DNA from: Gammaproteobacteria bacterium
GTDB lineage: Bacteria; Pseudomonadota; Gammaproteobacteria; Natronospirales; REEB76
Length of the DNA stretch: 64,000 nucleotides
Reading direction: 5' to 3'
Assembly: GCA_035279405.1 (NCBI GenBank)
Contig: DATEHU010000040.1
Coordinates: forward strand, 62,001-126,000
Of the stretch, positions 1 to 64,000 are shown in pieces; position 1 is the first letter of the stretch, and the number at the start of each line of letters is the position of its first letter. The notes beneath the pieces were generated by a model. The model saw only the letters and a program-made list of their open reading frames with translations, ran no database searches and had not been told where the DNA came from. Made by a program: the position numbers and the translations under genes.

Positions 1-1
1 C

Positions 2-2062
2 AACACCGCTTTAGCGGACACTCCGGACCAGCTTCAAACCACGACCCTGGGCTCGGTGGAAGTCACCGCCACGCCCTTGCCCGAAAATCTGGGCAGCGTG
101 CCGCAGAGCATCAACATCATCAACCACAATCAACTAATGGCGATGGGCGCCACGGACCTGCGCAGCGCCCTGGCATTGTCAGCCGGCGTGGAGATTGCAC
201 CGGGCGGCGATGGCGGACCGGCGAGCGCGGTGCCCGAGTTCCAGGGTCTGCGCGAGTTCGATGCCTTCCTGCTGTTGGTGGACGGCGTCCCGGTGGGCGG
301 CGCTTTCAACCCGGATCTGGCGAGCATTAGTCTCAACGACGTGGAGCGCATTGAGGTGATCCGCGGTTCGGCACCGGTGAAATATGGCGCCACCTCGTTT
401 GTGGGGGTCATCAACATCATCCACCGCAAGGCCGGCGCACCCGGCGCCACCGCTACGGCATCCTACGGTTCCTACGGCAGCAGCAGTGCCGGCGTGGCCG
501 CGCCCATCACCAGCGACGGTCCGGTCCGCCAATCTATCGCGGCGGACGTGACCCAGCGCAATTTCAGCGATCCGCGCACCGCCTATACGCGCTCCCACGT
601 CCTGTATCGCAGCGCCGTGGACACGGACAGCGGTGAGTTCCGTCTGGACCTGGACGGCCTGCTGCTGCGCCAAAAACCCGCGAGCCCGCGCCCACTGCCC
701 GACGGTGCAAGCGCGCTGTCGCCACTGGTGCCGGTTGACACCAACAACAATCCGAGCGACGCCAGGATGGATGAGGACCGCGTCAGCCTGGTGCTCAGCA
801 ACGACACCAGCCTGAAGTGGGGCCAGTGGAGCACGACGCTTGCCAACGTTTTTACCCACAACCGCAACATCCGCGGCTTCCTGCGCTCGGACCAGTTGAC
901 CAACAACGGCCTGCCCAATGCGGACGGCTTCAATCAGAGCCAGGACCATACGGATATCTATTTCGACAGCCACCTGACTTTCTCGCTCCGGGATGATTTC
1001 GAACTGGTCGCGGGTTTCAGCTATCTGTACGGTTCGGGACAGGAGCAAAGCGCCAACTTCGAGTATTTCATCGCGCCGGACGGCGCCAATCCGCCTGCCA
1101 GCACCTCTGTGCCGGTGGACGAGTACACCGGCATGCAGGACACGCGCCGCTTCTTCGGGCTGTACTCGCAGGCCGATTGGACGTTTGCGCCGCGCTGGGA
1201 CTTCAACCTCGGCCTGCAATTTAATCACGACCTCGAATCCCGGAGCGCCACGCTGTTTCCCACCGACCCGGCCCAGACGCCACAGTCCGGCGGCGATCAG
1301 CGCAGCAATACGCGTTTTTCCGGAATCGTGGCGCTGGGCTACACCGCTTGGCAGAGCGGCGCGGATGACCTGGTCGTTTACGGCAATTACCGCAACACTT
1401 TCAAGCCCGCGGCCACCGATTTCGGGCCGGAGTACACGCCGAATATTCTGGAACCCGAGACCGCCCAGGCCTATGAAGCCGGACTCAAGGGCAAGCTGTG
1501 GCAAGGCCGCCTCGACTGGGAGGCAAACGCGTTCCTGACCAATATGAACAACACGGTGATCTCGACGGATGTGAACGGCCTGCCCGGCATCGCCAACGGA
1601 GGCCAGAACCGCTTCAAGGGAATCGAATTGGCCGCGGATTGGCGCCTGAACCGGGACTGGCGCTGGCAGCTGGCTTACAGCTACCACGATGCCACTTACC
1701 GCAATTTCATCAACCAGACGCCCACCGGTTTGGTACAAGATGCCGGCCATCGCTTGGAGATGTCACCGCTCGATCTGTTCTCCACCGGCCTGTTTTACAT
1801 GCCGGAGCACGGCTGGATCGGTTCGCTCCTGGTGCGCTATACCGGCCAACGTTACTTCGATCCGGAGAATACCGTCTCCACCCCCGCTTTCGTCACTTAT
1901 GACGCGGGCATCGGATATCGCTTTGAGAAATGGACCCTGAGGCTCGACGGCCGTAATCTCAATAATCAGCGGCCCCCGATTTCCAACAGCGAGCTGGGCA
2001 ACAGCCAGTCCTACATTCTGCCGGCGCGCTTCATCGAGTTGAGTGCCACGTTTCAGATATGA
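2..2062 (+). CDS. TonB-dependent outer-membrane receptor, 5' end outside the window
   Basis: The reading frame is open from the first bases, so the true start lies upstream. A GTG at 56 is internal. The visible protein has the plug domain with the typical ERIEVIRGSAPVKYG stretch followed by GVINI, then a long beta-rich barrel that ends in ARFIELSATFQI. Such receptors bind a ligand such as a siderophore or other scarce nutrient and import it across the outer membrane using TonB energy. Nothing here identifies the ligand. The last residue is Ile rather than the usual aromatic of barrel C-termini. No TonB, ExbB or ABC genes lie beside it. Confidence 0.93.
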   Translation, partial: NTALADTPDQLQTTTLGSVEVTATPLPENLGSVPQSINIINHNQLMAMGATDLRSALALSAGVEIAPGGDGGPASAVPEFQGLREFDAFLLLVDGVPVGGAFNPDLASISLNDVERIEVIRGSAPVKYGATSFVGVINIIHRKAGAPGATATASYGSYGSSSAGVAAPITSDGPVRQSIAADVTQRNFSDPRTAYTRSHVLYRSAVDTDSGEFRLDLDGLLLRQKPASPRPLPDGASALSPLVPVDTNNNPSDARMDEDRVSLVLSNDTSLKWGQWSTTLANVFTHNRNIRGFLRSDQLTNNGLPNADGFNQSQDHTDIYFDSHLTFSLRDDFELVAGFSYLYGSGQEQSANFEYFIAPDGANPPASTSVPVDEYTGMQDTRRFFGLYSQADWTFAPRWDFNLGLQFNHDLESRSATLFPTDPAQTPQSGGDQRSNTRFSGIVALGYTAWQSGADDLVVYGNYRNTFKPAATDFGPEYTPNILEPETAQAYEAGLKGKLWQGRLDWEANAFLTNMNNTVISTDVNGLPGIANGGQNRFKGIELAADWRLNRDWRWQLAYSYHDATYRNFINQTPTGLVQDAGHRLEMSPLDLFSTGLFYMPEHGWIGSLLVRYTGQRYFDPENTVSTPAFVTYDAGIGYRFEKWTLRLDGRNLNNQRPPISNSELGNSQSYILPARFIELSATFQI

Positions 2063-2067
2063 TGTAA

Positions 2068-2095
2068 AGCATCACCGAAACACGGTGCTGTTTTT
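2068..2095 (+). terminator. possible terminator after the TonB receptor
   Basis: A short stem, CACCG pairing with CGGTG around an AAACA loop, is followed directly by five T residues. It lies six bases past the receptor stop and just before the convergent stop of the DUF1684 gene. The stem is short, so the call is weak. Confidence 0.35.
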
Positions 2096-2097
2096 CC

Positions 2098-2949
2098 TCA
2101 GTGATCAACGTCGGCGTACTGCAATTCGCCCGCGGTGACTGCGATGGGCAGACGGTTCTGCGGCGGCGGCAGCGGGCAGGTGGCGAAGGCGCTGAAGGCA
2201 CAGGGCGGTGAATAGCTCTTGTTGAAGTCAATTACGGTCCAGCCGTCCGCCGGCGGCGCAACGTACAGAAACCGGCCGGCGCCATAGGACTGCTTGCCGT
2301 TGGTGCGGTCGGCAAACATCACAAACCATTCCCGCTCCCCGGATTCCAATACTGCATCGAGGCGGCAGGTTTCGCGCTCCACTTCAAACACCAGCGCACC
2401 GGGCGACGGCATTTCCTCTTCCATGCCCAGCACCGTGGTGATGGGTATTTTCTTCGGAGGCGAATATGGCTCGAAGCGTGCGGCCAGCCGCCAATTTGGA
2501 TCCACCGGGAAATATTCCAGTCCGCGGAAATGTATCCGGGCCTCGGCCCGACTGTCTTTGACGCGGATGCCCAGCCGGCTGCTGCGCTCGATGAGATAAA
2601 AACTCACTGTGCCGATGCTGAGCACCATGGGTGCACCGACGGCGTCATCCGCGAGCGGTCCGATGGCGTGCACCGGCCGGCCATCGTGCAGCACGCTGGC
2701 ACCGGGTGCAGCCACGAACCGCACTTCGCGGCCCTTCACCTGAAACGTACCGGCGTGATCCGGCAGGGCCGGATAATCCATCACGATGCTGTTCGATGCA
2801 GCCCGGCCGAAGCTATTGTCACCTGGTTCCAGCCAATAGAGACCCACAAGCGTGGTCCAACCGTCTTCGGCCGTGAGCCTTTTCAGGCGCGCGGCGCGCC
2901 ATGCCAGGATTTCCCGTTCGTATTCCGCATCTGCCATCATCAAGGCCAC
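2098..2949 (-). CDS. DUF1684 family protein
   Basis: This 283-residue protein matches the DUF1684 family by several stretches: TAEDGWTTLVGLYWLEPGDN near the N-terminus, the central FRGLEYFPVDPNWRLAARF, and the C-terminal NKSYSPPCAF followed by CPLPPPQNRLP. The family has no established biochemical role. There is no clear signal peptide, so a cytoplasmic location is likely. The start is uncertain because Met codons also occur at residues 4 and 5. It is transcribed convergently with the TonB receptor and divergently from the chloride channel gene, with 134 bases between the starts. Confidence 0.85.
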   Translation of the reverse strand: MALMMADAEYEREILAWRAARLKRLTAEDGWTTLVGLYWLEPGDNSFGRAASNSIVMDYPALPDHAGTFQVKGREVRFVAAPGASVLHDGRPVHAIGPLADDAVGAPMVLSIGTVSFYLIERSSRLGIRVKDSRAEARIHFRGLEYFPVDPNWRLAARFEPYSPPKKIPITTVLGMEEEMPSPGALVFEVERETCRLDAVLESGEREWFVMFADRTNGKQSYGAGRFLYVAPPADGWTVIDFNKSYSPPCAFSAFATCPLPPPQNRLPIAVTAGELQYADVDH

Positions 2950-3083
2950 CCGTGTTCATCCGGATGCCGCGCATGCTAACTGCGCTGGCGGATTCTGACC
3001 ACTCGCCCTGCGATGTCGGTCCATCACGATGTAAAATCCGGCCAGTGCTATCCTGCTCCGCCCTTCCTTAATACAGACGGCTC

Positions 3084-4424
3084 ATGGCCAACCGATTACT
3101 GGGCTACCTCTCGGTTCGTGACTGGAAGACCCGGATAATTTTCTGGTGCGGGGCGCTGGCAGTCGGCGGCATCGCCGCGGGCTTCACGCTCGCCAGCACT
3201 TGGGCGATGGCGTTGCATCAGCGCATTCTGGACCAATCGCGCTGGTGGACCTTCCTGGTATCGCCGGTGATTCTCGTGCTCGTGGTGTTTCTGACGCGCT
3301 ATGTGTTTCCGAACACGCAGGGCAGCGGTATCCCGCAGGCGATTGCGGCATTGCGCATTCCCAACGCCACCCGGCGGCGCGCTTTGCTGTCATTGCGCAT
3401 CGCCTTCGGCAAAATCCTGTTGACGCTGATTGGCTTCGTGGGCGGCGCTTCCATCGGCCGTGAAGGCCCGATCGTGCACATCGGCGCTTCCACTATGTAT
3501 TCGCTCGGGCGTTTTACGCGCTTTCCTCCGCACTATCTGCGCCACGGCCTGATCATGGCGGGCGGTGCGGCCGGAATTGCCGCGGCCTTCAACACGCCGA
3601 TTGCCGGAATTGTGTTCGCCATTGAGGAGATGGCGCGCTTCTACGAGGAAAAAGCCACCGGCATGCTGCTGCTGGCAGTGATTATTGCCGGCGTGGTGGC
3701 GCTCGGAATTCTCGGCAACTACACCTATTTCGGCGTGACCAGCGCGAGCTTTGTGCACGCGCGAGACTGGATCGCGGTGCCGGTTTGCGGCGTCGCGGGC
3801 GGACTGCTGGGTGGAATCTACAGCCGCCTGCTGGTTGGCGGTATGCGCCGACTGCGGCCCTGGTTCGGAAAATACTGGCTGGTGATCGCGCTCGGCTGCG
3901 GACTGTTGATTGCGGTCATCGGCCTGGTCTCCCACGGCGCCACCTACGGCACCGGTTACGAGCAAGCGCGCCACGTGCTCGCCGGTGACCGGAGTATGGG
4001 TTGGGGTTTTCCGTTTTACAAAATCCTGGCTAACCTCGTGTCCTATTACAGTGGCATCCCCGGCGGCTTGTTTTCGCCATCCCTGGCGGCGGGTGCGGGA
4101 CTGGGCGCGGATCTGGCGTTGCTGGTACCGTTCGCACCGGCCGCCACCGTGGTGGTGCTCGGCATGGTGAGTTATTTCACCGGAGCGGTGCAGACGCCGC
4201 TCACCGCCGCGGTGATCGTCATGGAAATGGTCAACGATCAGGCGATGATTTTCCCGATCCTGGCGGCGGCGTTAATCGCGTTGGGCGCCTCGAAACTTGT
4301 GTGCCGCCGGCCGGTGTATTGGGCATTGGCGGAGGAGTTTCTCAGTACCGTCGCCGACGACAAGCCGAAAAACGAAATCACATCCGATGCAGCCGCTACC
4401 AATACTGACGGAAGCCAGTCGTGA
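3084..4424 (+). CDS. ClC-family chloride channel or H+/Cl- exchanger
   Basis: A 446-residue polytopic membrane protein carries the ClC selectivity-filter motifs: GSGIPQ at residues 80-85 and GREGP at 125-129. Glu127 is the gating glutamate. AIEEM around 179-183 supplies the internal glutamate that serves as proton relay in exchangers such as Escherichia coli ClcA, which supports exchange rather than passive flow. A tyrosine in RPVYWAL near residue 409 sits where the inner gate Tyr is expected. No CBS domains follow. The next gene starts four bases before the stop, so the two are probably co-translated. Confidence 0.93.
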   Translation: MANRLLGYLSVRDWKTRIIFWCGALAVGGIAAGFTLASTWAMALHQRILDQSRWWTFLVSPVILVLVVFLTRYVFPNTQGSGIPQAIAALRIPNATRRRALLSLRIAFGKILLTLIGFVGGASIGREGPIVHIGASTMYSLGRFTRFPPHYLRHGLIMAGGAAGIAAAFNTPIAGIVFAIEEMARFYEEKATGMLLLAVIIAGVVALGILGNYTYFGVTSASFVHARDWIAVPVCGVAGGLLGGIYSRLLVGGMRRLRPWFGKYWLVIALGCGLLIAVIGLVSHGATYGTGYEQARHVLAGDRSMGWGFPFYKILANLVSYYSGIPGGLFSPSLAAGAGLGADLALLVPFAPAATVVVLGMVSYFTGAVQTPLTAAVIVMEMVNDQAMIFPILAAALIALGASKLVCRRPVYWALAEEFLSTVADDKPKNEITSDAAATNTDGSQS

Positions 4425-4945
4425 ACAAATTATTCCAGATGTCCTTGTTTATCGCGTTGTTCTTCACTTCCACATTCGCCGCCGCCTCCGCACCTGCGGG
4501 ATTGGACAAGATCGCCGCCTACACCGGCACCTGGAAAGGCCAGACCGAAAAGTTCAACACGTCTTACAGTAAGGCCGGCCACGAAACCGACACCATACAC
4601 AATGACTGCTGGCGCAGCGGAGATTTCTACGTCATTCACCAGACCGTGAACGGCAAACCCGCACCGGTGCTGAGCGTGTATACTTACGATGCCAACGCCG
4701 ATCTATACCATGTTTATGGAGTTCCAATGAATGGGGATGATCCCGGAGCGGCCGGCAAACTCATCATCAAAGGCAACGTCTGGACCTTTCCCTGGGAATA
4801 TCACGACAAGGGCAAAACCATATACTTCCGCGTGGTGAATACTTGGAGTTCACCGCGCTCCATCGAATACCGGCAGGAATTTTCAAACGACAAGGTTCAC
4901 TGGACACTGGTGGCAAAGGGAACTGAAATCAAAACACGTTCATGA
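4421..4945 (+). CDS. small exported protein, unknown function
   Basis: The GTG start overlaps the chloride channel stop (GTGA). The 174-residue product begins with a signal peptide (MNKLFQMSLFIALFFTSTFA, then an alanine-rich cleavage region). The mature part (AYTGTWKGQTEKF, the NDCW segment, WTFPWEYHDKGKTIYF, and IEYRQEFSNDKVHWTL) resembles DUF1579-like lipocalin-fold domains, a guess from its beta-rich pattern. No catalytic motif is visible. The last 34 codons are duplicated at 6933-7037 on the other side of the mer locus. Confidence 0.75.
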   Translation: MNKLFQMSLFIALFFTSTFAAASAPAGLDKIAAYTGTWKGQTEKFNTSYSKAGHETDTIHNDCWRSGDFYVIHQTVNGKPAPVLSVYTYDANADLYHVYGVPMNGDDPGAAGKLIIKGNVWTFPWEYHDKGKTIYFRVVNTWSSPRSIEYRQEFSNDKVHWTLVAKGTEIKTRS

Positions 4946-4962
4946 TGAGAGCGACTGATGCA

Positions 4963-5346
4963 TTATGAATGGCCGGCCGTATATTTGCCGAACATGGTTT
5001 CCAGCCCACAGCAGGCCAGCAGGCTCCCCACCACCGTAACTCCGATGATCCAGTTCCAGCCATCAGGGCCGAGCGGCAGGACCTGCAACCCATAGAGCAG
5101 CGAAGCCACTGCGGCCAGAAGAAAAAGCGGCCCGGTATAGAAACAATGACGGCGTCCGCAACCGCGGGCATTGACGAGACAGGCGACCCCCATCATCGTA
5201 AATCCGAAGGTTCAGGCGACCGTACGAATGAGGTTGTCGGTATAGGCGCTTGCAACAATTAATACCCATGGTGCCACCCACAACAGCCCAATGGTCCAGC
5301 GACGACCGAGCAAATCTCTTTCGCTGTTCGTCGCGCACGTACTCAT
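4963..5346 (-). pseudogene. small membrane protein gene of the mer operon, interrupted by an in-frame TGA
   Basis: Reading from ATG at 5346, which has a good AAGGAG site about seven bases upstream, gives 44 residues (MSTCATNSERDLLGRRW and a first membrane segment). A TGA follows at 5214-5212. The same frame continues to 4963 with TFGFTMMGVACLVNARGCG, then RRHC and two further hydrophobic segments. Tandem ATG codons at 5196 could allow an internal start. A single TGG-to-TGA change at a position where Trp fits well is the simplest reading. The conserved-looking cysteines (VAC, GCG, RHC) and its place last in the mer transcript suggest a metal-related role, which is inference. An assembly error is possible. 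Confidence 0.65.
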
Positions 5347-5391
5347 GTAGGTATCTCCTTGAGAGGGTAGGTTTGAAGGAGAGGCGATCTT

Positions 5392-5760
5392 TCAGGTCTC
5401 GCAGCAGGCCGCTTCTGGCAAGTCTTCGCGCACTGCGGCAAACGCCTTGACTGCCCAAGTCTCGCCCACGCAGCCGCCCATGGTCGAGGCGATTGCCAGG
5501 ATTTCGCCGATCTCCTCTCGCGTGGCGCCAAGTTCATGGGCCTTCTGCATGTAGAAGCGGATGCACGGCTCACAGCGCGCACTCACGCTCCACAGCGCCG
5601 CGGCCAGCGCCTTCAGGCGCGCCGGCAGCGCGCCGTCGCTGAAGATCGCTTCCTGGCGCATGAACTTGAGATGCCGCGCGGTACCGTGACTGATTTCGCC
5701 AAACTCCCGGTGCGCAGCCAGTTCCGGGTCATGGGTTTCCGAATGTGCGGCGGTATTCAT
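5392..5760 (-). CDS. carboxymuconolactone decarboxylase/AhpD-like protein of the mer operon
   Basis: This 122-residue protein has the CMD/AhpD core: ARCEPCIRFYMQKAHELGAT followed by REEIGEI and a cysteine-rich end (EAACCET). Cys63 and Cys66 form the CxxC pair. The residue four after the second Cys, often the relay His in AhpD-type proteins, is Tyr70. The family includes thiol-dependent peroxidases and decarboxylases, and a thiol redox role beside mercury transport is plausible but unproven. It starts inside the merP stop (4-base overlap) and precedes the interrupted membrane-protein gene by 45 bases. Confidence 0.85.
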   Translation of the reverse strand: MNTAAHSETHDPELAAHREFGEISHGTARHLKFMRQEAIFSDGALPARLKALAAALWSVSARCEPCIRFYMQKAHELGATREEIGEILAIASTMGGCVGETWAVKAFAAVREDLPEAACCET

Positions 5761-6059
5761 GGTTTCACCTGGTTTTCAAGCTTTGCGGGATAACCCGCAT
5801 CCGTCGTGGCCTTGAGCAGCGCCGTCACATCGGTGCGTCCGGCGTCATACGCGACCGACACGGTGCGCGCCGGGAAATTCACCGAGATCTTTTCCACGCC
5901 CGGCACGCGCTCCAGTGCCTTGCGCACGGTGATGGGGCACAGCGGACAGGTCATGCCCGGCACGTCCAACACTGCGGTTTTTGTGACCGGTGCCGCGAGT
6001 GCGCTCGCGCCCAGAACGAAAGACAACAACGATACGATTGCAGCGCTACGCATTTTCAT
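5757..6059 (-). CDS. merP: MerP-like periplasmic mercury-binding protein
   Basis: The 100-residue product has a signal peptide of about 22 residues and one heavy-metal-associated domain. The metal-binding loop is GMTCPLC at residues 35-41, followed by PITVRKALERVPGV, as in MerP. MerP binds Hg(II) in the periplasm through the two cysteines and passes it to MerT. It lies 15 bases after merT and overlaps the next gene by four bases, so the genes form one transcript read away from merR. Confidence 0.9.
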   Translation of the reverse strand: MKMRSAAIVSLLSFVLGASALAAPVTKTAVLDVPGMTCPLCPITVRKALERVPGVEKISVNFPARTVSVAYDAGRTDVTALLKATTDAGYPAKLENQVKP

Positions 6060-6074
6060 CTTCGACTCCTTGCC

Positions 6075-6419
6075 TCAGTAGAACAGAGGCGCAAACCAGG
6101 GAATGACAATCAACACCAGCAAGATAACGCTCACACTCCAGAAAATCGCGCGTTGCCGGCGGCGCACGCGCGGGTCGGCGCAGGCTTCGCCGGGCTTGCA
6201 GCGCACCGGTTTCAGATACAGCGCGCGGAAGCCGAGCGCCAGGAACAAAACAGTAATGCCAATAAGATAAGGCCGGTAGGGCTCAAACCATTGCAGGCTG
6301 GCGAGCCAGGCGCCGCCGATGCCGAGACTCACGAACACCAGCGGCACCACGCAGCAAAGCGAAGCGCCCACCGTCGCCAACACACCGCCGACTAACCAAT
6401 GCTTCTCCGACATGCTCAA
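6075..6419 (-). CDS. merT: MerT-like mercuric ion transporter
   Basis: This 114-residue inner-membrane protein has three hydrophobic segments. The first contains the vicinal pair Cys22-Cys23 in GASLCCVVPL, which takes Hg(II) from MerP in the family. A second pair, Cys74 and Cys80 (RCKPGEAC), sits in the cytoplasmic loop, as in MerT. It is the first gene behind the mer promoter. No merA reductase occurs anywhere in the window, so imported mercury would need an enzyme encoded elsewhere, or this set serves another thiophilic metal. Confidence 0.9.
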   Translation of the reverse strand: MSMSEKHWLVGGVLATVGASLCCVVPLVFVSLGIGGAWLASLQWFEPYRPYLIGITVLFLALGFRALYLKPVRCKPGEACADPRVRRRQRAIFWSVSVILLVLIVIPWFAPLFY

Positions 6420-6442
6420 TCTTCGCCGCCTGCCACGGCGTT

Positions 6443-6474
6443 AAACTACGCCCTGTACCACGGTACGGAGTCAA
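6443..6474 (-). promoter_or_regulatory. mer promoter/operator
   Basis: On the minus strand, TTGACT (6474-6469) is followed by the dyad CCGTACC..GGTACAGG and a -10-like TAGTTT (6448-6443). The spacer is 20 bases, or 19 if GTAGTT is taken. Over-long spacing and a CCGTAC dyad between -35 and -10 are the hallmarks of MerR-controlled promoters. MerR distorts the DNA on metal binding to let RNA polymerase start. merR itself begins 14 bases away on the other strand. Confidence 0.85.
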
Positions 6475-6487
6475 GAGGCGATCTAAT

Positions 6488-6889
6488 ATGAACGAACTGA
6501 CCATCGGCGGGCTGGCGAAAGCCGCGGACATCGGTGTGGAGACGGTGCGCTACTACCAGCGCCGCGGACTCATGCCCGAGCCGCCGCGCGGCTACGGCAG
6601 CATCCGCCGTTACGGTCCCGGTGAGGTTGAGCGGCTGCGCTTCATCCGCGCCGCGCAGGAGCTGGGATTCAGCCTGAAAGAGATCGGAGAACTGCTGAGC
6701 CTGGAACAGGGCGGCAGTTGCCGCGCCGTGGAAACTTTGGCGGAAGCCAAACTCGCGGTAGTGCGGAAACGCATCATGGGACTGAAACGCGTTGAACACA
6801 CGTTGGCGGTACTGGTGCGGCGCTGCGAGACCACACGCGGAAAAATGAGCTGCCCGATCATTCAATCATTGCACGAACGTAATCACTGA
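6488..6889 (+). CDS. merR: MerR-type mercury-responsive regulator
   Basis: The 133-residue protein has the MerR winged-helix N-terminus (TIGGLAKAADIGVETVRYYQ, then RRGL) and a dimerisation helix. Cysteines 78, 113 and 122 have spacings of 35 and 9, identical to the three Hg-binding cysteines of Tn501 MerR (82, 117, 126). This supports mercury as inducer. It is divergent from merT across a shared 68-base regulatory gap holding a MerR-type promoter. Confidence 0.93.
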   Translation: MNELTIGGLAKAADIGVETVRYYQRRGLMPEPPRGYGSIRRYGPGEVERLRFIRAAQELGFSLKEIGELLSLEQGGSCRAVETLAEAKLAVVRKRIMGLKRVEHTLAVLVRRCETTRGKMSCPIIQSLHERNH

Positions 6890-6932
6890 GCGTTGCCAAT
6901 TGTCCGACGGCAATGCCACCCATTTCCCCAAG

Positions 6933-7037
6933 GGGAGCACCTGGAGTTCACTGCGTGCGATTGAATACCGGCAGGAGTATTCAACCGATAAGGCTCACTG
7001 GACGCTGATGGCAAAAGGGCATGAAAGAAAGCATTGA
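6933..7037 (+). pseudogene. duplicated 3' fragment of the exported-protein gene at 4421-4945
   Basis: The stretch translates to a TWSS segment, then AIEYRQEYSTDKAHWTLMAK and a short tail ending in TGA at 7035-7037. It matches the C-terminus of the 4421-4945 product (NTWSS, then SIEYRQEFSNDKVHWTLVAK) at both DNA and protein level. Similarity ends abruptly near 6936, and no start or upstream part is present. The two copies flank the mer locus in direct orientation. Confidence 0.85.
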
Positions 7038-7057
7038 GCCTCTTCCTGCCGTTTGTT

Positions 7058-7705
7058 TCATGCCGCAGGCCGGCTGCGTCGGCTCTCCAGCCATTCAACC
7101 AGCGGCTCCCACTGTTCCTGATCGGGCCAGGAAAGATATTCCGGCAGTTCGTGGATGCCGAGTCCGCGGGTGTAGGCGCGGATATAATTCTGGGTATCGC
7201 GTAGGCGCGCGATCACCGGCACCTTGAGCGTGTCGAGGAATTCTTCCAGCTCGTCGTAGATCAAAAGATTCTCGCGCACGCGGTTGGCGACCACTGCGAC
7301 TTTGACTTCCCTGCGCTCGACCTTGCCCACGTCCAGCAGTTCCGTGACGAATTTGGCGGCCGCGCCGATGTCTATCGGCGAAGGCAGCACCGGCACCACG
7401 ATGGTTTCCGCATGCCGCACCATCTGCGTGAGTTCCGAGCCGTGGGAACGGGCCGGCGCATCAATGATGAGGAAATCGGTGTAGCGGTCGAGATGCGTGA
7501 GGCCGTGCTTGTGCGCATCCACGCCGTGGATCTTGTCGCGCTCCGGCGGGCGTCGCGCCAGCCAATCGAGGCTCGAGGCCTGCGGATCGTAATCCGCGAG
7601 GCTGGTGACCGCGTCCCAGTTACTGGCGAAGTAGCCGGCGATGTTGGTGGCGAGCGTGGATTTGCCGCAGCCGCCCTTGGCGTTTATCACCATGATCGTG
7701 CGCAT
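7058..7705 (-). CDS. ParA/MinD-like P-loop ATPase
   Basis: The 215-residue protein has the deviant Walker A motif KGGCGKST at residues 10-17, a switch region LADYDPQASS, and FLIIDAPA as Walker B. These define the ParA/MinD/Soj superfamily of dimerising ATPases that position DNA or protein complexes. There is no parB neighbour and no N-terminal DNA-binding domain, so it is an orphan of the small ParA type and its cargo is unknown. It is divergent from the CoA-binding protein gene; the 173-base gap probably holds both promoters. Confidence 0.88.
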   Translation of the reverse strand: MRTIMVINAKGGCGKSTLATNIAGYFASNWDAVTSLADYDPQASSLDWLARRPPERDKIHGVDAHKHGLTHLDRYTDFLIIDAPARSHGSELTQMVRHAETIVVPVLPSPIDIGAAAKFVTELLDVGKVERREVKVAVVANRVRENLLIYDELEEFLDTLKVPVIARLRDTQNYIRAYTRGLGIHELPEYLSWPDQEQWEPLVEWLESRRSRPAA

Positions 7706-7839
7706 GTGGCCTCCTCAAGACGTGTCCTTGTTAGCCGTTTTTTGCCCCCTTTAACCGGGTTCAGTATAGACGGCGGTTGCCAGCGCGGAACGCCGGCCCG
7801 GCGGGTTTGCCCGCCACCAGGCCCGCGCATTGCCATGCC

Positions 7840-7845
7840 TATAAT
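7840..7845 (+). promoter_or_regulatory. -10-like TATAAT before the CoA-binding/dapF operon
   Basis: A perfect TATAAT lies 33 bases before the ATG at 7879. No good -35 is seen at the usual distance. It could be the promoter for the four-gene operon that ends with xerC. Confidence 0.35.
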
Positions 7846-7878
7846 GGGCGCATCCCGCAATCTGATTCCGGTACAGGC

Positions 7879-8307
7879 ATGAGCTTTCGCAACCCGCCCA
7901 CCGAGGAAATCCGGGCCCTGCTGCAGCGCATCCGGCGCATCGCGGTGGTCGGCCTGTCGCCCAACCCCGCGCGGCCAAGCCACGGCGTGGCCCGGGCCTT
8001 GCAGCGTTACGGTTACGAGATCGTCCCGGTGCGGCCGGCGGTGGACGAGGTGTTGGGCGAGAAAGCCTGGCCGGACCTGCGCTCGGTGCCCGGTCCGGTG
8101 GACCTTGTGGACGTGTTCCGTGCGCCCGAGCACGTGGACCAAATCGTGGACGACTGCATCGCCATCCATGCACCGGCGCTGTGGCTGCAGGAAGGCGTGG
8201 TCAACGTGCCGGCCGCGGAGCGCGCCCGCCAAGCCGGTATTATGGTGGTCATGGACCGCTGCATAGACAAGGACTACCGCGTACTCATGAGCGGAGCGCA
8301 AGCGTGA
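7879..8307 (+). CDS. CoA-binding domain protein (YccU-like)
   Basis: The ATG at 7879 is chosen because the product then begins MSFRNPPTEEIRALLQRIRR, the normal N-terminus of the family. An upstream in-frame extension is only low-complexity sequence. The 142-residue protein has the Rossmann start AVVGLSPNPARPSHGVARAL, VDVFRAPEHV and the C-terminal MDRCIDKDY, as in CoA-binding proteins related to succinyl-CoA synthetase alpha. The physiological role is unknown. The stop overlaps the GTG start of dapF. Confidence 0.88.
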   Translation: MSFRNPPTEEIRALLQRIRRIAVVGLSPNPARPSHGVARALQRYGYEIVPVRPAVDEVLGEKAWPDLRSVPGPVDLVDVFRAPEHVDQIVDDCIAIHAPALWLQEGVVNVPAAERARQAGIMVVMDRCIDKDYRVLMSGAQA

Positions 8308-9134
8308 AAATCCCCTTCAGCAAGATGGAAGGCCTGGGCAACGACTTCATGGTGATCGATGCCCTCGACCGGCCGCTGCGTCTGGACACCCGGCGCGTGC
8401 AGGAGCTCGCGGACCGGCGCACCGGCGTGGGCTTCGATCAATTGCTGCTGCTCGAAGCGCCGCGCGACAAGGCGCACACCGCGCACTACCGCATCTACAA
8501 CGCCGACGGCGGCGAAGTGGAGCAGTGCGGCAACGGCGCGCGCTGCGTGAGCCGCCTGCTGGTGGAAAACGGCCGCGCGCGCGGCCCCGAACTCAGCCTG
8601 GAGTCCGCCGGTCGCGTGCTCATCGCCGACGTGCGCGACCTCGACAGCGTGCGCGTCAACATGGGCGTGCCGGAATTCGAGCCGGCGCGCGTGCCCTTCG
8701 AGGCGCGCGAGCGCGCGCTTACCTACGAGCTGGAAGTGGACGGCCGCAACTACGAGATCGGCGTGGTCTCCATGGGCAATCCGCATGCCATCCTCGACAT
8801 GCCGGACGTGGACATCGCGCCGGTCGCGGAACTCGGCCCCAGGATCGAACGTCATCCGCGCTTTCCGAAACGCGTGAACGTCAATTTCGCGCAATGGCTG
8901 GACCGCACGCACGTGAAGCTGCGGGTGTTCGAGCGCGGTACCGGCGAAACCCTGGCGTGCGGATCGGGCGCGTGCGCCACCACTGCCTGGGGGAGACTCG
9001 CCGGCTGGCTGGACGAGAGCGTGGAAGTCGCACTGCGCGGCGGGCGGCTCGTGATAAGCTGGCCCGGAGAGGGTCAGCCCATGTGGATGCGCGGTCCGGC
9101 CAACCGGGTGTACGACGGAACCATCGAATTATGA
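8304..9134 (+). CDS. dapF: diaminopimelate epimerase
   Basis: GTG at 8304 gives a 276-residue protein starting MKIPFSKMEGLGNDF, the standard DapF N-terminus. The two catalytic cysteines are Cys75 in EQCGNGARC and Cys219 in ETLACGSGAC. DapF converts LL- to meso-diaminopimelate for lysine and peptidoglycan synthesis in the cytoplasm. It overlaps the genes on both sides by four bases. The order dapF-DUF484-xerC is common in Gammaproteobacteria. Confidence 0.97.
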   Translation: MKIPFSKMEGLGNDFMVIDALDRPLRLDTRRVQELADRRTGVGFDQLLLLEAPRDKAHTAHYRIYNADGGEVEQCGNGARCVSRLLVENGRARGPELSLESAGRVLIADVRDLDSVRVNMGVPEFEPARVPFEARERALTYELEVDGRNYEIGVVSMGNPHAILDMPDVDIAPVAELGPRIERHPRFPKRVNVNFAQWLDRTHVKLRVFERGTGETLACGSGACATTAWGRLAGWLDESVEVALRGGRLVISWPGEGQPMWMRGPANRVYDGTIEL

Positions 9135-9835
9135 GCATCGAGCACAAATCCGGCCTGCCGGATCACGCCGAACAGGAAGATTCCGTCACGGATTATCTGG
9201 TTCAGCATCCGGAATTTTTCGAAAGCCACGTGGACGTGCTCGCCAAACTCAAGGTGCCGCACCCGGCCGGCCATGCGGTGTCGCTCATCGAGCGCCAGGT
9301 CGAGGTGCTGCGCCAGCAGCACCGCCAGATGGAACGCAAACTCGTGGACCTGATCGAGGTAGCGCGCGGCAACGACGCGCTCATCGAGCGCATCCACCGG
9401 CTGGCGCTGGCACTGCTCGAAGCCCAGACTTTCGCCGACCGCCTGTACGCCGTGCAGGAGGAATTGCGCAACCGCTTCGGCGCCGACGAAGTCAGCCTGT
9501 TCCTGATCAGCGAGCGCAGCGACAATCCCGATGCCGGCCCGGCGCGCTGGCTGCAGCCCGGGGATGGCGGTCTCGAGCAACTGCACGAGTTCCTCAAGGC
9601 CGGCAAACCTTACGTCGGACGGCTGCGCGCCCCGCAACTCGAATTCCTGTTCGGCACGCAGGCCGAGCGCATCACTTCGCTCGCGCTCATGCCGCTCGGC
9701 GTGCAGGGCAAGCTCGGCCTCCTCGCGGTCGGCAGCCATGAGGCCGACCGTTTCGGCCCGACGCTCGGTACCGCATTTCTCGCGCGCATCGGCGAGCTGG
9801 TGACGGCGGCCATCCAGCCGCTCTGGCCGGAATGA
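9131..9835 (+). CDS. DUF484 family protein
   Basis: Start at ATG 9131, inside the dapF stop. The 234-residue product begins with VTDYLVQHPEFFESHVDVLA, the typical DUF484 opening. A coiled region rich in Gln and Arg (VEVLRQQHRQMERKL) and a GAF-like C-terminal half follow. The family is a regular partner of dapF and xerC, but its function is not established. It overlaps xerC by four bases, so all four genes are likely one transcript. Confidence 0.92.
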   Translation: MSIEHKSGLPDHAEQEDSVTDYLVQHPEFFESHVDVLAKLKVPHPAGHAVSLIERQVEVLRQQHRQMERKLVDLIEVARGNDALIERIHRLALALLEAQTFADRLYAVQEELRNRFGADEVSLFLISERSDNPDAGPARWLQPGDGGLEQLHEFLKAGKPYVGRLRAPQLEFLFGTQAERITSLALMPLGVQGKLGLLAVGSHEADRFGPTLGTAFLARIGELVTAAIQPLWPE

Positions 9836-10746
9836 GCGCGCCGCTCAGCGCTGCAGTCGGAAAATTCATCGGACATCTTGCCCACGAGCGCCGTCTCTCG
9901 GTGCACACGGCGGCGGCCTATACGCGGGACCTCGACAGCTTCCGCCGCTACTGTGAACAGCAGCAGGTGAACGACTGGGGCGCGGTGGACATCCACCATG
10001 TGCGCGCATTCGTGAGCGCACGCCATCGCCAAGGCCTGTCGCCGCGCAGCTTGCAACGCCAGCTGGCCGCGATCCGCAGTTTCTACAATTATCTGCTGCG
10101 CGAACGCGCGGTGCGCAACAATCCGGCCAACGGCGTGCCCGCACCCAAGGCGCAAAAGCGCCTGCCGGCCACGCTCGATGCCGACCAGATGGCGCAGTTG
10201 CTCACGATCCAGGGCGACGATGCGCAGGCGGTACGCGACCGCGCCATCATGGAACTGTTGTACTCCTCGGGATTGCGGCTCGCGGAACTGCTTTCGCTGG
10301 AGCGCCACGCGATTGATCCGGGTGCCGCCGAAGTGCGCGTCACCGGCAAGGGCGCGAAAACCCGCGTCGTCCCGGTCGGGCGTAAGGCCCTCGGCGCGCT
10401 ACAGGATTGGCTCAAGGTACGCAGCCAGTTGGCCAAGCCCGAAGACCAGGCGCTGTTCGTCGGGCCGCGGGGCGGTCCCCTGAGCCCGCGCACCTTGCAG
10501 GCGCGCCTCAGGCGCTGGGGCCGCGCCCAAGGCGTGGCCCAGGGCATACATCCGCACCTGTTCCGGCATTCCTTTGCCAGCCACCTGCTGGAATCGAGCG
10601 GCGACCTGCGTGCCGTGCAGGAACTGCTGGGACACGCCAACGTCAGCACCACGCAGGTTTACACGCACCTTGATTTCCAGCACCTTGCCCGCACCTATGA
10701 CAAGGCGCATCCGCGCGCGCGGACCAAAGTGAGGGGTAAAGAGTAA
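9832..10746 (+). CDS. xerC: tyrosine recombinase XerC
   Basis: The 304-residue protein has a SAM-like N-terminal domain and the complete catalytic set Arg149, Lys173, His242, Arg245, His268 and Tyr277 (in SSGLRLAE, TGKGAKTR, HLFRHS, LLGHANVSTTQVYTHL). XerC with XerD resolves chromosome dimers at dif. The dapF-DUF484 context supports the housekeeping recombinase rather than a phage integrase. The last codons (VRGKE and stop) lie inside a dispersed GTGAGG-type repeat. Confidence 0.95.
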   Translation: MSAPLSAAVGKFIGHLAHERRLSVHTAAAYTRDLDSFRRYCEQQQVNDWGAVDIHHVRAFVSARHRQGLSPRSLQRQLAAIRSFYNYLLRERAVRNNPANGVPAPKAQKRLPATLDADQMAQLLTIQGDDAQAVRDRAIMELLYSSGLRLAELLSLERHAIDPGAAEVRVTGKGAKTRVVPVGRKALGALQDWLKVRSQLAKPEDQALFVGPRGGPLSPRTLQARLRRWGRAQGVAQGIHPHLFRHSFASHLLESSGDLRAVQELLGHANVSTTQVYTHLDFQHLARTYDKAHPRARTKVRGKE

Positions 10747-10815
10747 GGAGTGAGATGTAGAATGCAGGTGTCAGGTTTCCGCCTCACTCCTCACTCCTCA
10801 CGCCTCACTTCCTCA
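10726..10815. repeat. imperfect inverted repeat of the GTGAGGAGTGAGG family, copy 1
   Basis: The left arm (GTGAGGGGTAAAGAGTAAGG and on) and the right arm (CCTCACTCCTCACTCCTCAC and on) are imperfect reverse complements around a 30-base centre. The left arm overlaps the end of xerC. Further copies are at 11450-11541 and 42316-42385. Confidence 0.75.
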
Positions 10816-10840
10816 CCAGCAATCACCTTGGGCAGCGATA

Positions 10841-10869
10841 TTGACACCTGAATCCGGCCAGCTTTTTTA
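10841..10869 (+). promoter_or_regulatory. possible hslVU promoter
   Basis: TTGACA at 10841 is followed after 17 bases by a T-rich TTTTTA, 11 bases before the hslV start. The -35 is perfect and the -10 is poor. A heat-shock type promoter was not clearly recognised. Confidence 0.35.
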
Positions 10870-10880
10870 GGATCCATTCC

Positions 10881-11417
10881 ATGGACCAACTCCACGGCAC
10901 CACCATTCTTTGCGTGCGCCGCAATGCAAGCGTCGCCATGGGCGGCGATGGCCAGGTGACGCTCGGCAACACGGTGATGAAACCCAACGCCCGCAAGGTG
11001 CGCCGCCTGTACAACGATCAGGTGCTTGCGGGTTTCGCCGGCGGCACCGCGGACGCCTTCACGCTGTTCGAGCGCTTCGAGGAAAAGTTGAGCAAGCATA
11101 GCGGCAACCTGACGCGCGCCGCGGTGGAACTCGCCAAGGATTGGCGCACCGACCGCATGCTGCGGCGCCTGGAGGCGCTGCTGTGCGTGGCCGACAGGAG
11201 CGCCTCGCTGGTCGTGTCCGGCAACGGCGACGTCATCGAGCCGGAACAGGGTCTCATGGCCATCGGTTCGGGAGGCATGTACGCCCAAGCCGCGGCGCGT
11301 GCGCTGTTCGAGAACACTGAACTTGACGCGCGCGCCATTGTCGAACGCGCGCTCAACATCGCGGCGGACATCTGCATTTACACGAATCGCAACCTCACCA
11401 TCGAGGTATTGACGTAA
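10881..11417 (+). CDS. hslV: ATP-dependent protease subunit HslV
   Basis: The 178-residue protein starts [15 protein letters not shown]. The HGTTI context marks Thr7 as the N-terminal nucleophile exposed after removal of a six-residue propeptide. [20 protein letters not shown] and the C-terminal ADICIYTN are typical of HslV. It forms the two-ring peptidase core that works with HslU. The gene is bracketed by two copies of the GTGAGG-type inverted repeat; hslU starts 138 bases after its stop. Confidence 0.96.
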
Positions 11418-11449
11418 ACGTGTACTGGATCATCGTTCGACTCTGATAC

Positions 11450-11541
11450 CAGTGAGGCGTGAGGAAGTGAGGGGTGAGGTGGGAAACATTTGGAATGCCC
11501 GTCTCGTCTCTTGACCTCTCACTCCTCATACCTTTCCCCTC
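11450..11541. repeat. imperfect inverted repeat of the GTGAGGAGTGAGG family, copy 2
   Basis: The left arm (GAGGCGTGAGGAAGTGAGGG and on) faces a right arm rich in CTCACTCCTCA and CCCCTCACC. It fills most of the hslV-hslU gap and ends 13 bases before the hslU start, so it may fold in the hslVU message. Confidence 0.75.
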
Positions 11542-11554
11542 ACCGGATTTGAAC

Positions 11555-12886
11555 ATGTCTGAGATGACCCCTAGAGAAATAGTCCAAGAGTTAGACAAGC
11601 ACATCATCGGCCAGACGGCGGCGAAGCGCGCCGTCGCCATCGCGCTGCGTAACCGCTGGCGTCGCATGCAGGTCGAGCCGCAACTGCGCAACGAAATCAC
11701 GCCCAAGAACATCCTGATGATCGGCCCGACCGGCGTCGGCAAGACCGAGATCGCGCGCCGTCTGGCGCGGCTCGCGAACGCGCCGTTTGTCAAGGTGGAG
11801 GCCACCAAATTCACCGAGGTGGGTTACGTCGGCAAGGATGTGGACAGCATCGTGCGCGACCTCGCGGAGGCCGCGGTCAAGATGGAGCGCGAACAGGCCA
11901 AGCACCACGTGCAGGCGCGCGCCGAGGAAGCGGCCGAGGAACGCATCCTGGATGCGCTGCTGCCGCGCAAACAGCACATCGGCTTCGCCAACGAGCCGCT
12001 GCCGCCCGACGAGTCCGACACGCGACAGAAACTTCGCAAGCTGCTGCGGGAAGGCGGACTGGAAGACCGTGAAATCGAGGTGGAGCTGGTGGTCAACGTG
12101 GGGGTGGAAATCATGGCGCCGCCCGGCATGGAAGAAATGACCCAGCAACTGCAGGGGCTGTTCCAGAACATGGGCGGGAGTCGCAAGCGTACGCGCAAGC
12201 TCAAGGTGCGCGAGGCGCGCAAACTGCTGGAAGACGAGGAAGCCGGCAAAATGATCAACGAGGACGAGATCAAGCTCGCCGCGCTCGAAAATATGGAGCA
12301 GAACGGTATCGTGTTCATTGACGAGATTGACAAGGTAGCGCGCCGCGGCGAGTTGCACGGCGCGGACGTGTCGCGCGAGGGCGTGCAGCGCGACCTGCTG
12401 CCGCTGGTCGAGGGCACCACCGTGACCACCAAGTACGGCACGGTGAAGACCGACCACGTGCTGTTCATCGCCTCGGGCGCGTTCCAGATGTCCAAGCCGT
12501 CGGATCTGATTCCGGAACTGCAGGGCCGCTTGCCGATCCGCGTGGAACTCTCGGCGCTGACCACCGAGGATTTCGTGCGCATTCTCACCGAGCCGGACGC
12601 AGCGCTCACCACGCAGTACAAGGCGCTCTTGGCCACCGAAGGCGTCAAGCTGGAGTTCAGCACGGACGGCGTGCGGCGCATCGCGGAGGTCGCGTTCGAG
12701 GTCAACGAGGGTACCGAGAACATCGGCGCGCGCCGCCTGCACACCGTCATGGAGCGGCTGTTCGAGAACCTGTCCTTCGAGGCGGCCGACAAGAACGGCA
12801 AGGCCATGACCATAGATGCCGCCTACGTCGACAAACAGGTCGGCGAGCTGGTCAAGGATGAGGACTTGAGCCGGTACATATTATGA
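11555..12886 (+). CDS. hslU: ATP-dependent protease ATPase subunit HslU
   Basis: ATG at 11555 gives 443 residues, the same length as Escherichia coli HslU, starting [20 protein letters not shown]. The frame is open further upstream, but that part is repeat sequence. Walker A is GPTGVGKT at residues 57-64, and Walker B is in [10 protein letters not shown]. The C-terminus ends DLSRYIL, the conserved tail that inserts into HslV. HslU unfolds and feeds substrates to HslV. The stop overlaps the start of the DUF971 gene. Confidence 0.97.
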
Positions 12887-13263
12887 GTACCGCCGCCCAG
12901 CATCCCACCGAGATCCGCTTGCGCAAATCGGCGGGCGTGCTCGCGGTGACGTTCGCCAGCGGCGAGAAGTTCGAGCTGCCGTTCGAGTATCTGCGCGTGT
13001 TCTCGCCCTCCGCCGAAGTCAGCGGCCACGGCCCGGGACAGGAAATCCTGCAGATCGGCAAGGAACACGTGAAGATCATCGGTGTCGAACCGGTGGGCAG
13101 TTACGCCGTGCGCCTGATTTTCGACGACGGTCACGACACCGGCCTGTATTCCTGGCCGGTGCTCCACGATCTCGGCCAGAACCACGAACAGAACTGGACG
13201 CGGTATCTCAAGCGCCTCAAAGATGCCGGCTATCAGCGCAAGGAGAACGGTTTGGTTCGTTGA
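12883..13263 (+). CDS. DUF971 family protein
   Basis: The 126-residue protein starts within the hslU stop. It carries the DUF971 (gamma-butyrobetaine hydroxylase N-terminal-like) features: [20 protein letters not shown], then [20 protein letters not shown] and GLYSWPVL. The domain occurs in iron-sulfur related proteins and as a single-domain protein downstream of hslVU in many proteobacteria. The exact role here is unknown. Confidence 0.9.
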
Positions 13264-13317
13264 CAGCCGCAAGAGGCCGGATTACCGTGTAGTCAGCGCA
13301 AATTTCAGGGATCTGAC

Positions 13318-13551
13318 ATGGCCGCGAACCGCAAGGATTTGGGAAAATCACTGCTGGCTCTTCCGAAACAGGCACGTGCTGAGCTTGCCTCGGTGCTGAT
13401 TGAAAGTCTGGATGATGCGTCAGCAGAAAATTACGCAGCTGCTTGGCTGGAAGAGTCTGCTCGCCGTCTTGAGGCTTATGAAACAGGGAAACTCGAAGTT
13501 GTTCCTGCCGAGAAAGTCATTGCCGAAGCTCGCGCACTAGTCGGCAAATAA
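13318..13551 (+). CDS. addiction-module antitoxin component
   Basis: The 77-residue acidic protein matches the short addiction-module component family that precedes RelE/ParE toxins (LLALPKQARAELASVLIESL, an alanine-rich linker, EESARRLEAYETGKLEVVPA). It would neutralise its partner and probably bind its own promoter. The stop shares one base with the following toxin start. The partner is broken, so the antitoxin is intact but alone. Confidence 0.85.
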   Translation: MAANRKDLGKSLLALPKQARAELASVLIESLDDASAENYAAAWLEESARRLEAYETGKLEVVPAEKVIAEARALVGK

Positions 13552-13788
13552 TGCGTTTGGTCTTTTCTACTGTCGCGCAGCGTGAGTTGCTCGCAGCCTT
13601 GTACTATTACGTAGATCAGCATCTTGGTCTCGGTGCAGAGTGGCTCGATGAGCTGGACAAGGCGTTGGGCTTCATGCGCTGCTATCCGGAAGGCTCACCC
13701 ATCACGGGCAGAAATGTCAGGCAACGCCATAGTCGTGCTCTCCGTAGCCCATACACATCGCAAGCCGCAGCGCTGGGAGACCACGTAA
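13551..13788 (+). pseudogene. RelE/ParE-type toxin gene with internal deletion and frameshift
   Basis: The first 59 codons read as a RelE/ParE toxin up to GSPITGRNVRQR. The family's C-terminus ([20 protein letters not shown] and a TAA at 13786) then continues in a different frame. The central strand usually found here, about 15-20 residues around an RFPY-type motif, is missing. A deletion of roughly 50 bases that shifted the frame explains both facts. The original frame runs on to 13811 as nonsense sequence. The toxin is very likely inactive. Confidence 0.82.
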
Positions 13789-13894
13789 CCGCGCGGGTGG
13801 CGCTCAAATAGATTCCATGCCCTGTCGCGCAGCCGAATGCCATCGGCATCTCACAATGACTGTTAGAATGCAGGCCCACCGCGGGATGCATATC

Positions 13895-14650
13895 ATGACC
13901 GACGATACCGAACCCGCCACGCATTTCGGCTACCAGCAGATTCCGCTGGCCGACAAGGCGCGGCGCGTGGGCGAGGTGTTCAGCTCGGTCGCCAATCGCT
14001 ACGACCTGATGAACGACCTGATGTCGTTCGGCGTGCATCGCCTGTGGAAACGCTTTGCGCTTAGCCAGACCGGGCTCAAGCCCGGCCAGACGGCGCTGGA
14101 CGTGGCTGGCGGCACCGGCGATCTCACCCGCGGGCTGGCGAGACAGGTGGGCGCAAACGGGCGTGTGGTGCTGGCCGATATCAATGCTGCGATGCTGGAG
14201 CGCGGCCGCGAGCGGCTCGTGGACGCGGGCGTCGCCGGCAACGTGGACTACGTGCAGGCGGATGTCGAGCATCTGCCGTATCCGGACCAGCACTTTGACT
14301 GCATCACCATCGCCTTCGGTCTGCGCAACGTCGCACGCAAGGAGGCGGCACTCGCCGGCATGTACCGGGTGCTCAGGCCCGGCGGCCGGCTGCTGGTGCT
14401 GGAATTTTCCAAGCCCGCTGTCCCCGGCCTGAAGGCGCTTTACGACCTGTACTCTTTCGCGGTGCTGCCGCAACTCGGCCGGGTGATCGCCCGGGACAAA
14501 GCCAGTTACCGCTATCTCGCCGAATCCATACGCGTACATCCCGATCAGGAAACCCTGAAGCAAATGCTGCAAGCGGCCGGCTTCGAGCGCTGCGATTATC
14601 TGAATCTCAGCGGCGGCATCGTGGCACTGCATCGCGGTTACCGCTTGTGA
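13895..14650 (+). CDS. ubiE: ubiquinone/menaquinone C-methyltransferase UbiE
   Basis: ATG at 13895 gives 251 residues, the length of Escherichia coli UbiE, starting [15 protein letters not shown]. In-frame ATGs at 13868 and 13886 are alternatives. The SAM site is [14 protein letters not shown], and the family signatures [18 protein letters not shown] and KLMLxE-like LLVLEFSKP are present. UbiE methylates the benzoquinol ring in ubiquinone synthesis. The stop overlaps ubiJ, giving the usual ubiE-ubiJ-ubiB order. Confidence 0.95.
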
Positions 14651-15264
14651 GCGCGCCGACGCTTGGCGTACTGCTGGCGCCCGCTGTGGAACTGGCGCTG
14701 CATCAAGCGCTGGCTGGCTCGAACGCCGCGGCGCGCGACATCAAGCAGCTCGACGGCAAAGTCATCGCGCTGGAACTCAAAGAATTGCCGCTCAAGCTGT
14801 ACTTTCTGCCGCAGACCCAACGGCTCGCGGTGCGCGCTGCGCATGAAGGCAAGGTTGATCTGACGGTGCGCGCGCCGAGTTTCGCGCTGCTGGAAGCCGC
14901 GCTGAAACGCGGCGATGCCCCGCCGCGCGGCATCGAGCTGAACGGCGATGCGGAAACCGGCCAGATATTTTCCCGCCTGCTGAAGCAGGCGGACCTCGAC
15001 TGGGAAGAAATCCTGTCGCGCTACGTGGGCGACGTCGCCGCGCACCAGATTGGAAACCTGGCGCGCGGCCTGCTGCGTTGGGGCAAGGATGCGGCGATGC
15101 GTTTCAGCCAGGACTTGGCGGAATACCTCGTGTATGAAAGCGCCACGCTGCCACCGCGTCACGAAGTCGAAATCTTTCTTGACGGCGTGGACCGGCTGAA
15201 GAACGACGCCGAGCGCCTGGCGGCGCGGGTGCAGCGCTTGGCGGGACAACACCGCAAGAGCTGA
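14647..15264 (+). CDS. ubiJ: ubiquinone biosynthesis accessory factor UbiJ
   Basis: GTG at 14647 overlaps the ubiE stop. The 205-residue product has an N-terminal SCP2-like lipid-binding domain ([20 protein letters not shown]) and a C-terminal helical part with a predicted coiled coil ([20 protein letters not shown]). UbiJ binds ubiquinone intermediates and organises the soluble Ubi complex. The position between ubiE and ubiB supports the call. Confidence 0.9.
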
Positions 15265-15308
15265 CGCAATGCAATCCGCGAACCCCTGTGCCCATCAATA
15301 TCTATGCT

Positions 15309-15465
15309 TCCCCCTTTGGAAAAAGGGGGGCGAAGCACGAAGTGCCGAGCGGGCAGCCATGGATGGCTGCCCCGGACTTTCGCATGCAGCAGGATTGCGA
15401 AGTGCGAAAGAGGGGGATTTTGCAAAGGAGGGGGCCGGGCGGCACGCGCGCATGCTGGGCCGGAA
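15309..15465. repeat. composite hairpin repeat, simple copy
   Basis: The gap between ubiJ and ubiB is filled by consecutive hairpins. They are CCCCCTTT facing AAAGGGGGG, GCAC-GAA-GTGC, and a perfect 10-base stem GGGCAGCCAT-GG-ATGGCTGCCC at 15351-15372. After them come CGGACTTTCG, GCAGGATTGCGAAGTGCGAA and AGAGGGGGA. The same framework with other stems is at 36715-37005. A reading frame runs through it into ubiB, but the protein similarity starts only at 15475. Confidence 0.8.
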
Positions 15466-15474
15466 TACATCCAC

Positions 15475-17142
15475 ATGATCACGCCGCGCCAGACGCTGCG
15501 GCTCATGCGCATCAGCTTTGTGCTGGCGCGTCACGGCCTGGATGAAATCATCCTCTCGGCACACATTTTCCGTCCGGTGCGCTTCGTCATATATGTTTCT
15601 CCGTTTCACTGGCTGCGGCGCCGTGATGTCACGCGCGGCGTGCGCATCCGTCGCGCGCTCGAAGACTTGGGGCCGGTGTTCGTGAAATTCGGGCAGATGC
15701 TGTCCACGCGCCGCGACCTCCTGCCGCCGGACATCGCCGACGAACTCGTCAAGCTCCAGGACCGCGTGCCGCCGTTCCCGGGCCGCGCGGCGCGCTTGAT
15801 CGTGGAGCAGGCGCTTGAGCAGCCGGTGAGCGCATTGTTCGAGGAATTCGACGAAACACCGCTGGCCTCGGCCTCAATCGCCCAGGTACACACGGCGCGC
15901 CTCAAGGACGGGCGCGAGGTGGTGGTCAAGGTACTGCGCCCCGACGTGGAGCGCGTGATTCGCGCGGATCTGGAGCTGCTGTATCTGATGGCGGGGCTGG
16001 CGGAACGTTACTGGCACGAGTCGCGGCGCCTCAGGCCGCGCGAAGTGGTGGCGGAGTACGAGAAAACCATCCTCGACGAACTCGACCTGATGCGCGAAGC
16101 GGCGAACGCCGCCCAGCTCAGGCGCAATTTCGAGGGTTCGAAGCTGCTGTATGTGCCCGAGGTTTACTGGCCGCTCATCCGCCGCAACGTCATGGTGATG
16201 GAACGCATCCACGGCGTGCAGGTGAGCGACGTGGCCACGCTCAAGGCGCGCGGCACCGACATGCTGCGGCTGGCCGAGAACGGCGTGGAAATCTTCTTCA
16301 CTCAGGTGTTCAAGCACAATTTCTTCCATGCCGACATGCATCCCGGCAACATCTTCGTGGACGTGCACGATCCGAAGCATCCGCGCTACATGGCGGTGGA
16401 TTTCGGCATCGTGGGCGCGCTCACGGAGAGTGATCAACGCTATCTGGCGGAAAATTTCCTGGCGTTCTTCCGCCACGACTACCGGCGTGTGGCGGAGCTG
16501 CACGTGGATTCCGGCTGGGTGCCGGCCGGCACGCGCGTGAGCGAATTCGAAAGCGCCATTCGCACGGTGTGCGAGCCGATCTTCAACCGTCCGCTCAAGG
16601 ACATCTCCTTCGGCAATCTGCTGTTGCGGCTGTTCCAGACCGCGCGGCGCTTCAACATGCCGCTGCAACCGCAACTGGTGCTGCTGCAGAAAACCCTGCT
16701 GTACATCGAGGGCGTGGGCCGCGAGCTGTATCCAGACCTGGATTTGTGGAAAACCGCCAAGCCGTTTCTGGAAGACTGGGTGCGCGAGCAGATGGGCCTC
16801 AAGGCCACGCTGCGACGGCTGCGCGCGAACCTGCCGGCGCTGCGCGAGCTGTTGCTGGAGACTCCGGGCCGGCTCAACACGATTCTGGAGCAGTTGTCCG
16901 CGGGCAAGCTGCGCGTGGGCATGGACAGCGACGAGCTCAAGAGCCTGCGCGATTCAGTGCGCCACCGCGTGCGCCACGTATATCACGCGGTCGCGGGCGG
17001 CGCGCTGGTGGTGAGCGGCGCCCTGCTGCTCGGCCGACCGGGTGTGCCGCTGTGGGCGGCCTGTGCGGTGGCGGGCGTGGGATTCCTGGTGCTCATCTGG
17101 GGCCACTGGCGCAGCCGCAAACTCGGCGCTGGGAAGGACTGA
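15475..17142 (+). CDS. ubiB: UbiB-family atypical kinase/ATPase for ubiquinone synthesis
   Basis: ATG at 15475 gives 555 residues starting [13 protein letters not shown], the usual UbiB N-terminus. Marks of the family are the [17 protein letters not shown] segment (KxGQ motif), the alanine-rich [11 protein letters not shown] loop, [10 protein letters not shown] and VDFG. Two hydrophobic segments near the C-terminus ([19 protein letters not shown] and the following one) anchor it in the inner membrane. UbiB is needed for ubiquinone production and uses ATP to help lipid substrates leave the membrane. Confidence 0.95.
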
Positions 17143-17167
17143 CTGGAGTTTGTCTTAAAATCCTGAA

Positions 17168-17393
17168 CCGTTCGTGTTGAGCCCTTCGACAGGCTTAGGA
17201 CAGGCCCTTCGACAGGCTCAGGACAGGCCCTTCGACAAGCTCAGGACAGGCCCTTCGACAAGCTCAGGACAGGCTAGCGGAGCGCCGCTCCGCGAAGTCG
17301 AAACACGGAAAATCAGAGGCAAACAACCCTTCGATTTCGCTCAGGACAGGCCCTTCGACTTCGTGCCTGCGGCACTACGCTCAGGGTGAACGT
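17168..17393. repeat. dispersed CCGTTCGTGTTGAG repeat, copy A, with a tandem 23-base array
   Basis: The element opens with CCGTTCGTGTTGAG and closes with ACGCTCAGGGTGAACG, near reverse complements. Inside, four head-to-tail units GCCCTTCGACAGGCTCAGGA+CAG occupy 17181-17272 with one or two differences each. A GCGGAGCG..GCTCCGC hairpin follows, then a further partial unit near 17328. Copies without the array are at 26428-26536 and 39083-39194. Confidence 0.88.
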
Positions 17394-17415
17394 ATTTTAG
17401 GGCGGGTTCTGAGCT

Positions 17416-17448
17416 ACAAAAAAAACAGGGCTCCGCAGAGCCCTGTTG
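17416..17448 (-). terminator. rho-independent terminator of the S10 carboxypeptidase gene
   Basis: Read on the minus strand, AACAGGGCTC-TGCG-GAGCCCTGTT is a perfect 10-base stem with a four-base loop, followed at once by a run of T. It lies 24 bases past the stop at 17472. It also insulates the gene from the repeat array beyond. Confidence 0.9.
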
Positions 17449-17471
17449 TATCTCGTCTAGTTGGCAATCCC

Positions 17472-19022
17472 TTATTTCACGTTGTCGGTGTTGCGGATGA
17501 ACGCCGCGGCGTTGTCGTGCAGCTGCTTGAGCGCCGGCACATGCACGTACACCATGTGGCCGGAATTGTAGTATTTCATGTGTATGTGGTTCTGCAGGTC
17601 CTTGGGAATCGGCAGGTGGTCCATGGTGTAGTCGGTGGCAAAGTAGGGCGTGGCCAGATCGAAATACCCGCTGTTCACCAGCACCTGCAGATCCGGGTTG
17701 TATTTCATGGCCTCGGTCAGGTCCACTGCCGTATTCAAGGTGCCCGGCCAGGCCTGGCCCGTGGTCGGGTTCTGGTGCGTCCAATCCCACTTGTGGAAAG
17801 CCTCGGGGAGGTAGTGGCGGTCGCGGCCGAACTTGAGCGTGTTGTGCACGTAGTGATTGAAGGCCGATACGTACGCGGAACTGATGGCCGCGGACTGCGG
17901 ATCGTAGTAGGCCACTTCGCTCAGCGGGTTCATGGTCGGGCCGGTGAAGCGCGCGTCCAGCCGGCCGACGGTGGTGTCGTTGTCATTCAGCAACTCGTGC
18001 TCGAATTGGCTGGCGTTGACCCGCAGCTTGGCTTTCTCGATGTACGCGGTGCTCAGTCCGGTGTAGGTGTGCAGCTTCTCCGCGATGGCGTCAAACTGGC
18101 TGTCGGTGAGCGTGCTGCCCGCGTCCAGCGCGCGTGCGTAATCGCCGAGCGCGAACTGTTGCACCTGTTGCAGCAGCGGCTGCAGCTCCGCCGGCGGGTT
18201 GGGGAGTTTGTGGTGATACCAGGCGACCGCCGTGTAGCTCGGCAGGAACAGCTCGAACGGCAGATCGTTGCCGGCGTTGAAGCTCGCGGTGCGGAAATCC
18301 AGGATCGACGACAGCAGGATCACGCCGTTCATGTCAACGTCGTCGCGTTGTAAGAGATAGTTCACCAGCGCCGCGGAGCGCGGTGTGCCATAGGACTCGC
18401 CGAACAGGTACTTGGGCGAATTCCAGCGGCCGTTGTCGCTCAAGTAGCGGCGGATGAACTGCGCGAACGAGGCCACGTCGGCATCCACGCCGTAGAAATC
18501 CTTGGGCTCGCCCGCACCGCCCTCATCCTTGCCGATGATGCGGCTGTAACCGGTGCCCATGGCGTCAATGAACACTTCATCGGTGGCATCCAGCAGACTG
18601 TAGTCGTTGTTCACCAAACCGTAGGGCGCGGCCGGCGTGTGGGTGTGGTCCGCGGTGACCACGCGCTGCGGCCCGAAGGCGCCCATGTGCAGCCACACCG
18701 TGGAGGAACCGGGGCCGCCGTTGTAGAAGAAGGTGACCGGCCGGTTGGCGGGATTGGCGCCGCGCTTGGTATAGGCGATGTAGAACATGCTGCCGATGGG
18801 TTTGTCATCCTTGTTCTTGAGGATGATGGTGCCGGCGGTGGCGTCGTAATCCACACGCTGGCCCTCGACCGTGACGCTGCCCTGAGTGACGGATTTTTCC
18901 TCCTGGGTCGCGGTGGCGGTGCTGGCCGCCGGACGCTTGGCCGGAGGCGCATCGGCCGCGATGGCGGCGCCGGCGTAAACCGCTAGCAACAGCAGCAAGG
19001 CGGGGCTGAGATACTTCTTCAT
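17472..19022 (-). CDS. exported serine carboxypeptidase, peptidase family S10
   Basis: The start at 19022 places a signal peptide (MKKYLSPALLLLLAVYAGAA) at the N-terminus; upstream in-frame codons look non-coding. The 516-residue protein has the S10 oxyanion motif FFYNGGPGSS (Gly-Gly 102-103), the nucleophile Ser210 in LFGESYGTPRSA, an Asp in GYFDLATPYF and a His in NSGHMVYV. S10 enzymes remove C-terminal residues from peptides, often at low pH. It is probably periplasmic or secreted, monocistronic and followed by a strong terminator. Confidence 0.94.
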   Translation of the reverse strand: MKKYLSPALLLLLAVYAGAAIAADAPPAKRPAASTATATQEEKSVTQGSVTVEGQRVDYDATAGTIILKNKDDKPIGSMFYIAYTKRGANPANRPVTFFYNGGPGSSTVWLHMGAFGPQRVVTADHTHTPAAPYGLVNNDYSLLDATDEVFIDAMGTGYSRIIGKDEGGAGEPKDFYGVDADVASFAQFIRRYLSDNGRWNSPKYLFGESYGTPRSAALVNYLLQRDDVDMNGVILLSSILDFRTASFNAGNDLPFELFLPSYTAVAWYHHKLPNPPAELQPLLQQVQQFALGDYARALDAGSTLTDSQFDAIAEKLHTYTGLSTAYIEKAKLRVNASQFEHELLNDNDTTVGRLDARFTGPTMNPLSEVAYYDPQSAAISSAYVSAFNHYVHNTLKFGRDRHYLPEAFHKWDWTHQNPTTGQAWPGTLNTAVDLTEAMKYNPDLQVLVNSGYFDLATPYFATDYTMDHLPIPKDLQNHIHMKYYNSGHMVYVHVPALKQLHDNAAAFIRNTDNVK

Positions 19023-19139
19023 GGTTATCACCTGTGTGTGGAAGGCCGGGGGATGGAATCGTTGTTTTCGCAGGGACGCATGGTGGACAACAAAGGCCCA
19101 CCTAGGTTCAACGCAAAGCATGTGTCTTGCCAAGGGCGT

Positions 19140-19386
19140 TTAATCGCCGAACAGCTGCTTGATCAACTCCTCTTTGGACATCTGCAAATGTCCGGCGACT
19201 TCACCCAAATATCGCGGACAGAGTTCCTACCTTCAACGTTTGATGGGCGGGAATTGTGAGATGGTTGACGATATCTGATACACGAGTAAGGCGGATGTGA
19301 CTGCCGGTTTGGCGCGTGATCGAATAACCCAAGCGTCCCAATGTCTTAGCCAGATGCGCCCCGCCTACGTCGCGCGGGAGCTTCAT
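19140..19386 (-). pseudogene. hicA: HicA-type toxin gene with a one-base frameshift
   Basis: From ATG 19386 the product is a HicA-like RNA-binding toxin with LGYSITRQTGSHIRLT (His is the catalytic residue) and then LKVGTLSAIFG followed by a stop. In the next frame the expected C-terminus continues: GEVAGHLQMSKEELIKQLFG plus Asp and TAA at 19142-19140. Removing one T (an A on the plus strand at 19207-19209) restores a normal protein. The loss of the last helices probably inactivates the toxin unless the base is an assembly error. Confidence 0.82.
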
Positions 19387-19589
19387 AGCGCGATCAGTTC
19401 TTCTCTGACGAAGTGCAGGCGTATTACCTTGGGTGCTTTTCCGGGGTCAAAATGGCACGCGACGGCGTCGCGTACCTGCGTATGCAAAGCGGCAAGATCA
19501 TCGGCTTCAGTGAAAATGGCTTCTCCCAGCGCGCGCGCCTGATAACCCCCCTCGGGGGCCTCGTCTACCATGAAAATAATTTCCTGCAT
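19383..19589 (-). CDS. hicB: HicB-type antitoxin
   Basis: The 68-residue protein has the partial RNase-H-like fold of short HicB antitoxins (EIIFMVDEAPEGGYQARALG, then DDLAALHTQVRDAVACHF). The gene precedes hicA and overlaps it by four bases, giving antitoxin-first order. No separate DNA-binding C-terminal domain is visible, so self-regulation may be weak or use another region. Its partner toxin is frameshifted. Confidence 0.85.
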   Translation of the reverse strand: MQEIIFMVDEAPEGGYQARALGEAIFTEADDLAALHTQVRDAVACHFDPGKAPKVIRLHFVREELIAL

Positions 19590-19648
19590 GACGCTTTCCG
19601 ATTAAACCCGCGCAATGGCTCAATATTAACAGCTAACTTTGTAAGAGT

Positions 19649-20851
19649 TCAGTGCCGCGCCAACAGACGCTGACGCAAATCCTGGTCCGCCGCCATGTCG
19701 ATCACGGTCCAGGCCATGGCGAGCGCACCATCCCAGAGCGCCTGGTCCGCCGCCGGGCTCACGCAATGGGCGGTGAATTCCGGCTGATGGTTCACGGCCG
19801 GCAGCGAGTCGATGCCGATCATGGGATGGATCGAGGGCAGCGCAAGCGACACGTTGCCCATGTCGGTGGATGCGCTGAAGCGCGCCGCCGTCTCGGGTGT
19901 GACAAAGGCACGCGCCTTGGCGGGGATGTCAAAGCTCCTTCCCAGCAACTCGGAGTTGCGGCGGTAGATTTCCGCCATGGCCGCGTCATGGTGCATTTCC
20001 GTATAGGGTTTGTCGCCGCCCTTGATTTCCAGTTTCGAGCCGGTGGCGAGCGCGCCGGCCTCGAAGCAGTGGCGCACCTTCACGCGCAGTTCTTCCATGG
20101 CCTGCACGGATTCGCCGCGGATGATGTAGCGCGCGGAGGTGTGCGCCGGCACGATGTTAGGCGCCTCGCCGCCGTGGGTGCAGATGCCGTGGATGCGGTC
20201 GGTCTGGCGGATGTGCTGGCGCAGCAATCCTATGGATGTCTGCGCCACGGTGAGCGCGTCGGCGGCATTGATCCCCAGTTCCGGAAACGCCGAGGCATGC
20301 GCTTCCTTGCCGGTGTAATGCACGTCGAACATGGAGGCCGCGATGATCTTCGGCTGCAGCATGTCCATGGGCGCGGGGTGCACCATCATGGCGGCGTGCA
20401 TACCCTTGAAGGCACCGCGCTCCAGCATCAATACTTTTCCGCCGGCATTGCCGATTTCCTCGGCGGGCGTGCCAAGCACCGTAATCGTCAACCCGGCGTC
20501 GTCGGCCACCTTGACCGCGGCCAGCCCGGCGCCCACCGCCATCGCGGCAATCAGGTTGTGGCCGCAGGCGTGGCCGACCCCCGGCAGGCTGTCGTACTCG
20601 GCCATGATGCCGATCTTGAGCGGCCCGTGGCCGGCGGTGGCGGAAAACGCCGTGGGCAAGTCACAAATGCCGGTGTTCACCGCAAAGCCCGCCTGGTCCA
20701 GCGTTTCCGCCAGCCAGCCGCAGGCTTTTTCTTCCTCGAAACCGAGTTCCGGATGCGCGTGGATGCGGTGGCTCAGCTCGAGCAGCGATAGGCGTGCCGC
20801 GCTCAGGCGTTCACGCGCCGCTTGTTTGGCATCCACGCTGCACCTCGCCAT
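19649..20851 (-). CDS. M20-family metallopeptidase/amidohydrolase
   Basis: ATG at 20851 gives 400 residues; the frame is open further upstream without family similarity. Zinc ligands appear in GHACGHN (residues 93-99) and TPAEEIG, and the inserted dimerisation domain contains YTGKEAHASAFPELGINAAD. It resembles aminobenzoyl-glutamate hydrolase-like and peptidase M20D amidohydrolases, which cleave N-acyl amino acids or dipeptides. The substrate cannot be told. There is no signal peptide, so it is cytoplasmic. Confidence 0.92.
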   Translation of the reverse strand: MARCSVDAKQAARERLSAARLSLLELSHRIHAHPELGFEEEKACGWLAETLDQAGFAVNTGICDLPTAFSATAGHGPLKIGIMAEYDSLPGVGHACGHNLIAAMAVGAGLAAVKVADDAGLTITVLGTPAEEIGNAGGKVLMLERGAFKGMHAAMMVHPAPMDMLQPKIIAASMFDVHYTGKEAHASAFPELGINAADALTVAQTSIGLLRQHIRQTDRIHGICTHGGEAPNIVPAHTSARYIIRGESVQAMEELRVKVRHCFEAGALATGSKLEIKGGDKPYTEMHHDAAMAEIYRRNSELLGRSFDIPAKARAFVTPETAARFSASTDMGNVSLALPSIHPMIGIDSLPAVNHQPEFTAHCVSPAADQALWDGALAMAWTVIDMAADQDLRQRLLARH

Positions 20852-20985
20852 CGGAAAAGCCGCGATGATAGTCCCGCCCCCATCGAATGCCAAAGCGATT
20901 CGCCGGCGGGTATCCCGTCGCGCTGCCCGCACCGGCGGAAAATGATAGGCTTTCCCGCAGCTTGGCCATGGGTTGGGTAAGTGTC

Positions 20986-21195
20986 ATGAGTGTGTTCCCG
21001 GGTCTGATTCTGTGGCTGATTCTGCTCGTGGTGTGCTGGCCGCTGGCGCTGCTCGCGCTGATTCTCTATCCGCTGGTGTGGCTGGTGCTGCTGCCGTTCC
21101 GGCTCGTGGGCATCAGCGTGGACGCGGTGTTCGAGCTGCTCGGTGCTATCCTGCGTTTGCCCGCGCGCCTGTTGCGCGGCCCCCGGAGCGCGTGA
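20986..21195 (+). CDS. small hydrophobic membrane protein
   Basis: The 69-residue product from ATG 20986 is almost wholly hydrophobic: LILWLILLVVCWPLALLALI, then a second segment around LVWLVLLPFRLVG and an amphipathic tail. An in-frame ATG at 20968 is an alternative start. No family is recognised. It lies three bases before mgtC and may be translated with it. Confidence 0.6.
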   Translation: MSVFPGLILWLILLVVCWPLALLALILYPLVWLVLLPFRLVGISVDAVFELLGAILRLPARLLRGPRSA

Positions 21196-21198
21196 CGC

Positions 21199-21666
21199 AT
21201 GTTCATGAATTCCGACTGGCACACGCAACTCGTGATCATCGGCCAGGTGATCGTGGCCATGATCCTCGGCGGCGTAATTGGCTTCGAGCGCGAACTGGCC
21301 AACAAGCCGGCCGGCTTTCGCACTCACACGCTGGTGGCAGGCGCCGCCTGTCTGTTCATGGCGGTGGCCGCGGCAGCGGAACACTATCTGCAGTTGAAGA
21401 GCACGGTGGTCATTGACCCGCTGCGCGTGGCCGCGGCCATTGTCACCGGCGTGAGCTTTCTGGGCGCGGGCACGATTTTCCGCAGCGGCGGCGAGCACAG
21501 CAAAGTCGGCGGGCTCACCACCGCGGCAACCATTTGGACTTCGGCGGCCGTGGGCCTGGCGGTGGCGCTCGGCCAGTTGATCGCCGCTGTCGGCGTGACC
21601 ATCTTGGCGCTCATCGTGCTGCGCGGCATGAAAGTGCTGGAGCGTGATCATCACGCGGATTCCTGA
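21199..21666 (+). CDS. MgtC/SapB family membrane protein
   Basis: The 155-residue protein has the MgtC N-terminal membrane domain: AMILGGVIGFERELANKPAG, FRTHTLVAGAACL, VSFLGAGTIFRSG and GLTTAATIWTSAAVGLAVAL. MgtC proteins modulate growth under magnesium limitation or acid by acting on ATP synthase or other membrane partners; many short homologues have unknown roles. The C-terminal ACT-like domain of true MgtC is absent. It is followed by two PEBP genes. Confidence 0.9.
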   Translation: MFMNSDWHTQLVIIGQVIVAMILGGVIGFERELANKPAGFRTHTLVAGAACLFMAVAAAAEHYLQLKSTVVIDPLRVAAAIVTGVSFLGAGTIFRSGGEHSKVGGLTTAATIWTSAAVGLAVALGQLIAAVGVTILALIVLRGMKVLERDHHADS

Positions 21667-21690
21667 TTGCACTTGATTGAGGAGCTCAAC

Positions 21691-22257
21691 ATGCGTTTAT
21701 TCGTGCGCGCATTCCCGGCATTCCTGTTGCTGGCTTTGCCGGGGGCCACGCTGGCCGCGGGCGGGTTCAGCGTCACCAGTCCCGATTTTGCGAACGGCGG
21801 CACCATTCCCAAAGCGCAGGTGTTCAATGGTTTCGGCTGCAAAGGCGGCGACGTATCCCCGGCGCTGCACTGGTCGGGTGCGCCCGCGGGCACCAAGAGT
21901 TTTGCCGTGACCATCTACGATCCGGATGCGCCGACCGGCAGCGGCTGGTGGCACTGGGTGGTATTCAACATTCCCGCAAACGTCACCGGTCTCGCGGCGG
22001 GCGCCGGTGATGCGCACGCGCATATGCTGCCGCCGGGAGCGGTGCAGGCGCGCAGCGATTTCGGGTTCTCGAATTACGGCGGTCCGTGCCCGCCGGTCGG
22101 CGATCCGCCGCATCATTATCAGGTGACGGTGTACGCCCTCAAGGTCGCCAAGCTGCCGCTCGACGCCGATGCATCCGGCGCGATGGTGGGTTTTGAACTG
22201 CATTTCAGCACCCTCGCGCAAGCGCACCTGGTCGGCGTGTACGGCCGCAGCAAATAA
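21691..22257 (+). CDS. exported YbhB/YbcL-type PEBP-like protein, copy 1
   Basis: ATG 21691 follows a good GAGGAG site. The 188-residue protein has a signal peptide (MRLFVRAFPAFLLLALPGAT) and the phosphatidylethanolamine-binding fold: DVSPALHWSGAPAGTKSFAV, YDPDAPTGSGWWHWVVFNIP, NYGGPCPPVGDPPHHY. Bacterial members bind small anionic or lipid ligands, and their role is unclear. A paralogue lies at 22512-23072. Confidence 0.92.
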   Translation: MRLFVRAFPAFLLLALPGATLAAGGFSVTSPDFANGGTIPKAQVFNGFGCKGGDVSPALHWSGAPAGTKSFAVTIYDPDAPTGSGWWHWVVFNIPANVTGLAAGAGDAHAHMLPPGAVQARSDFGFSNYGGPCPPVGDPPHHYQVTVYALKVAKLPLDADASGAMVGFELHFSTLAQAHLVGVYGRSK

Positions 22258-22296
22258 GCGCCGGCCCGGCGCGGGGCGCGGGTTTATACTGGCGGC

Positions 22297-22515
22297 ATGC
22301 GCAGTTTCAGCGACATCGGTGGTCAGGTGTGGGAGGCAGACGTGATGGATGCCTCCTACGGCAACATGCTCATGCTGTTCTGGCGACTCGGCAGTTTCGA
22401 CGTGTACAAAAGCCCGTTGCAGGCAGGCAATCACCTCTCGGCCGAGCACGAAGTCGCCGCGTTCAGCGACGACGAGTTGCGCGCGCGTCTGGCGAGTGCC
22501 GAGCCGTGGGCATGA
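22297..22515 (+). CDS. hypothetical protein
   Basis: The 72-residue product has no recognised domain. It is not a membrane protein and ends with an acidic helix (SDDELRARLASAEPW). Its stop overlaps the start of the second PEBP gene (ATGA), which supports real translation. It sits between two PEBP paralogues. Confidence 0.5.
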   Translation: MRSFSDIGGQVWEADVMDASYGNMLMLFWRLGSFDVYKSPLQAGNHLSAEHEVAAFSDDELRARLASAEPWA

Positions 22516-23072
22516 CGCGCAGTTTGCAATTGCAATTTGGCGTTGTGCTGATCGCAGGCATGGCTTTGCCCTGGATAGCGGAGGCGGCTCCCATGGCGCA
22601 GAAATTCCAGCTCAGCTCGTCGGCCTATGCCGACAACGGCGCGATCCCCGCGCGCTACACCTGCGACGGTGCCGACATCTCGCCGCCCCTCGCCTGGTCG
22701 GGGGTGCCCGCCGGTACGAAGAGTTTCGCTTTCATCATGGACGATCCGGATGCGCCGGATCCGGCGGCGCCCAAGGTGACCTGGGTGCACTGGGTGCTGT
22801 ATGGCATCCCCGTGGATGTGCACGGGCTGCCCGAAGGCGGCTCTCTGCACGCGCCGGCCGGCACGCGCGATGGCACGAACAGCTGGAAGCGCCCCGGCTA
22901 CGGCGGTCCCTGTCCGCCCATCGGGCGGCACCGGTATTTCCAGAAGCTCTATGCCCTGGACACCGTGTTGCCGGATCTGCATCGCCCCTCCAAGGACGCG
23001 CTGCTCGCGGCAATGCGTGGCCACGTGCTCGCCGAAGCGCAGATCATCGGCACTTACCAGCATCCGCGCTGA
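22512..23072 (+). CDS. exported YbhB/YbcL-type PEBP-like protein, copy 2
   Basis: From ATG 22512 the 186-residue product has a signal peptide ending in AEAAP and the PEBP motifs ADISPPLAWSGVPAGTKSFA, DDPDAPDPAAP, WVHWVLYGIP and GYGGPCPPIGRHRY. It is clearly related to the product at 21691-22257 but diverged, notably in the loop after DPDAP. The longer upstream open frame is not supported. It probably shares a transcript with the preceding small gene. Confidence 0.92.
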   Translation: MTRSLQLQFGVVLIAGMALPWIAEAAPMAQKFQLSSSAYADNGAIPARYTCDGADISPPLAWSGVPAGTKSFAFIMDDPDAPDPAAPKVTWVHWVLYGIPVDVHGLPEGGSLHAPAGTRDGTNSWKRPGYGGPCPPIGRHRYFQKLYALDTVLPDLHRPSKDALLAAMRGHVLAEAQIIGTYQHPR

Positions 23073-23084
23073 GGGCATTGCGCG

Positions 23085-23639
23085 TTGAATGTGCAGATCG
23101 CAACCCCACCGGCGGATTACGCGGCACGCGTCGCCGCCATACACCGTGAACTCGGAATTCCGGCGGATTACGCCGCACGCCACCGTTTGCCACTGCTCCC
23201 GGAAGCCGGAGAACTCGCAGCCATCGGCCCGGACATTTTCGGCCGCGAGCAGCAACTCGCGCCGCATGCGGCCGGGCCGTGGCAGGCGATGCGCACCCGG
23301 GCGCTGCAGGATGACATCGTGCTGCTGGTGGTGTCGGCATTCCGCGGCCTGGATTACCAGCGCGATCTGATTGCACGCAAGCTCGCATCCGGCCAGCAGC
23401 TCGCGGACATTCTCAAGGTGAACGCCGCGCCCGGCTACAGCGAGCATCACACCGGCTGCGCCGTGGATTTGACCGCGGCCGGATACGCGCCGCTGGAAAC
23501 CGAATTCGATTCCACCCAGGCCTTCGCCTGGCTGAAGCGCCACGCGAACGGTTTCGGCTTCCGGCTTTCATATCCGCGCGACAATCCGCATGGCATCGCC
23601 TACGAACCCTGGCACTGGGCGTATATAAAGGATTCTTAG
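23085..23639 (+). CDS. VanY-like D-alanyl-D-alanine carboxypeptidase domain protein
   Basis: The 184-residue protein begins at TTG 23085 or GTG 23091. It has the LAS-type metallopeptidase motifs VSAFRGLDYQRDLI, GYSEHHTGCAVDLT (zinc His and Asp) and EPWHWAYI. These enzymes trim the terminal D-Ala of peptidoglycan stems. No signal peptide or anchor is visible, which is unusual for a wall enzyme, so either the start is misjudged or it acts on cytoplasmic precursors. Confidence 0.88.
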   Translation: MNVQIATPPADYAARVAAIHRELGIPADYAARHRLPLLPEAGELAAIGPDIFGREQQLAPHAAGPWQAMRTRALQDDIVLLVVSAFRGLDYQRDLIARKLASGQQLADILKVNAAPGYSEHHTGCAVDLTAAGYAPLETEFDSTQAFAWLKRHANGFGFRLSYPRDNPHGIAYEPWHWAYIKDS

Positions 23640-23648
23640 TCCTTATCT

Positions 23649-23690
23649 CCTCTCCCCTTTTCAAGGGGAGAGGTTAGGGTGAGGGGTGCG
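23649..23690. repeat. dispersed CTCTCCCC hairpin repeat, copy 1
   Basis: A perfect 11-base stem, CCTCTCCCCTT and AAGGGGAGAGG, encloses TTC and is followed by TTAGGGTGAGGGG. A related element, in the opposite orientation and with a different stem, is at 39225-39275. Confidence 0.8.
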
Positions 23691-23754
23691 ATGTGAGGGG
23701 TAGCAAAATGCAATTGCAGCTGCGCTTATTTTTGGTTTCACACTGCACTACCTC

Positions 23755-23916
23755 ATGAAAAAACTCATTCTGCTGCTGTGCGTGGTTATTCTGAGTGGAA
23801 TCGGCTGGACCGTGGGGGCGCGTGCCGGCATGGTGACCGCCTGGCTGCTGTCCAGTCTCGGTGCCGTCATCGGCGCATATCTCGGCTGGCGCATCGGCCG
23901 CGCGTATCTCGATTGA
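23755..23916 (+). CDS. small two-helix membrane protein
   Basis: ATG 23755 to TGA 23914-23916 encodes 53 residues: MKKLILLLCVVILSGIGWTV, then GARAGMVTAWLLSSLGAVIG and AYLGWRIGRAYLD. The glycine pattern (GWxxGAxxG, GAYLGWxIG) is typical of small inner-membrane proteins with two packed helices. It has no known function. It lies 27 bases upstream of the cyclopropane synthase gene and may be co-transcribed. Confidence 0.65.
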   Translation: MKKLILLLCVVILSGIGWTVGARAGMVTAWLLSSLGAVIGAYLGWRIGRAYLD

Positions 23917-23943
23917 CGGGATTCATATAAGCAAGGGGTTCGC

Positions 23944-25062
23944 ATGTCACAGTCCGCATTCAAACGCAAAGTGGAACATCTGCTGGAAGGCACCGGCGTC
24001 GCGGTCAACGGTCCGCATCCCTGGGACATCCAGGTGCACAACGAGCACTTCTACCGGCGCGCCATCGCCCACGGCTCGGTGGGGCTGGGCGAGTCCTACA
24101 TGCAAGGCTGGTGGGACGCGGAGGATCTCGACGGCCTCATCTACCGTGTACTCATGGCCAATCTGGAAGAAAAAGCCGTGAACGTGGATAACGTGCTGGC
24201 CTATCTGCAGGCACGTTTCTTCAATCTGCAGAAACCCAACCGCGCGTTCGAGGTGGGCCGGCGCCATTACGATATGGGCAACGATCTCTACAAGCACATG
24301 CTGGGCAAGCGTCTGGTTTATAGCTGCGGCTACTGGAAAGCTGCGGACAATCTGGACGACGCCCAGGAAGCCAAGCTCGAATTGATTTTCAAGAAGCTCG
24401 GGCTGAAATCCGGTATGCGTGTGCTCGACATCGGCTGCGGCTGGGGCGAAGCGCTGAAACTCGCCGCCGAACGCTATGGCATCACTGGCGTCGGCATCAC
24501 CGTCTCGGAACAGCAGGCCAGGTACGCACGTGAAATCAGCAAAGGACTGCCGATTGAGGTGCGCCTGCAGGATTACCGGTTGCTTGACGAAAAGTTTGAC
24601 CGCATCTTCTCGATCGGCATGTTTGAGCACGTGGGCGTGAAAAACTATCCCGCCTACATGCAGACCGCGCACCGCTGCCTCAAGGATGACGGTCTGTTCC
24701 TGCTGCACTGCATCGGCGGCAACAAGTCGGTGCGCGACACCGACGCCTGGATCGCCAAGTACATTTTCCCCAACAGCATGCTGCCCTCCATCAAACAGAT
24801 CGCCGCCGCCACCGAGGATCTGTTCGTCATGGAGGACTGGCACAACTTCAGCGTGTACTACGACAAGACCCTGCAGGCTTGGCGGCGCAACTTCGAGAAC
24901 AGTTGGGAAGAACTCAAAAACCAGTACAACGAAACCTTCCACCGCATGTGGCGTTACTACCTCTGCGCCAGCATGGCTTCGTTCCGGTCGCGCAAGAACC
25001 AGTTGTGGCAGATCGTGTTCTCGCCACGGGGAGTACCAGGCGGCTACGTCGCGCCGCGCTGA
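23944..25062 (+). CDS. cfa: cyclopropane-fatty-acyl-phospholipid synthase
   Basis: The 372-residue protein carries the Cfa signatures: GLGESYMQGWWDAEDLDGLI, HYDMGNDLYKHML, YSCGYW, the SAM site VLDIGCGWGEALKLAA, and SIGMFEHVGVKNYPAY. The C-terminal NFSVYYDKTLQAWRRNF and FHRMWRYYLC segments are also conserved. Cfa methylenates cis double bonds of membrane phospholipids, often on entry to stationary phase or acid stress. It acts at the inner membrane surface. Confidence 0.95.
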   Translation: MSQSAFKRKVEHLLEGTGVAVNGPHPWDIQVHNEHFYRRAIAHGSVGLGESYMQGWWDAEDLDGLIYRVLMANLEEKAVNVDNVLAYLQARFFNLQKPNRAFEVGRRHYDMGNDLYKHMLGKRLVYSCGYWKAADNLDDAQEAKLELIFKKLGLKSGMRVLDIGCGWGEALKLAAERYGITGVGITVSEQQARYAREISKGLPIEVRLQDYRLLDEKFDRIFSIGMFEHVGVKNYPAYMQTAHRCLKDDGLFLLHCIGGNKSVRDTDAWIAKYIFPNSMLPSIKQIAAATEDLFVMEDWHNFSVYYDKTLQAWRRNFENSWEELKNQYNETFHRMWRYYLCASMASFRSRKNQLWQIVFSPRGVPGGYVAPR

Positions 25063-25162
25063 TTGCTCCCTACTTCCTCCCGAGCAGGCCGATGACAACC
25101 CGCACCGCCCAGACTCGTGCCGGGAATTCACTAGCCCTGGTATGCAATGCAGCCGCATTGGT

Positions 25163-25207
25163 TTGACAGCGCCTCATCTATATGTTTTGATGTATTAGCA
25201 TCGATGC
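25163..25207 (+). promoter_or_regulatory. promoter and palindrome of the RHH/PIN toxin-antitoxin pair
   Basis: TTGACA at 25163-25168 is followed 17 bases later by TTTGAT. The perfect palindrome GCATCGATGC at 25198-25207 then lies between promoter and antitoxin start at 25226. Ribbon-helix-helix antitoxins commonly bind such palindromes to repress their own operon, so this is a candidate operator. Confidence 0.5.
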
Positions 25208-25225
25208 GTATAGAGGTTGGAAAGT

Positions 25226-25459
25226 ATGTCTCGGATAACCATCAGTATCACGAATGAGCGTCACAAGGCGCTCAAGGCTGCCGCTGCCCGGCGCGGAAAA
25301 ACCATCGGGGAACTCGTGGCGGAAGGCCTGGAGGCAGTCGGCATCAAGCCGGAAAACAGGGTAGCCGAGCTGCTTGCCAAAGCGCGCGCCCGCTCACGGC
25401 TGTCTGCGGCAGCGGCGGAAAAACTTGCTGTCGAGGAGACCCGGAAGGCCCGTCAGTGA
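25226..25459 (+). CDS. ribbon-helix-helix antitoxin
   Basis: ATG 25226 is preferred over the TTG at 25217 because the product then opens directly with the RHH strand MSRITISITNERHKALKAAA. The 77-residue protein has the RHH helix pair (RGKTIGELVAEGLEAVG) and a flexible charged tail that would bind the toxin. Its stop overlaps the PIN toxin start by four bases. Confidence 0.82.
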   Translation: MSRITISITNERHKALKAAAARRGKTIGELVAEGLEAVGIKPENRVAELLAKARARSRLSAAAAEKLAVEETRKARQ

Positions 25460-25875
25460 GCCCCTCTTTTTGGGTGGTGGATACCAACGTCGTGGTATCG
25501 GCCGTGATAACAGCCGATGCGGCATCGCCGCCAGCAGTGGTTCTCGATCGCATGCTGAACGCGGAATTCAACTTTGTGCTCTCGCTTGATTTGCTCAGCG
25601 AATACCGGCGCGTGTTGCTGCGGCCACGCATCAAGAAGCTCCACCGCTTGACGGAAAGTGAAATTGATATTTTGCTGGAGGCGCTGGCGACCAATGGCGT
25701 GATCGTGGATACCACCGGGCGCAATGAACAGGCCCCGGAGCCTGGCGACAATCACCTCTGGCGTTTGCTGGCAGCGCGCCCCGGCTTGAATCTGATTACC
25801 GGAGACGCTTTATTGATCGAAAACCCGCCACCCAAATGCCGCGTATTGAGATCCCGCGAGTTCGTGGGGACTTGA
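25456..25875 (+). CDS. PIN-domain toxin (COG1569-like)
   Basis: GTG 25456 gives 139 residues with the PIN nuclease acids: Asp in WVVDTNVVVSAV, Glu in LLSEYRRVL, Asp in EPGDNHLWRLL and Asp in LITGDALL. It is the one toxin in the window whose frame is complete. PIN toxins cleave RNA, often tRNA or mRNA. It pairs with the RHH antitoxin immediately upstream. Confidence 0.88.
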   Translation: MSPSFWVVDTNVVVSAVITADAASPPAVVLDRMLNAEFNFVLSLDLLSEYRRVLLRPRIKKLHRLTESEIDILLEALATNGVIVDTTGRNEQAPEPGDNHLWRLLAARPGLNLITGDALLIENPPPKCRVLRSREFVGT

Positions 25876-25939
25876 CTGTGGCGCAGCGGCCAATCGAAAC
25901 GCGACGATCGTCGGACTCAAAGGAATCTCAGATTTGTTC

Positions 25940-25965
25940 GTCATTCCCGCTTTCGCGGGAATGAC
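25940..25965. repeat. short dispersed hairpin repeat
   Basis: A perfect 11-base stem, GTCATTCCCGC and GCGGGAATGAC, closes a TTTC loop. This is a widespread proteobacterial intergenic repeat type. It lies 17 bases upstream of the HIT gene. Confidence 0.85.
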
Positions 25966-25982
25966 AATTAGTAACAAATTCC

Positions 25983-26402
25983 ATGTTCCAGCTTCATTCA
26001 CAGCTCGAAAAAGACACCCTGCCGCTCGGCAAATTCAAGCTTTGCCGCTTGCTGCTCATGGACGATGCGAATTATCCGTGGTTCATCCTGGTGCCGGAAC
26101 GCGAGAACATCCGTGAAATTCATGAACTCGACGACGCCGACCGCCGTCAGCTCTGGGACGAATCCGCGCAACTGGCGCGCGCACTCACCGTCATTTTCAA
26201 GCCCGACAAGCTCAACATTGCGGCGCTCGGCAACCAGGTGCCGCAACTGCACGTGCATCACATCGTGCGTTACACGCACGACAAAGCCTGGCCCGCGCCG
26301 GTGTGGGGCAAAGTTCCGCCGCGACCGTACTACAGCGCCGAGATCAACAAATTGAAAACTGCGCTGCTGCCGAAATTGAACGAGGATTTTCGCCCAGAAT
26401 GA
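25983..26402 (+). CDS. HIT-domain protein
   Basis: The 139-residue protein has the histidine-triad segment NQVPQLHVHHIVRYTHD, in which the first two histidines are followed by His rather than the spaced third His of the strict HxHxH motif. The N-terminal NYPWFILVPER and the tryptophan-rich KAWPAPVWG tail match the HIT subfamily found as single proteins in Gammaproteobacteria. HIT proteins hydrolyse nucleotide conjugates. The substrate is unknown. Confidence 0.88.
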   Translation: MFQLHSQLEKDTLPLGKFKLCRLLLMDDANYPWFILVPERENIREIHELDDADRRQLWDESAQLARALTVIFKPDKLNIAALGNQVPQLHVHHIVRYTHDKAWPAPVWGKVPPRPYYSAEINKLKTALLPKLNEDFRPE

Positions 26403-26427
26403 CGGAACCTATTTCCAAATTCTCTAA

Positions 26428-26536
26428 CCGTTCGTGTTGAGCGTAGCGGAGCGAAGCTCCGCGAAGTCGAAACAGGGAAAATCATGGTTTGAGACCCTTC
26501 GACTCCGCACTTATGGTGCTACGCTCAGGGCGAACG
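26428..26536. repeat. dispersed CCGTTCGTGTTGAG repeat, copy B
   Basis: Opens with CCGTTCGTGTTGAGCGTAGC, contains the hairpin GCGGAGC-GAA-GCTCCGC and closes with TACGCTCAGGGCGAACG. Outer ends are near reverse complements. It lies between the HIT gene and nudC and has no 23-base array. Confidence 0.88.
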
Positions 26537-26598
26537 ATATTCTGAGATATGTTCTGGTAAGGCTGTGGGATAATGCGAGCTCGTCGCAAAGTCGTTGC

Positions 26599-27531
26599 AT
26601 GCCTACCCCAAACAATAAACCATTGGTATTTGCTGATAGCAGGTTTGACCGGCTGGCGCTGCGGCGTGCCGATGAAAGCTGGCTCCAGGCGAAACTGTCG
26701 GACCCAGCGACGCGGTTCGTACCCGTGTCGGGCGAAGACAATCTGCTCAGTGCCGATGGCGAGCCTCTGATCCTGGACGCGCACAAGGCCGAAGCGCTAC
26801 GCGCTTCGGCGTACGCCTCGGTGCTGCTGGGCGAATACCGCGGCCACACATGTTTCGCGCTCGGACTGGCGCCGGATGCGCTGCTGCGCGCAGGCACGGT
26901 GCGCAGCAATCTGCGGCCGCAGTTTGGTGTGCTCGAAGATGACGCACTGGCGCTGCTCGGCTATGCGCGCGCCATGGTGCACTGGTATGCCCACAATCGT
27001 TATTGCGGAAAATGCGGTGCGCCCACACAAAGCCGGCGCGCCGGCCATGAACTGCACTGCACACGCTGCGGCAATATCCTTTACCCGCGCGTCAATCCAG
27101 CGGTCATCATGCTGGTGACGCATGGCGAGCGCTGTCTGCTCGGGCGCCAGCCGGAGTGGGCGGCCAATCGTTTTTCCACGCTCGCCGGTTTCGTGGAGCC
27201 CGGCGAAAATCTGGAATCCGCATTGCGGCGCGAAATCCGCGAGGAAACCGATATCCGCGTGGGCCGGGTGCGCTACCTGCGTTCGCAACCCTGGCCGTAC
27301 CCGGCCTCGCTGATGCTGGGTTTCCGCGCCGAAGCCGAAAGCACCGAAATCCGCTGCAACGACGGCGAGCTCGCGGAGGCCCGCTGGTTTTCGCGCGAAG
27401 ACATTGCCGCCGGCCTGCAGGCCGGCAGTCTGGCATTGTCACTGCCGGGTTCCAGCTCGCATGCGTTGATCCGCGAGTGGTTCGAGGAAGCACCCGGATT
27501 CATGCTGCCGGCGGTTGCCGGCGCACGCTGA
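26599..27531 (+). CDS. nudC: NAD+/NADH diphosphatase, RNA NAD-decapping type
   Basis: ATG 26599 gives 310 residues; the longer open frame upstream is repeat sequence. Four zinc cysteines lie in YCGKCGAP and CTRCGNILYPR, the Nudix box is GFVEPGENLESALRREIREE followed by TD, and the NudC signature is SQPWPYPASLM. NudC hydrolyses NADH and removes NAD caps from RNA 5' ends in the cytoplasm. Confidence 0.94.
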   Translation: MPTPNNKPLVFADSRFDRLALRRADESWLQAKLSDPATRFVPVSGEDNLLSADGEPLILDAHKAEALRASAYASVLLGEYRGHTCFALGLAPDALLRAGTVRSNLRPQFGVLEDDALALLGYARAMVHWYAHNRYCGKCGAPTQSRRAGHELHCTRCGNILYPRVNPAVIMLVTHGERCLLGRQPEWAANRFSTLAGFVEPGENLESALRREIREETDIRVGRVRYLRSQPWPYPASLMLGFRAEAESTEIRCNDGELAEARWFSREDIAAGLQAGSLALSLPGSSSHALIREWFEEAPGFMLPAVAGAR

Positions 27532-27579
27532 GACAGCGTCGCGGGGAATCGGGCTGAAGTCGCTGGCTATAATGGCCGA

Positions 27580-28353
27580 ATGTGCGTGGCCGTCTTCGCG
27601 TGGAAGGTTCATTCCGACTGTCCGCTGGTGTTTGCCGGTAATCGTGACGAGTTGCACGCGCGTCCCGCGGCACCCGCTGGTTTCTGGGAGGACGCGCCCG
27701 AAGTATTGGCCGGCCGCGATCTCACCGCCGGCGGCACTTGGCTCGGCGTGACCGCTGGTGCACGCTTCGCGTTGGTCACCAATTACCGCGAAGGCCCGGT
27801 GCCTAAAAAAGGTCCGCGATCCCGCGGGGAACTCACCGCCGATTTTTTACGCGGCACGATGCTGCCACAGGATTATCTGGCAGCGATTCAGCGACATGCC
27901 CATGACTATGCGCCGTTCAGCCTGATTGTCGGCGATGCAGATTCACTGTGGTATTTTTCCAACCGCGGCGAACAAACACCGCAACCGATCAGTCCAGGCG
28001 TCCACGGATTGAGCAATCACTTGCTCGATACGCACTGGCCAAAGGTCACACTCAGCAAGTCACGACTGGAAACACTGCTGCAGCGCGGCACGCCAACGAT
28101 AGAAGAGTTGATGCTGTTGCTGGCCGACCGTATGCCCGCATCCGCGAACGAGTTGCCCGATACCGGTATCGGCGCAGAACGTGAGCGGCAGATCTCGCCG
28201 GTGTTCGTGGTCAATCCGGAGTACGGCACGCGCTGCTCGAACGCGATCCTGCGCGCGCGCAACGGGGATCTGCATTTCGCCGAGCGGCGTTTTGATGCCG
28301 AAGGCCGGCGCCTCGAAACCCGGGATTTCCAGCTCACAGGCGATGGCGCATGA
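27580..28353 (+). CDS. NRDE (TANGO2-like) family protein
   Basis: The 257-residue protein has the defining NRDE box in LVFAGNRDELHARPA. GGTWLGVTAGARFALVTNYR and GLSNHLLDTHWPKV are also typical. The family is linked by some work to haem or lipid handling, but its bacterial role is unsettled. A TATAAT sequence ends seven bases before the ATG. The stop overlaps the S9 peptidase start, opening a chain of coupled genes through tamB. Confidence 0.9.
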   Translation: MCVAVFAWKVHSDCPLVFAGNRDELHARPAAPAGFWEDAPEVLAGRDLTAGGTWLGVTAGARFALVTNYREGPVPKKGPRSRGELTADFLRGTMLPQDYLAAIQRHAHDYAPFSLIVGDADSLWYFSNRGEQTPQPISPGVHGLSNHLLDTHWPKVTLSKSRLETLLQRGTPTIEELMLLLADRMPASANELPDTGIGAERERQISPVFVVNPEYGTRCSNAILRARNGDLHFAERRFDAEGRRLETRDFQLTGDGA

Positions 28354-30248
28354 AGCGCGCGCTGCAGCTCGCGGCCTGTGGCAGCTGGCGCTCGCCGCTG
28401 AGCGCCGCGTTGATTGCGGCCGGTGGCGTGCGGCTCGCCCAGCCGCGCGTCGCGGGCGAGCACGTCTATTGGCTGGAAAGCCGGCCCGCGGAAAACGGTC
28501 GCTCGGTGCTGGTGCGCGCCCGGCCGGGCGAACCCCCGCACGATGTCACGCCCGTGCCGTTCAGCGTGCGCAGCCGCGTGCACGAGTATGGCGGCGGCGC
28601 GTTCGCGGTAACCATGGACACTGCGTATTTCGTCAATGACGCGGATCAGCAGATTTACGGTCAGGCACTGGCCGGCGGGACGCCGCAAATCCTGACCAAA
28701 GTGTCCGGTTGCCGGTTTGCCGATCTGCAATTGGATGAGCCGCGCCATCGCCTGATTGCGGTGGGCGAAGACCATCGCCAAGCTGCGCACGCGCTGCGCA
28801 ATACGCTGGTTTCAATCGGCTTGGCTGACGGGCATCTGGATACACTGGCGCAGGGTTTTGACTTTTACAGCTCGCCGGCCTTGAGTCCGGATGGCCGGCA
28901 GTTGGCCTGGCTGTGCTGGAACCCGCCGCTCATGCCCTGGGACGGTTGCGAACTGTGGCTTGCCGCATTCGATGCCGACGGCATGCCGAGCGATCCGCGG
29001 CGAGTGGCCGGCGGTACGGAAGAATCCATTTTCCAGCCGCAGTTCGCGCCGGACGGCGCACTGCATTTTATTTCGGACCGTGATGGCTTCTGGAACATAT
29101 ATAAGCATGCGGATGACAAGCTGAACGCAGTCACACGCGACGCCATGGACTACGGTTTTGCGCAGTGGAACTTCGGCATGTCGAGTTACGGGTTCCGGGA
29201 CGATGGCAGTTTGTACGCGGTGCGTTGGCGTCAGGGTGGTTCCGAACTTGTGCACATCGGCGCGGATGGTGCCGTGCAATCAAGCCAGCCCCAATACAGC
29301 CAGATCGAACATCTGCACGTGCAGGGCAATCAGTTGGCATTGTTGGCCGCCGACAGCACGCATCCGCCCGCGGTGATCTGGAGTGACGGCAAGCGCGAGC
29401 TGCGGCTCACGCAGGATGCGGAGCGGGTTCCGGCGGGATATCTGAGCGCGCCCGAGTTCATGAGTTTCCCGACGAGCAACGGCGAGACTTTGTATTGCTG
29501 GTATTACCCACCGCACAACCCGGAATACCGCGCTTCAGCCGGCGAAAAGCCGCCTCTGCTGGTGAAGTGCCACGGCGGCCCGACGGCCATGAGCGGCAAC
29601 GGCCTGGAACTGCGCGTGCAGTTCTGGACCAGCCGCGGTTTCGCGGTCGCGGACGTGAACTATCGCGGCAGCAGCGGATTCGGTCGCGCCTACCGCGCAA
29701 GCCTGTGCGGGCAGTGGGGCATCAAGGACGCCGAGGACTGCGTGGCGGCTGCGCGCTGCCTCGTCGAGTGCGGGTTGGTGAATCCCCAATGCCTGGCCAT
29801 CAGCGGCAGCAGTGCCGGCGGCTTTACCACGCTTTGCGCCCTGGCGTTCCACGATTTTTTCCACGCCGGCGCGGTGTATTACGGCATCAGCGAACTCGAA
29901 AGCGCAATGCGCGACACCCACAAATTCGAGGCGCATTACGGCGACAGTCTGCTGGGTCCCTGGCCTGCCGCGCGTGAAATATATAAAGCACGTTCGCCCC
30001 TGTACGCGGCGTCGAACATCCGCTGTCCGGTGATATTTTTCCAGGGCCTCAAGGACAAGGTGGTGCCGCCCGATCAGACGCAACGCATGGCGCAGGCTTT
30101 GCGCGCCAACCAGGTGCCGGTCGAATGTCTGGAATTCCCCGAGGAAGGCCACGGCTTCCGCCGCCGCGAGACGCTGCAACGCACGCTCGAAGCGGAGCTT
30201 GCGTTCTACGGCCGGGTGTTTGGCTTTACGCCCGCGATGGACTCATGA
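28350..30248 (+). CDS. S9-family prolyl oligopeptidase-like peptidase
   Basis: This 632-residue cytoplasmic-looking protein has an N-terminal beta-propeller (for example FYSSPALSPDGRQLAWLCWN and IFQPQFAPDGALHFISDRDG) and a C-terminal alpha/beta hydrolase. The nucleophile Ser is in AISGSSAGGFTTL, the Asp in FFQGLKDKVVP, and the His in FPEEGHGFRR. Similar to acylaminoacyl-peptidase/DPP-type enzymes. It overlaps the NRDE gene and tamA by four bases each. Confidence 0.92.
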   Translation: MKRALQLAACGSWRSPLSAALIAAGGVRLAQPRVAGEHVYWLESRPAENGRSVLVRARPGEPPHDVTPVPFSVRSRVHEYGGGAFAVTMDTAYFVNDADQQIYGQALAGGTPQILTKVSGCRFADLQLDEPRHRLIAVGEDHRQAAHALRNTLVSIGLADGHLDTLAQGFDFYSSPALSPDGRQLAWLCWNPPLMPWDGCELWLAAFDADGMPSDPRRVAGGTEESIFQPQFAPDGALHFISDRDGFWNIYKHADDKLNAVTRDAMDYGFAQWNFGMSSYGFRDDGSLYAVRWRQGGSELVHIGADGAVQSSQPQYSQIEHLHVQGNQLALLAADSTHPPAVIWSDGKRELRLTQDAERVPAGYLSAPEFMSFPTSNGETLYCWYYPPHNPEYRASAGEKPPLLVKCHGGPTAMSGNGLELRVQFWTSRGFAVADVNYRGSSGFGRAYRASLCGQWGIKDAEDCVAAARCLVECGLVNPQCLAISGSSAGGFTTLCALAFHDFFHAGAVYYGISELESAMRDTHKFEAHYGDSLLGPWPAAREIYKARSPLYAASNIRCPVIFFQGLKDKVVPPDQTQRMAQALRANQVPVECLEFPEEGHGFRRRETLQRTLEAELAFYGRVFGFTPAMDS

Positions 30249-32008
30249 GCGGCAGGCGAAGCCTGCGCTGGTTTCCGGTTCACTGCGCAGCCTGGCTGGT
30301 GCTGCTGGCGGTGAGCGTGGGCGCGCACGCAGCCGTGCCGCAGGTGCAAATCCAGGTGCAGGGGGTGAGCGGCGAGTTGCTCAACAACGTGCTCGCCTAT
30401 CTCAGCATCAACGCCTACAAGGACGCGCCCAACCTCAACGACGCGCTGGTGGAGCAGATGAATGCGCGCGCGCCGGCCGAGATCAAAACCGCGCTGCAAC
30501 CTTTTGGCTATTACCAGGCGCAGGTTGTCAGCGATCTCAAGCAGACCGAAAGCGGCTGGAGCGTCATCTATACGGTCAATCCCGGCGCTCCGGTGGAATT
30601 GCGGAACGTGGATATAACGGTGAGCGGCCCGGGCAAGAGCGATGCGGCGTTTACCAGATATCTGGCCGCGCTGCCGCTCAAATCCGGCAGCCAACTGAAT
30701 CAGCCGCTCTACTCCCAGGTGAAGCAGCGGCTGCTCGACATCGCCACGCACCGCGGATATCTCGACGCCAAGTACGAGATCAGCGTGCTGCGCGTGGATC
30801 CGGCCGCGCACTGGGCGGATGTCGAGCTGCATCTCGACACCGGCGAGCAGTATTACTTCGGCGCAGTCACGTTCGAGCAGGATTTCATGGACTCGAAGTT
30901 CTTGGCGCAATACGTGACGTTCAAGCCAGGCGACCCGTATGACGGCGGCAAGCTGCTGGCACTCGAGTACGCGCTCAACGATTCCGGCTACTTCGACCTC
31001 GTGCAGGTGCAGCCGCAGCGCGGCGCCGCGGGCCCCGCGCAGCACATCCCGGTGGTGATCACGCTCAGCCCGCGCAAGCGCAACAAGTACGTGCTCGGCC
31101 TGGGTTACGGCACCGACACCGGACCGCGCATGACGCTCGGTTGGGAGAACCGCCGCCTCAACGACCAGGGCCATAAATTTTCGGTGCTTGGACAGTATTC
31201 GCACGTGCTGGCCAGCACGCAGGTGAGCTACACCGTGCCCACACCCAACGGACCGACGCTGGTGTACAGCGTGGCCAACGTGCGCCAGATCCTGGGCAGC
31301 GGCGTGGCCTACACCACTGCACTTGGAGTGAACCGCCTGACCACCCTCAACGACTGGTCCTGGAACCAATATGTGCAACTGTCGCACAACCGCAGCGATT
31401 ACGCGGCCAGCCCCAGCAGCATCAGCACGCTGCTATTGCCGGGTAGCACGTTCTCGCGCGTAGTGACCGACGATCCGATATTTCCGACCCATGGCTATCG
31501 CTTGTCGTTGGATATCCGCGGTGCGAGCCAGGCGCTCGGCTCCAGCACCAGTTTCCTGCGCGCCGACCTGAGCGCCAAGCTGATCTTCACGATCGCGCCG
31601 CGTACGCGTTTATTGTTGCGCGGTGAAGTCGGGGCCACGGCGACGCGGGATTTCGACGCCCTGCCGCTGTCACAGCGCTTCTTCACCGGCGGCGACATGA
31701 CGGTGCGCGGCTTCGCCTACAATTCCATCGGACCGACCGATCAATACGGCAACGTCATCGGCGGCAAGGATCTGATGGTCGGCAGCGTGGAGGTAGACCA
31801 CATGCTGGGGCCGGTATTCGGTGTGGCGGCGTTCGTGGACGCGGGCAACGTGTTCAATTCCTTCAATACCTCGCTGGAGAAAGGCGTGGGCGCGGGCCTG
31901 CGCTGGCGCACGCCCGTGGGCATGGTGCGCCTGGATTTCGCGCATCCCATCAAGCGCCCCGACCTCGACCGCGTGCGCATCCACATCAGCATCGGGACGG
32001 ATTTGTGA
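30245..32008 (+). CDS. tamA: translocation and assembly module protein TamA
   Basis: ATG 30245 starts a 587-residue protein with a signal peptide (after MSGRRSLRWF), three POTRA-like regions (around YYQAQVVSDLKQTESGWSVI, KQRLLDIATHRGYLDAKYEI and YALNDSGYFDLVQVQ) and an Omp85 barrel. The barrel's lid-loop motif appears as RFFTGGDMTVRGF. TamA works in the outer membrane with TamB in insertion of outer-membrane proteins and lipid transport. The start overlaps the peptidase stop and the stop overlaps tamB. Confidence 0.95.
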   Translation: MSGRRSLRWFPVHCAAWLVLLAVSVGAHAAVPQVQIQVQGVSGELLNNVLAYLSINAYKDAPNLNDALVEQMNARAPAEIKTALQPFGYYQAQVVSDLKQTESGWSVIYTVNPGAPVELRNVDITVSGPGKSDAAFTRYLAALPLKSGSQLNQPLYSQVKQRLLDIATHRGYLDAKYEISVLRVDPAAHWADVELHLDTGEQYYFGAVTFEQDFMDSKFLAQYVTFKPGDPYDGGKLLALEYALNDSGYFDLVQVQPQRGAAGPAQHIPVVITLSPRKRNKYVLGLGYGTDTGPRMTLGWENRRLNDQGHKFSVLGQYSHVLASTQVSYTVPTPNGPTLVYSVANVRQILGSGVAYTTALGVNRLTTLNDWSWNQYVQLSHNRSDYAASPSSISTLLLPGSTFSRVVTDDPIFPTHGYRLSLDIRGASQALGSSTSFLRADLSAKLIFTIAPRTRLLLRGEVGATATRDFDALPLSQRFFTGGDMTVRGFAYNSIGPTDQYGNVIGGKDLMVGSVEVDHMLGPVFGVAAFVDAGNVFNSFNTSLEKGVGAGLRWRTPVGMVRLDFAHPIKRPDLDRVRIHISIGTDL

Positions 32009-35000
32009 TCAAGCGCATCGTGGCCATTGCTGCAGCCGCGCTCATTCTGCTGATCGCGGGCACGGTGCTGTTCGCGCTGCACAGCGAAACCGTGCTGCGC
32101 TGGAGCGTGACGCAGTTGGTTGCGCGTTACTCCGGCCAGCTCAGTGTCGGAACGGTGCAGGGCTCACTCTCCGGACCGATCACGCTCGGCGACGTGCAGG
32201 TGCACGCCCCGACATTCGACGCCCGGATCGGCAGTATCGCCATGGAATGGCGAATTTCGGCATTGCTGGGGCGACAGCTGAACATCACGCGCCTGGATTT
32301 GAACGCGGTGCAAGTCACACTCAAGTCCGGCACGGGTGCAACGCATTTCCGTTTGGTGCGCCCGCAGCCGCCGCACCTGCCAGTGGCCATCAACGTGCAG
32401 CAGCTCAGGCTTCAGAACCTGCAGATCGAAGCGCCCGGCCTGGCACAGCCGCTAACCGTGAATGAAGCGCAGTTCGCGATCCGACTCGATAACCACGCGT
32501 GGTCGGTGAGTGGATTGCGGGCCAGCGGTGCCCAACTGCACGTGGCCGGCGACGGTGACTGGCAATTCCAGCCGGGCGAGCATATCAAGGGGCAACTGCA
32601 GTGGCAGTTGCATCTGCCGCAGTGGCCGGCATTCGCGGGGCGGGCGAGCCTTGTGGGCGATGAGCAACGGGTGGTTCTCAGCGGATCCTTGACGGCTCCG
32701 TTCCCGCTGCAGGTCGCGGCGCAAATCCATGCGCTGTTCACCGCGCCGTCCTGGGACGGTACGCTGGAATTCAGCGATTTCGATCCGCAGCATCTGCGCG
32801 ACGACTGGCCGCAACTCACTGCACGCGGGGCTTTGCGGTTGCAGGGCGATGCGCAGGCCACGGTGCTTACCGGCGACATCGACGCGCGCGAACCCGTCTA
32901 TGGACTGTGGCAAAGCCACGTGGATCTGAGCTGGGCCGACCGCGTGCTCGAAATCCGCAGCCTGAATCTGGCGCGTGCGCAGACCCGCACACGTTTCGCA
33001 CTTGCCGGCCAGGTGCGTTACGTACAGGGCCGATGGCAGCCGACGCTGCATGGCGAATGGCAGGCATTGCCGCTGCCCCTGACGGGCAAGCCGTGGTTCA
33101 CATCGCCGCGCGGCAATCTCACATTGACTACCAAAGCGCATCAGGTGCTGTTGAGTCTCGACGGCGCGCTCGACAACGGCGGCCAATTCAAGGCCGAAGG
33201 CGGCGTTCATTTGGCAGCGCCGCATGCCTGGCAACTCACGGCGAGCACGCGCAAATTCCAGCTTGCCCTGACGAATTTCAAGCGCGGCCAGCCGCTGCCG
33301 CCCATGGATCTTCAGTTCCGTGGCCACGGCGATGCGGCGCTCACGGTCGTGGACCGCTTCAATGCCGCCTGGCTCGGCGGCCGGATACAGGCACAAGGCC
33401 GGGTGCCGCACGTGTCTGGCCAGAACTGGGGATTCACGGTCGTCGCGCAGCAGCTCAATCCCGCGGCCCTGTATCCGGATTTTCCGGGCGCGCTCAACTT
33501 CGATGCGCGGCTCTCGGGGCGGCTCGGACCGCGCGCGGACTGGAATGTGCAGGTGACGCGCCTTGACGGCGAGCTGCGCGGGGTGCCGGTGCTTGCCTCC
33601 GGCAGCGTGAGTCACCACGCGGGCCTCTGGCAGTTCCAGCGGCTGCAAGTGCAGTCCGGCAAAAACCGCTTGCAACTCGACGGTGAATACGGCCGGCATG
33701 CGCAACTTGCCTGGACGCTCGACGCCCCGGACCTCGCCTCGCTCTGGCCGGGCATTCACGGGGATTTGCACAGCAGCGGCCAAGCGGATTTATCCGGCGC
33801 GGTACCCCAGTTGAGTTTCAGCCTCCAGGGCCGGAACCTGCAGTACGCAGACGACAGCGTGCAGAAGCTGGAGTTGCAGGCGAGCCTTGCAGGAACGGCT
33901 CCGACGAGCAACGCGAGCATGCACGTTGCGGGTGCGCAGATCGGAAGGCTCAGGATTGATTCCGCCGACGGCGAAGCCACGGGCGCGCCGCTGGACCAGC
34001 AGCTCAAACTCGCGCTTGCTTCGCCCTATGGAAATGTGCAATTCGCCGGCCGCGGCAGTTACGCGAACCGCGTGTGGCAGGGCGATCTCACCGAGGTCAC
34101 GCTGTCACCGCGCGACGCTGGAGAATGGAAGAACTCGACGCCGTGGCAGCCGCGTATCGCCGCGGCGCATTTCAGCCTGCCGCAAGCCTGTGTGAAGCAA
34201 GGCGGTGCCGGTACCTGCGTGCAGGCCGAGTGGCAGCCCGGACATTGGCAGGCGGACGCGCTCATCACTGCGGTGCCCATGAGTGACTTGCAGGCGCTGC
34301 TGCCGGAGGGCCTCGCGTATGACGGCAGCTTCGGCGGTACGCTGCATGTCCAGGAAGCCGACGGCAAGCGCAGTCTTGATCTCGCCGCCAGTCTGTCGCC
34401 GGGCGGGATTCACAGCGTCGTCAACCGCCAGCGCGTGACCCTGCTCGCCTACACCTCCGGCAACGTCAAGCTGCAATCCAATGATGAGCAGAGCACGGGG
34501 GAACTCACTTGGTCATTGGCGGACGGCGGTTATCTGAACATGCAATCGCGTATCGCGCGCGCCTCGGGCGACGCGCTGAGCGGCAATATCCGCGGCGAAC
34601 TGCGCGACTTTCAGCTGATTCCCGCCTTGGTGCCGGCGGTCGGTGCGGTGAACGGCAAACTCGACGTCAATCTGGTGTTGAGCGGCACGCCCTCGGATCC
34701 GTTGTTTGACGGCAGCGCGGTGCTCAGCGACGGCGAGTTGAGCGTGCCGCGCTACGGCCTGCACATCACCGACATCCTGCTCAAGCTCCAGGGCGATGGT
34801 GGTCATTTGCAGCTCGATGGCAGCGCGCGTTCCGGCAACGGCAATCTTGCCTGGACGAGCAGCGCCACGCGCAGCGCGAACCACTGGCAGGCCCAGGGCA
34901 AACTGACCGGGGATAATTTCCGCGCGGTGAATACGCCGGAAGCGCAGGTGGCGGTGTCGCCGGCCCTGGATCTCAAGCTCGACAATTACGACCTCTGGCT

Positions 35001-35868
35001 GAACGGCGATGTCACGCTGCCAAGCGCGAAACTCCAGCCACGCGACCTCAGCCAGACCGCAGGCGTGTCTCCGGACCAGGTAATCGTGGGCGCAAAAACC
35101 CCGGCGCCGGGCAAATGGCGCGTGCACGCCAAGGTGCGCGCCATCATGGGACCGGACGTGCGCTTCGACGGATTCGGGCTCACCGGCCGCATCGCCGGCA
35201 GCGTGCAGGCGGTGGACGAGCCGGGCCATGCGACTATCGGCAACGGCACGCTCGAAATCCTGGGCGGGAAATTCACCGCCTACGGCCAGAAGCTCAACAT
35301 TGACCGCGGCCGCCTGCTGTTCAGCGGCGGCGCGATTGACAACCCGGCCCTCGACATCCGCGCCATCCGCCCGCCGGCGCATCCGGTGACCGTGGCGCCC
35401 GGCGCCAGCGAACAGAAAGTCGGCGTCATCGTGCGCGGCAGTCTGCGGCATCCCAAGGTGTCGCTGTTTTCGCAGCCGCCGCTGCCGCAGTCGCAGATGC
35501 TGGCCTATCTGCTCACCGGCCAGACCGGCGTCAACCAGAGCCTCTCGCCGCTGATCAGCGCGCCGCCCACCACGGCTTCGGATATCACCCAGATCGCCGG
35601 CGGCCAATTGCTGGCGTCGGAACTCGGCGAGCAGATCGGCGTCAAGGACGTGAGCGTGCAGAATGTGACGCTTGCCAGCGGCAGCAGTGCACCCGCCGTG
35701 TTCCTCGGCAAATACCTGTCGCCGCGGCTGTACATCAGCTACGGTACGGTATTCGGCCAACCGTTCAACACGCTGCGCCTGCAGTACACGCTGAGTGCGC
35801 GCTGGATGCTCCAAGCCGAGACCGGTTTCGCGAGCGGCGCGGATTTGATATACAGCATCGAGCGCTGA
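32005..35868 (+). CDS. tamB: translocation and assembly module protein TamB
   Basis: GTG 32005 starts a 1287-residue protein with an N-terminal membrane anchor (IVAIAAAALILLIAGTVLFA) and a very long beta-rich AsmA-like region that forms a periplasmic groove. The C-terminal DUF490 domain (GGKFTAYGQKLNIDRGRLLF, LPQSQMLAYLLTGQT, LSPRLYISYGTVFG) contacts TamA. It spans the periplasm and probably moves phospholipids or assists barrel assembly. One base separates it from the next gene. Confidence 0.95.
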   Translation: MIKRIVAIAAAALILLIAGTVLFALHSETVLRWSVTQLVARYSGQLSVGTVQGSLSGPITLGDVQVHAPTFDARIGSIAMEWRISALLGRQLNITRLDLNAVQVTLKSGTGATHFRLVRPQPPHLPVAINVQQLRLQNLQIEAPGLAQPLTVNEAQFAIRLDNHAWSVSGLRASGAQLHVAGDGDWQFQPGEHIKGQLQWQLHLPQWPAFAGRASLVGDEQRVVLSGSLTAPFPLQVAAQIHALFTAPSWDGTLEFSDFDPQHLRDDWPQLTARGALRLQGDAQATVLTGDIDAREPVYGLWQSHVDLSWADRVLEIRSLNLARAQTRTRFALAGQVRYVQGRWQPTLHGEWQALPLPLTGKPWFTSPRGNLTLTTKAHQVLLSLDGALDNGGQFKAEGGVHLAAPHAWQLTASTRKFQLALTNFKRGQPLPPMDLQFRGHGDAALTVVDRFNAAWLGGRIQAQGRVPHVSGQNWGFTVVAQQLNPAALYPDFPGALNFDARLSGRLGPRADWNVQVTRLDGELRGVPVLASGSVSHHAGLWQFQRLQVQSGKNRLQLDGEYGRHAQLAWTLDAPDLASLWPGIHGDLHSSGQADLSGAVPQLSFSLQGRNLQYADDSVQKLELQASLAGTAPTSNASMHVAGAQIGRLRIDSADGEATGAPLDQQLKLALASPYGNVQFAGRGSYANRVWQGDLTEVTLSPRDAGEWKNSTPWQPRIAAAHFSLPQACVKQGGAGTCVQAEWQPGHWQADALITAVPMSDLQALLPEGLAYDGSFGGTLHVQEADGKRSLDLAASLSPGGIHSVVNRQRVTLLAYTSGNVKLQSNDEQSTGELTWSLADGGYLNMQSRIARASGDALSGNIRGELRDFQLIPALVPAVGAVNGKLDVNLVLSGTPSDPLFDGSAVLSDGELSVPRYGLHITDILLKLQGDGGHLQLDGSARSGNGNLAWTSSATRSANHWQAQGKLTGDNFRAVNTPEAQVAVSPALDLKLDNYDLWLNGDVTLPSAKLQPRDLSQTAGVSPDQVIVGAKTPAPGKWRVHAKVRAIMGPDVRFDGFGLTGRIAGSVQAVDEPGHATIGNGTLEILGGKFTAYGQKLNIDRGRLLFSGGAIDNPALDIRAIRPPAHPVTVAPGASEQKVGVIVRGSLRHPKVSLFSQPPLPQSQMLAYLLTGQTGVNQSLSPLISAPPTTASDITQIAGGQLLASELGEQIGVKDVSVQNVTLASGSSAPAVFLGKYLSPRLYISYGTVFGQPFNTLRLQYTLSARWMLQAETGFASGADLIYSIER

Positions 35869-35869
35869 C

Positions 35870-36688
35870 ATGCATCAACGACCTGTGCTTCTGGGAATAA
35901 CGGCCGCGTGGCTGTGTCTGGCGCCAGTCGCGGCGTTGGCCGCGAACGAATCCGGCTGGTTCGCGAGTCTCGGTGCATTCGATCCCAAGGCTTCGACCAA
36001 CATCCGCCTGGATGCGCCGCAGGGAGCGGTCGGAACCAATCTGCACCTGGAATCCGATCTCAATCTGCCGCGGCGGCGCGTGGTGCCGCAGGCGGCCTTG
36101 GGTTACCGCTCTGACGCGCGTTCCTCGCTGGAATTCAATTACTTCGATCTGCGCCGTACCGGCAGCCGCGTGATCGACGAAAACATCGTTTACGGCGGTG
36201 TGAATTACACGCTCAACACCACGGTCGGCACGTTTACGGACGTGCGCACCGATTCGCTGTTATATCGTTATGCCATCGTGGCGGACTATCCCTGGAGCTT
36301 GAGCATCGCCGCGGGCGTGCACGCCACGCATTTCACGGTCGGACTGTCGGACCAGAACAGCGGCGTGTCCAAATCAGCGGATGCCCAGGCGCCATTACCG
36401 GTCGTGGGTCTGCGCGGCCTGTACGATGTGCACGGCTGGCAGTTCCGGTCTGAAGCCTCGTATTTCAAGATGACGGTGAATGGCATCCGCGGCCATTTGA
36501 ACCGCTACACGCTGTCAGCACTGCATCCGCTGATTGACGGCCTGTCGCTGGAGCTTGGCTACACTTATTACGCCTTGGCGCTGCAGGCAGAGCGTTCCGA
36601 TCTCACCGGCTACATGCGTTTTGTCTACCATGGACCATTCCTGAACCTGTGTTACGGCTGCCAGGCGCTGGCGCCTGACGCGCGCTGA
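35870..36688 (+). CDS. outer-membrane beta-barrel protein, unknown
   Basis: The 272-residue product has a signal peptide ending VAALAANES and alternating beta-strand patterns throughout (ALGYRSDARSSLEFNYFDLR, YGGVNYTLNTTVGTF, YRYAIVADYPWSLSIAAGVH). This suggests an eight-to-twelve strand barrel. The last Phe-rich strand is MRFVYHGPFLNLCYG, followed by a short tail with two Cys. No family is named with confidence. Its start is one base after tamB, so it may be a TamAB-linked cargo or part of the same envelope process, which is inference. Confidence 0.72.
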   Translation: MHQRPVLLGITAAWLCLAPVAALAANESGWFASLGAFDPKASTNIRLDAPQGAVGTNLHLESDLNLPRRRVVPQAALGYRSDARSSLEFNYFDLRRTGSRVIDENIVYGGVNYTLNTTVGTFTDVRTDSLLYRYAIVADYPWSLSIAAGVHATHFTVGLSDQNSGVSKSADAQAPLPVVGLRGLYDVHGWQFRSEASYFKMTVNGIRGHLNRYTLSALHPLIDGLSLELGYTYYALALQAERSDLTGYMRFVYHGPFLNLCYGCQALAPDAR

Positions 36689-36714
36689 ACGCTCCCGGCA
36701 AAATGACCATCCGT

Positions 36715-37005
36715 GACAAATCCCCCCGCGCGCTCGGCGCGCTTCCCCCCTTTGCAAAGGGGGGCGAGGAGCGACGCTCCGAGCGGGCAGCCATGGGCAC
36801 AGCGCGACGCGCTGTGCGGGAGACCATGGATGGTCTCCCTGGACCTGTACACGGCGCAGGATGGCAGAGTGTGCAGGGCTGCCCTGGACTTTCGGACGAA
36901 GCAGGGTGAGCGGCAACGCCGCGAACGCCCATACAGGATGTATGGGCTGGACTTTTGGCGAAGCAGGATTGCGCAGCCAACAAGCGAAGTACGATAGAGG
37001 GGGGA
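36715..37005. repeat. composite hairpin repeat, expanded nested copy
   Basis: This fills the 383-base gap before the LysE gene. In order: a perfect 20-base palindrome CCCCCCTTT-GC-AAAGGGGGG at 36745-36764, GGAGC-GAC-GCTCC, then an outer stem GGGCAGCC (36785-36792) with GGCTGCCC (36877-36884). The outer stem encloses GCACAGCGCG/CGCGCTGTGC (36797-36817), GGGAGACCAT/ATGGTCTCCC (36818-36839) and CCTGTACAC/GTGTGCAGG. After it come TGGACTTTCG, a GCCCATACA/TGTATGGGC hairpin, TGGACTTTTGG and AGAGGGGGG. No gene is seen in it. Confidence 0.85.
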
Positions 37006-37071
37006 TTTCAGTCATGTTGAATATACGTCGCCGCCCAATTCAATGCGCGACCTGAGCGCCGAACACTGAAT

Positions 37072-37686
37072 ATGCAACCAATCCTGCATTTGTCCATGTG
37101 GCACGCGGTGTTGGGCGGCGCGCTGCTTGCGATCAGCATCGCGGCGCCGCCGGGGCCGGTCACGACCATCATGGCGAATTGCGCGATGCGCGGTCGGGTC
37201 AGGGAATCACTGCTGATGGCGGCCGGTGCGATTCTGGGCGACATGCTATGGCTCGGCCTTGCGATCATCGGTGTCATCGCGTTTCTCGATCACCGCCCGC
37301 ACGCAGTGGGCATACTGGGGCTTGTGGGGGCGGCGCTGCTCTTGTGGATGGCCTGGCGCACGTGGCAGACGCGGCATGCCGGTCTGCAGACCGGCGCTAC
37401 GCCGGGCTCCATGAAGCTCGGCATTTTCACGACCGTGACCAGCCCGTTTTCATTCGCCTGGTGGCTGGCGAACGGCTCACTCCTTTATACCGCTTGGGGC
37501 TGGCCCGGCATCGCCACCTTCTTTGTCACCGGCAGCCTGTATGCCGCAGCCTTCACCTACGCGTTCCGTTGGGTGGGGCGCAAAGCCCTGTCCGCCATCG
37601 TCTGGGTCGCCTACGTGAGCGTCGTGATGCTCGCAGGTTTCGGCCTGTACGTGGGTTGGACGAGTTTGCGCTTGCTGCACGCCTGA
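37072..37686 (+). CDS. LysE/RhtB-family exporter
   Basis: The 204-residue protein has six hydrophobic segments and the family signature near the N-terminus (ISIAAPPGPVTTIMANCAMR). It ends in VLAGFGLYVGWTSLRLL. LysE-type proteins export amino acids or related small molecules across the inner membrane. The substrate is unknown. The upstream region is the composite repeat, with no clear promoter seen. Confidence 0.88.
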   Translation: MQPILHLSMWHAVLGGALLAISIAAPPGPVTTIMANCAMRGRVRESLLMAAGAILGDMLWLGLAIIGVIAFLDHRPHAVGILGLVGAALLLWMAWRTWQTRHAGLQTGATPGSMKLGIFTTVTSPFSFAWWLANGSLLYTAWGWPGIATFFVTGSLYAAAFTYAFRWVGRKALSAIVWVAYVSVVMLAGFGLYVGWTSLRLLHA

Positions 37687-37731
37687 GGCATTGCGCTTGT
37701 GTGCGCAGTTGTCCGGTCCTAAGCTGCCTGT

Positions 37732-37956
37732 GTGACTGCACGCTTGCCGATCCTCACGTCCGTTCTCACCTGCCCGCTCTGTGGCCGGAATACCGAAGCG
37801 CAGATGCCGACGGATGCTTGTCAGCACTTCTGGGAGTGCCCGCACTGCGGCACGTTGTTGAAACCGAAACCCGGCGACTGCTGCGTGTTCTGCTCCTATG
37901 GCTCCGTGCGCTGCCCGCCGAAACAACGGGAGCGTATGGTTGCAAATAAATTGTAG
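37732..37956 (+). CDS. GDCCVxC-motif small cysteine protein (Cys form)
   Basis: GTG 37732 gives 74 residues with three Cys motifs: CPLCG, ECPHCG, and the diagnostic KPGDCCVFCSYGSVRCPPKQ. This corresponds to the GDCCVxC family, known in both selenoprotein and cysteine forms and often met near MerT-type mercury transporters. Here every position is Cys, with no in-frame TGA. It has no membrane segment, so a cytoplasmic metal or redox role is likely. The TAG stop lies inside the following REP-like repeat. Confidence 0.85.
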   Translation: MTARLPILTSVLTCPLCGRNTEAQMPTDACQHFWECPHCGTLLKPKPGDCCVFCSYGSVRCPPKQRERMVANKL

Positions 37957-38062
37957 GAGCGGCTTTAGCCGCGATGTTGTATTTATTTCGCGGCGAGTGC
38001 AGATTTTTGCTCCTGCAAAATCTGTATTTCCGCCATCCATGGCGGTCATCGCCGCTCCCACA
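37953..38062. repeat. REP-like pair GTAGGAGCGGC ... GCCGCTCCCAC
   Basis: GTAGGAGCGGCTTTAGCCGC opens the element and ATCGCCGCTCCCACA closes it, with smaller internal hairpins (CCGCCATCCATGGCGG). The ends resemble REP sequences of Pseudomonas and Xanthomonadales. The first bases contain the stop of the GDCCVxC gene, and the last bases touch the stop of the convergent DUF979 gene. Confidence 0.8.
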
Positions 38063-38063
38063 A

Positions 38064-39020
38064 TCAGAAGCGGAACACCAGGAAATACATCAGCAGGATA
38101 TTGACTCCAAGCAACATCAGACCGGTGGGAATCTGCACTTTAACGACGCCGTTCTGGTCCGGCAATTCCAAGAGCGCCGCCGGCACGATGTTGAAGTTCG
38201 CGGCCATGGGCGTCATGAGCGTGCCGCAGTAACCGGAGAGCATGCCGATGGCCGCCATGATGGCGGGATCGCCGCCGAGCTTGTGCACGATGAGCGGCAG
38301 GCCCACGCCTGCGACCATCACCGGAAATGCCGCGAAGGCGTTGCCCATGATCATGGTGAACAGCGCCATGCCCACCGCGAAGGCCACGATCACCAGGAAC
38401 TTCGCGTCCGCCGGGATGAAATCCGTGACCAGGCCGGAGACCACCTGGCCCACGCCGGCCGCGGCGAACAGTGCGCCCAGCGCAGCCAACAGTTGCGGCA
38501 ACACCGTCACCGTGCCCACGGCCGTCAACAGCCGCCGGCCCTCGTGAAGTCCGGTGGCGAATCGCTGGCGGAACAGCCACAGTGCGACGAAGAACGCCAC
38601 GACCACGGACAGGCCCAGGCCGACGAGCGTGGCGTTGCCGGCGGTGGCCAGCGGATGACCGGCGATCACGATCTTCGGCAGCACCAGTGTGCCGAGAAAA
38701 GTCACGAACGGAATGCACAGCGCCGGGATAAATAATTTGTCCTTGAGGCGCGCCGCGCTTTGCCGGCGCTCCGGTTCGGCCGCCGTGGACACTTTGCTCA
38801 TGCCGAGGTCTTTCCAGCCGGTCACCAGCGCCATGAGAATCACCAGGCAGCCGGTCACGAACGGCGGCAGCACCGAACCGAATAGGAAGGTGATGCTGTA
38901 GATTGCCCAGAACACGGTCTTGCGCAGGCGTTTGGGATTGGCGCGGTCGAGGTATTCGAGCACCGCGGCCACGCCGAACAGCAGGCCGGCGAGAACATAA
39001 ACGTATTCCAGCCGGATCAT
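38064..39020 (-). CDS. DUF979 membrane protein, permease half
   Basis: The 318-residue polytopic protein matches DUF979: it starts MIRLEYVYVLAGLLFGVAAV and contains GWKDLG, FTMIMGNAFAAFPVMVAGVG and SGYCGTLMTPMAANFNIVPA. DUF979 and DUF969 proteins are usually encoded side by side and are thought to form one transporter, often near pyroglutamate or peptide genes. No such gene is near here. It is downstream of the DUF969 gene, separated by repeats. Confidence 0.9.
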   Translation of the reverse strand: MIRLEYVYVLAGLLFGVAAVLEYLDRANPKRLRKTVFWAIYSITFLFGSVLPPFVTGCLVILMALVTGWKDLGMSKVSTAAEPERRQSAARLKDKLFIPALCIPFVTFLGTLVLPKIVIAGHPLATAGNATLVGLGLSVVVAFFVALWLFRQRFATGLHEGRRLLTAVGTVTVLPQLLAALGALFAAAGVGQVVSGLVTDFIPADAKFLVIVAFAVGMALFTMIMGNAFAAFPVMVAGVGLPLIVHKLGGDPAIMAAIGMLSGYCGTLMTPMAANFNIVPAALLELPDQNGVVKVQIPTGLMLLGVNILLMYFLVFRF

Positions 39021-39082
39021 GGGCGGCTCGCGTCAAGATAAATGGAATGGTTTTTCATGAGAACGTATCTCAAGATTTCGAA

Positions 39083-39194
39083 CCGTTCGTGTTGAGCGTA
39101 GCGGAGCGCAGCTCCGCGAAGTCGAAACGCAGGATATTCTCGAATCCGATACCCTTCGACTTCGTGCCTTCGGCACTACGCTCAGGGCGAACGG
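39083..39194. repeat. dispersed CCGTTCGTGTTGAG repeat, copy C
   Basis: Begins CCGTTCGTGTTGAGCGTAGC, holds the GCGGAGC-GCA-GCTCCGC stem and ends CTACGCTCAGGGCGAACGG. It lies in the middle of the DUF969-DUF979 gap. Confidence 0.88.
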
Positions 39195-39215
39195 ATTTTG
39201 AGAAAGGCATTAGTT

Positions 39216-39956
39216 TCATACCTCTGGCGCCCCCTCACCCTTGCCGTCTCCCCCACGTGCGTGGGGGAGAGGCGAGTTCGAAATAGTCGTTAATTGTTTG
39301 CGCAGCCTGCGATCCAGCAGCATCAGACGCACCGAGTGAATGATGAATACCGCCACGGCGGTGGGAATCGCCCACAGCGCGATGTGCAGCGGAGTGAGAT
39401 GAATGCCGTTCGCGTCCAGCACGCCCTTGATGAGCAGTACCGAACCCATGGCGAGAAAAATATCCTCACCGAAAAATACGCCGACGTTATCCACGGCGGC
39501 GGCGTGCGCGCGAATTAAATAGCGAGTCTGGTCCGGCAGCGCGCCGAAACGTGCTTCCGCCGCGGCTTCCGCCATGGGCGCGATCAGCGGGCGCACCATC
39601 TGCGCTTGTCCGCCGAGCGATGTCAGGCCGATGGTGGCGGTGAGCTGGCGGATCGCGAGGTACAGGAGCAGCACGCGGCCGGTGGTGGCGCTGTGGATGC
39701 GGGAAATCAATTCCTGCGCGCGTTCCTTGAGGCCGCCGCGTTCCAGCAGGCCGATGACCGGCAGCGTGAGCCACACCAGCCCCATGTAGCGGTTCTCAGT
39801 GAAGGCGCGCCCGAATTCGCTGATGATGGCCACCGGATGCAGTCCGCCGGCGAAACCCGTGGCGATTCCGGCGACCGTCACCACCAGTAGCGGGTTCACC
39901 TTGAGCGCGAAGCCGACGATGACCACGAGCACGCCGATGAGCGTCAACAGGTGCAT
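39216..39956 (-). CDS. DUF969 membrane protein with a repeat-derived C-terminal tail
   Basis: The 246-residue protein has the DUF969 pattern: HLLTLIGVLVVIVGFALKVN, the LPVIGLLERGGLKERAQELI segment, LTSLGGQAQMVRPLIAPMAE and AAVDNVGVFFGEDIFLA. The final ~20 residues (SPLPHARGGDGKGEGAPEV) are encoded by the CTCTCCCC-type repeat at 39225-39275, so the natural end was probably near LRKQLTT. It is the first gene of the pair with DUF979. Confidence 0.9.
   Translation of the reverse strand: MHLLTLIGVLVVIVGFALKVNPLLVVTVAGIATGFAGGLHPVAIISEFGRAFTENRYMGLVWLTLPVIGLLERGGLKERAQELISRIHSATTGRVLLLYLAIRQLTATIGLTSLGGQAQMVRPLIAPMAEAAAEARFGALPDQTRYLIRAHAAAVDNVGVFFGEDIFLAMGSVLLIKGVLDANGIHLTPLHIALWAIPTAVAVFIIHSVRLMLLDRRLRKQLTTISNSPLPHARGGDGKGEGAPEV
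39225..39275. repeat. dispersed CTCTCCCC hairpin repeat, copy 2, inside the DUF969 gene end
   Basis: CCCCTCACCC, then an 11-base stem TCTCCCCCACG-TG-CGTGGGGGAGA. The flank and stem edges match the element at 23649-23690 in reverse orientation, but the stem core differs while pairing is kept. Confidence 0.78.
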
Positions 39957-40148
39957 GCGGTTTTGCTCCGGGCTTTCATGGACGGTGGCCGCGTCATTCT
40001 AACGGTCCGCTCGTCACGATGCGTACCCTACGCTAGGCGGCTTTCGCGCGCGGCCCGCCCCGTTTGGTTGTTTGCCGACGTCTTCGCCCATGCGCCGGAA
40101 GTGTGTGCAGCGATGGAGAGCAGGTCGGGTGATCTGTCTAATGACGGG

Positions 40149-41066
40149 CTAGTAAAATAAATCATCGCCCGTGACAATGAACTTGTTTATGTCGGTTTCC
40201 GACACTGTTATTAGGGCATCACTGAATTTCTTAAATTCATTATCAAGAGGTATTACTTTGACTATGTGATACGGCTCACAAGAAGCCGAAGCTTGCAAAA
40301 TAACTTTGCCTACAAGACGCGAATTTTGGTTATTCGTAAGACTTTGCAGATATACGTTGATTTCTGCGACATGGTTCTTCAAAAGTCGAAGGTTCCTAAT
40401 CAGGATATTCGCAGAACCATTTTTTTCAAATGGCCATAGTGCGCGACGTTCAACCGTAAGAATCGGCGTCAAGGCAAGGTTGTTCTGAATACAGAAATAC
40501 CGATATAGGGCGGCATTGTACGCGTCGCCATTATGCGCATAATCCTCCACGACAAGCGTTTCGCTTCCACCAATCTTCGAGAAATTAACAAACGGTCTCT
40601 GTAACAATCCTGCGCTGTCGCCATAAAACATGTCCAGCCACTTCGCGTAAATGGATGGCGGACTTACAGTGATTCTGGCTGTTTTTTTGTCGAATAAAAT
40701 AAGGAAATAGTTGATTCCTCCGTAATACGACATGGTCTCAAAAACATACAAGGTCTCGTCATTTGGAGCTCTCAGTCGAAAAATTGGCCCATAAAACGAC
40801 GATGAAGGTTCGTCGCATTGCTCCAGGCTGCAGTTTTTCTTGTAGGCTGCATAAATAGCAGATACAAGTGCAACAATTTTTGTTTGCGCAACTTGCGGTA
40901 TCGCTTCTGTCCCATCTTTTAATGAGGCGCCCGGCGTGATGTCATTGTTCTTAGGGATGATTGCTTTCAGTTCAGGAGATTCACCTTTGAATGTAATTTC
41001 TGCGGATGCGACGTTACATGCGATCCAGGTAAATAAGGCAAGTCCAGTAATCAGGAGATATTTCAT
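40149..41066 (-). CDS. exported orphan protein, low GC
   Basis: The 305-residue product has a signal peptide (MKYLLITGLALFTWIACNVA) and no recognised domain. It contains a Cys pair (NCSLEQCDE), aromatic-rich strands (FETMSYYGGINYFLILF) and a C-terminal Cys. Base composition is visibly AT-richer (about 40-45% GC) than all neighbours, and codons such as ATA, AAT and TTT are frequent. It stands alone between the DUF969 gene and gcdH, with 192 bases before it. Horizontal acquisition is the likely reading. The function is unknown. Confidence 0.72.
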   Translation of the reverse strand: MKYLLITGLALFTWIACNVASAEITFKGESPELKAIIPKNNDITPGASLKDGTEAIPQVAQTKIVALVSAIYAAYKKNCSLEQCDEPSSSFYGPIFRLRAPNDETLYVFETMSYYGGINYFLILFDKKTARITVSPPSIYAKWLDMFYGDSAGLLQRPFVNFSKIGGSETLVVEDYAHNGDAYNAALYRYFCIQNNLALTPILTVERRALWPFEKNGSANILIRNLRLLKNHVAEINVYLQSLTNNQNSRLVGKVILQASASCEPYHIVKVIPLDNEFKKFSDALITVSETDINKFIVTGDDLFY

Positions 41067-41142
41067 GAGGGCTCCTTCTTAGAGCACTGAACTCCCAAAG
41101 CGATTGCGATATTATAGGCGCCGTTTTTTAACGGAGACCGTT

Positions 41143-42306
41143 TTGAAATCCCTGAATCCCCTAGACCTCTACGACATCCACGGCCAGCTGAGCGAAGAGG
41201 AGCGCCTGGCGCAGGCGAGCGTTGCGCGTTTCGTGGACGAGAAAGTGCTGCCCATCATCGGCAAGGCCTTTGAAGACGCACGTTTCCCAAAAGAGCTGGT
41301 TCCCGAGATCGCCGCGCTGGGACTGCTCGGCAGTTCCATCCGCGGCTACGATTGCGCGGGCTTGAACGGCGTGGCCTACGGTTTGATCTGTCAGGAACTG
41401 GAGCGCGGCGACTCGGGCCTGCGCAGTTTCGTGTCGGTGCAATCCTCGCTCGTGATGTATCCGATATTTAGCTACGGCTCCGAGGAACAGAAACAGCGCT
41501 GGCTGCCGGCGATGGCACGCGGAGAGAAGATCGGCTGTTTCGGTCTGACCGAACCGCACGGCGGTTCCGATCCCGCCAACATGAAAACCCACGCGAAGAA
41601 GCAGAGCGGCGACTGGGTGCTGAACGGCGCCAAGATGTGGATCACGAACGGCACGATCGCCGACGTGGCGCTGGTGTGGGCGCAGACCGACGATGGCATC
41701 CGCGGTTTCCTGGTCGAGAAGGGCATGAAAGGCTTTGACGCGCCGGAAGTGCACCACAAGATGTCGCTACGCGCTTCGGTCACATCGGCGCTGTATTTCG
41801 ACAACGTGCATGTGCCTGAAACCAACGTATTGCCGAATGTGAAAGGCCTGAAGGGTCCGCTGTCCTGTCTCACGCAGGCGCGTTACGGCATCGCCTGGGG
41901 CGCCATCGGTGCGGCGCAGGCTTGCCTGAAGGAAGTGCTGGAATACACCCAGACTCGTGAATTATTTGGCCGACCGCTAAACCACAACCAATTGGCACAG
42001 GTGCGCATGGCGGAGATGGCGCGCAAGATTACCGGCGCGCAATTGCTGGCGCTGCAGCTTGGGCGGCTCAAAGACTCCGGCAAGTTGCATCCCAGCCAGG
42101 TGTCGCTCGCCAAATGGAACAACGTGCGCATGGCGCTCGACATCGCCCGCGACGCGCGCGACCTTTTGGGCGGCGCCGGCATCACTACCGAATTCTGCCC
42201 CATCCGCCACGCGCTCAATTTGGAATCCGTCATTACCTACGAGGGCACCGAGAGCGTGCATCAGTTGGTGATTGGCAAGGAACTGACCGGCGTTAATGCG
42301 TTCTGA
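41143..42306 (+). CDS. gcdH: glutaryl-CoA dehydrogenase-like acyl-CoA dehydrogenase
   Basis: TTG 41143 with a GGAG site ten bases before it gives 387 residues (MKSLNPLDLYDIHGQLSEEE), as in glutaryl-CoA dehydrogenases; the frame is open upstream to 41104. FAD and substrate motifs are GCFGLTEPHGGSDPANMKT, WITNGTIADVALVWAQT and LCQ-type GRPLNHNQLAQVRMAEM. The catalytic Glu is in VITYEGTESVHQLVIGKELTG. The enzyme oxidises and decarboxylates glutaryl-CoA to crotonyl-CoA in lysine and aromatic degradation. Confidence 0.9.
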   Translation: MKSLNPLDLYDIHGQLSEEERLAQASVARFVDEKVLPIIGKAFEDARFPKELVPEIAALGLLGSSIRGYDCAGLNGVAYGLICQELERGDSGLRSFVSVQSSLVMYPIFSYGSEEQKQRWLPAMARGEKIGCFGLTEPHGGSDPANMKTHAKKQSGDWVLNGAKMWITNGTIADVALVWAQTDDGIRGFLVEKGMKGFDAPEVHHKMSLRASVTSALYFDNVHVPETNVLPNVKGLKGPLSCLTQARYGIAWGAIGAAQACLKEVLEYTQTRELFGRPLNHNQLAQVRMAEMARKITGAQLLALQLGRLKDSGKLHPSQVSLAKWNNVRMALDIARDARDLLGGAGITTEFCPIRHALNLESVITYEGTESVHQLVIGKELTGVNAF

Positions 42307-42315
42307 AGAAGTGAA

Positions 42316-42385
42316 GGGTGAGGAGTGAGGTGTGAGGAGTTGGAAGAGCCGCGATTTTATTTTTCTTGCTCCTCACTCCTCACCC
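42316..42385. repeat. inverted repeat of the GTGAGGAGTGAGG family, copy 3
   Basis: GGGTGAGGAGTGAGG at 42316-42330 pairs perfectly over 15 bases with CCTCACTCCTCACCC at 42371-42385. It lies between gcdH and the GST gene. A short T run inside the loop is not placed to act as a terminator. Confidence 0.85.
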
Positions 42386-42426
42386 GCGCAGCCGTCAACA
42401 AGCAAAGCCACTTGTAATTCCGGCCT

Positions 42427-43101
42427 ATGACTGAGAAGCAATCCACCACCGGTTCCGCCCGCGCCGCCATGCCCTACACCGTTTATGGAATGTGGAGTTC
42501 CGGGAACTGCTACAAGGTGCGCCTGACACTGGAGCAGCTGCAGTTGCCTTATGCCTGGGTGGAAATAGACAGCACTCGCGGTGAAACGCGGACCGCGGAA
42601 TTTGTCGCGAAAAACCCCAACGGCAAAGTTCCGTTGCTGGAATTGCCGGACGGCAAGTTTTTATCCGAATCCAATGCCATCATGATTTTTCTCGCGGAAG
42701 GCAGCCGGCTCTGGCCCGCCGACCGTTGGCAACGCGCACAGGCGTTGCAGTGGATGTTCTTCGAGCAATACAGCCACGAGCCGTATATCGCGGTGGCGCG
42801 TTTCATCATGAAGTATCTGCCTGCGGATCATTCGCGGCGGCGGGATCTGCCGCAGTTGCACGCGCGCGGATACCAGGCCCTGGACGTCATGCAGCAGCAT
42901 TTGCAGCAGCAGAAGTTTTTCTCCGGTGCGGATTATGGGGTTGCGGACATCAGCCTGTTTGCCTATACACACTGCGCCGCAGACGGCGGGTTTGAGCTGT
43001 CTGCTTACCCGGCGGTACGCAACTGGTTTGAACGCGTGCAGGCCCAGCCCGGTTTTGTCAGCCTGGCGTCGCAGGCTGTCCGGTTCCAGGTTCGGACATG
43101 A
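42427..43101 (+). CDS. glutathione S-transferase family protein
   Basis: The 224-residue protein has the thioredoxin-like N-terminal half (YTVYGMWSSGNCYKVRLTLE, AEFVAKNPNGKVPLLELPDG, SESNAIMIFLAEGS) and an all-alpha C-terminal half (FFSGADYGVADISLFAYTHC). Ser-Ser in the MWSSGNC loop is the likely activating position. The specific reaction is unknown. It ends in a 4-base overlap with the E1 gene, so the two are probably translated together. Confidence 0.9.
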   Translation: MTEKQSTTGSARAAMPYTVYGMWSSGNCYKVRLTLEQLQLPYAWVEIDSTRGETRTAEFVAKNPNGKVPLLELPDGKFLSESNAIMIFLAEGSRLWPADRWQRAQALQWMFFEQYSHEPYIAVARFIMKYLPADHSRRRDLPQLHARGYQALDVMQQHLQQQKFFSGADYGVADISLFAYTHCAADGGFELSAYPAVRNWFERVQAQPGFVSLASQAVRFQVRT

Positions 43102-45371
43102 GCCAACAGTCGGGCAGCAGTGGATTCGCCCGCGCCGCTACGCGCAGCATCAACCGCGCGGAAATCGTGGATCAGAATTTCATTCACTTTGTGCAGGGAT
43201 GGACTGCAACACCCACGCGCAAGCCGTCAGATCGCGATGCCATGCGTGCGGGCGTCGCGCTCACAGTCAGGGATTTCAGGGAACTGTTCGAATCGCAGAT
43301 GCTGTCGCGGCATCAGGACCTCGAAGCCCGCGCCATGCGCGCGCGCAACGAAGGCTTCTACACCATCGGCAGTTCCGGCCACGAGGGCAATGCTGCCGTG
43401 GGCCGCGTTACGCGCCACACCGACATCGCGTTCCTGCATTACCGCAGCGGCGCGTTCATGCAGGAGCGCGCGCGTAAACTCGGCATAGATATGGTGTACG
43501 ACACCGCCCTGTCGCTGGCCGCGTCCAGCGAGGACCCGATTTCCGGTGGACGTCACAAGGTTTGGGGCTCGGTGCCCTTGTGGGTGCCGCCGCAGACTTC
43601 GACGATTGCCAGCCATTTGCCGAAAGCGGTCGGTACGGCGGTCGCCATAGGCCAGGCGCAACGCATCGGTGCGAAGCTGCCGATTCCCGAAGACAGCATC
43701 GTGGTGTGCAGTTTCGGTGACGCCAGCGCGAACCATTCGACTGCCGTAGGCGCGATCAACGCCGCGCAATGGACTGCGTTCCAGAAACTGCCCTGTCCGA
43801 TCCTTTTCATGTGCGAAGACAACGCCATCGGCATCTCGGTGAAGACGCCCGCCGGCTGGATCGAAGCCAATTACAGTGACCGTGCGGGACTCGAATACAT
43901 CGCCGCCGATGGCACCGACGTGGTGGACGCGTACGCGAAAACCCTGGAAGCCGTGGAGTATTGCCGCGCGCACCGCCACCCGGTGTTCCTGCACTTGAAA
44001 CTCGTGCGTCTCCTGGGCCACGCCGGCACCGACGCGGAAACGGAATACAAGAGCGCGGACGAACTGGAATCCACGGAAGCGCGTGATCCGCTCCTGGTAT
44101 CGGCGCGCATCGCGCTGGAATCGGGCGCGTATTCGCCGCCCGAATTGCTGGCGGCTTACGAAGTGGCACGCACCCGCGTGCACGAGGCTGCGCTCAAGGC
44201 CGCAAAACGACCGAAGCTGACCACCGCCGAAGAAGTCATGGCGCCATTGGCGCCGTATCACCCGGACGAGGTGAATGCGGAAGCCGTGCGCCCGGCTTCG
44301 GGAGCAGCACGTCTCGCCGCATTCGGCGGTGAAGATATGCTGCCGGAGAAACAGCCGCCGCGGCATCTGTCCATCCAGTTGAACCGCGCGCTCTTCGATC
44401 TCATGGCGAAGTATCCCGGGATGACCGTGTTCGGCGAGGACGTGGCGCAGAAAGGCGGCGTCTATACCGTGACCTCGGGCCTGTACAAGACCTTCAAGGG
44501 CCAGCGCGTGTTCAACACATTGCTGGACGAGCAGACCATACTCGGCATGGCCCAGGGCGCGGCTTACATGGGCCTGCTGCCGTTTCCCGAAATCCAGTAC
44601 CTCGCCTATTTCCACAATGCCTGCGACCAGATCCGTGGCGAGGCCGCCTCGCTGCAATTCTTTTCCAACGCGCAGTATTCAAACGGCATGGTAGTGCGCA
44701 TCGCGGCGCTCGGCTACCAGAAAGGCTTCGGCGGCCATTTCCACAACGACAACAGCTTCACCGCGCTGCGCGACATTCCCGGCGTGGTGATCGCCTGCGC
44801 CTCGCGCGGTGACGACGCGGCCATGATGCTGCGCACCTGCGCGGCGCTCGCGAAAGTGGACGGCCGCGTGGTGCTGTGGCTCGAACCCATCGCGCTATAC
44901 ATGGCCAAGGATTTGTACGCACCCAAGGACAACCAGTGGCTCTGCGACTACCCCACGCCGGATCGCGCCATTCCTCTGGGCGACGCGCGGGTCTATAACC
45001 CGAATGCGAAGGATTTGTTGATCGTCACCTTCGGCAATGGCGTACCCATGTCGCTGCGCGTGGCAATGAAGCTCAAAGCAAAAACCGGCAAACAGACCCG
45101 CATTCTGGATTTGCGCTGGCTCAAGCCGCTCAACGTGGATTTGATTGCCAAGCACGCCAAAGAAGTCGGCAAGATGCTGGTGGTGGATGAAGGGCGCGAG
45201 ACCGGTGGCATCTCGGAAGAAATTTTCACTGCCATCGAAGAACACACCAGCCGTGGTATTCGCAAAAAGCGCGTCGTCGGAAGGGATTCCTATATTCCGC
45301 TGGCCGCCGCCGCGAATCTGGTGCTGGTGAGCGAGGACGAGATTTTCTCAACGGCTAATGCGCTTGTTTAA
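43098..45371 (+). CDS. fused alpha-beta E1 component of a 2-oxoacid dehydrogenase
   Basis: The 757-residue protein joins an alpha-type half (about 1-400; thiamine diphosphate motif CSFGDASANHSTAVGAINAA and later EDNAIGIS) to a beta-type half (from about 410; FGEDVAQKGGVYTVTSGL, LLDEQTILGMAQGAAYMG, ILDLRWLKPLNVDLIAKHAK). Separate alpha and beta subunits are usual for branched-chain and acetoin dehydrogenases; fusion also occurs in some bacteria. E1 decarboxylates the 2-oxoacid and passes the acyl group to lipoyl-E2. No E2 or E3 gene is in the window, so the substrate is not fixed. Confidence 0.9.
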   Translation: MSQQSGSSGFARAATRSINRAEIVDQNFIHFVQGWTATPTRKPSDRDAMRAGVALTVRDFRELFESQMLSRHQDLEARAMRARNEGFYTIGSSGHEGNAAVGRVTRHTDIAFLHYRSGAFMQERARKLGIDMVYDTALSLAASSEDPISGGRHKVWGSVPLWVPPQTSTIASHLPKAVGTAVAIGQAQRIGAKLPIPEDSIVVCSFGDASANHSTAVGAINAAQWTAFQKLPCPILFMCEDNAIGISVKTPAGWIEANYSDRAGLEYIAADGTDVVDAYAKTLEAVEYCRAHRHPVFLHLKLVRLLGHAGTDAETEYKSADELESTEARDPLLVSARIALESGAYSPPELLAAYEVARTRVHEAALKAAKRPKLTTAEEVMAPLAPYHPDEVNAEAVRPASGAARLAAFGGEDMLPEKQPPRHLSIQLNRALFDLMAKYPGMTVFGEDVAQKGGVYTVTSGLYKTFKGQRVFNTLLDEQTILGMAQGAAYMGLLPFPEIQYLAYFHNACDQIRGEAASLQFFSNAQYSNGMVVRIAALGYQKGFGGHFHNDNSFTALRDIPGVVIACASRGDDAAMMLRTCAALAKVDGRVVLWLEPIALYMAKDLYAPKDNQWLCDYPTPDRAIPLGDARVYNPNAKDLLIVTFGNGVPMSLRVAMKLKAKTGKQTRILDLRWLKPLNVDLIAKHAKEVGKMLVVDEGRETGGISEEIFTAIEEHTSRGIRKKRVVGRDSYIPLAAAANLVLVSEDEIFSTANALV

Positions 45372-45622
45372 GTGGACCCAGGTGATCGCCGCCTTGACTG
45401 CGATGTTTTGCTTGGGCCAGACGCCGGGGCCGATTTTTGCGGCTGGATTTCCGATGTGGGCGGACTGCGCCCCGCATACTGGTCGCCATTGGCTTGCTGT
45501 TGCTGTGCATTGTGTCCGCATTGTTGCAACGGCCAACACAGGTAGGAGCGCTTTCAAGGCACGATTAAAACTGTGTTATGCAGCACGCAGTTGGCTCGCC
45601 CCGGGATCAAGATTAGCGCGTT
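45372..45622. other. intergenic stretch with half a REP-like sequence
   Basis: The gap between E1 and the convergent GNAT gene holds GTAGGAGCG near 45541, which resembles one end of the REP-like element at 37953. One forward frame before it could encode a hydrophobic segment (ILVAIGLLLLCIVSALL), but it lacks a convincing start. No gene is called. Confidence 0.4.
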
Positions 45623-46159
45623 CTACGCGGCCGGATTGCGTGCGAGAGTGAAATACAGCACTTCGATTTCAGGGTACCGTTCCGCCAGTTCGTGGGCATT
45701 GCGGATGCCGTGGCGGCGCATGCCGAGTTTTTCGGCCACGCGGATCGAGGCCCCGTTGGGCGGGTCCACGAGGGCCACGACCTGCGGCAGTTGCATGATG
45801 TTGAAAGCGTGTGCGACGAATCCCCGCGCCATTTCCGTGGCCAGCCCCCGGTTCCAGTAGTCCTTCCAGATCCACCAGCCGATCTCGAAGAGGCCGGCAT
45901 TTTCCAGCGGCTGGATGCCGCCCACGCCGCTGATCGCGCCGGACTGCTTCAGCACCGCGGCGCCCATGCAGCAGCTGTGCTGGGCGAGATTCCGCGCCTG
46001 GCGTGCGAGCCAAGCGTCAATGCGGGCCGTATCCCAACCGCGGCCGCCGTTGATGTAGCGCATCATTTCGGCGTCGGCGGCGAAACGCTCGAACGCCGGC
46101 CGGTCCGCCACCTCCCAGGGGCGGACCAGCAGCCGCTCGGTTTCGATGCGGAAAGCCAT
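45623..46159 (-). CDS. GNAT family acetyltransferase (RimJ/RimL-like)
   Basis: The 178-residue protein opens with TERLLVRPWEVADRPAFERF and has the acetyl-CoA region GGIQPLENAGLFEIGWWIW, YWNRGLATEMARGFVAHAF and VDPPNGASIRVAEKLGMR. It resembles enzymes that acetylate N-terminal or small-molecule amines. Its ATG follows directly after the stop of the isoprenylcysteine-methyltransferase-like gene, so it is the third gene of a small operon. Confidence 0.92.
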   Translation of the reverse strand: MAFRIETERLLVRPWEVADRPAFERFAADAEMMRYINGGRGWDTARIDAWLARQARNLAQHSCCMGAAVLKQSGAISGVGGIQPLENAGLFEIGWWIWKDYWNRGLATEMARGFVAHAFNIMQLPQVVALVDPPNGASIRVAEKLGMRRHGIRNAHELAERYPEIEVLYFTLARNPAA

Positions 46160-46645
46160 TTAAAGCCAGCGGCGCACGCGCTGCTTGTAGCCGAGATATT
46201 CCTGGCCGAATTTCCGTTCGAGATATTTCTCCTCCTTGCGGATTACCAGTCGGTCAATCAGCACCAGCGCCACCGGCACGGACAAGAGCGGCCAGAGCGC
46301 GTTGCCGGCGAGGCTCGCGCCCACGCTGATGAGCGTCATCCCCAGGTACATGGGATTGCGCGTCAGGCGATAAGGTCCGGCCGCGGTCAGCACCTTGGTG
46401 GGCACGTGCGGTATGGGGCTGGTGCCGGCACGCCGGAACGTGAACAGCGCCCAAGCCATGAGCAACAGTCCGGCGAGAATCCAGATGCCGCCCAGCGCGT
46501 ACTCGATCAACCGATGGCCGGGCCTGCCGATATGGATCGCATAGAAATATTGAATAACGAAGCCCATGATCAGGCCGATGAGGTAATAGAGCGGCGGCGG
46601 GAAACGTACGCCGGAGGTGTCTTGATGAACGGGGGTTTCGGACAT
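46160..46645 (-). CDS. isoprenylcysteine carboxyl methyltransferase-like membrane protein
   Basis: ATG 46645 gives 161 residues with four hydrophobic segments and the family C-terminus: VLTAAGPYRLTRNPMYLGMT, then EEKYLERKFGQEYLGYKQRV. These bacterial ICMT/PEMT-like proteins are small membrane methyltransferases with unknown substrates. It lies 35 bases after the DUF1761 gene and abuts the GNAT gene. Confidence 0.9.
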   Translation of the reverse strand: MSETPVHQDTSGVRFPPPLYYLIGLIMGFVIQYFYAIHIGRPGHRLIEYALGGIWILAGLLLMAWALFTFRRAGTSPIPHVPTKVLTAAGPYRLTRNPMYLGMTLISVGASLAGNALWPLLSVPVALVLIDRLVIRKEEKYLERKFGQEYLGYKQRVRRWL

Positions 46646-46680
46646 GCAGCGTCTCCCTGCGTTGCGATGCAGCGCCGCGA

Positions 46681-47088
46681 TTAACCCAGAAACAGGTGCG
46701 CCGCGACGGCACAGATCAACAGCTTGACCAGCCAACCGATGAGGTTGGACAAAGTGTTGAGCGGGTGGATTTTGATGAACAGTGCGTTGGTGACCAGCAA
46801 CGGCAGCGGTGCCAGCAGCCAGATGCCGAACGCCAGGCCGAGTGCGTGCCCCCAGCTCAGGGCATCGAGCCGCACGGCAAGGTAAATGAATATCACGCAG
46901 GTGAGCACGCCCAGCAGTACGGACCAGGTGATGGCCAGGCTCTCGCCTTTGCCGCTGCCGGTGTTGCGCCAGATTTCGGGATAAGTCTTGTATTTCTCGT
47001 GGAACAACACGCCGCCGAAGAACCAGTCCGTGAGTGACGTGACGACGATTGCCACGACCACGGCCACGATGAACCATTCGGTGCTCAT
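46681..47088 (-). CDS. DUF1761 membrane protein
   Basis: From ATG 47088 the 135-residue protein has four hydrophobic segments and the DUF1761-like N-terminal part with DWFFGGVLFHEKYKTYPEIW. LGLAFGIWLLAPLPLLVTN and the C-terminal HPLNTLSNLIGWLVKLLI follow. Function unknown. Likely first gene of the three-gene operon with the methyltransferase-like and GNAT genes. Confidence 0.78.
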   Translation of the reverse strand: MSTEWFIVAVVVAIVVTSLTDWFFGGVLFHEKYKTYPEIWRNTGSGKGESLAITWSVLLGVLTCVIFIYLAVRLDALSWGHALGLAFGIWLLAPLPLLVTNALFIKIHPLNTLSNLIGWLVKLLICAVAAHLFLG

Positions 47089-47274
47089 GCGGACATCTCT
47101 CCAAGGCCTGTCAATGCCGGCGGTTGGAGGTGTTTGCCGCGCCGCCAAGCGGCCCAATCTATACCACACCGCAGCGTTCGGCGCCTGCGCCGCGGCGCAG
47201 GCCGCACGGGGTAAAGTCCGCAGCCGCACCCATGTGTGTTCACGTCCGGCGGCGGCAGCGGCCGTCCCGCGGCG

Positions 47275-49167
47275 CTAATACAGCACCCGGAAGCGCAGCG
47301 TGTGGGGAATGCGGCGGATGTCGTCAAGCAGCGTTTCGGAATAATTGCGGTTGATGTCGGTGATCACGTAACCCAGCCGTTCATGGGTTTTCAGGTACTG
47401 GCCGAGGATATTGGCGCCATGCGCAGCCAGCGCCTGGTTGATCTGCGCGAGGATGCCGGGCACGTTCTCGTGCACGTGGATCAAGCGATGGGCATCGGCC
47501 TGCGGCGGCAGACGCAGCGGCGGGAAATTCACGCTGCCTTCGGTGTTGCCGGTATTCACGTAGTCAATAATGCGGCTGCTCACGTAGCGGCCGATGTCCC
47601 GCTGGGCTTCGAGCGTGCTGCCGCCGATGTGCGGCGTGAGCAGGGCATTGGCGGACTTGCGCAACGGATGCTCGAAGCGCTCGCCGTTGGCGTGTGGCTC
47701 CTCGGGGTACACGTCGAGTGCCGCACCGAGCAAGCGGCCGGATTCCAGCTGCACGCGCAGCGCCTCGAGATCCACCACGTGGCCGCGCGAGAGGTTCAGG
47801 AACACCGCGCCCGGCCGCATGCGCGCGAATTCACGCACGCCGATGAGTTTGGAGTTTTCCTTGCGGCCGTCCACATGCACGGTCACGGCGTCGGAACTAT
47901 CCAGCAGCTCGTCCAGTGTCGTGCACTTGTGCGCGTTGCCGAGCGCGAGCTTCTCCGCCACGTCGTAGAAGCACACGTCCATGCCCAGCGATTCGGCCAC
48001 CACCGAGAGTTGCATGCCGATGTTGCCGTAGCCGACGATCCCCAGGCGCTTGCCGCGTACCTCGTGCGCACCCTTTGCGGACTTGTCCCACACACCGTGG
48101 TCCATGAGGCGGATTTTCTCGGGGATGCCGCGCAGCAGGAAAATGATTTCCGCGAGCGCCAGCTCCACCACCGAGCGTGTGTTGCTGAAGGGCGCGTTGA
48201 AGGCGACTACGCCCTTGCGTTCGCAGGCGTGCAGGTCCATCTGGTTGATGCCGATGCAGAATGCGCCGACCGCGAGCAGGCGCCTGGCACCGGCGAGGGC
48301 GCGCTCCGTCACCTGTGTCTTGGAGCGGATGCCGAGGATGGACACATCGGCGAGCCGCTCCGCGAGTGCGGCTTCCTCCAGACTGCCGGCCACGGTTTCC
48401 ACGCTGTAGCCTTCCTTGTCGAACGCAGCCACGGCGTCCGCGTGAATGTTCTCCAGCAGCAGAACTTTCATGCGGTTCTTGGGGTACGACACTGCCGCAC
48501 GCAAGCCGAGATCGTAGAGTACTTCGTCGAAATTCGGCGCCACGTGGTCGGCTTTGGCCGTGACCTCAGGACGCGCGATGTTTTCGGTAAACGCGTAGAA
48601 ACGCGCGGCGGCGCCCGCTGCGCGGATTTTGTAATCGCTCCAGCCGTCGCCCACGACAATCACGCGCCCGTCCAGTTTGAGCTTCTGGACGACCTCGATT
48701 TTGCCGCCCTCGCGCGATAGCGGATTGTCCCAGTCGCAGCCGTTGCTCACGCCCGCCGCATCGAAGGTGAGCGTGTTTGCGTGCAGATACTCCGCGCGCA
48801 GGCCGAGGTTGCGGATCACCGGTTCCACCATCTGCCGGAAACCGCCTGTGAGGACATGCACGCGGTCCGCATGCGCGGCGAGAAACGCGCGGTTGCGAAG
48901 AAACGAAGGCGTCACCAGGGTTTGGAGCCGGGCACTTACCTCCGGCATGCGCGCGCGCGGGAAATGCAGCAGCGCCAGGCGCTGCTGCAGCGATTCACGG
49001 TAATCCAGGTGGCCGGCCATGGCTGCGTCAATCAGCTCCTGGATGTGCCGCCGGATATCGGCGCGCGCGACCGGATCGGGGACGGCGATTTCCGCCATGA
49101 CGTCCATCATCTCCACGCGGATGAGCGTGCTGTCGAAGTCAAGGATGAACTGGATGTCGGTTGGCAT
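47275..49167 (-). CDS. SerB-SerA fusion: HAD phosphatase joined to 3-phosphoglycerate dehydrogenase
   Basis: The 630-residue protein has two enzymes in one chain. Residues 1-225 are a phosphoserine-phosphatase-like HAD domain: Asp10/Asp12 in ILDFDSTLIRVEMMD, TGGF at 107-110, Lys156 in REGGKIEVV and VGDGWSDYK at 172-180. Residues 233-630 are a SerA domain: NAD motif GIVGYGNIG 376-384, Arg461 in NLSRGHVVD, Glu490, His513 in LLTPHIGGST, and a C-terminal ACT domain (560-630). These are steps one and three of serine synthesis. It lies 29 bases behind a phosphoribosyltransferase gene. Confidence 0.92.
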   Translation of the reverse strand: MPTDIQFILDFDSTLIRVEMMDVMAEIAVPDPVARADIRRHIQELIDAAMAGHLDYRESLQQRLALLHFPRARMPEVSARLQTLVTPSFLRNRAFLAAHADRVHVLTGGFRQMVEPVIRNLGLRAEYLHANTLTFDAAGVSNGCDWDNPLSREGGKIEVVQKLKLDGRVIVVGDGWSDYKIRAAGAAARFYAFTENIARPEVTAKADHVAPNFDEVLYDLGLRAAVSYPKNRMKVLLLENIHADAVAAFDKEGYSVETVAGSLEEAALAERLADVSILGIRSKTQVTERALAGARRLLAVGAFCIGINQMDLHACERKGVVAFNAPFSNTRSVVELALAEIIFLLRGIPEKIRLMDHGVWDKSAKGAHEVRGKRLGIVGYGNIGMQLSVVAESLGMDVCFYDVAEKLALGNAHKCTTLDELLDSSDAVTVHVDGRKENSKLIGVREFARMRPGAVFLNLSRGHVVDLEALRVQLESGRLLGAALDVYPEEPHANGERFEHPLRKSANALLTPHIGGSTLEAQRDIGRYVSSRIIDYVNTGNTEGSVNFPPLRLPPQADAHRLIHVHENVPGILAQINQALAAHGANILGQYLKTHERLGYVITDINRNYSETLLDDIRRIPHTLRFRVLY

Positions 49168-49196
49168 GGCGTTCGCGGTCCGTGCGCGGTTGAGTT

Positions 49197-49766
49197 TCAG
49201 GCGTCGGCCGCGTTGCCGCCGGTTTTGAACAACGGCAGATGCGCGAGCGCGATCACATGCTTCCAGTCTTCACGCTCGCCTTCGGTGCAGATGGCCGCTT
49301 CGCACACGGCCTGGCCGGCGGCGCGCGTCACGATCTCGCGCATGGCCACCAGCGTGGAGCCCGTGCTTATCACGTCGTCGATCAGGGCCACGCGCGCGTT
49401 GGCAACCAGGTCGCGGTCCTTCTGATCGAGGTACAGGGTTTGTTTACGGCCCATGGTGATCGAAGTGGTGGTGGTCGAGAGCGCTTCGCCCATGTAGCTC
49501 TTGTAAGTCTTGCGCAGCACCACGTAAGGCAATTGCAGCCGTCGTGCCAGGACGTAGGTCAGCGGAATGCTCTTGGCTTCCGGCGTCATCAGCACCTGCG
49601 GAGCGTGCGCAGCAATGCGCGGCGCGAGTGCCGCGGCGGCTTCCTCCGCCAGTTCCACATCGCCCAGGATGTTGAGCACCGCGATGCGCAGCCCGGGCTG
49701 GACTTCGAACAGCGGGAGTTCGCGGGCCAGCCGGCCTATCCGCAGGGTAAATGACGGCGACTGCAT
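49197..49766 (-). CDS. adenine phosphoribosyltransferase-like protein
   Basis: ATG 49766 gives 189 residues with MQSPSFTLRIGRLARELPLF at the N-terminus. The 5-phosphoribosyl-diphosphate loop is RVALIDDVISTGSTLVAMRE, and TPEAKSIPLTYVLARRLQLP and VVLRKTYKSYMGEAL match the apt-like branch. It probably salvages a purine base with PRPP. The exact base cannot be fixed. It is upstream of the SerB-SerA gene in the same direction, so they may share a promoter in the 219-base gap before 49986. Confidence 0.85.
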   Translation of the reverse strand: MQSPSFTLRIGRLARELPLFEVQPGLRIAVLNILGDVELAEEAAAALAPRIAAHAPQVLMTPEAKSIPLTYVLARRLQLPYVVLRKTYKSYMGEALSTTTTSITMGRKQTLYLDQKDRDLVANARVALIDDVISTGSTLVAMREIVTRAAGQAVCEAAICTEGEREDWKHVIALAHLPLFKTGGNAADA

Positions 49767-49985
49767 GACCCGGATTCTCCGATCAGACGCGTTGGGGTGG
49801 CGCGAACCGAAATCGAATGCCGGTGTCCATACTACACTGAGCCGCCCGGCGGACGTGTTCCGGTGCCGCGGTCGCCACAATTTTTATTATTCATTTCTGA
49901 ATTATTGCCGAGGCACCGCCACCGATGGCGGACCACGCTATAAACAATGAGTGTCGGGCGGTGGGGCGGGCAAACGGGTAGGATA

Positions 49986-51929
49986 ATGGCCGCAACAGTC
50001 ATGGACATCTCTCCGGACCTTTCGCACGGAAAATTCGCCTTCGGCGAGTTCCTGTTCAATCCACGCAGCGGCGAGTTGCGCGACGGCGGGAAGGTCGCAC
50101 TGTTGCGTCCGCAGGTGGCCAAGCTGTTGACGCTGCTGCTCGAACATGCGGGCGATATCGTATCGCGCGAGGAAATCCGCCAGTGCCTGTGGGGCAGCAA
50201 GACGGTGGTGGAGTTCGAGGAGGGCATCAGTGCCTGTATGCGCCAGCTGCGCGTCGCGCTCAACGACGGCGCCACCGGCACACGCTACATCCAGACCATC
50301 TCCCGGCGTGGTTACAAGTTCATTTTTCCGGTGAGCCTGGTCACCGGCGAGGCGGCGGCATTCCACAATCCGGGAGCGATTGTGGTGTTGCCGACGACGC
50401 CGGCCAGCGTAGGTGTACCGCGCCGCCGCTGGCGCTGGCCAGTCGCTGGGGCGGCGATCGTGCTGGTGCTGATTGTGGCCGCCGCGCTGTCCGTGGCGCA
50501 TTACCGTTACCGCGTGCAATTTTTCACTCAGACGGCCATACCCACGGTCCCGCATGCGGTGATCGCGGTGCTGCCGTTTACCAATTTGTCCGCCAATCCG
50601 GCCAACGATATTCTGGGCGCATCCGTCGCCAGCGAGCTGATTGACCTGCTCGGGCCGATAGCACCGAACCGTTTGGGCGTGATTGCGGACACCTCGAGCA
50701 TGCATTATGCGGGGGCCCACAAAACCATCAAGGCCATCGGTCAGGAACTGGGCGCGAGTTTTGTGCTGGAAGGCAGCATCACGCAGAACCCGGCGTTCAT
50801 CCAGGTGTCGGCGCGTCTGATCCGCGTTGCCGATCAAAGCTACGTGTGGGGCAGTGAATACCGCCTCGACCTCAAGTACACGAGCCGCAACTTTCAGCAG
50901 ACCGTGGTGCAGATTGCCACGCACGTAGCTTCGCTGCTTGCGCCCGACGCCAGCATCAAACCGCTGGAATTCACCCGCAACCGGCAGGCCGCGCTGGATT
51001 ATCAGCTCGGTCGCTATGTGCTGTTACAGGGCGATAACGCCAAGGCCGGGGACTATTGCCGCCACGCGATGACGCTGGATCCGAATTTCGCGGCGGCTTA
51101 CGTGTGTACCGCGCAGTCGTTGCTGGCGTTGAACACCTTGTCCGCGCAGCAGGTCAACGATGCCGGAGCCCTGGTGGCCAAGGCCCTGGAGTTGAACGCT
51201 GAATCGTCCGACGCGCATCTGCTTCAGGGCACACTGGATTTGTTCTACCGTTGGAACCCCGCGGCCGCAGCACCGCAAATCCGTGACGCGTTGCGCCACA
51301 ATCCCGGCAATGCCTGGGCGTGGCAGGCGCAAGCCGCGTACTACTCCGCGATGGGCGAGAATCAGGAGATGCGCCAGGCCATGGCCATCGCCCAAAGCCT
51401 GGATCCGGTGTCCATGCGCATCTCGCTGGATTCGGCGGTGCTGTTTTACATTGACGGCCAGTACGACGTGGCCGGGCAATATGCCCAGACTGCCATCGGA
51501 CTCAAACCCGACAACGAACTGGCGCGGCATCTGTTGGTGCTGACGCTGCTCGGCGAGGGCCATTACACGGAAGCCGGACAGCAGGCGGCGCTGGAAATGC
51601 AGTACGCCAGTGCCCTACCCGCGAACATCGCACGCGTGCGCGCCGGCCGCCAGCAGGCGTTGGTGGACTATTTCAACTGGTACGTCACGACGCTGGCCAC
51701 GCGGACTTCCGACAAGCTCACCGCCGTATTCCTCGCGGACGCTTATATGCACCTCGGAAGATCGCAGCAGGCGCTCACGACGCTCAGCGATGCGGTGCGC
51801 AACCGCGAGGTAAGCACCCTGATTCCGTTCATGAGCGTCTGGCCCGCTCTGCATCCGCTGTGCCGCGAAACGGCGTTCGTGCTGCTGACGCGGCAACTGG
51901 GCCAACCCGGCTGCATGAATGCGAGGTGA
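49986..51929 (+). CDS. CadC/ToxR-type membrane transcription regulator with TPR-like periplasmic part
   Basis: ATG 49986 (preceded by GGTAGGA) gives 647 residues; ATG 49947 is possible. Residues 10-110 form an OmpR-type winged helix (KVALLRPQVAKLLTLLLEHA, GDIVSREEIRQCLWGSKTVV, YIQTISRRGYKFIFPV). One transmembrane segment (GAAIVLVLIVAAALSVA) follows. The periplasmic part starts with a TolB-like domain (VIAVLPFTNLSANPANDILG, LGASFVLEGSI) and continues with TPR-like helices. Such proteins read an envelope or metabolic signal and bind DNA directly. The target is unknown. Confidence 0.88.
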   Translation: MAATVMDISPDLSHGKFAFGEFLFNPRSGELRDGGKVALLRPQVAKLLTLLLEHAGDIVSREEIRQCLWGSKTVVEFEEGISACMRQLRVALNDGATGTRYIQTISRRGYKFIFPVSLVTGEAAAFHNPGAIVVLPTTPASVGVPRRRWRWPVAGAAIVLVLIVAAALSVAHYRYRVQFFTQTAIPTVPHAVIAVLPFTNLSANPANDILGASVASELIDLLGPIAPNRLGVIADTSSMHYAGAHKTIKAIGQELGASFVLEGSITQNPAFIQVSARLIRVADQSYVWGSEYRLDLKYTSRNFQQTVVQIATHVASLLAPDASIKPLEFTRNRQAALDYQLGRYVLLQGDNAKAGDYCRHAMTLDPNFAAAYVCTAQSLLALNTLSAQQVNDAGALVAKALELNAESSDAHLLQGTLDLFYRWNPAAAAPQIRDALRHNPGNAWAWQAQAAYYSAMGENQEMRQAMAIAQSLDPVSMRISLDSAVLFYIDGQYDVAGQYAQTAIGLKPDNELARHLLVLTLLGEGHYTEAGQQAALEMQYASALPANIARVRAGRQQALVDYFNWYVTTLATRTSDKLTAVFLADAYMHLGRSQQALTTLSDAVRNREVSTLIPFMSVWPALHPLCRETAFVLLTRQLGQPGCMNAR

Positions 51930-51988
51930 TTCGCACGACTGAAGGGGCCTCAGAAGCCTGCGCCTTTCGCCCTTGTGCTTTGCAACGA

Positions 51989-52831
51989 TCAGAGCAGCGT
52001 CTGGTTGCCAGTGGGCGCGGCAACTGCGGATGATTTCCCGACGGACAACCAGTCAACACCCCGGTACGAATCGGCGACCACCCAGGCGCTGAATGCCAGC
52101 GTCCAGCCCAGGAGCAGTTCCGACCAGTGGGACTGGTGGGTCGGCAAGCTGTAGGTCCTGGGGACCCAGATTAGCAGCTGAAATACGCTCATCATGCCCG
52201 CGGTCAAGGCCGCCGCGAGGCGTGGGTAAATCCTGAAAAGAATACCGAGACCGGCGGCCATGTAGCCCGCGCCGCTCAGAGCGACCCAACCGATGTGCCA
52301 CGGCAGCCACGCCGGAACCAGTGCAGCCGTGTACTTGAGGTACCCGAAGTGGGCCAGCCCAAACAGTATCAATGCAATGCCAAACAGAACACTGGCCATG
52401 CGCACGCCGCTTTGACCTGTCACGAATTTCAACCGCGCACTGTGTCGCTGTGCATTGATTGAGGCAAATATCACCCACGCACCCGAAAGCAGCGTCGCGG
52501 TTTCGGCAAAAGTTTCCCAAGAGACGATCGCTGCCGGTGCCGATACCAATATCGGCACTTTCAGCAACAGCAGCCACAGCAGCAGATAGATCACCAGGAC
52601 GCGGGATGCAAGTGCGGCCGTGCGCCCAAGCAACAGCCCCGCGCCGCTTGCCAGCATCACCGCCCCGCACGCGTAGATCCAGTCTCCCCGCCACGGAATC
52701 CATTGCGGTATGACCTGCAGCACCAGAGAGGAGGCTCCATACAGCAGGCAGAGCACACCCAGCGCAATGACGCCCGCCGCAAACAGCGGATAGCCCCACG
52801 CGGTGTTGCGCCACGCTTGCACGGTCAACAT
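51989..52831 (-). CDS. multi-pass membrane protein, DoxX-like
   Basis: From ATG 52831 (MLTVQAWRNTAWGYPLFAAG) the 280-residue product has about eight hydrophobic segments. The second half contains GIALILFGLAHFGYLKYTAA and WHIGWVALSGAGYMAAGLGI, a pattern seen in DoxX/DUF-type membrane proteins. The start could also be 52891. No operon partner is evident; it converges with the CadC-type regulator gene. Confidence 0.7.
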   Translation of the reverse strand: MLTVQAWRNTAWGYPLFAAGVIALGVLCLLYGASSLVLQVIPQWIPWRGDWIYACGAVMLASGAGLLLGRTAALASRVLVIYLLLWLLLLKVPILVSAPAAIVSWETFAETATLLSGAWVIFASINAQRHSARLKFVTGQSGVRMASVLFGIALILFGLAHFGYLKYTAALVPAWLPWHIGWVALSGAGYMAAGLGILFRIYPRLAAALTAGMMSVFQLLIWVPRTYSLPTHQSHWSELLLGWTLAFSAWVVADSYRGVDWLSVGKSSAVAAPTGNQTLL

Positions 52832-52930
52832 GCGAGCCGGTAATTGTATGCAACCCGCACGCGGAAATCCCCAGGGCCAAGCTTCACACACGCAGCCAGA
52901 CAGTATGCGTGAAGCCCGCAGCGCCCCTGC

Positions 52931-53686
52931 CTACCGGCCGGCGTCCGACGCTGGATCACGCTCCAGCGTATGACTCAGCTTTTCGGCCTGCTTGATCTGA
53001 TCCGGCGACAAGTTCGTGCCGACGGCTGACAGTGCACTGCTGGTGTCGAGGTTACCCTTCTGCGCAAGCAGCAGCCAGGCGTAGGCGCGTACATAGTCGG
53101 GCGCCACTTCATCGCCGTTGTTGTAGATCACCCCCAGGTTGTAGGCTGCGGCTGGCACTCCGTGACGCGCGGCCTTTTCGTACCAGAAAATCTCCTTGGT
53201 AGGATCCTTGTTGACGCCTTGGCCGGTGAAATAGGTCATGCCCAACTGGAATTCCGCGTATTTGTTGCCGCGTTTGGCTGCACGCATAAACCATTCGTGC
53301 GCCTTGGCGTAATCCTGCGCTACGCCTTCACCATTGAAGTACAGCGTGCCCATGTTGTATTGCGCATTCGCCACGCCGGCATTCGCCGCCTGCTGATACC
53401 AGTAGGCAGCCTCCTTATACTCCCCGCGGGTCTGCAGCATGATGCCGAGATTAGCCTGAGCTTCGGCATCGCCGATTTTTGCGAGTCCCATTGCATCGTT
53501 GATATCTGACTGACTGTACGGCCCGGAACCTGGCGGCCGGTCCAGATAGGGAGGCTGATGCATGTGAATCACCTGCACGCCGGGCGGCAGACGGTCGGCG
53601 TGTGCCGGGAGGGACACCGCCGCGATGCAGGCTGCTCCCAAGATCCAGGGGAGCGCCTGTGTAATGTTGCATAGTGAATGTGTCAT
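52931..53686 (-). CDS. exported Sel1-repeat protein
   Basis: ATG 53686 has an AAGGAG site and gives 251 residues. A signal peptide (ITQALPWILGAACIAAVSLP) is followed by a Pro-rich segment and about four Sel1-like repeats of ~36 residues (AYWYQQAANAGVANAQYNMG, HEWFMRAAKRGNKYAEFQLG, IFWYEKAARHGVPAAAYNLG). Sel1 proteins act as scaffolds or sensors. The message leader can form CTTCG-TCAAG-CGAAG whose right arm runs into the ribosome site. Confidence 0.85.
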   Translation of the reverse strand: MTHSLCNITQALPWILGAACIAAVSLPAHADRLPPGVQVIHMHQPPYLDRPPGSGPYSQSDINDAMGLAKIGDAEAQANLGIMLQTRGEYKEAAYWYQQAANAGVANAQYNMGTLYFNGEGVAQDYAKAHEWFMRAAKRGNKYAEFQLGMTYFTGQGVNKDPTKEIFWYEKAARHGVPAAAYNLGVIYNNGDEVAPDYVRAYAWLLLAQKGNLDTSSALSAVGTNLSPDQIKQAEKLSHTLERDPASDAGR

Positions 53687-54053
53687 AAATAACTCCTTCG
53701 CTTGACGAAGCTGTTCGTCCGGTCGCCGACTCTGTCGAGCCTTTGGGCAGGTATAGCGCATTCCCGCGCACCCAGCCCGGTACGACCGTGAAATAACTCC
53801 GATACATTTCTAATATATTTGAGACTGGCGGTGTCTTTGACGATCTGCCGTGCGGCACGCAAGCGGCAGACCCGTGGCCGAAGGAGGCCGCTCGCAACTG
53901 TGCATGGCGTCGGTGCCGAGCAGCTACGATAGGTTTTCCTGCAAGCCTTTGATTAATGCCCTTTGCGGGGACGTGGGGAATCCGGGCCGACCGTTGTCGC
54001 GAAGATCAGGCGCCTGACGTGTTGGGTATGGTGAGCAGCACGCTGCCCGCATA
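53687..54053. other. 367-base intergenic stretch without a gene
   Basis: No open frame with family similarity, no dispersed repeat of the families found elsewhere, and no clear terminator. The Sel1 leader and probably its promoter lie at the left side (an AT-rich patch near 53806-53820). The rest is unremarkable. Confidence 0.6.
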
Positions 54054-54617
54054 TCAATCATCCGAATTGATGTCGTGCTCGCAATCCCCGGCGTCATGCG
54101 CTTCGATCACCGCATAGGGCTCGAAAGCGGGCAGGCTGGCCTGGAGCGAGTCCTGAAGCTGCTTCAGGGTCTGCGCGTCCCGGCAAATGGGCAGGGCTTT
54201 TTTCTTGAACTCGTTGGCGCGGGTCTGGGCCTTGCGATCAATGTCGTCCTCGCTGGCGCCCGCGAACAGCGCGGTGATGGCTTCCGCGGCCACGCCGGCC
54301 GCAAAACTGCCCGCCGCTGCGCCGAGTTGCGCGCCCTTGATTTCGATGTCCCTGACCGTGGCCACGTATTGCACCAGCTGTTGCCGCTGTGCCGCATTCA
54401 CCGTAATGGTTTTGCCGGCGATGGTGAGCGTGCCGTCGGGCGTGATACGCGCCTGGGTGCCGTCATCGCCATGAATGACCGCGTCGCCGCCGTCCAGGGT
54501 GATCCCCTGATTGTCCACGGACCAGACGGTGGTATGCGCCGCATGCGCCGAGGCCAGGGGCGTCACGAGCAGCAGTGCAACCAGTGTGGCGAAGAAAAGA
54601 GTCACTTGCTTGTTCAT
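54054..54617 (-). CDS. DUF2884 (YggN-like) exported protein
   Basis: The 187-residue protein has a signal peptide (MNKQVTLFFATLVALLLVTP) and the DUF2884 pattern: ITLDGGDAVIHGDDGTQARI, ITVNAAQRQQLVQYVATVRD and the ACxxA-like LPICRDAQTLKQLQDSLQAS. Two Cys near the end may form a disulfide. The function is unknown. It is the last gene of the envelope group, 25 bases after the DUF5916 gene. Confidence 0.82.
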   Translation of the reverse strand: MNKQVTLFFATLVALLLVTPLASAHAAHTTVWSVDNQGITLDGGDAVIHGDDGTQARITPDGTLTIAGKTITVNAAQRQQLVQYVATVRDIEIKGAQLGAAAGSFAAGVAAEAITALFAGASEDDIDRKAQTRANEFKKKALPICRDAQTLKQLQDSLQASLPAFEPYAVIEAHDAGDCEHDINSDD

Positions 54618-54642
54618 GGATGTCTCCTTAGCGGATGAAAAA

Positions 54643-56841
54643 TCAGTAGAAGCCCCACACCAGTTTCACTACCACGGTATTGCCGGTGATGGTCTGCGTG
54701 CCTTGGAGCAGGTTGGGGTTCAAGGTCAGGCCGTGATTCCAGACTACGTACAGAATCCGGTCCGGCTGGATGTTCCACTGCAGGATCATGTTCTCCGAGG
54801 TGTTGTGGCTGATGTTGTTGTACTGCGTGAGCGTGGAGAGCGTCAGGTCCGGCGTGAACGAGTAACCGAGATTGAGTTCCGACACGCGCAGGACGCCGTT
54901 GCCCTGCGGGGTGTACAGCCACAATGCACCGTAGACCAAGCTGCTGGTGAAGTGGCCGCCAGGTGCCGCCCAGGAGATGTTCGGGAAAAAGTCCTTGTAA
55001 TGACCGCTGTAAATATTGCCGATTTCAGAACTGAAGCCATAAGTCAGCGCATCGGCCGCCGGCGAATTCATGTTGATATGCGTGGTGGTGAAATTGTAGG
55101 TACCGGCCGGTATGGTGACGCCGGGTAAGATTGGGTACGGCTGCGCGAGAACTTCGTGGTTTATGCCGACCTGGGTGTTCCAGTGCCATCCGCCCTGAGT
55201 GGTGAACTGCAAAGGGCTGAATGACCAGTCGTCGCTCTGCACGCGGTTGTCTAGACCGGTGACGTAATACCAGTTGGCATTAAAGAAGAAATGTCGCACC
55301 CAGGAAAACATGCTATTGGCTGATGGACGCGGCTGATACGTGACGTCTGCTGAAGTTTGCTTGGTGCCTGGTCGCTGAATGAAACCCAGCGCGGGATTGA
55401 GCGCATCGCCGTAGAAGTTGTAGCTGACGTCCGCGTACCACAAATCATTGGGATACTCCGCATCGAAGCCGTAACCGTTGGGCGTGCCGGCGGGCACATC
55501 GCTGCCCGAAGAGCGCGCGGCCCAGCCGGACAGGTTCAGGTTTTTGTCGCCGCCAAAGGTGGAGGTGCTCCAGGTGCTGTCGAAGGAGGTGAGTGTATTG
55601 GTGCTCTGGCCGCTGGGGTCGCCGTGCGTGATGAGCGTGCCCACGCGCCACTGATTATTGATGTTGTAGACAGCGCGGCCGGCAAACAGATTGGTGCCGT
55701 TGGAAAAATCCGTGCCCGCCATTTGTGTATCCAGCAGACCCAGTGTCCAGCCGTCGGTGTGACCCAGGAGCTTTACTCCCTCGTCCAGTGGTACCGGCTC
55801 ACCGTTGATGAGGCCGACGCTGCGCGAATAGAACGGAATGAAATTCTGCCCGAGGTTGTGGCTGAAGGTGAAGATGTTGGCGCCTTCCAGGAAGAACGCG
55901 CGGGTTTCGGGAATGGTTTGCGGATAGGGCGAGCCGTTGACCTGGAGACTATTGGCCTGGGCCTCGGAGAAATCCGTGTGGTAAGTAAGGCGGCCCGCGA
56001 GTTCCGGCGTGAAGTTATACTTGAGATCAAAACCGGTCCAGCTCGCGGTGTCGTGTTTGGTGTTGCTGTATTCGGTGACCGCGTAGGGGTCGAATTCCAG
56101 ACCCGAGCCCTGGCTCAGGCTCTGCACACCGGTGAGCTTGCCTTCCCATTGCAGGTTGGTGACCGAGGCGTTCAAGTTGATACCCGACCAAGCGAGCGTC
56201 AGCAAGTCGCGTGGCACGTAGCGGCTGATGTTCAGTCCCCAGACTGCATTTTTGTTGTTGAATTGCAGGCTCTGGGTATCAATGGAGATTTCTGCAGTCC
56301 AGCCTGTGGCCGTGCGCTTCACGGCCGCCTTCCAGTAACCGTTCCAGTTGAAGTCCACCATGGGTGTGTTGCTGTTGTTATTCATGTAACCGGGAGAAAT
56401 CAAGCCGTCGGCCATGGCGCCCCCGGCGTTCACCTGGAACACGTAGGCGAGCTTCTTCTGACCGAAGGTGTCGAGCACGATCATCACGTTGTCGTCGGAT
56501 GATTGATCGGCGTCGCGCTGCAGCGTGTGGATGGCGATCTTCCCGGGATCGGGATCGTCGCAGACGATGCCGAAATAAAGATGACTCTTGCCCCGCAAGA
56601 TGCGCACCGTGGTGATAAACGGCGTGGCCGCGCCGGGATGCGGGTTCTGCTGGGTGAGGGTGATGACCGGTGCGGTGCGCCAGGCCGGCTCGTTGAGCAC
56701 GCCGTCGAGCGTAATCTCGCCGGTCTTGACCCCGGCCGCGGTCACCGGCGCCTGAAACTCCGGCCCTTGGGCCTGGACTGTACCGGCCGCAAGCAGCAAG
56801 CCAAAAATTGTGGACAAAGCGGGTCTGTTGAAGCGAAGCAT
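54643..56841 (-). CDS. CBM9-like/DUF5916 exported barrel protein
   Basis: The 732-residue protein has a signal peptide (LSTIFGLLLAAGTVQAQ). It carries an N-terminal CBM9-like domain (EITLDGVLNEPAWRTAPVIT, LYFGIVCDDPDPGKI, MIVLDTFGQKKLAYVFQVNA) and a long DUF5916 region, probably a barrel or beta-rich platform (ETRAFFLEGANIFTF, IPFYSRSVGLINGEPVPLDE). Such proteins occur near exported hydrolases in Xanthomonadales and Bacteroidetes. The ligand is unknown. The C-terminal Phe-Tyr end suits an outer-membrane barrel. It is upstream of the DUF2884 gene. Confidence 0.88.
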   Translation of the reverse strand: MLRFNRPALSTIFGLLLAAGTVQAQGPEFQAPVTAAGVKTGEITLDGVLNEPAWRTAPVITLTQQNPHPGAATPFITTVRILRGKSHLYFGIVCDDPDPGKIAIHTLQRDADQSSDDNVMIVLDTFGQKKLAYVFQVNAGGAMADGLISPGYMNNNSNTPMVDFNWNGYWKAAVKRTATGWTAEISIDTQSLQFNNKNAVWGLNISRYVPRDLLTLAWSGINLNASVTNLQWEGKLTGVQSLSQGSGLEFDPYAVTEYSNTKHDTASWTGFDLKYNFTPELAGRLTYHTDFSEAQANSLQVNGSPYPQTIPETRAFFLEGANIFTFSHNLGQNFIPFYSRSVGLINGEPVPLDEGVKLLGHTDGWTLGLLDTQMAGTDFSNGTNLFAGRAVYNINNQWRVGTLITHGDPSGQSTNTLTSFDSTWSTSTFGGDKNLNLSGWAARSSGSDVPAGTPNGYGFDAEYPNDLWYADVSYNFYGDALNPALGFIQRPGTKQTSADVTYQPRPSANSMFSWVRHFFFNANWYYVTGLDNRVQSDDWSFSPLQFTTQGGWHWNTQVGINHEVLAQPYPILPGVTIPAGTYNFTTTHINMNSPAADALTYGFSSEIGNIYSGHYKDFFPNISWAAPGGHFTSSLVYGALWLYTPQGNGVLRVSELNLGYSFTPDLTLSTLTQYNNISHNTSENMILQWNIQPDRILYVVWNHGLTLNPNLLQGTQTITGNTVVVKLVWGFY

Positions 56842-56961
56842 CAGGCTTCCTCCGGGTTCGATTTATCAATCAGGGATGCGCGGCGACGCCGTAACGTCGC
56901 GTCACGCGCTTACGGTGGTGAGGTGCAGTGCAGCGGGTTCTGGGTCATGCTACGGTCCTCG

Positions 56962-57678
56962 TCAGTCACGCGGGCAATCCGGCAACGTCACGCCGGCAGG
57001 TGCCGCGCCGGTGAATTTCACCGGCGTAACTCCGGTGACAGAGTGAATTACCGCGCTGTCGCTCACATAGAGCTGGCCGGGACGTTCGAAAATGATGCTC
57101 CCGCCCACGATCGCGTGCGGTCCGATGACCACGACCGGCGGCAGGTTGTGATTGCTGCCTTGCGGTTGTTTGGCGGTGATATCGCCCAGCACCGCGCTGC
57201 CTTCGGCAAGCCAGATAGTGCCGTTGACGAACGACAGCTTGCCGGATACGGCGGTGCCACACAGTGCCATATCACCGTTCACGATGGCGGTGGATCCCTC
57301 AATGCGGGTGCCGGAGGCTGCGCCCAGGCTGCCGTTGACCACGGCGATGTCGGAACCGATAAGTACATTCTTGCCGAGCGTCACGGAGCTGTTTACGCCC
57401 TCTAGTTTTTGCGCGTGCGCGCCATCGGCGAGTGTGATCCCGCCATTGATGATGGTGAGATTCCCGGTTTGCGCGCCCGCGCCCAGGCGGATGGCACCGT
57501 TGATGGTGCGCAAGCCGCCGTCCACCACCGCGCCGGCGCCCACGGTAATGACGCCATTGACGGTGCTGGTGCCGCTGGACCAGTGCGCGTTGGCGGGAAC
57601 GTCTATGTCCTTGTTGACGTTGCAGCCGGCCAGTGCCACTGCGCACAGCAGCAGCGGATGGAAGTGGCGAATTTTCAT
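56962..57678 (-). CDS. solenoid-type lipoprotein
   Basis: The 238-residue product begins with a signal peptide and a lipobox (LAGC; Cys19). Repeats of about 18-20 residues follow, each with a VNG/ING turn (TSTVNGVITVGAGAVVDGG, LRTINGAIRLGAGAQTGN, LTIINGGITLADGAHAQK). The pattern predicts a left- or right-handed beta-solenoid exposed at the membrane. There is no enzyme motif. It lies 14 bases downstream of the DUF4097 gene. Confidence 0.82.
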   Translation of the reverse strand: MKIRHFHPLLLCAVALAGCNVNKDIDVPANAHWSSGTSTVNGVITVGAGAVVDGGLRTINGAIRLGAGAQTGNLTIINGGITLADGAHAQKLEGVNSSVTLGKNVLIGSDIAVVNGSLGAASGTRIEGSTAIVNGDMALCGTAVSGKLSFVNGTIWLAEGSAVLGDITAKQPQGSNHNLPPVVVIGPHAIVGGSIIFERPGQLYVSDSAVIHSVTGVTPVKFTGAAPAGVTLPDCPRD

Positions 57679-57692
57679 GTCCAGAGTCCTCT

Positions 57693-58967
57693 TCAGGGTT
57701 GGGTGACGCTGATGTCGCCGCTGCCGGTGGAAATCGTCCCCTTGCCTTCGGCCTTGCCAAAATCCGCGCTGAACGAACCGCGATGGGTAACCACATTGCT
57801 CATGTGCGGCAGGTTGATGTTCAATTCACCACTGTCGGAAGACGCGTCCAGGCGCAGCGACAGGCCGCCGGAGGTGCGCAGCGTGGCGTCGCCGGAGCCG
57901 GTGTCTATGTAAAGCTTGCGCATCGCGGACAGGTTGCCCGCGAGCGTGACATCACCCGAGCCGGTGTCCGCCCACACGCTCGGGCCGCTGATGAAATTCT
58001 CGGCGCGCACCTCACCCGAACCGGTGCTGGCATGCAGCGAGCCGCTGGCGTCCCTGACATGCACGTCGCCCGAACCAGTATCGAACTTCATATCGCCACT
58101 GACGCTGGTGAAATACACGTCGCCGGAGCCGGTGTCGGCGGACAACGTCGGCCCGCTGCCGTTGCCGAGGTGCACGTCGCCCGAGCCGGTATCCGCGTTC
58201 ACGCTGCCCTTGAAGCCGTCGGCGAACACGTCGCCGCTGCCGGTATCGGCGCTCAAATCGCCACTGAGGTTTTTGACGTGCACATCGCCCGAGCCGGTAT
58301 CCGCGTTGAACCTGCCGGTGATGTTGCTGCCGTAGGCATCGCCGCTCGCAGTCTTTACGCGTACGTCGTTTTGCAGCGTATCCAGGTCACTGCGGCCGAC
58401 GTAATTCGTCACGGCGAATGCCATGTGCGCCGGAACCTGGATGGAGAGATCCACATGCAATGGCGTGCCGCGCTGCCCGCCCGTGTACACACGCACGCCC
58501 GTGTCCTGATAACGCAGACCCGAACTCCCGCCGCCGTTGACACAAAACACGCCCAGGAAACACACGCTGCCGTTGTTGTCGCCGTCGCTCGAATCACTAC
58601 TGGTCTTCGACCCGGTATACGAATAACTGTCGTATTGGTCCACGGGATAAAACACGTGCACGACAAACTTGCCATCGGACTCCGAGGTCTCGAGTTTCAC
58701 CGTCCGAGCCAGGGTCTGGGCGGCGGCCTGGTCAGAACCGCCGGCCACCACCGTGGCGGTCAGCGTAAAGCTCGAACCCTGGGTAACCTGCACATGGCCG
58801 GCAAGGTTTTCCACCGTGACCCGGCTGGTATCGGCGGGCAGCGGGCCGGAGTAGTTGAGGGTGGTCTGGACCGTGGCGGCCGCGGCGACGCGCGTGCCCA
58901 GTAACACCGCCAGCGTCCCGGCGGACAGGGCCTGCGCCAGCAGGCGGAAATGCGTCGGAGATCTCAT
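57693..58967 (-). CDS. DUF4097-type exported protein with DTGSGDV solenoid repeats
   Basis: The 424-residue protein has a signal peptide and a short N-terminal domain (VENLAGHVQVTQGSSFTLTA). A long stretch of about nine repeats of roughly 18-22 residues follows, each carrying DTGSGDV or a variant (STGSGEV, ASGDA). It should form a continuous beta-solenoid. Gene start fits an AGAGGTGG site. It opens the operon with the solenoid lipoprotein and lies right behind the promoter at 58987-59027. Confidence 0.88.
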   Translation of the reverse strand: MRSPTHFRLLAQALSAGTLAVLLGTRVAAAATVQTTLNYSGPLPADTSRVTVENLAGHVQVTQGSSFTLTATVVAGGSDQAAAQTLARTVKLETSESDGKFVVHVFYPVDQYDSYSYTGSKTSSDSSDGDNNGSVCFLGVFCVNGGGSSGLRYQDTGVRVYTGGQRGTPLHVDLSIQVPAHMAFAVTNYVGRSDLDTLQNDVRVKTASGDAYGSNITGRFNADTGSGDVHVKNLSGDLSADTGSGDVFADGFKGSVNADTGSGDVHLGNGSGPTLSADTGSGDVYFTSVSGDMKFDTGSGDVHVRDASGSLHASTGSGEVRAENFISGPSVWADTGSGDVTLAGNLSAMRKLYIDTGSGDATLRTSGGLSLRLDASSDSGELNINLPHMSNVVTHRGSFSADFGKAEGKGTISTGSGDISVTQP

Positions 58968-58986
58968 GGGTCGCCACCTCTTAGTT

Positions 58987-59027
58987 GGTGATATAGCTCA
59001 CTATAACACCTGTTTGGAATTTGTCAA
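58987..59027 (-). promoter_or_regulatory. sigma-70 promoter covered by a GGTG-N16-CACC inverted repeat
   Basis: On the minus strand TTGACA (59027-59022), 16 bases, TATAGT (59005-59000). GGTGATATAG-CTCA-CTATAACACC at 58987-59010 is an inverted repeat with one mismatch that covers the -10 and the transcription start. Its ends have the form GGTG-N16-CACC, which I recall for YtrA-type GntR repressors in Xanthomonas. A repressor site controlling the DUF4097 operon is likely. No gntR gene is in the window. Confidence 0.75.
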
Positions 59028-59141
59028 GCCGGATTCGACCGGTCGGCAGCCTGGATACCAAGACGATTGGCTCCGCCGTTCCGGGGTTATCCTTGGCGTC
59101 CGGTTTATCTTCTCGACCTGCAATGCCTGCCGGAGGTTCCC

Positions 59142-60509
59142 GTGAAACCCGTACTGTCCCTGGTCATCGCGCTCGCGGCAACCCCGGCTCTGGCGCAGGC
59201 GCCCGCCGTACCGCCCGGAGAGCACCCGGCGTTGCGGGAAATCGTGACCGCCGTGAGCGCCCAACGGCTCAAGGAAATAGATACGCACTTGGTCGGCTTT
59301 GGCACCCGCCACACGCTGTCCACCACCACTTCTCCCACGCGCGGCATCGGGGCCGCGCGCCTCTGGGTCAAGGCGCAGTTCGCGCAGATTTCGCAGGACT
59401 GTGGCGCTTGCCTCGAAATCATCACGCCCTCGCAGGTGTTCACCGGGCCGCGTATGCCGAAGCAGGGCGCCGAAGTTATGGATGTGGTGGCCATTCAGAA
59501 AGGCAGCGATCCGAACCGTTACCTGGTGATGACCGCGCACCTGGACTCGCGGGTGACCGATATCATGAACTCCACGGCCGATGCGCCGGGCGCGGACGAT
59601 GACGGCTCGGGTACCTCGGCGCTCATCGAGGCGGCGCGTGTGCTGTCGAAATACAAGTTCGCGGCCACGATCGTGTACTCGGCCGATTCCGGCGAGGAGC
59701 AGGGTCTGTACGGCGGCAAAATCATCGCCGATTACGCCAAGGCGCACGGCTGGAACGTGGAAGCCAATCTCAACAACGACATGATCGGCAGCACCCACGG
59801 CAGCAGCGGCGTGATCGACAACGCGGATGCGCACATCTTTTCCGAAGGCATCCGCGACGACCTCACGCCGGAGCAATTGCGGCGGCTGCGCTACAACGGC
59901 GGGCTGGTGGATTCTCCCTCGCGCAACGTGGCGCGCTACATCGTCAAGCTCGCCAACGCCTATATCCCGAATTTCCGTCTGGAAATCATGTACCGCACCG
60001 ACCGCTTCGACCGCGGCGGCGATCACGTGATGTTCAACCGCAACGGCTATCCGGCGGTACGCTTCACCGAGGTGCAGGAGAACTGGCAGCGTCAGCACCA
60101 GGACGTACGCATGGTAGACGGCGTGCAGTACGGCGACCTGCTGCAATACGTGGATTTCGGCTACGTCGCCAAAATGACCGCCGCTAACGCCATCGCGCTC
60201 GCCTCCATGGCCTGGGCACCGGCGCCGCCCACAGACGTCAAGATCGCCGGGGCGCTCACGCCGGACACCACCGTGAGCTGGCAGGCGGTGCCGAACGCGG
60301 CCGGTTACCGCATTTACTGGCGCGCCACCGATGCGCCGCAATGGCAGCATTCGATGTACGTGGGCGACGTGACCGGCCATGTGCTGGAAGACCGGGTGAT
60401 CAGCGATTGGTACTTCGGTGTAGCCAGCGTGTCCAGGGACGGCTACGAAAGTCCGGTGGTGTTTCCCGGGCCGGCCGGTGCTTTCCAGAGCGAGGCCGAG
60501 GCCCGATAA
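59142..60509 (+). CDS. exported M28-family metallopeptidase
   Basis: GTG 59142 with CGGAGG upstream gives 455 residues with a signal peptide (VLSLVIALAATPALAQ). Two-zinc aminopeptidase motifs: His-Asp in LVMTAHLDSR, Asp in ADDDGSGTSALIEA, Glu-Glu in ADSGEEQGLYGGK, Asp in NLNNDMIGST and the late GDHVMF His. A fibronectin type III-like tail (VSWQAVPNAAGYRIYWRATD) follows. It probably removes N-terminal residues from peptides in the periplasm or outside. It is divergent from the DUF4097 operon. Confidence 0.93.
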   Translation: MKPVLSLVIALAATPALAQAPAVPPGEHPALREIVTAVSAQRLKEIDTHLVGFGTRHTLSTTTSPTRGIGAARLWVKAQFAQISQDCGACLEIITPSQVFTGPRMPKQGAEVMDVVAIQKGSDPNRYLVMTAHLDSRVTDIMNSTADAPGADDDGSGTSALIEAARVLSKYKFAATIVYSADSGEEQGLYGGKIIADYAKAHGWNVEANLNNDMIGSTHGSSGVIDNADAHIFSEGIRDDLTPEQLRRLRYNGGLVDSPSRNVARYIVKLANAYIPNFRLEIMYRTDRFDRGGDHVMFNRNGYPAVRFTEVQENWQRQHQDVRMVDGVQYGDLLQYVDFGYVAKMTAANAIALASMAWAPAPPTDVKIAGALTPDTTVSWQAVPNAAGYRIYWRATDAPQWQHSMYVGDVTGHVLEDRVISDWYFGVASVSRDGYESPVVFPGPAGAFQSEAEAR

Positions 60510-60596
60510 TCCTTGCGCGCAACGGAGTCGCAATCAATTCCCGTGGATCAATGAACACCCGCGGCAGGGATGCCTACCTGTTACCGGAGAGCATCA

Positions 60597-63500
60597 ATGC
60601 AAATGCCGCCTCTGCCTCTCAAGTTCCGCGCCTGCATTTCTACCTTGGCGATGCTGTGCGCCGCGCTGGTAATCTCCGCGCCGGCGATTGCCGCGGCGCA
60701 GGCTTCAGCGCCTGATATCAGCGCCAACTTCACATTCCGCAATATCGGCCCGGCCGTGGCCGGCGGGCGGGTGTCGGTGGTTGTGGGCGTTCCCGGTGAC
60801 CCCAATGTGATTTACGTCGGCGCGGCCAGCGGCGGCGTATGGAAGAGCGCGAATGGCGGCGACACCTGGACAGCAGTGTTCGAACATGGAGACAGCGCCT
60901 CCATCGGCGCAATTGCCGTGGCGCCGTCTAATCCCAATCTCGTGTGGGTGGGCACGGGCGAAGCCAACGTGCGCAACGACACTATCACCGGCGCGGGTGT
61001 GTATTACTCGCCGGACAGTGGCAAGACCTGGGAATTCAAGGGACTGAAGGACAGCGGTCAGATTTCCGCAATCGTGATTGATCCGAAGAATCCCGCGGTC
61101 GTATTCGTCGCGGCGCAGGGCAACCCGTGGGGACCCAATCCGGAACGCGGCGTGTTCAAATCCACCGACGGCGGCAAGACTTGGCAGAAAGTCCTGTATG
61201 TGGACGACAAAACCGGGGCTTCGAGTCTGGTGATGGAACCGGGCAATCCGCAGGTACTGTTCGCCGGGATGTGGACGGCGCTGCGTACGCCCTGGACCAT
61301 GATCAACGGCAGCGCCACAGGCGGCGTGTGGCGCTCCACTGACGGCGGCTCGACCTGGCAGAAACTCGCTAACGGTCTGCCGACGAACGAAACCGGGCGC
61401 ATCACGCTCGCCGCCGCGCCTTCCAATCCCGAGCACGTGTACGCGCTGATTCCCACCACCCACGGCACGCTCTGGTCCAGCGAAGATTTGGGCGAGCACT
61501 GGACGATGGTCAGCGACAATCATGTGCTCGCCGTGCGCCAGTGGTATTTCGCCGGCATGGCGGTGGCGCCCGATAACGACAACCGCGTTTACTTCGCTTC
61601 GCTCAACCTGATGCAATCCGACGACGGTGGCAAGACCGCACATCCGATTGACCGCTCGGTGCACGTGGATCATCACGCGGTGTGGGTCGATGCGCAAAAT
61701 CCGCAGCGTATCCTGCAGGGCAATGACGGCGGCGTGTATCTGAGCGTCAACGGCGGCAAGAACTGGCGCTTTCTCGACACTTTGCCCATCGAGCAGGCGT
61801 ACACGGTGTCGGTGGACGGCCAGTCGCCGTTCCATGCCTGTGTGGGCCTGCAGGACAACAGCGCCTGGTGCGGATCTACGAGTTCGCTGGATGAGCGTGG
61901 CGTGACCGGCAAGAACTGGTTCCCGGTAGTGGGCGGCGACGGCGAATACGCGGTGATCGCGCCCAGCGATCCGCACATCATTTACGCGGACCTCGAGGAC
62001 GGCTACACCTTCCGTTACGACACGCGCACCCATCTTTCGCAGATGATTCGGCCCACGGCGTCTTACGGTCTGCAGAACAGTTCCAAGACGCTGGCGGAAT
62101 CCGAATATCGCTTCAACTGGACCTCGCCCATCGCAGTGTCGCCGACCGACGCCAACACCGTGTACCTCGGTGCCCAAGTGCTGTTCAAGTCCAGCGACGG
62201 CGGCACGCACTGGCATGTCATCAGCCCGGATCTCACGCGCAACGACAAGAGCAAGCAGGGCATTCCCGGCGGTCCGGTGTATCACGACGTGAGCAGTGCC
62301 GAGAATTACGACACGCTCTTGTCCATCACGCTCGCGCCCACCGATGCGGACAAGGTGATCTGGACCGGCTCGGACGACGGCCTGGTGCAGCTCACGCGCG
62401 ACGGCGGCATGCACTGGACTAACGTCACGCCGCGTGGCGCGCCCGAATGGGCACGCGTGTATCAGATCGGCGTTTCGCCGTTCGACGCGGGCACCGCTTA
62501 TGTGAGCTTTGACGGTCACATGGTCAACGACGATCGCGCATACGTGTATCGCACCGATGACTACGGCAAGAGCTGGAGCAAAATCACCGCGGGCCTGCCG
62601 GCGAATACGCCGGTGCTGGCGGTGCGTGAGGATCCGAATCGCAAAGGTCTGCTGATCGCCGGCACCATGACCGGCTTGTATTTTTCGTTGGACGATGGCA
62701 ATCAGTGGCAGCCGCTCAAGGGCGATTTCCCCACGGTACCGGTGTTCGATCTGCAGTTCGCACCGGCCACGCATTCATTGGCGGTCGCGGCGCACGGCCG
62801 CGGTCTGTTCGTGCTCGACAATCTGCGGCCGCTGGAGGAATGGAAAAGCGATATCGGCGGCAGAGAACTTCATCTGTTCAGTCCGCAGCCGGGCACGCTG
62901 TACAACCACTGGGCCGGCGATGAAGGCCAGCAGTGGAGCTATGCCGCGCCCAATGCGCCGGAAGGTGTGGCGTTCAGTTATTACCTAAAGACGGCACTCA
63001 AAGCGGACGCCAAGGACAAGAAGGGTCCCGTGAAAATCGTCATCACGGATGCGCAAGGCCATGAGGTCAACACGCTGCACGCACCCGGCAAGCAAGGGCT
63101 CAACGAGTTCGTCTGGGACAACGACTATGCCGGTCCCACGCCGATTGATTTCGTGAAAGGCGCGGGTGGTGAAGGCCGCGGTGGCGGGCCCTCCGTGCTG
63201 CCGGGCCGCTATACCGCAACTATCACCGCGGGCGGCTACACGCAAACGCAAAGCGTAAGCGTGCGCCTCGATCCCAACGTGAATGTCAGTCTTGCGGATT
63301 ACCGCGCGCAGTTGCTGGTTGAACTCGGCCTGCGCAACCAGATGAGTGCGCTGAATGAACTACTCAACCGCCTGAGCGACTGGCAAGGCCGGCTCGACAG
63401 CCTGAGTGCCCCGGGCCATGCCGCCGCGCTGCCCAAGGCACTGCTGGCCGATGCCCAGACACTGAGCCAGAAAATCACGACATTGAAAGACCGGCTGTGG

Positions 63501-63797
63501 AATCCCGATATCCAGCACAACGTGGACGAGGACTTCCTCAAGACCTTGCCGCGCTTTCACGGCGTGCTGCAATGGAACGGCTTTTTTGTCGGCGGCTATG
63601 CGCAACCGCCGGCACCGTTCGTCACGGATAAAGTGACCGAGCTGCAGGGCGAGTTGCAGGGCTATCTAGACCAGTTCAACCAGTTGCTGAGTCAGGATGT
63701 GCCGGCCTTCAACAGAGCCGCGTATGCCGCGGGTGAGCCGACTTTGCCGGTCGGCAAGCCGATCGTGTACCAGGCACCGCAACTGGCGGCACATTGA
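60597..63797 (+). CDS. large exported BNR/VPS10-like beta-propeller protein
   Basis: ATG 60597 with GGAGA upstream gives 1066 residues with a signal peptide (ending AIAAAQA). Many Asp-box (BNR) motifs occur: SANGGDTW, SPDSGKTW, STDGGKTW, STDGGSTW, SSDGGTHW. This makes a sortilin/VPS10-type ten-bladed propeller related to secreted glycosyl-hydrolase-like proteins. No sialidase catalytic set is evident. A C-terminal helical part follows (QLLVELGLRNQMSALNELLN). Such proteins often neighbour peptidases. The role is unknown. Confidence 0.9.
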   Translation: MQMPPLPLKFRACISTLAMLCAALVISAPAIAAAQASAPDISANFTFRNIGPAVAGGRVSVVVGVPGDPNVIYVGAASGGVWKSANGGDTWTAVFEHGDSASIGAIAVAPSNPNLVWVGTGEANVRNDTITGAGVYYSPDSGKTWEFKGLKDSGQISAIVIDPKNPAVVFVAAQGNPWGPNPERGVFKSTDGGKTWQKVLYVDDKTGASSLVMEPGNPQVLFAGMWTALRTPWTMINGSATGGVWRSTDGGSTWQKLANGLPTNETGRITLAAAPSNPEHVYALIPTTHGTLWSSEDLGEHWTMVSDNHVLAVRQWYFAGMAVAPDNDNRVYFASLNLMQSDDGGKTAHPIDRSVHVDHHAVWVDAQNPQRILQGNDGGVYLSVNGGKNWRFLDTLPIEQAYTVSVDGQSPFHACVGLQDNSAWCGSTSSLDERGVTGKNWFPVVGGDGEYAVIAPSDPHIIYADLEDGYTFRYDTRTHLSQMIRPTASYGLQNSSKTLAESEYRFNWTSPIAVSPTDANTVYLGAQVLFKSSDGGTHWHVISPDLTRNDKSKQGIPGGPVYHDVSSAENYDTLLSITLAPTDADKVIWTGSDDGLVQLTRDGGMHWTNVTPRGAPEWARVYQIGVSPFDAGTAYVSFDGHMVNDDRAYVYRTDDYGKSWSKITAGLPANTPVLAVREDPNRKGLLIAGTMTGLYFSLDDGNQWQPLKGDFPTVPVFDLQFAPATHSLAVAAHGRGLFVLDNLRPLEEWKSDIGGRELHLFSPQPGTLYNHWAGDEGQQWSYAAPNAPEGVAFSYYLKTALKADAKDKKGPVKIVITDAQGHEVNTLHAPGKQGLNEFVWDNDYAGPTPIDFVKGAGGEGRGGGPSVLPGRYTATITAGGYTQTQSVSVRLDPNVNVSLADYRAQLLVELGLRNQMSALNELLNRLSDWQGRLDSLSAPGHAAALPKALLADAQTLSQKITTLKDRLWNPDIQHNVDEDFLKTLPRFHGVLQWNGFFVGGYAQPPAPFVTDKVTELQGELQGYLDQFNQLLSQDVPAFNRAAYAAGEPTLPVGKPIVYQAPQLAAH

Positions 63798-63835
63798 GTC
63801 CCTGAGGCGGATGAACAAAAATCGAGGAGAGTGAC

Positions 63836-64000
63836 ATGAATCGTTACATCAAACGGTTGGTGTTTGTTTGCTCGCTGTTCGCGGCCAGCGCAGCAGCGGC
63901 GGCTCCCGCTTCCAAGCCGTTCTTTTTCCAACCGGCGGTATCGCCGGATGGCAGCCGCATCGCGTTTGTTTCGGGCGGCAACATCTGGGCCGGACTGGCC
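63836..64000 (+). CDS. exported protein, start only; probable tricorn/S41-type peptidase
   Basis: ATG 63836 follows a strong GAGGAGAG site. The 55 visible residues are a signal peptide (MNRYIKRLVFVCSLFAASAA) and the start of a propeller (FFFQPAVSPDGSRIAFVSGG, then NIWAGLA). WD40-like openings of this kind are typical of tricorn-protease homologues in Xanthomonadales. The window ends here, so the call rests on the N-terminus alone. Confidence 0.6.
   Translation, partial: MNRYIKRLVFVCSLFAASAAAAAPASKPFFFQPAVSPDGSRIAFVSGGNIWAGLA

Follow-up and report, generated by a model that had tools for sequence, protein, structure and literature searches.

How does a bacterial DNA element come to hold complete hairpin structures within the loops of its own hairpins? 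The 36.7-kb element that raises this question lies in a window of 64,000 nucleotides, the whole stretch of DNA that we analyzed, from contig DATEHU010000040.1 (positions 62,001 to 126,000) of assembly GCA_035279405.1, a Gammaproteobacteria bacterium (REEB76). A first-pass annotation of the window had proposed that this element and a simpler one at 15.3 kb share a common framework, and this was borne out, as every motif that it quoted was found.

A structured module and its nested copy

The shared unit, which we call the module, consists of hairpin A, hairpin B, the link TGGAC, and hairpin C, arranged in a cloverleaf-like manner inside an enclosing stem (Table 1). Hairpin A has the plan GC-GA-stem-GAA-stem-GA-GC, hairpin B is GGGCAGCC-ATGGAT-GGCTGCCC, and hairpin C is CTTTCGGAC-GAA-GCAggatTGC-GAA-GTCCGAAAG. 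An outer stem, AAATCCCCCC/GGGGGGATTT, encloses the module plus two base hairpins. The annotation had described the 36.7-kb copy as opened and holding further hairpins; we confirmed the insert in the B loop and found that the insert in the C loop is built on the same plan. The predicted DNA fold of the nested element had a z score of -7.5, and 0 of 200 shuffles were as good.

Table 1. Features of the simple and nested elements (window positions; C40 coordinates follow the contig numbering; CM, covariance-model search of the own genome)
Feature	Position	Strand	Remarks
Simple copy, uninterrupted module	15310..15423	+	CCCCCTTT hairpin, then A-B-(C)GGAC-C, GGGGGATTT end; CM match C40:77329-77417, 102 bits
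CCCCCTTT hairpin of simple copy	15310-15330		
Hairpin A of simple copy	15332-15350		GCAC-GAA-GTGC
Hairpin B of simple copy	15351-15372		
Hairpin C of simple copy	15377-15410		
Whole nested element	36715..37009	+	Outer stem AAATCCCCCC / GGGGGGATTT
Base hairpins 1 and 2	36728..36764	+	GCGCGC; CCCCCCTTT-GCAAAGGGGGG; sole content of G004 ortholog
Outer-module hairpin A	36766..36784	+	GGAGC-GAC-GCTCC within GA/GA and GC/GC
Outer-module hairpin B	36785..36884	+	GGGCAGCC ... GGCTGCCC; loop opened by nested module
B arms of nested element	36785-36792 and 36877-36884		
Nested module 1, B loop	36796..36876	+	CM match C40:98796-98884, 67.5 bits
Parts of nested module 1	a 36797-36817, b 36818-36839, c 36845-36876		TGGAC between b and c
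Outer-module hairpin C	36889..36997	+	CTTTCGGACGAAGCAGG ... AGCGAAGTACGATAG; loop opened past GCAGG
Nested module 2, C loop	36906..36982	+	GTGAGCGGC...GCCAACA; CM match C40:98905-98991, 66.9 bits; type polymorphic at ortholog of L017

The annotation had further held that stems change sequence between copies while their pairing is kept, and this proved true both within the genome that contains the window (the own genome) and beyond it. Among twelve uninterrupted own-genome copies, 96.1% of cells were paired (85.3% in shuffles) and 14 of 28 pairs had changed on both sides, compared with 6.0 in shuffles and 0 to 6 for slid structures. When 58 distinct modules, taken from several families, were aligned, 95.4% of cells were paired, both-side changes occurred at 25 of the 28 pairs, and cells changed on both sides numbered 384 versus 109 in shuffles, figures that lean toward the model because this alignment was fitted to it. 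In the same modules, the GGA motifs left unpaired in the B loop, link, and C loop were near-invariant. These observations support a conserved structure in the module family, and the near-invariant unpaired GGA shows constraint. Selection on structure, which the annotation had suggested, is itself not proven, because template switching between hairpin arms can yield compensatory changes without selection (PMC8794818).

Collecting the genome copies with a covariance model, seeded with the twelve uninterrupted copies, yielded far more than two elements: there were 72 matches at an E value of ≤0.1, a few of them weak, and the 2.46-Mb own genome holds about 60 to 70 module copies. The model matched 11 of 11 genomes of the genus, had 25 matches in one genome from a second genus of this family, and hit some of those from the order; in a sample of 369 genomes from the class, 11 were positive, spread over seven families. 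Records from Natronospirales, Natronospira, Thioalkalivibrio sulfidiphilus, Acidiferrobacteraceae, and Chromatiales were positive in an exact pattern scan. Viral contigs (IMG/VR) scanned with the conserved pattern contained no module, Rfam gave no relevant family for the window or for six loci, and neither nested modules nor tRNA-end units were described in the literature searched, which comprised papers available without subscription. One copy (L013, ~1501-1589; own C11:103782-103870) lies, in module orientation, within a 1956-nt stop-free frame and may be translated in a protein.

Probable growth at orthologous loci

We placed the flanks of 22 loci in three sister genomes and compared the intervals between them; the relatives are draft assemblies. 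Orthologous loci were found with no element, with base hairpins only, with a module, with a B-loop nest, and with a C-loop nest. At the 36.7-kb locus, G003 was empty, G004 had the base hairpins alone, and the own genome had the module with both nests; L021 gave a similar series, being empty in G003 and base only in G002. The own genome carried only the B nest at L017, where G002 carried B and C nests and G003 none. At L014, a B nest was present in the own genome and on one G004 contig, and the loop was uninterrupted in G002 and on another G004 contig. Allelic series were seen at L027, L021, L017, L014, and L008. The last of these loci (own C22:19592-19933) consists of three in-phase tandem modules, the third with a B-loop nest, and has one unit in the sister genomes.

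Allele pairs also recorded the junction of the insert. The 5' arm was retained through GG, the next AT or ATT was gone, and the 3' arm was whole, and nested inserts in B and C loops came without a duplicated arm. Because the loop of insert-free alleles is the family consensus loop, gain is the simpler polarity. Losses occur too, as at the 15.3-kb locus, where G004 has the same form and G002 a deletion derivative (L217), which leaves the polarity of any single locus uncertain. Part of the allelic differences among GGGCAGCC parents could reflect gene conversion between copies at dispersed sites.

The same insert types were found in three parent subfamilies with different arms, namely, CCCCCTTT/GGGCAGCC (L010, L022, L027, and others), CCTCCTTT/GGGTTGCC (L093, L159, and L165), and CCCTCTCCC (L164). 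Most nested copies had a single B-insert type and a single C-insert type in common, as would be expected if a single composite had arisen once and been multiplied by homologous recombination, with nesting no longer ongoing. We consider that account very improbable, in that the same insert types occupy parents with differing arms, so that the nests did not all descend from one composite, and in that the orthologous pairs L017/L207 and L014/L221 differ solely by the insert. The allelic series and the nests in three parent subfamilies instead support what the annotation had suggested, growth by entry of hairpin modules into hairpin loops. L157 has three opening units and then three closing units, a three-deep nest that could in principle have originated by slippage, and L124 has one opening unit and three closing units.

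MITEs such as Correia/NEMIS are non-coding and dispersed and have terminal inverted repeats. The module is likewise non-coding and dispersed, and an imperfect inverted repeat, CTAAGAGCGTCTAACAAAATG, may correspond to MITE termini, but the module differs from MITEs in its growth through loop insertion. When terminal inverted repeats were looked for, a subset of copies had imperfect CTAAGRGC..CTAACAAAATG ends, and the AAATCCCCCC elements at L004, L018, L022, and L028 were bordered at their outer flanks by the imperfect terminal inverted repeat CTAAGRGCGTCTAACAAAATG, which has attC-like GTCTAAC/GTTAGAC ends. No clear target site duplication was found at the empty sites of L004, L002, and L029.

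Units at tRNA genes

Many divergent modules adjoin tRNA genes. Exact copies of their own ends were found near 13 of the 42 own-genome tRNA genes (control, about 1%): 5'-end copies lay upstream of seven (19 nt in five; 18 and 36 nt in the others), 3'-end copies, mostly 16 nt, lay downstream of nine, and none lay on the wrong side. Between fragment and intact tRNA were hairpin units, often 115 to 130 nt and too short for a gene. The segment that restores the tRNA was identical to the 5' 18 to 19 nt or mostly the 3' 16 nt, with the tRNA intact. Simple tandem duplication as the source of the fragments was set aside; most fragments stop at the same loop, and none is wrong-sided. A filled/empty pair was found at tRNA-Lys, where the flank AAGAATCCTCTGGT directly borders an intact tRNA in G003 and a 19-nt fragment plus unit in the own genome; the upstream unit is absent also in G002, G005, and G007. 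The number of units upstream of tRNA-Phe was two in G000 and G004, one in G002, and zero in G005. The units at tRNA genes follow the plan of A and B but often differ in the third hairpin, so that they are identified with the module partly by architecture. On both flanks of the G007 tRNA-Lys gene (L181), a 20-bp perfect inverted repeat, TTGGATTGTTCAGGCTCCCT / AGGGAGCCTGAACAATCCAA, prolongs the acceptor stem, and G003 has a 14-bp version.

The strand of the module at tRNA genes followed a rule, being sense in two of two upstream units and antisense in nine of ten downstream units, with the module at tRNA-Ser (L162/L269) as the exception. On either strand, the module comes after the 5' part of the first-read tRNA arm. 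An explanation at the level of RNA does not easily account for this strand symmetry, which bears on a reading in which the elements act as transcripts, with GGA hairpins that bind CsrA as CsrB/RsmZ do and nesting that adds sites. The B loop equals CANGGAYG, the CsrA/RsmA site consensus known from RsmX/Y/Z; 40 of 58 B loops match it exactly and 54 of 58 contain A(N)GGA, and GGA motifs are present in 53 of 58 C loops and 44 of 58 linkers. In loops whose closing A-T pair is broken, GGA is mostly followed by C, fitting the Y of the motif, and the own genome has csrA (L268:519-719; PF02599, E value of 5.8e-27). CANGGAYG was not clearly enriched across the whole window (33 versus 24.4 expected, with as many in 7 of 100 shuffles), and therefore the motif argument is one about the loops themselves. 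Like CsrB/RsmZ sRNAs, the module is a hairpin series with A(N)GGA loops and linker GGA, but it is nested, strand-symmetric at tRNA genes, and without an Rfam match, the Csr/Rsm families giving none in six loci even at an E value of ≤1. It also has many copies per genome, its orientation relative to genes has no clear bias (14 sense, 10 antisense, and 15 other by a longest-ORF heuristic), and the GGA strand is antisense in those nine downstream units. We therefore regard a CsrA-binding RNA array as an unlikely explanation of the repeat; a role of the module as RNA via CsrA, original or acquired, is possible from its loop sequences.

Phages and islands that integrate at tRNA genes duplicate the tRNA end and restore the gene. 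The tRNA-linked units do the same, but they are about 135 nt, gene-free, hairpin-built, and found at both tRNA ends. They might be very small integrative elements that a tyrosine recombinase, of the phage integrase or attC-like kind, moves by acting on tRNA attB sites and hairpins, given that the duplications resemble attL/attR and are located at D- and T-loops, that GTCTAAC/GTTAGAC flanks some copies, and that the own genome has three tyrosine recombinases. By Pfam, one of the three is phage-integrase-like and the other two appear to be XerC/XerD-sized; the units carry no gene, and the nested insertions in B and C loops lack a duplicated arm. Together these points make integration by a tyrosine recombinase quite unlikely. 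The window itself encodes, at 9832-10746 (+), a 304-aa tyrosine recombinase with an N-terminal SAM-like domain, probably XerC/XerD.

Candidate routes of insertion

We favor, at a probability of about 0.6, a reading in which the module is a mobile repeat, structured and non-coding, whose spread and growth result from copying into DNA hairpin loops. A new module would join straight after the GG of a loop, and because its own B (CANGGAYG) and C (GCAGGAT) loops bear GG, each module would supply fresh landing sites and so lead to nesting. In tRNA genes, the loop that comes first on each strand, the D-loop for one and the T-loop for the other, would serve as a landing site as well, and entry there would duplicate the tRNA end while the gene stays intact. 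We infer that single-stranded DNA is the substrate, given that the module nearly always lies in the strand of which the first loop was entered. A stalled nascent strand that switches template with GG microhomology would be the most likely route, with a putative single-strand recombinase as the alternative. Neither a mobilising gene nor a donor-to-target event was observed, and the own genome contained no match to reverse transcriptase (RVT_1).

The annotation had suggested a search for a linked gene such as a transposase of the RAYT type, and a RAYT link was not found. In a rival reading, the module would be a REP/REPIN-type element moved by RAYT or an IS200/IS605 Y1 transposase. REP, BIME, and REPIN elements (GTAG- and CGTC-tagged; PMC3733652) are, like the module, short palindromic repeats dispersed in intergenic DNA, and there is published precedent for REP dimers inserted within longer palindromes, as in A. 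variabilis GTAG-15, T. roseum GTAG-23, and H. neapolitanus CGTC-1 (PMC3733652). The own genome also contains four Y1_Tnp genes. However, reading the 3-kb surroundings of the four Y1 loci by eye showed no module, and Y1_Tnp was absent from three draft assemblies that carry modules, G003 (91% complete, 11 modules), G004 (39 modules), and G005. The 58-module consensus has no constant GTAG/CGTC tag at the hairpin foot, and the module is larger, with three hairpins, recursive nesting in its own loops, and tRNA-end duplications. Movement by such a transposase is therefore very unlikely. At L062/L064 (own C33:160505-161538), two adjacent RAYT-like genes are edged by AGAAAAGGGGTCAGTACCCTT-type inverted repeats that are distinct from the module.

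Mitochondrial double-hairpin elements and palindromic repeats of algae and fungi are hairpin-forming and enter intergenic DNA as well as existing hairpins. The module resembles them in this respect but is bacterial and defined, with conserved unpaired motifs and duplicated tRNA ends. The module might represent a new class of mobile DNA that recognizes single-stranded DNA hairpin loops, is copied in after GG, and is itself its own best target, forming recursive nests and accumulating at both ends of tRNA genes with duplication of exact tRNA ends; we hold this tentatively, at somewhat under even odds. The loci provide an allele-level record of complex structured bacterial repeats that grow by recursion and are tied to tRNA genes in a strand-symmetric manner. 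Confirmation would either establish a mode of DNA insertion directed at loops or reveal the reach of replication template switching, with implications for the gain of hairpins by tRNA genes, attachment sites, and structured RNAs.

Another family of dispersed hairpin repeats, CCGTTCGTGTTGAGCGTAGCGGAGC...CGAAGTCGAAAC / CCCTTCGACTTCGTGCC..GGCACTACGCTCAGGGCGAACG, occurs in the window at 17153-17400, 26413-26542, and 39068-39199, and its stems likewise vary from copy to copy.
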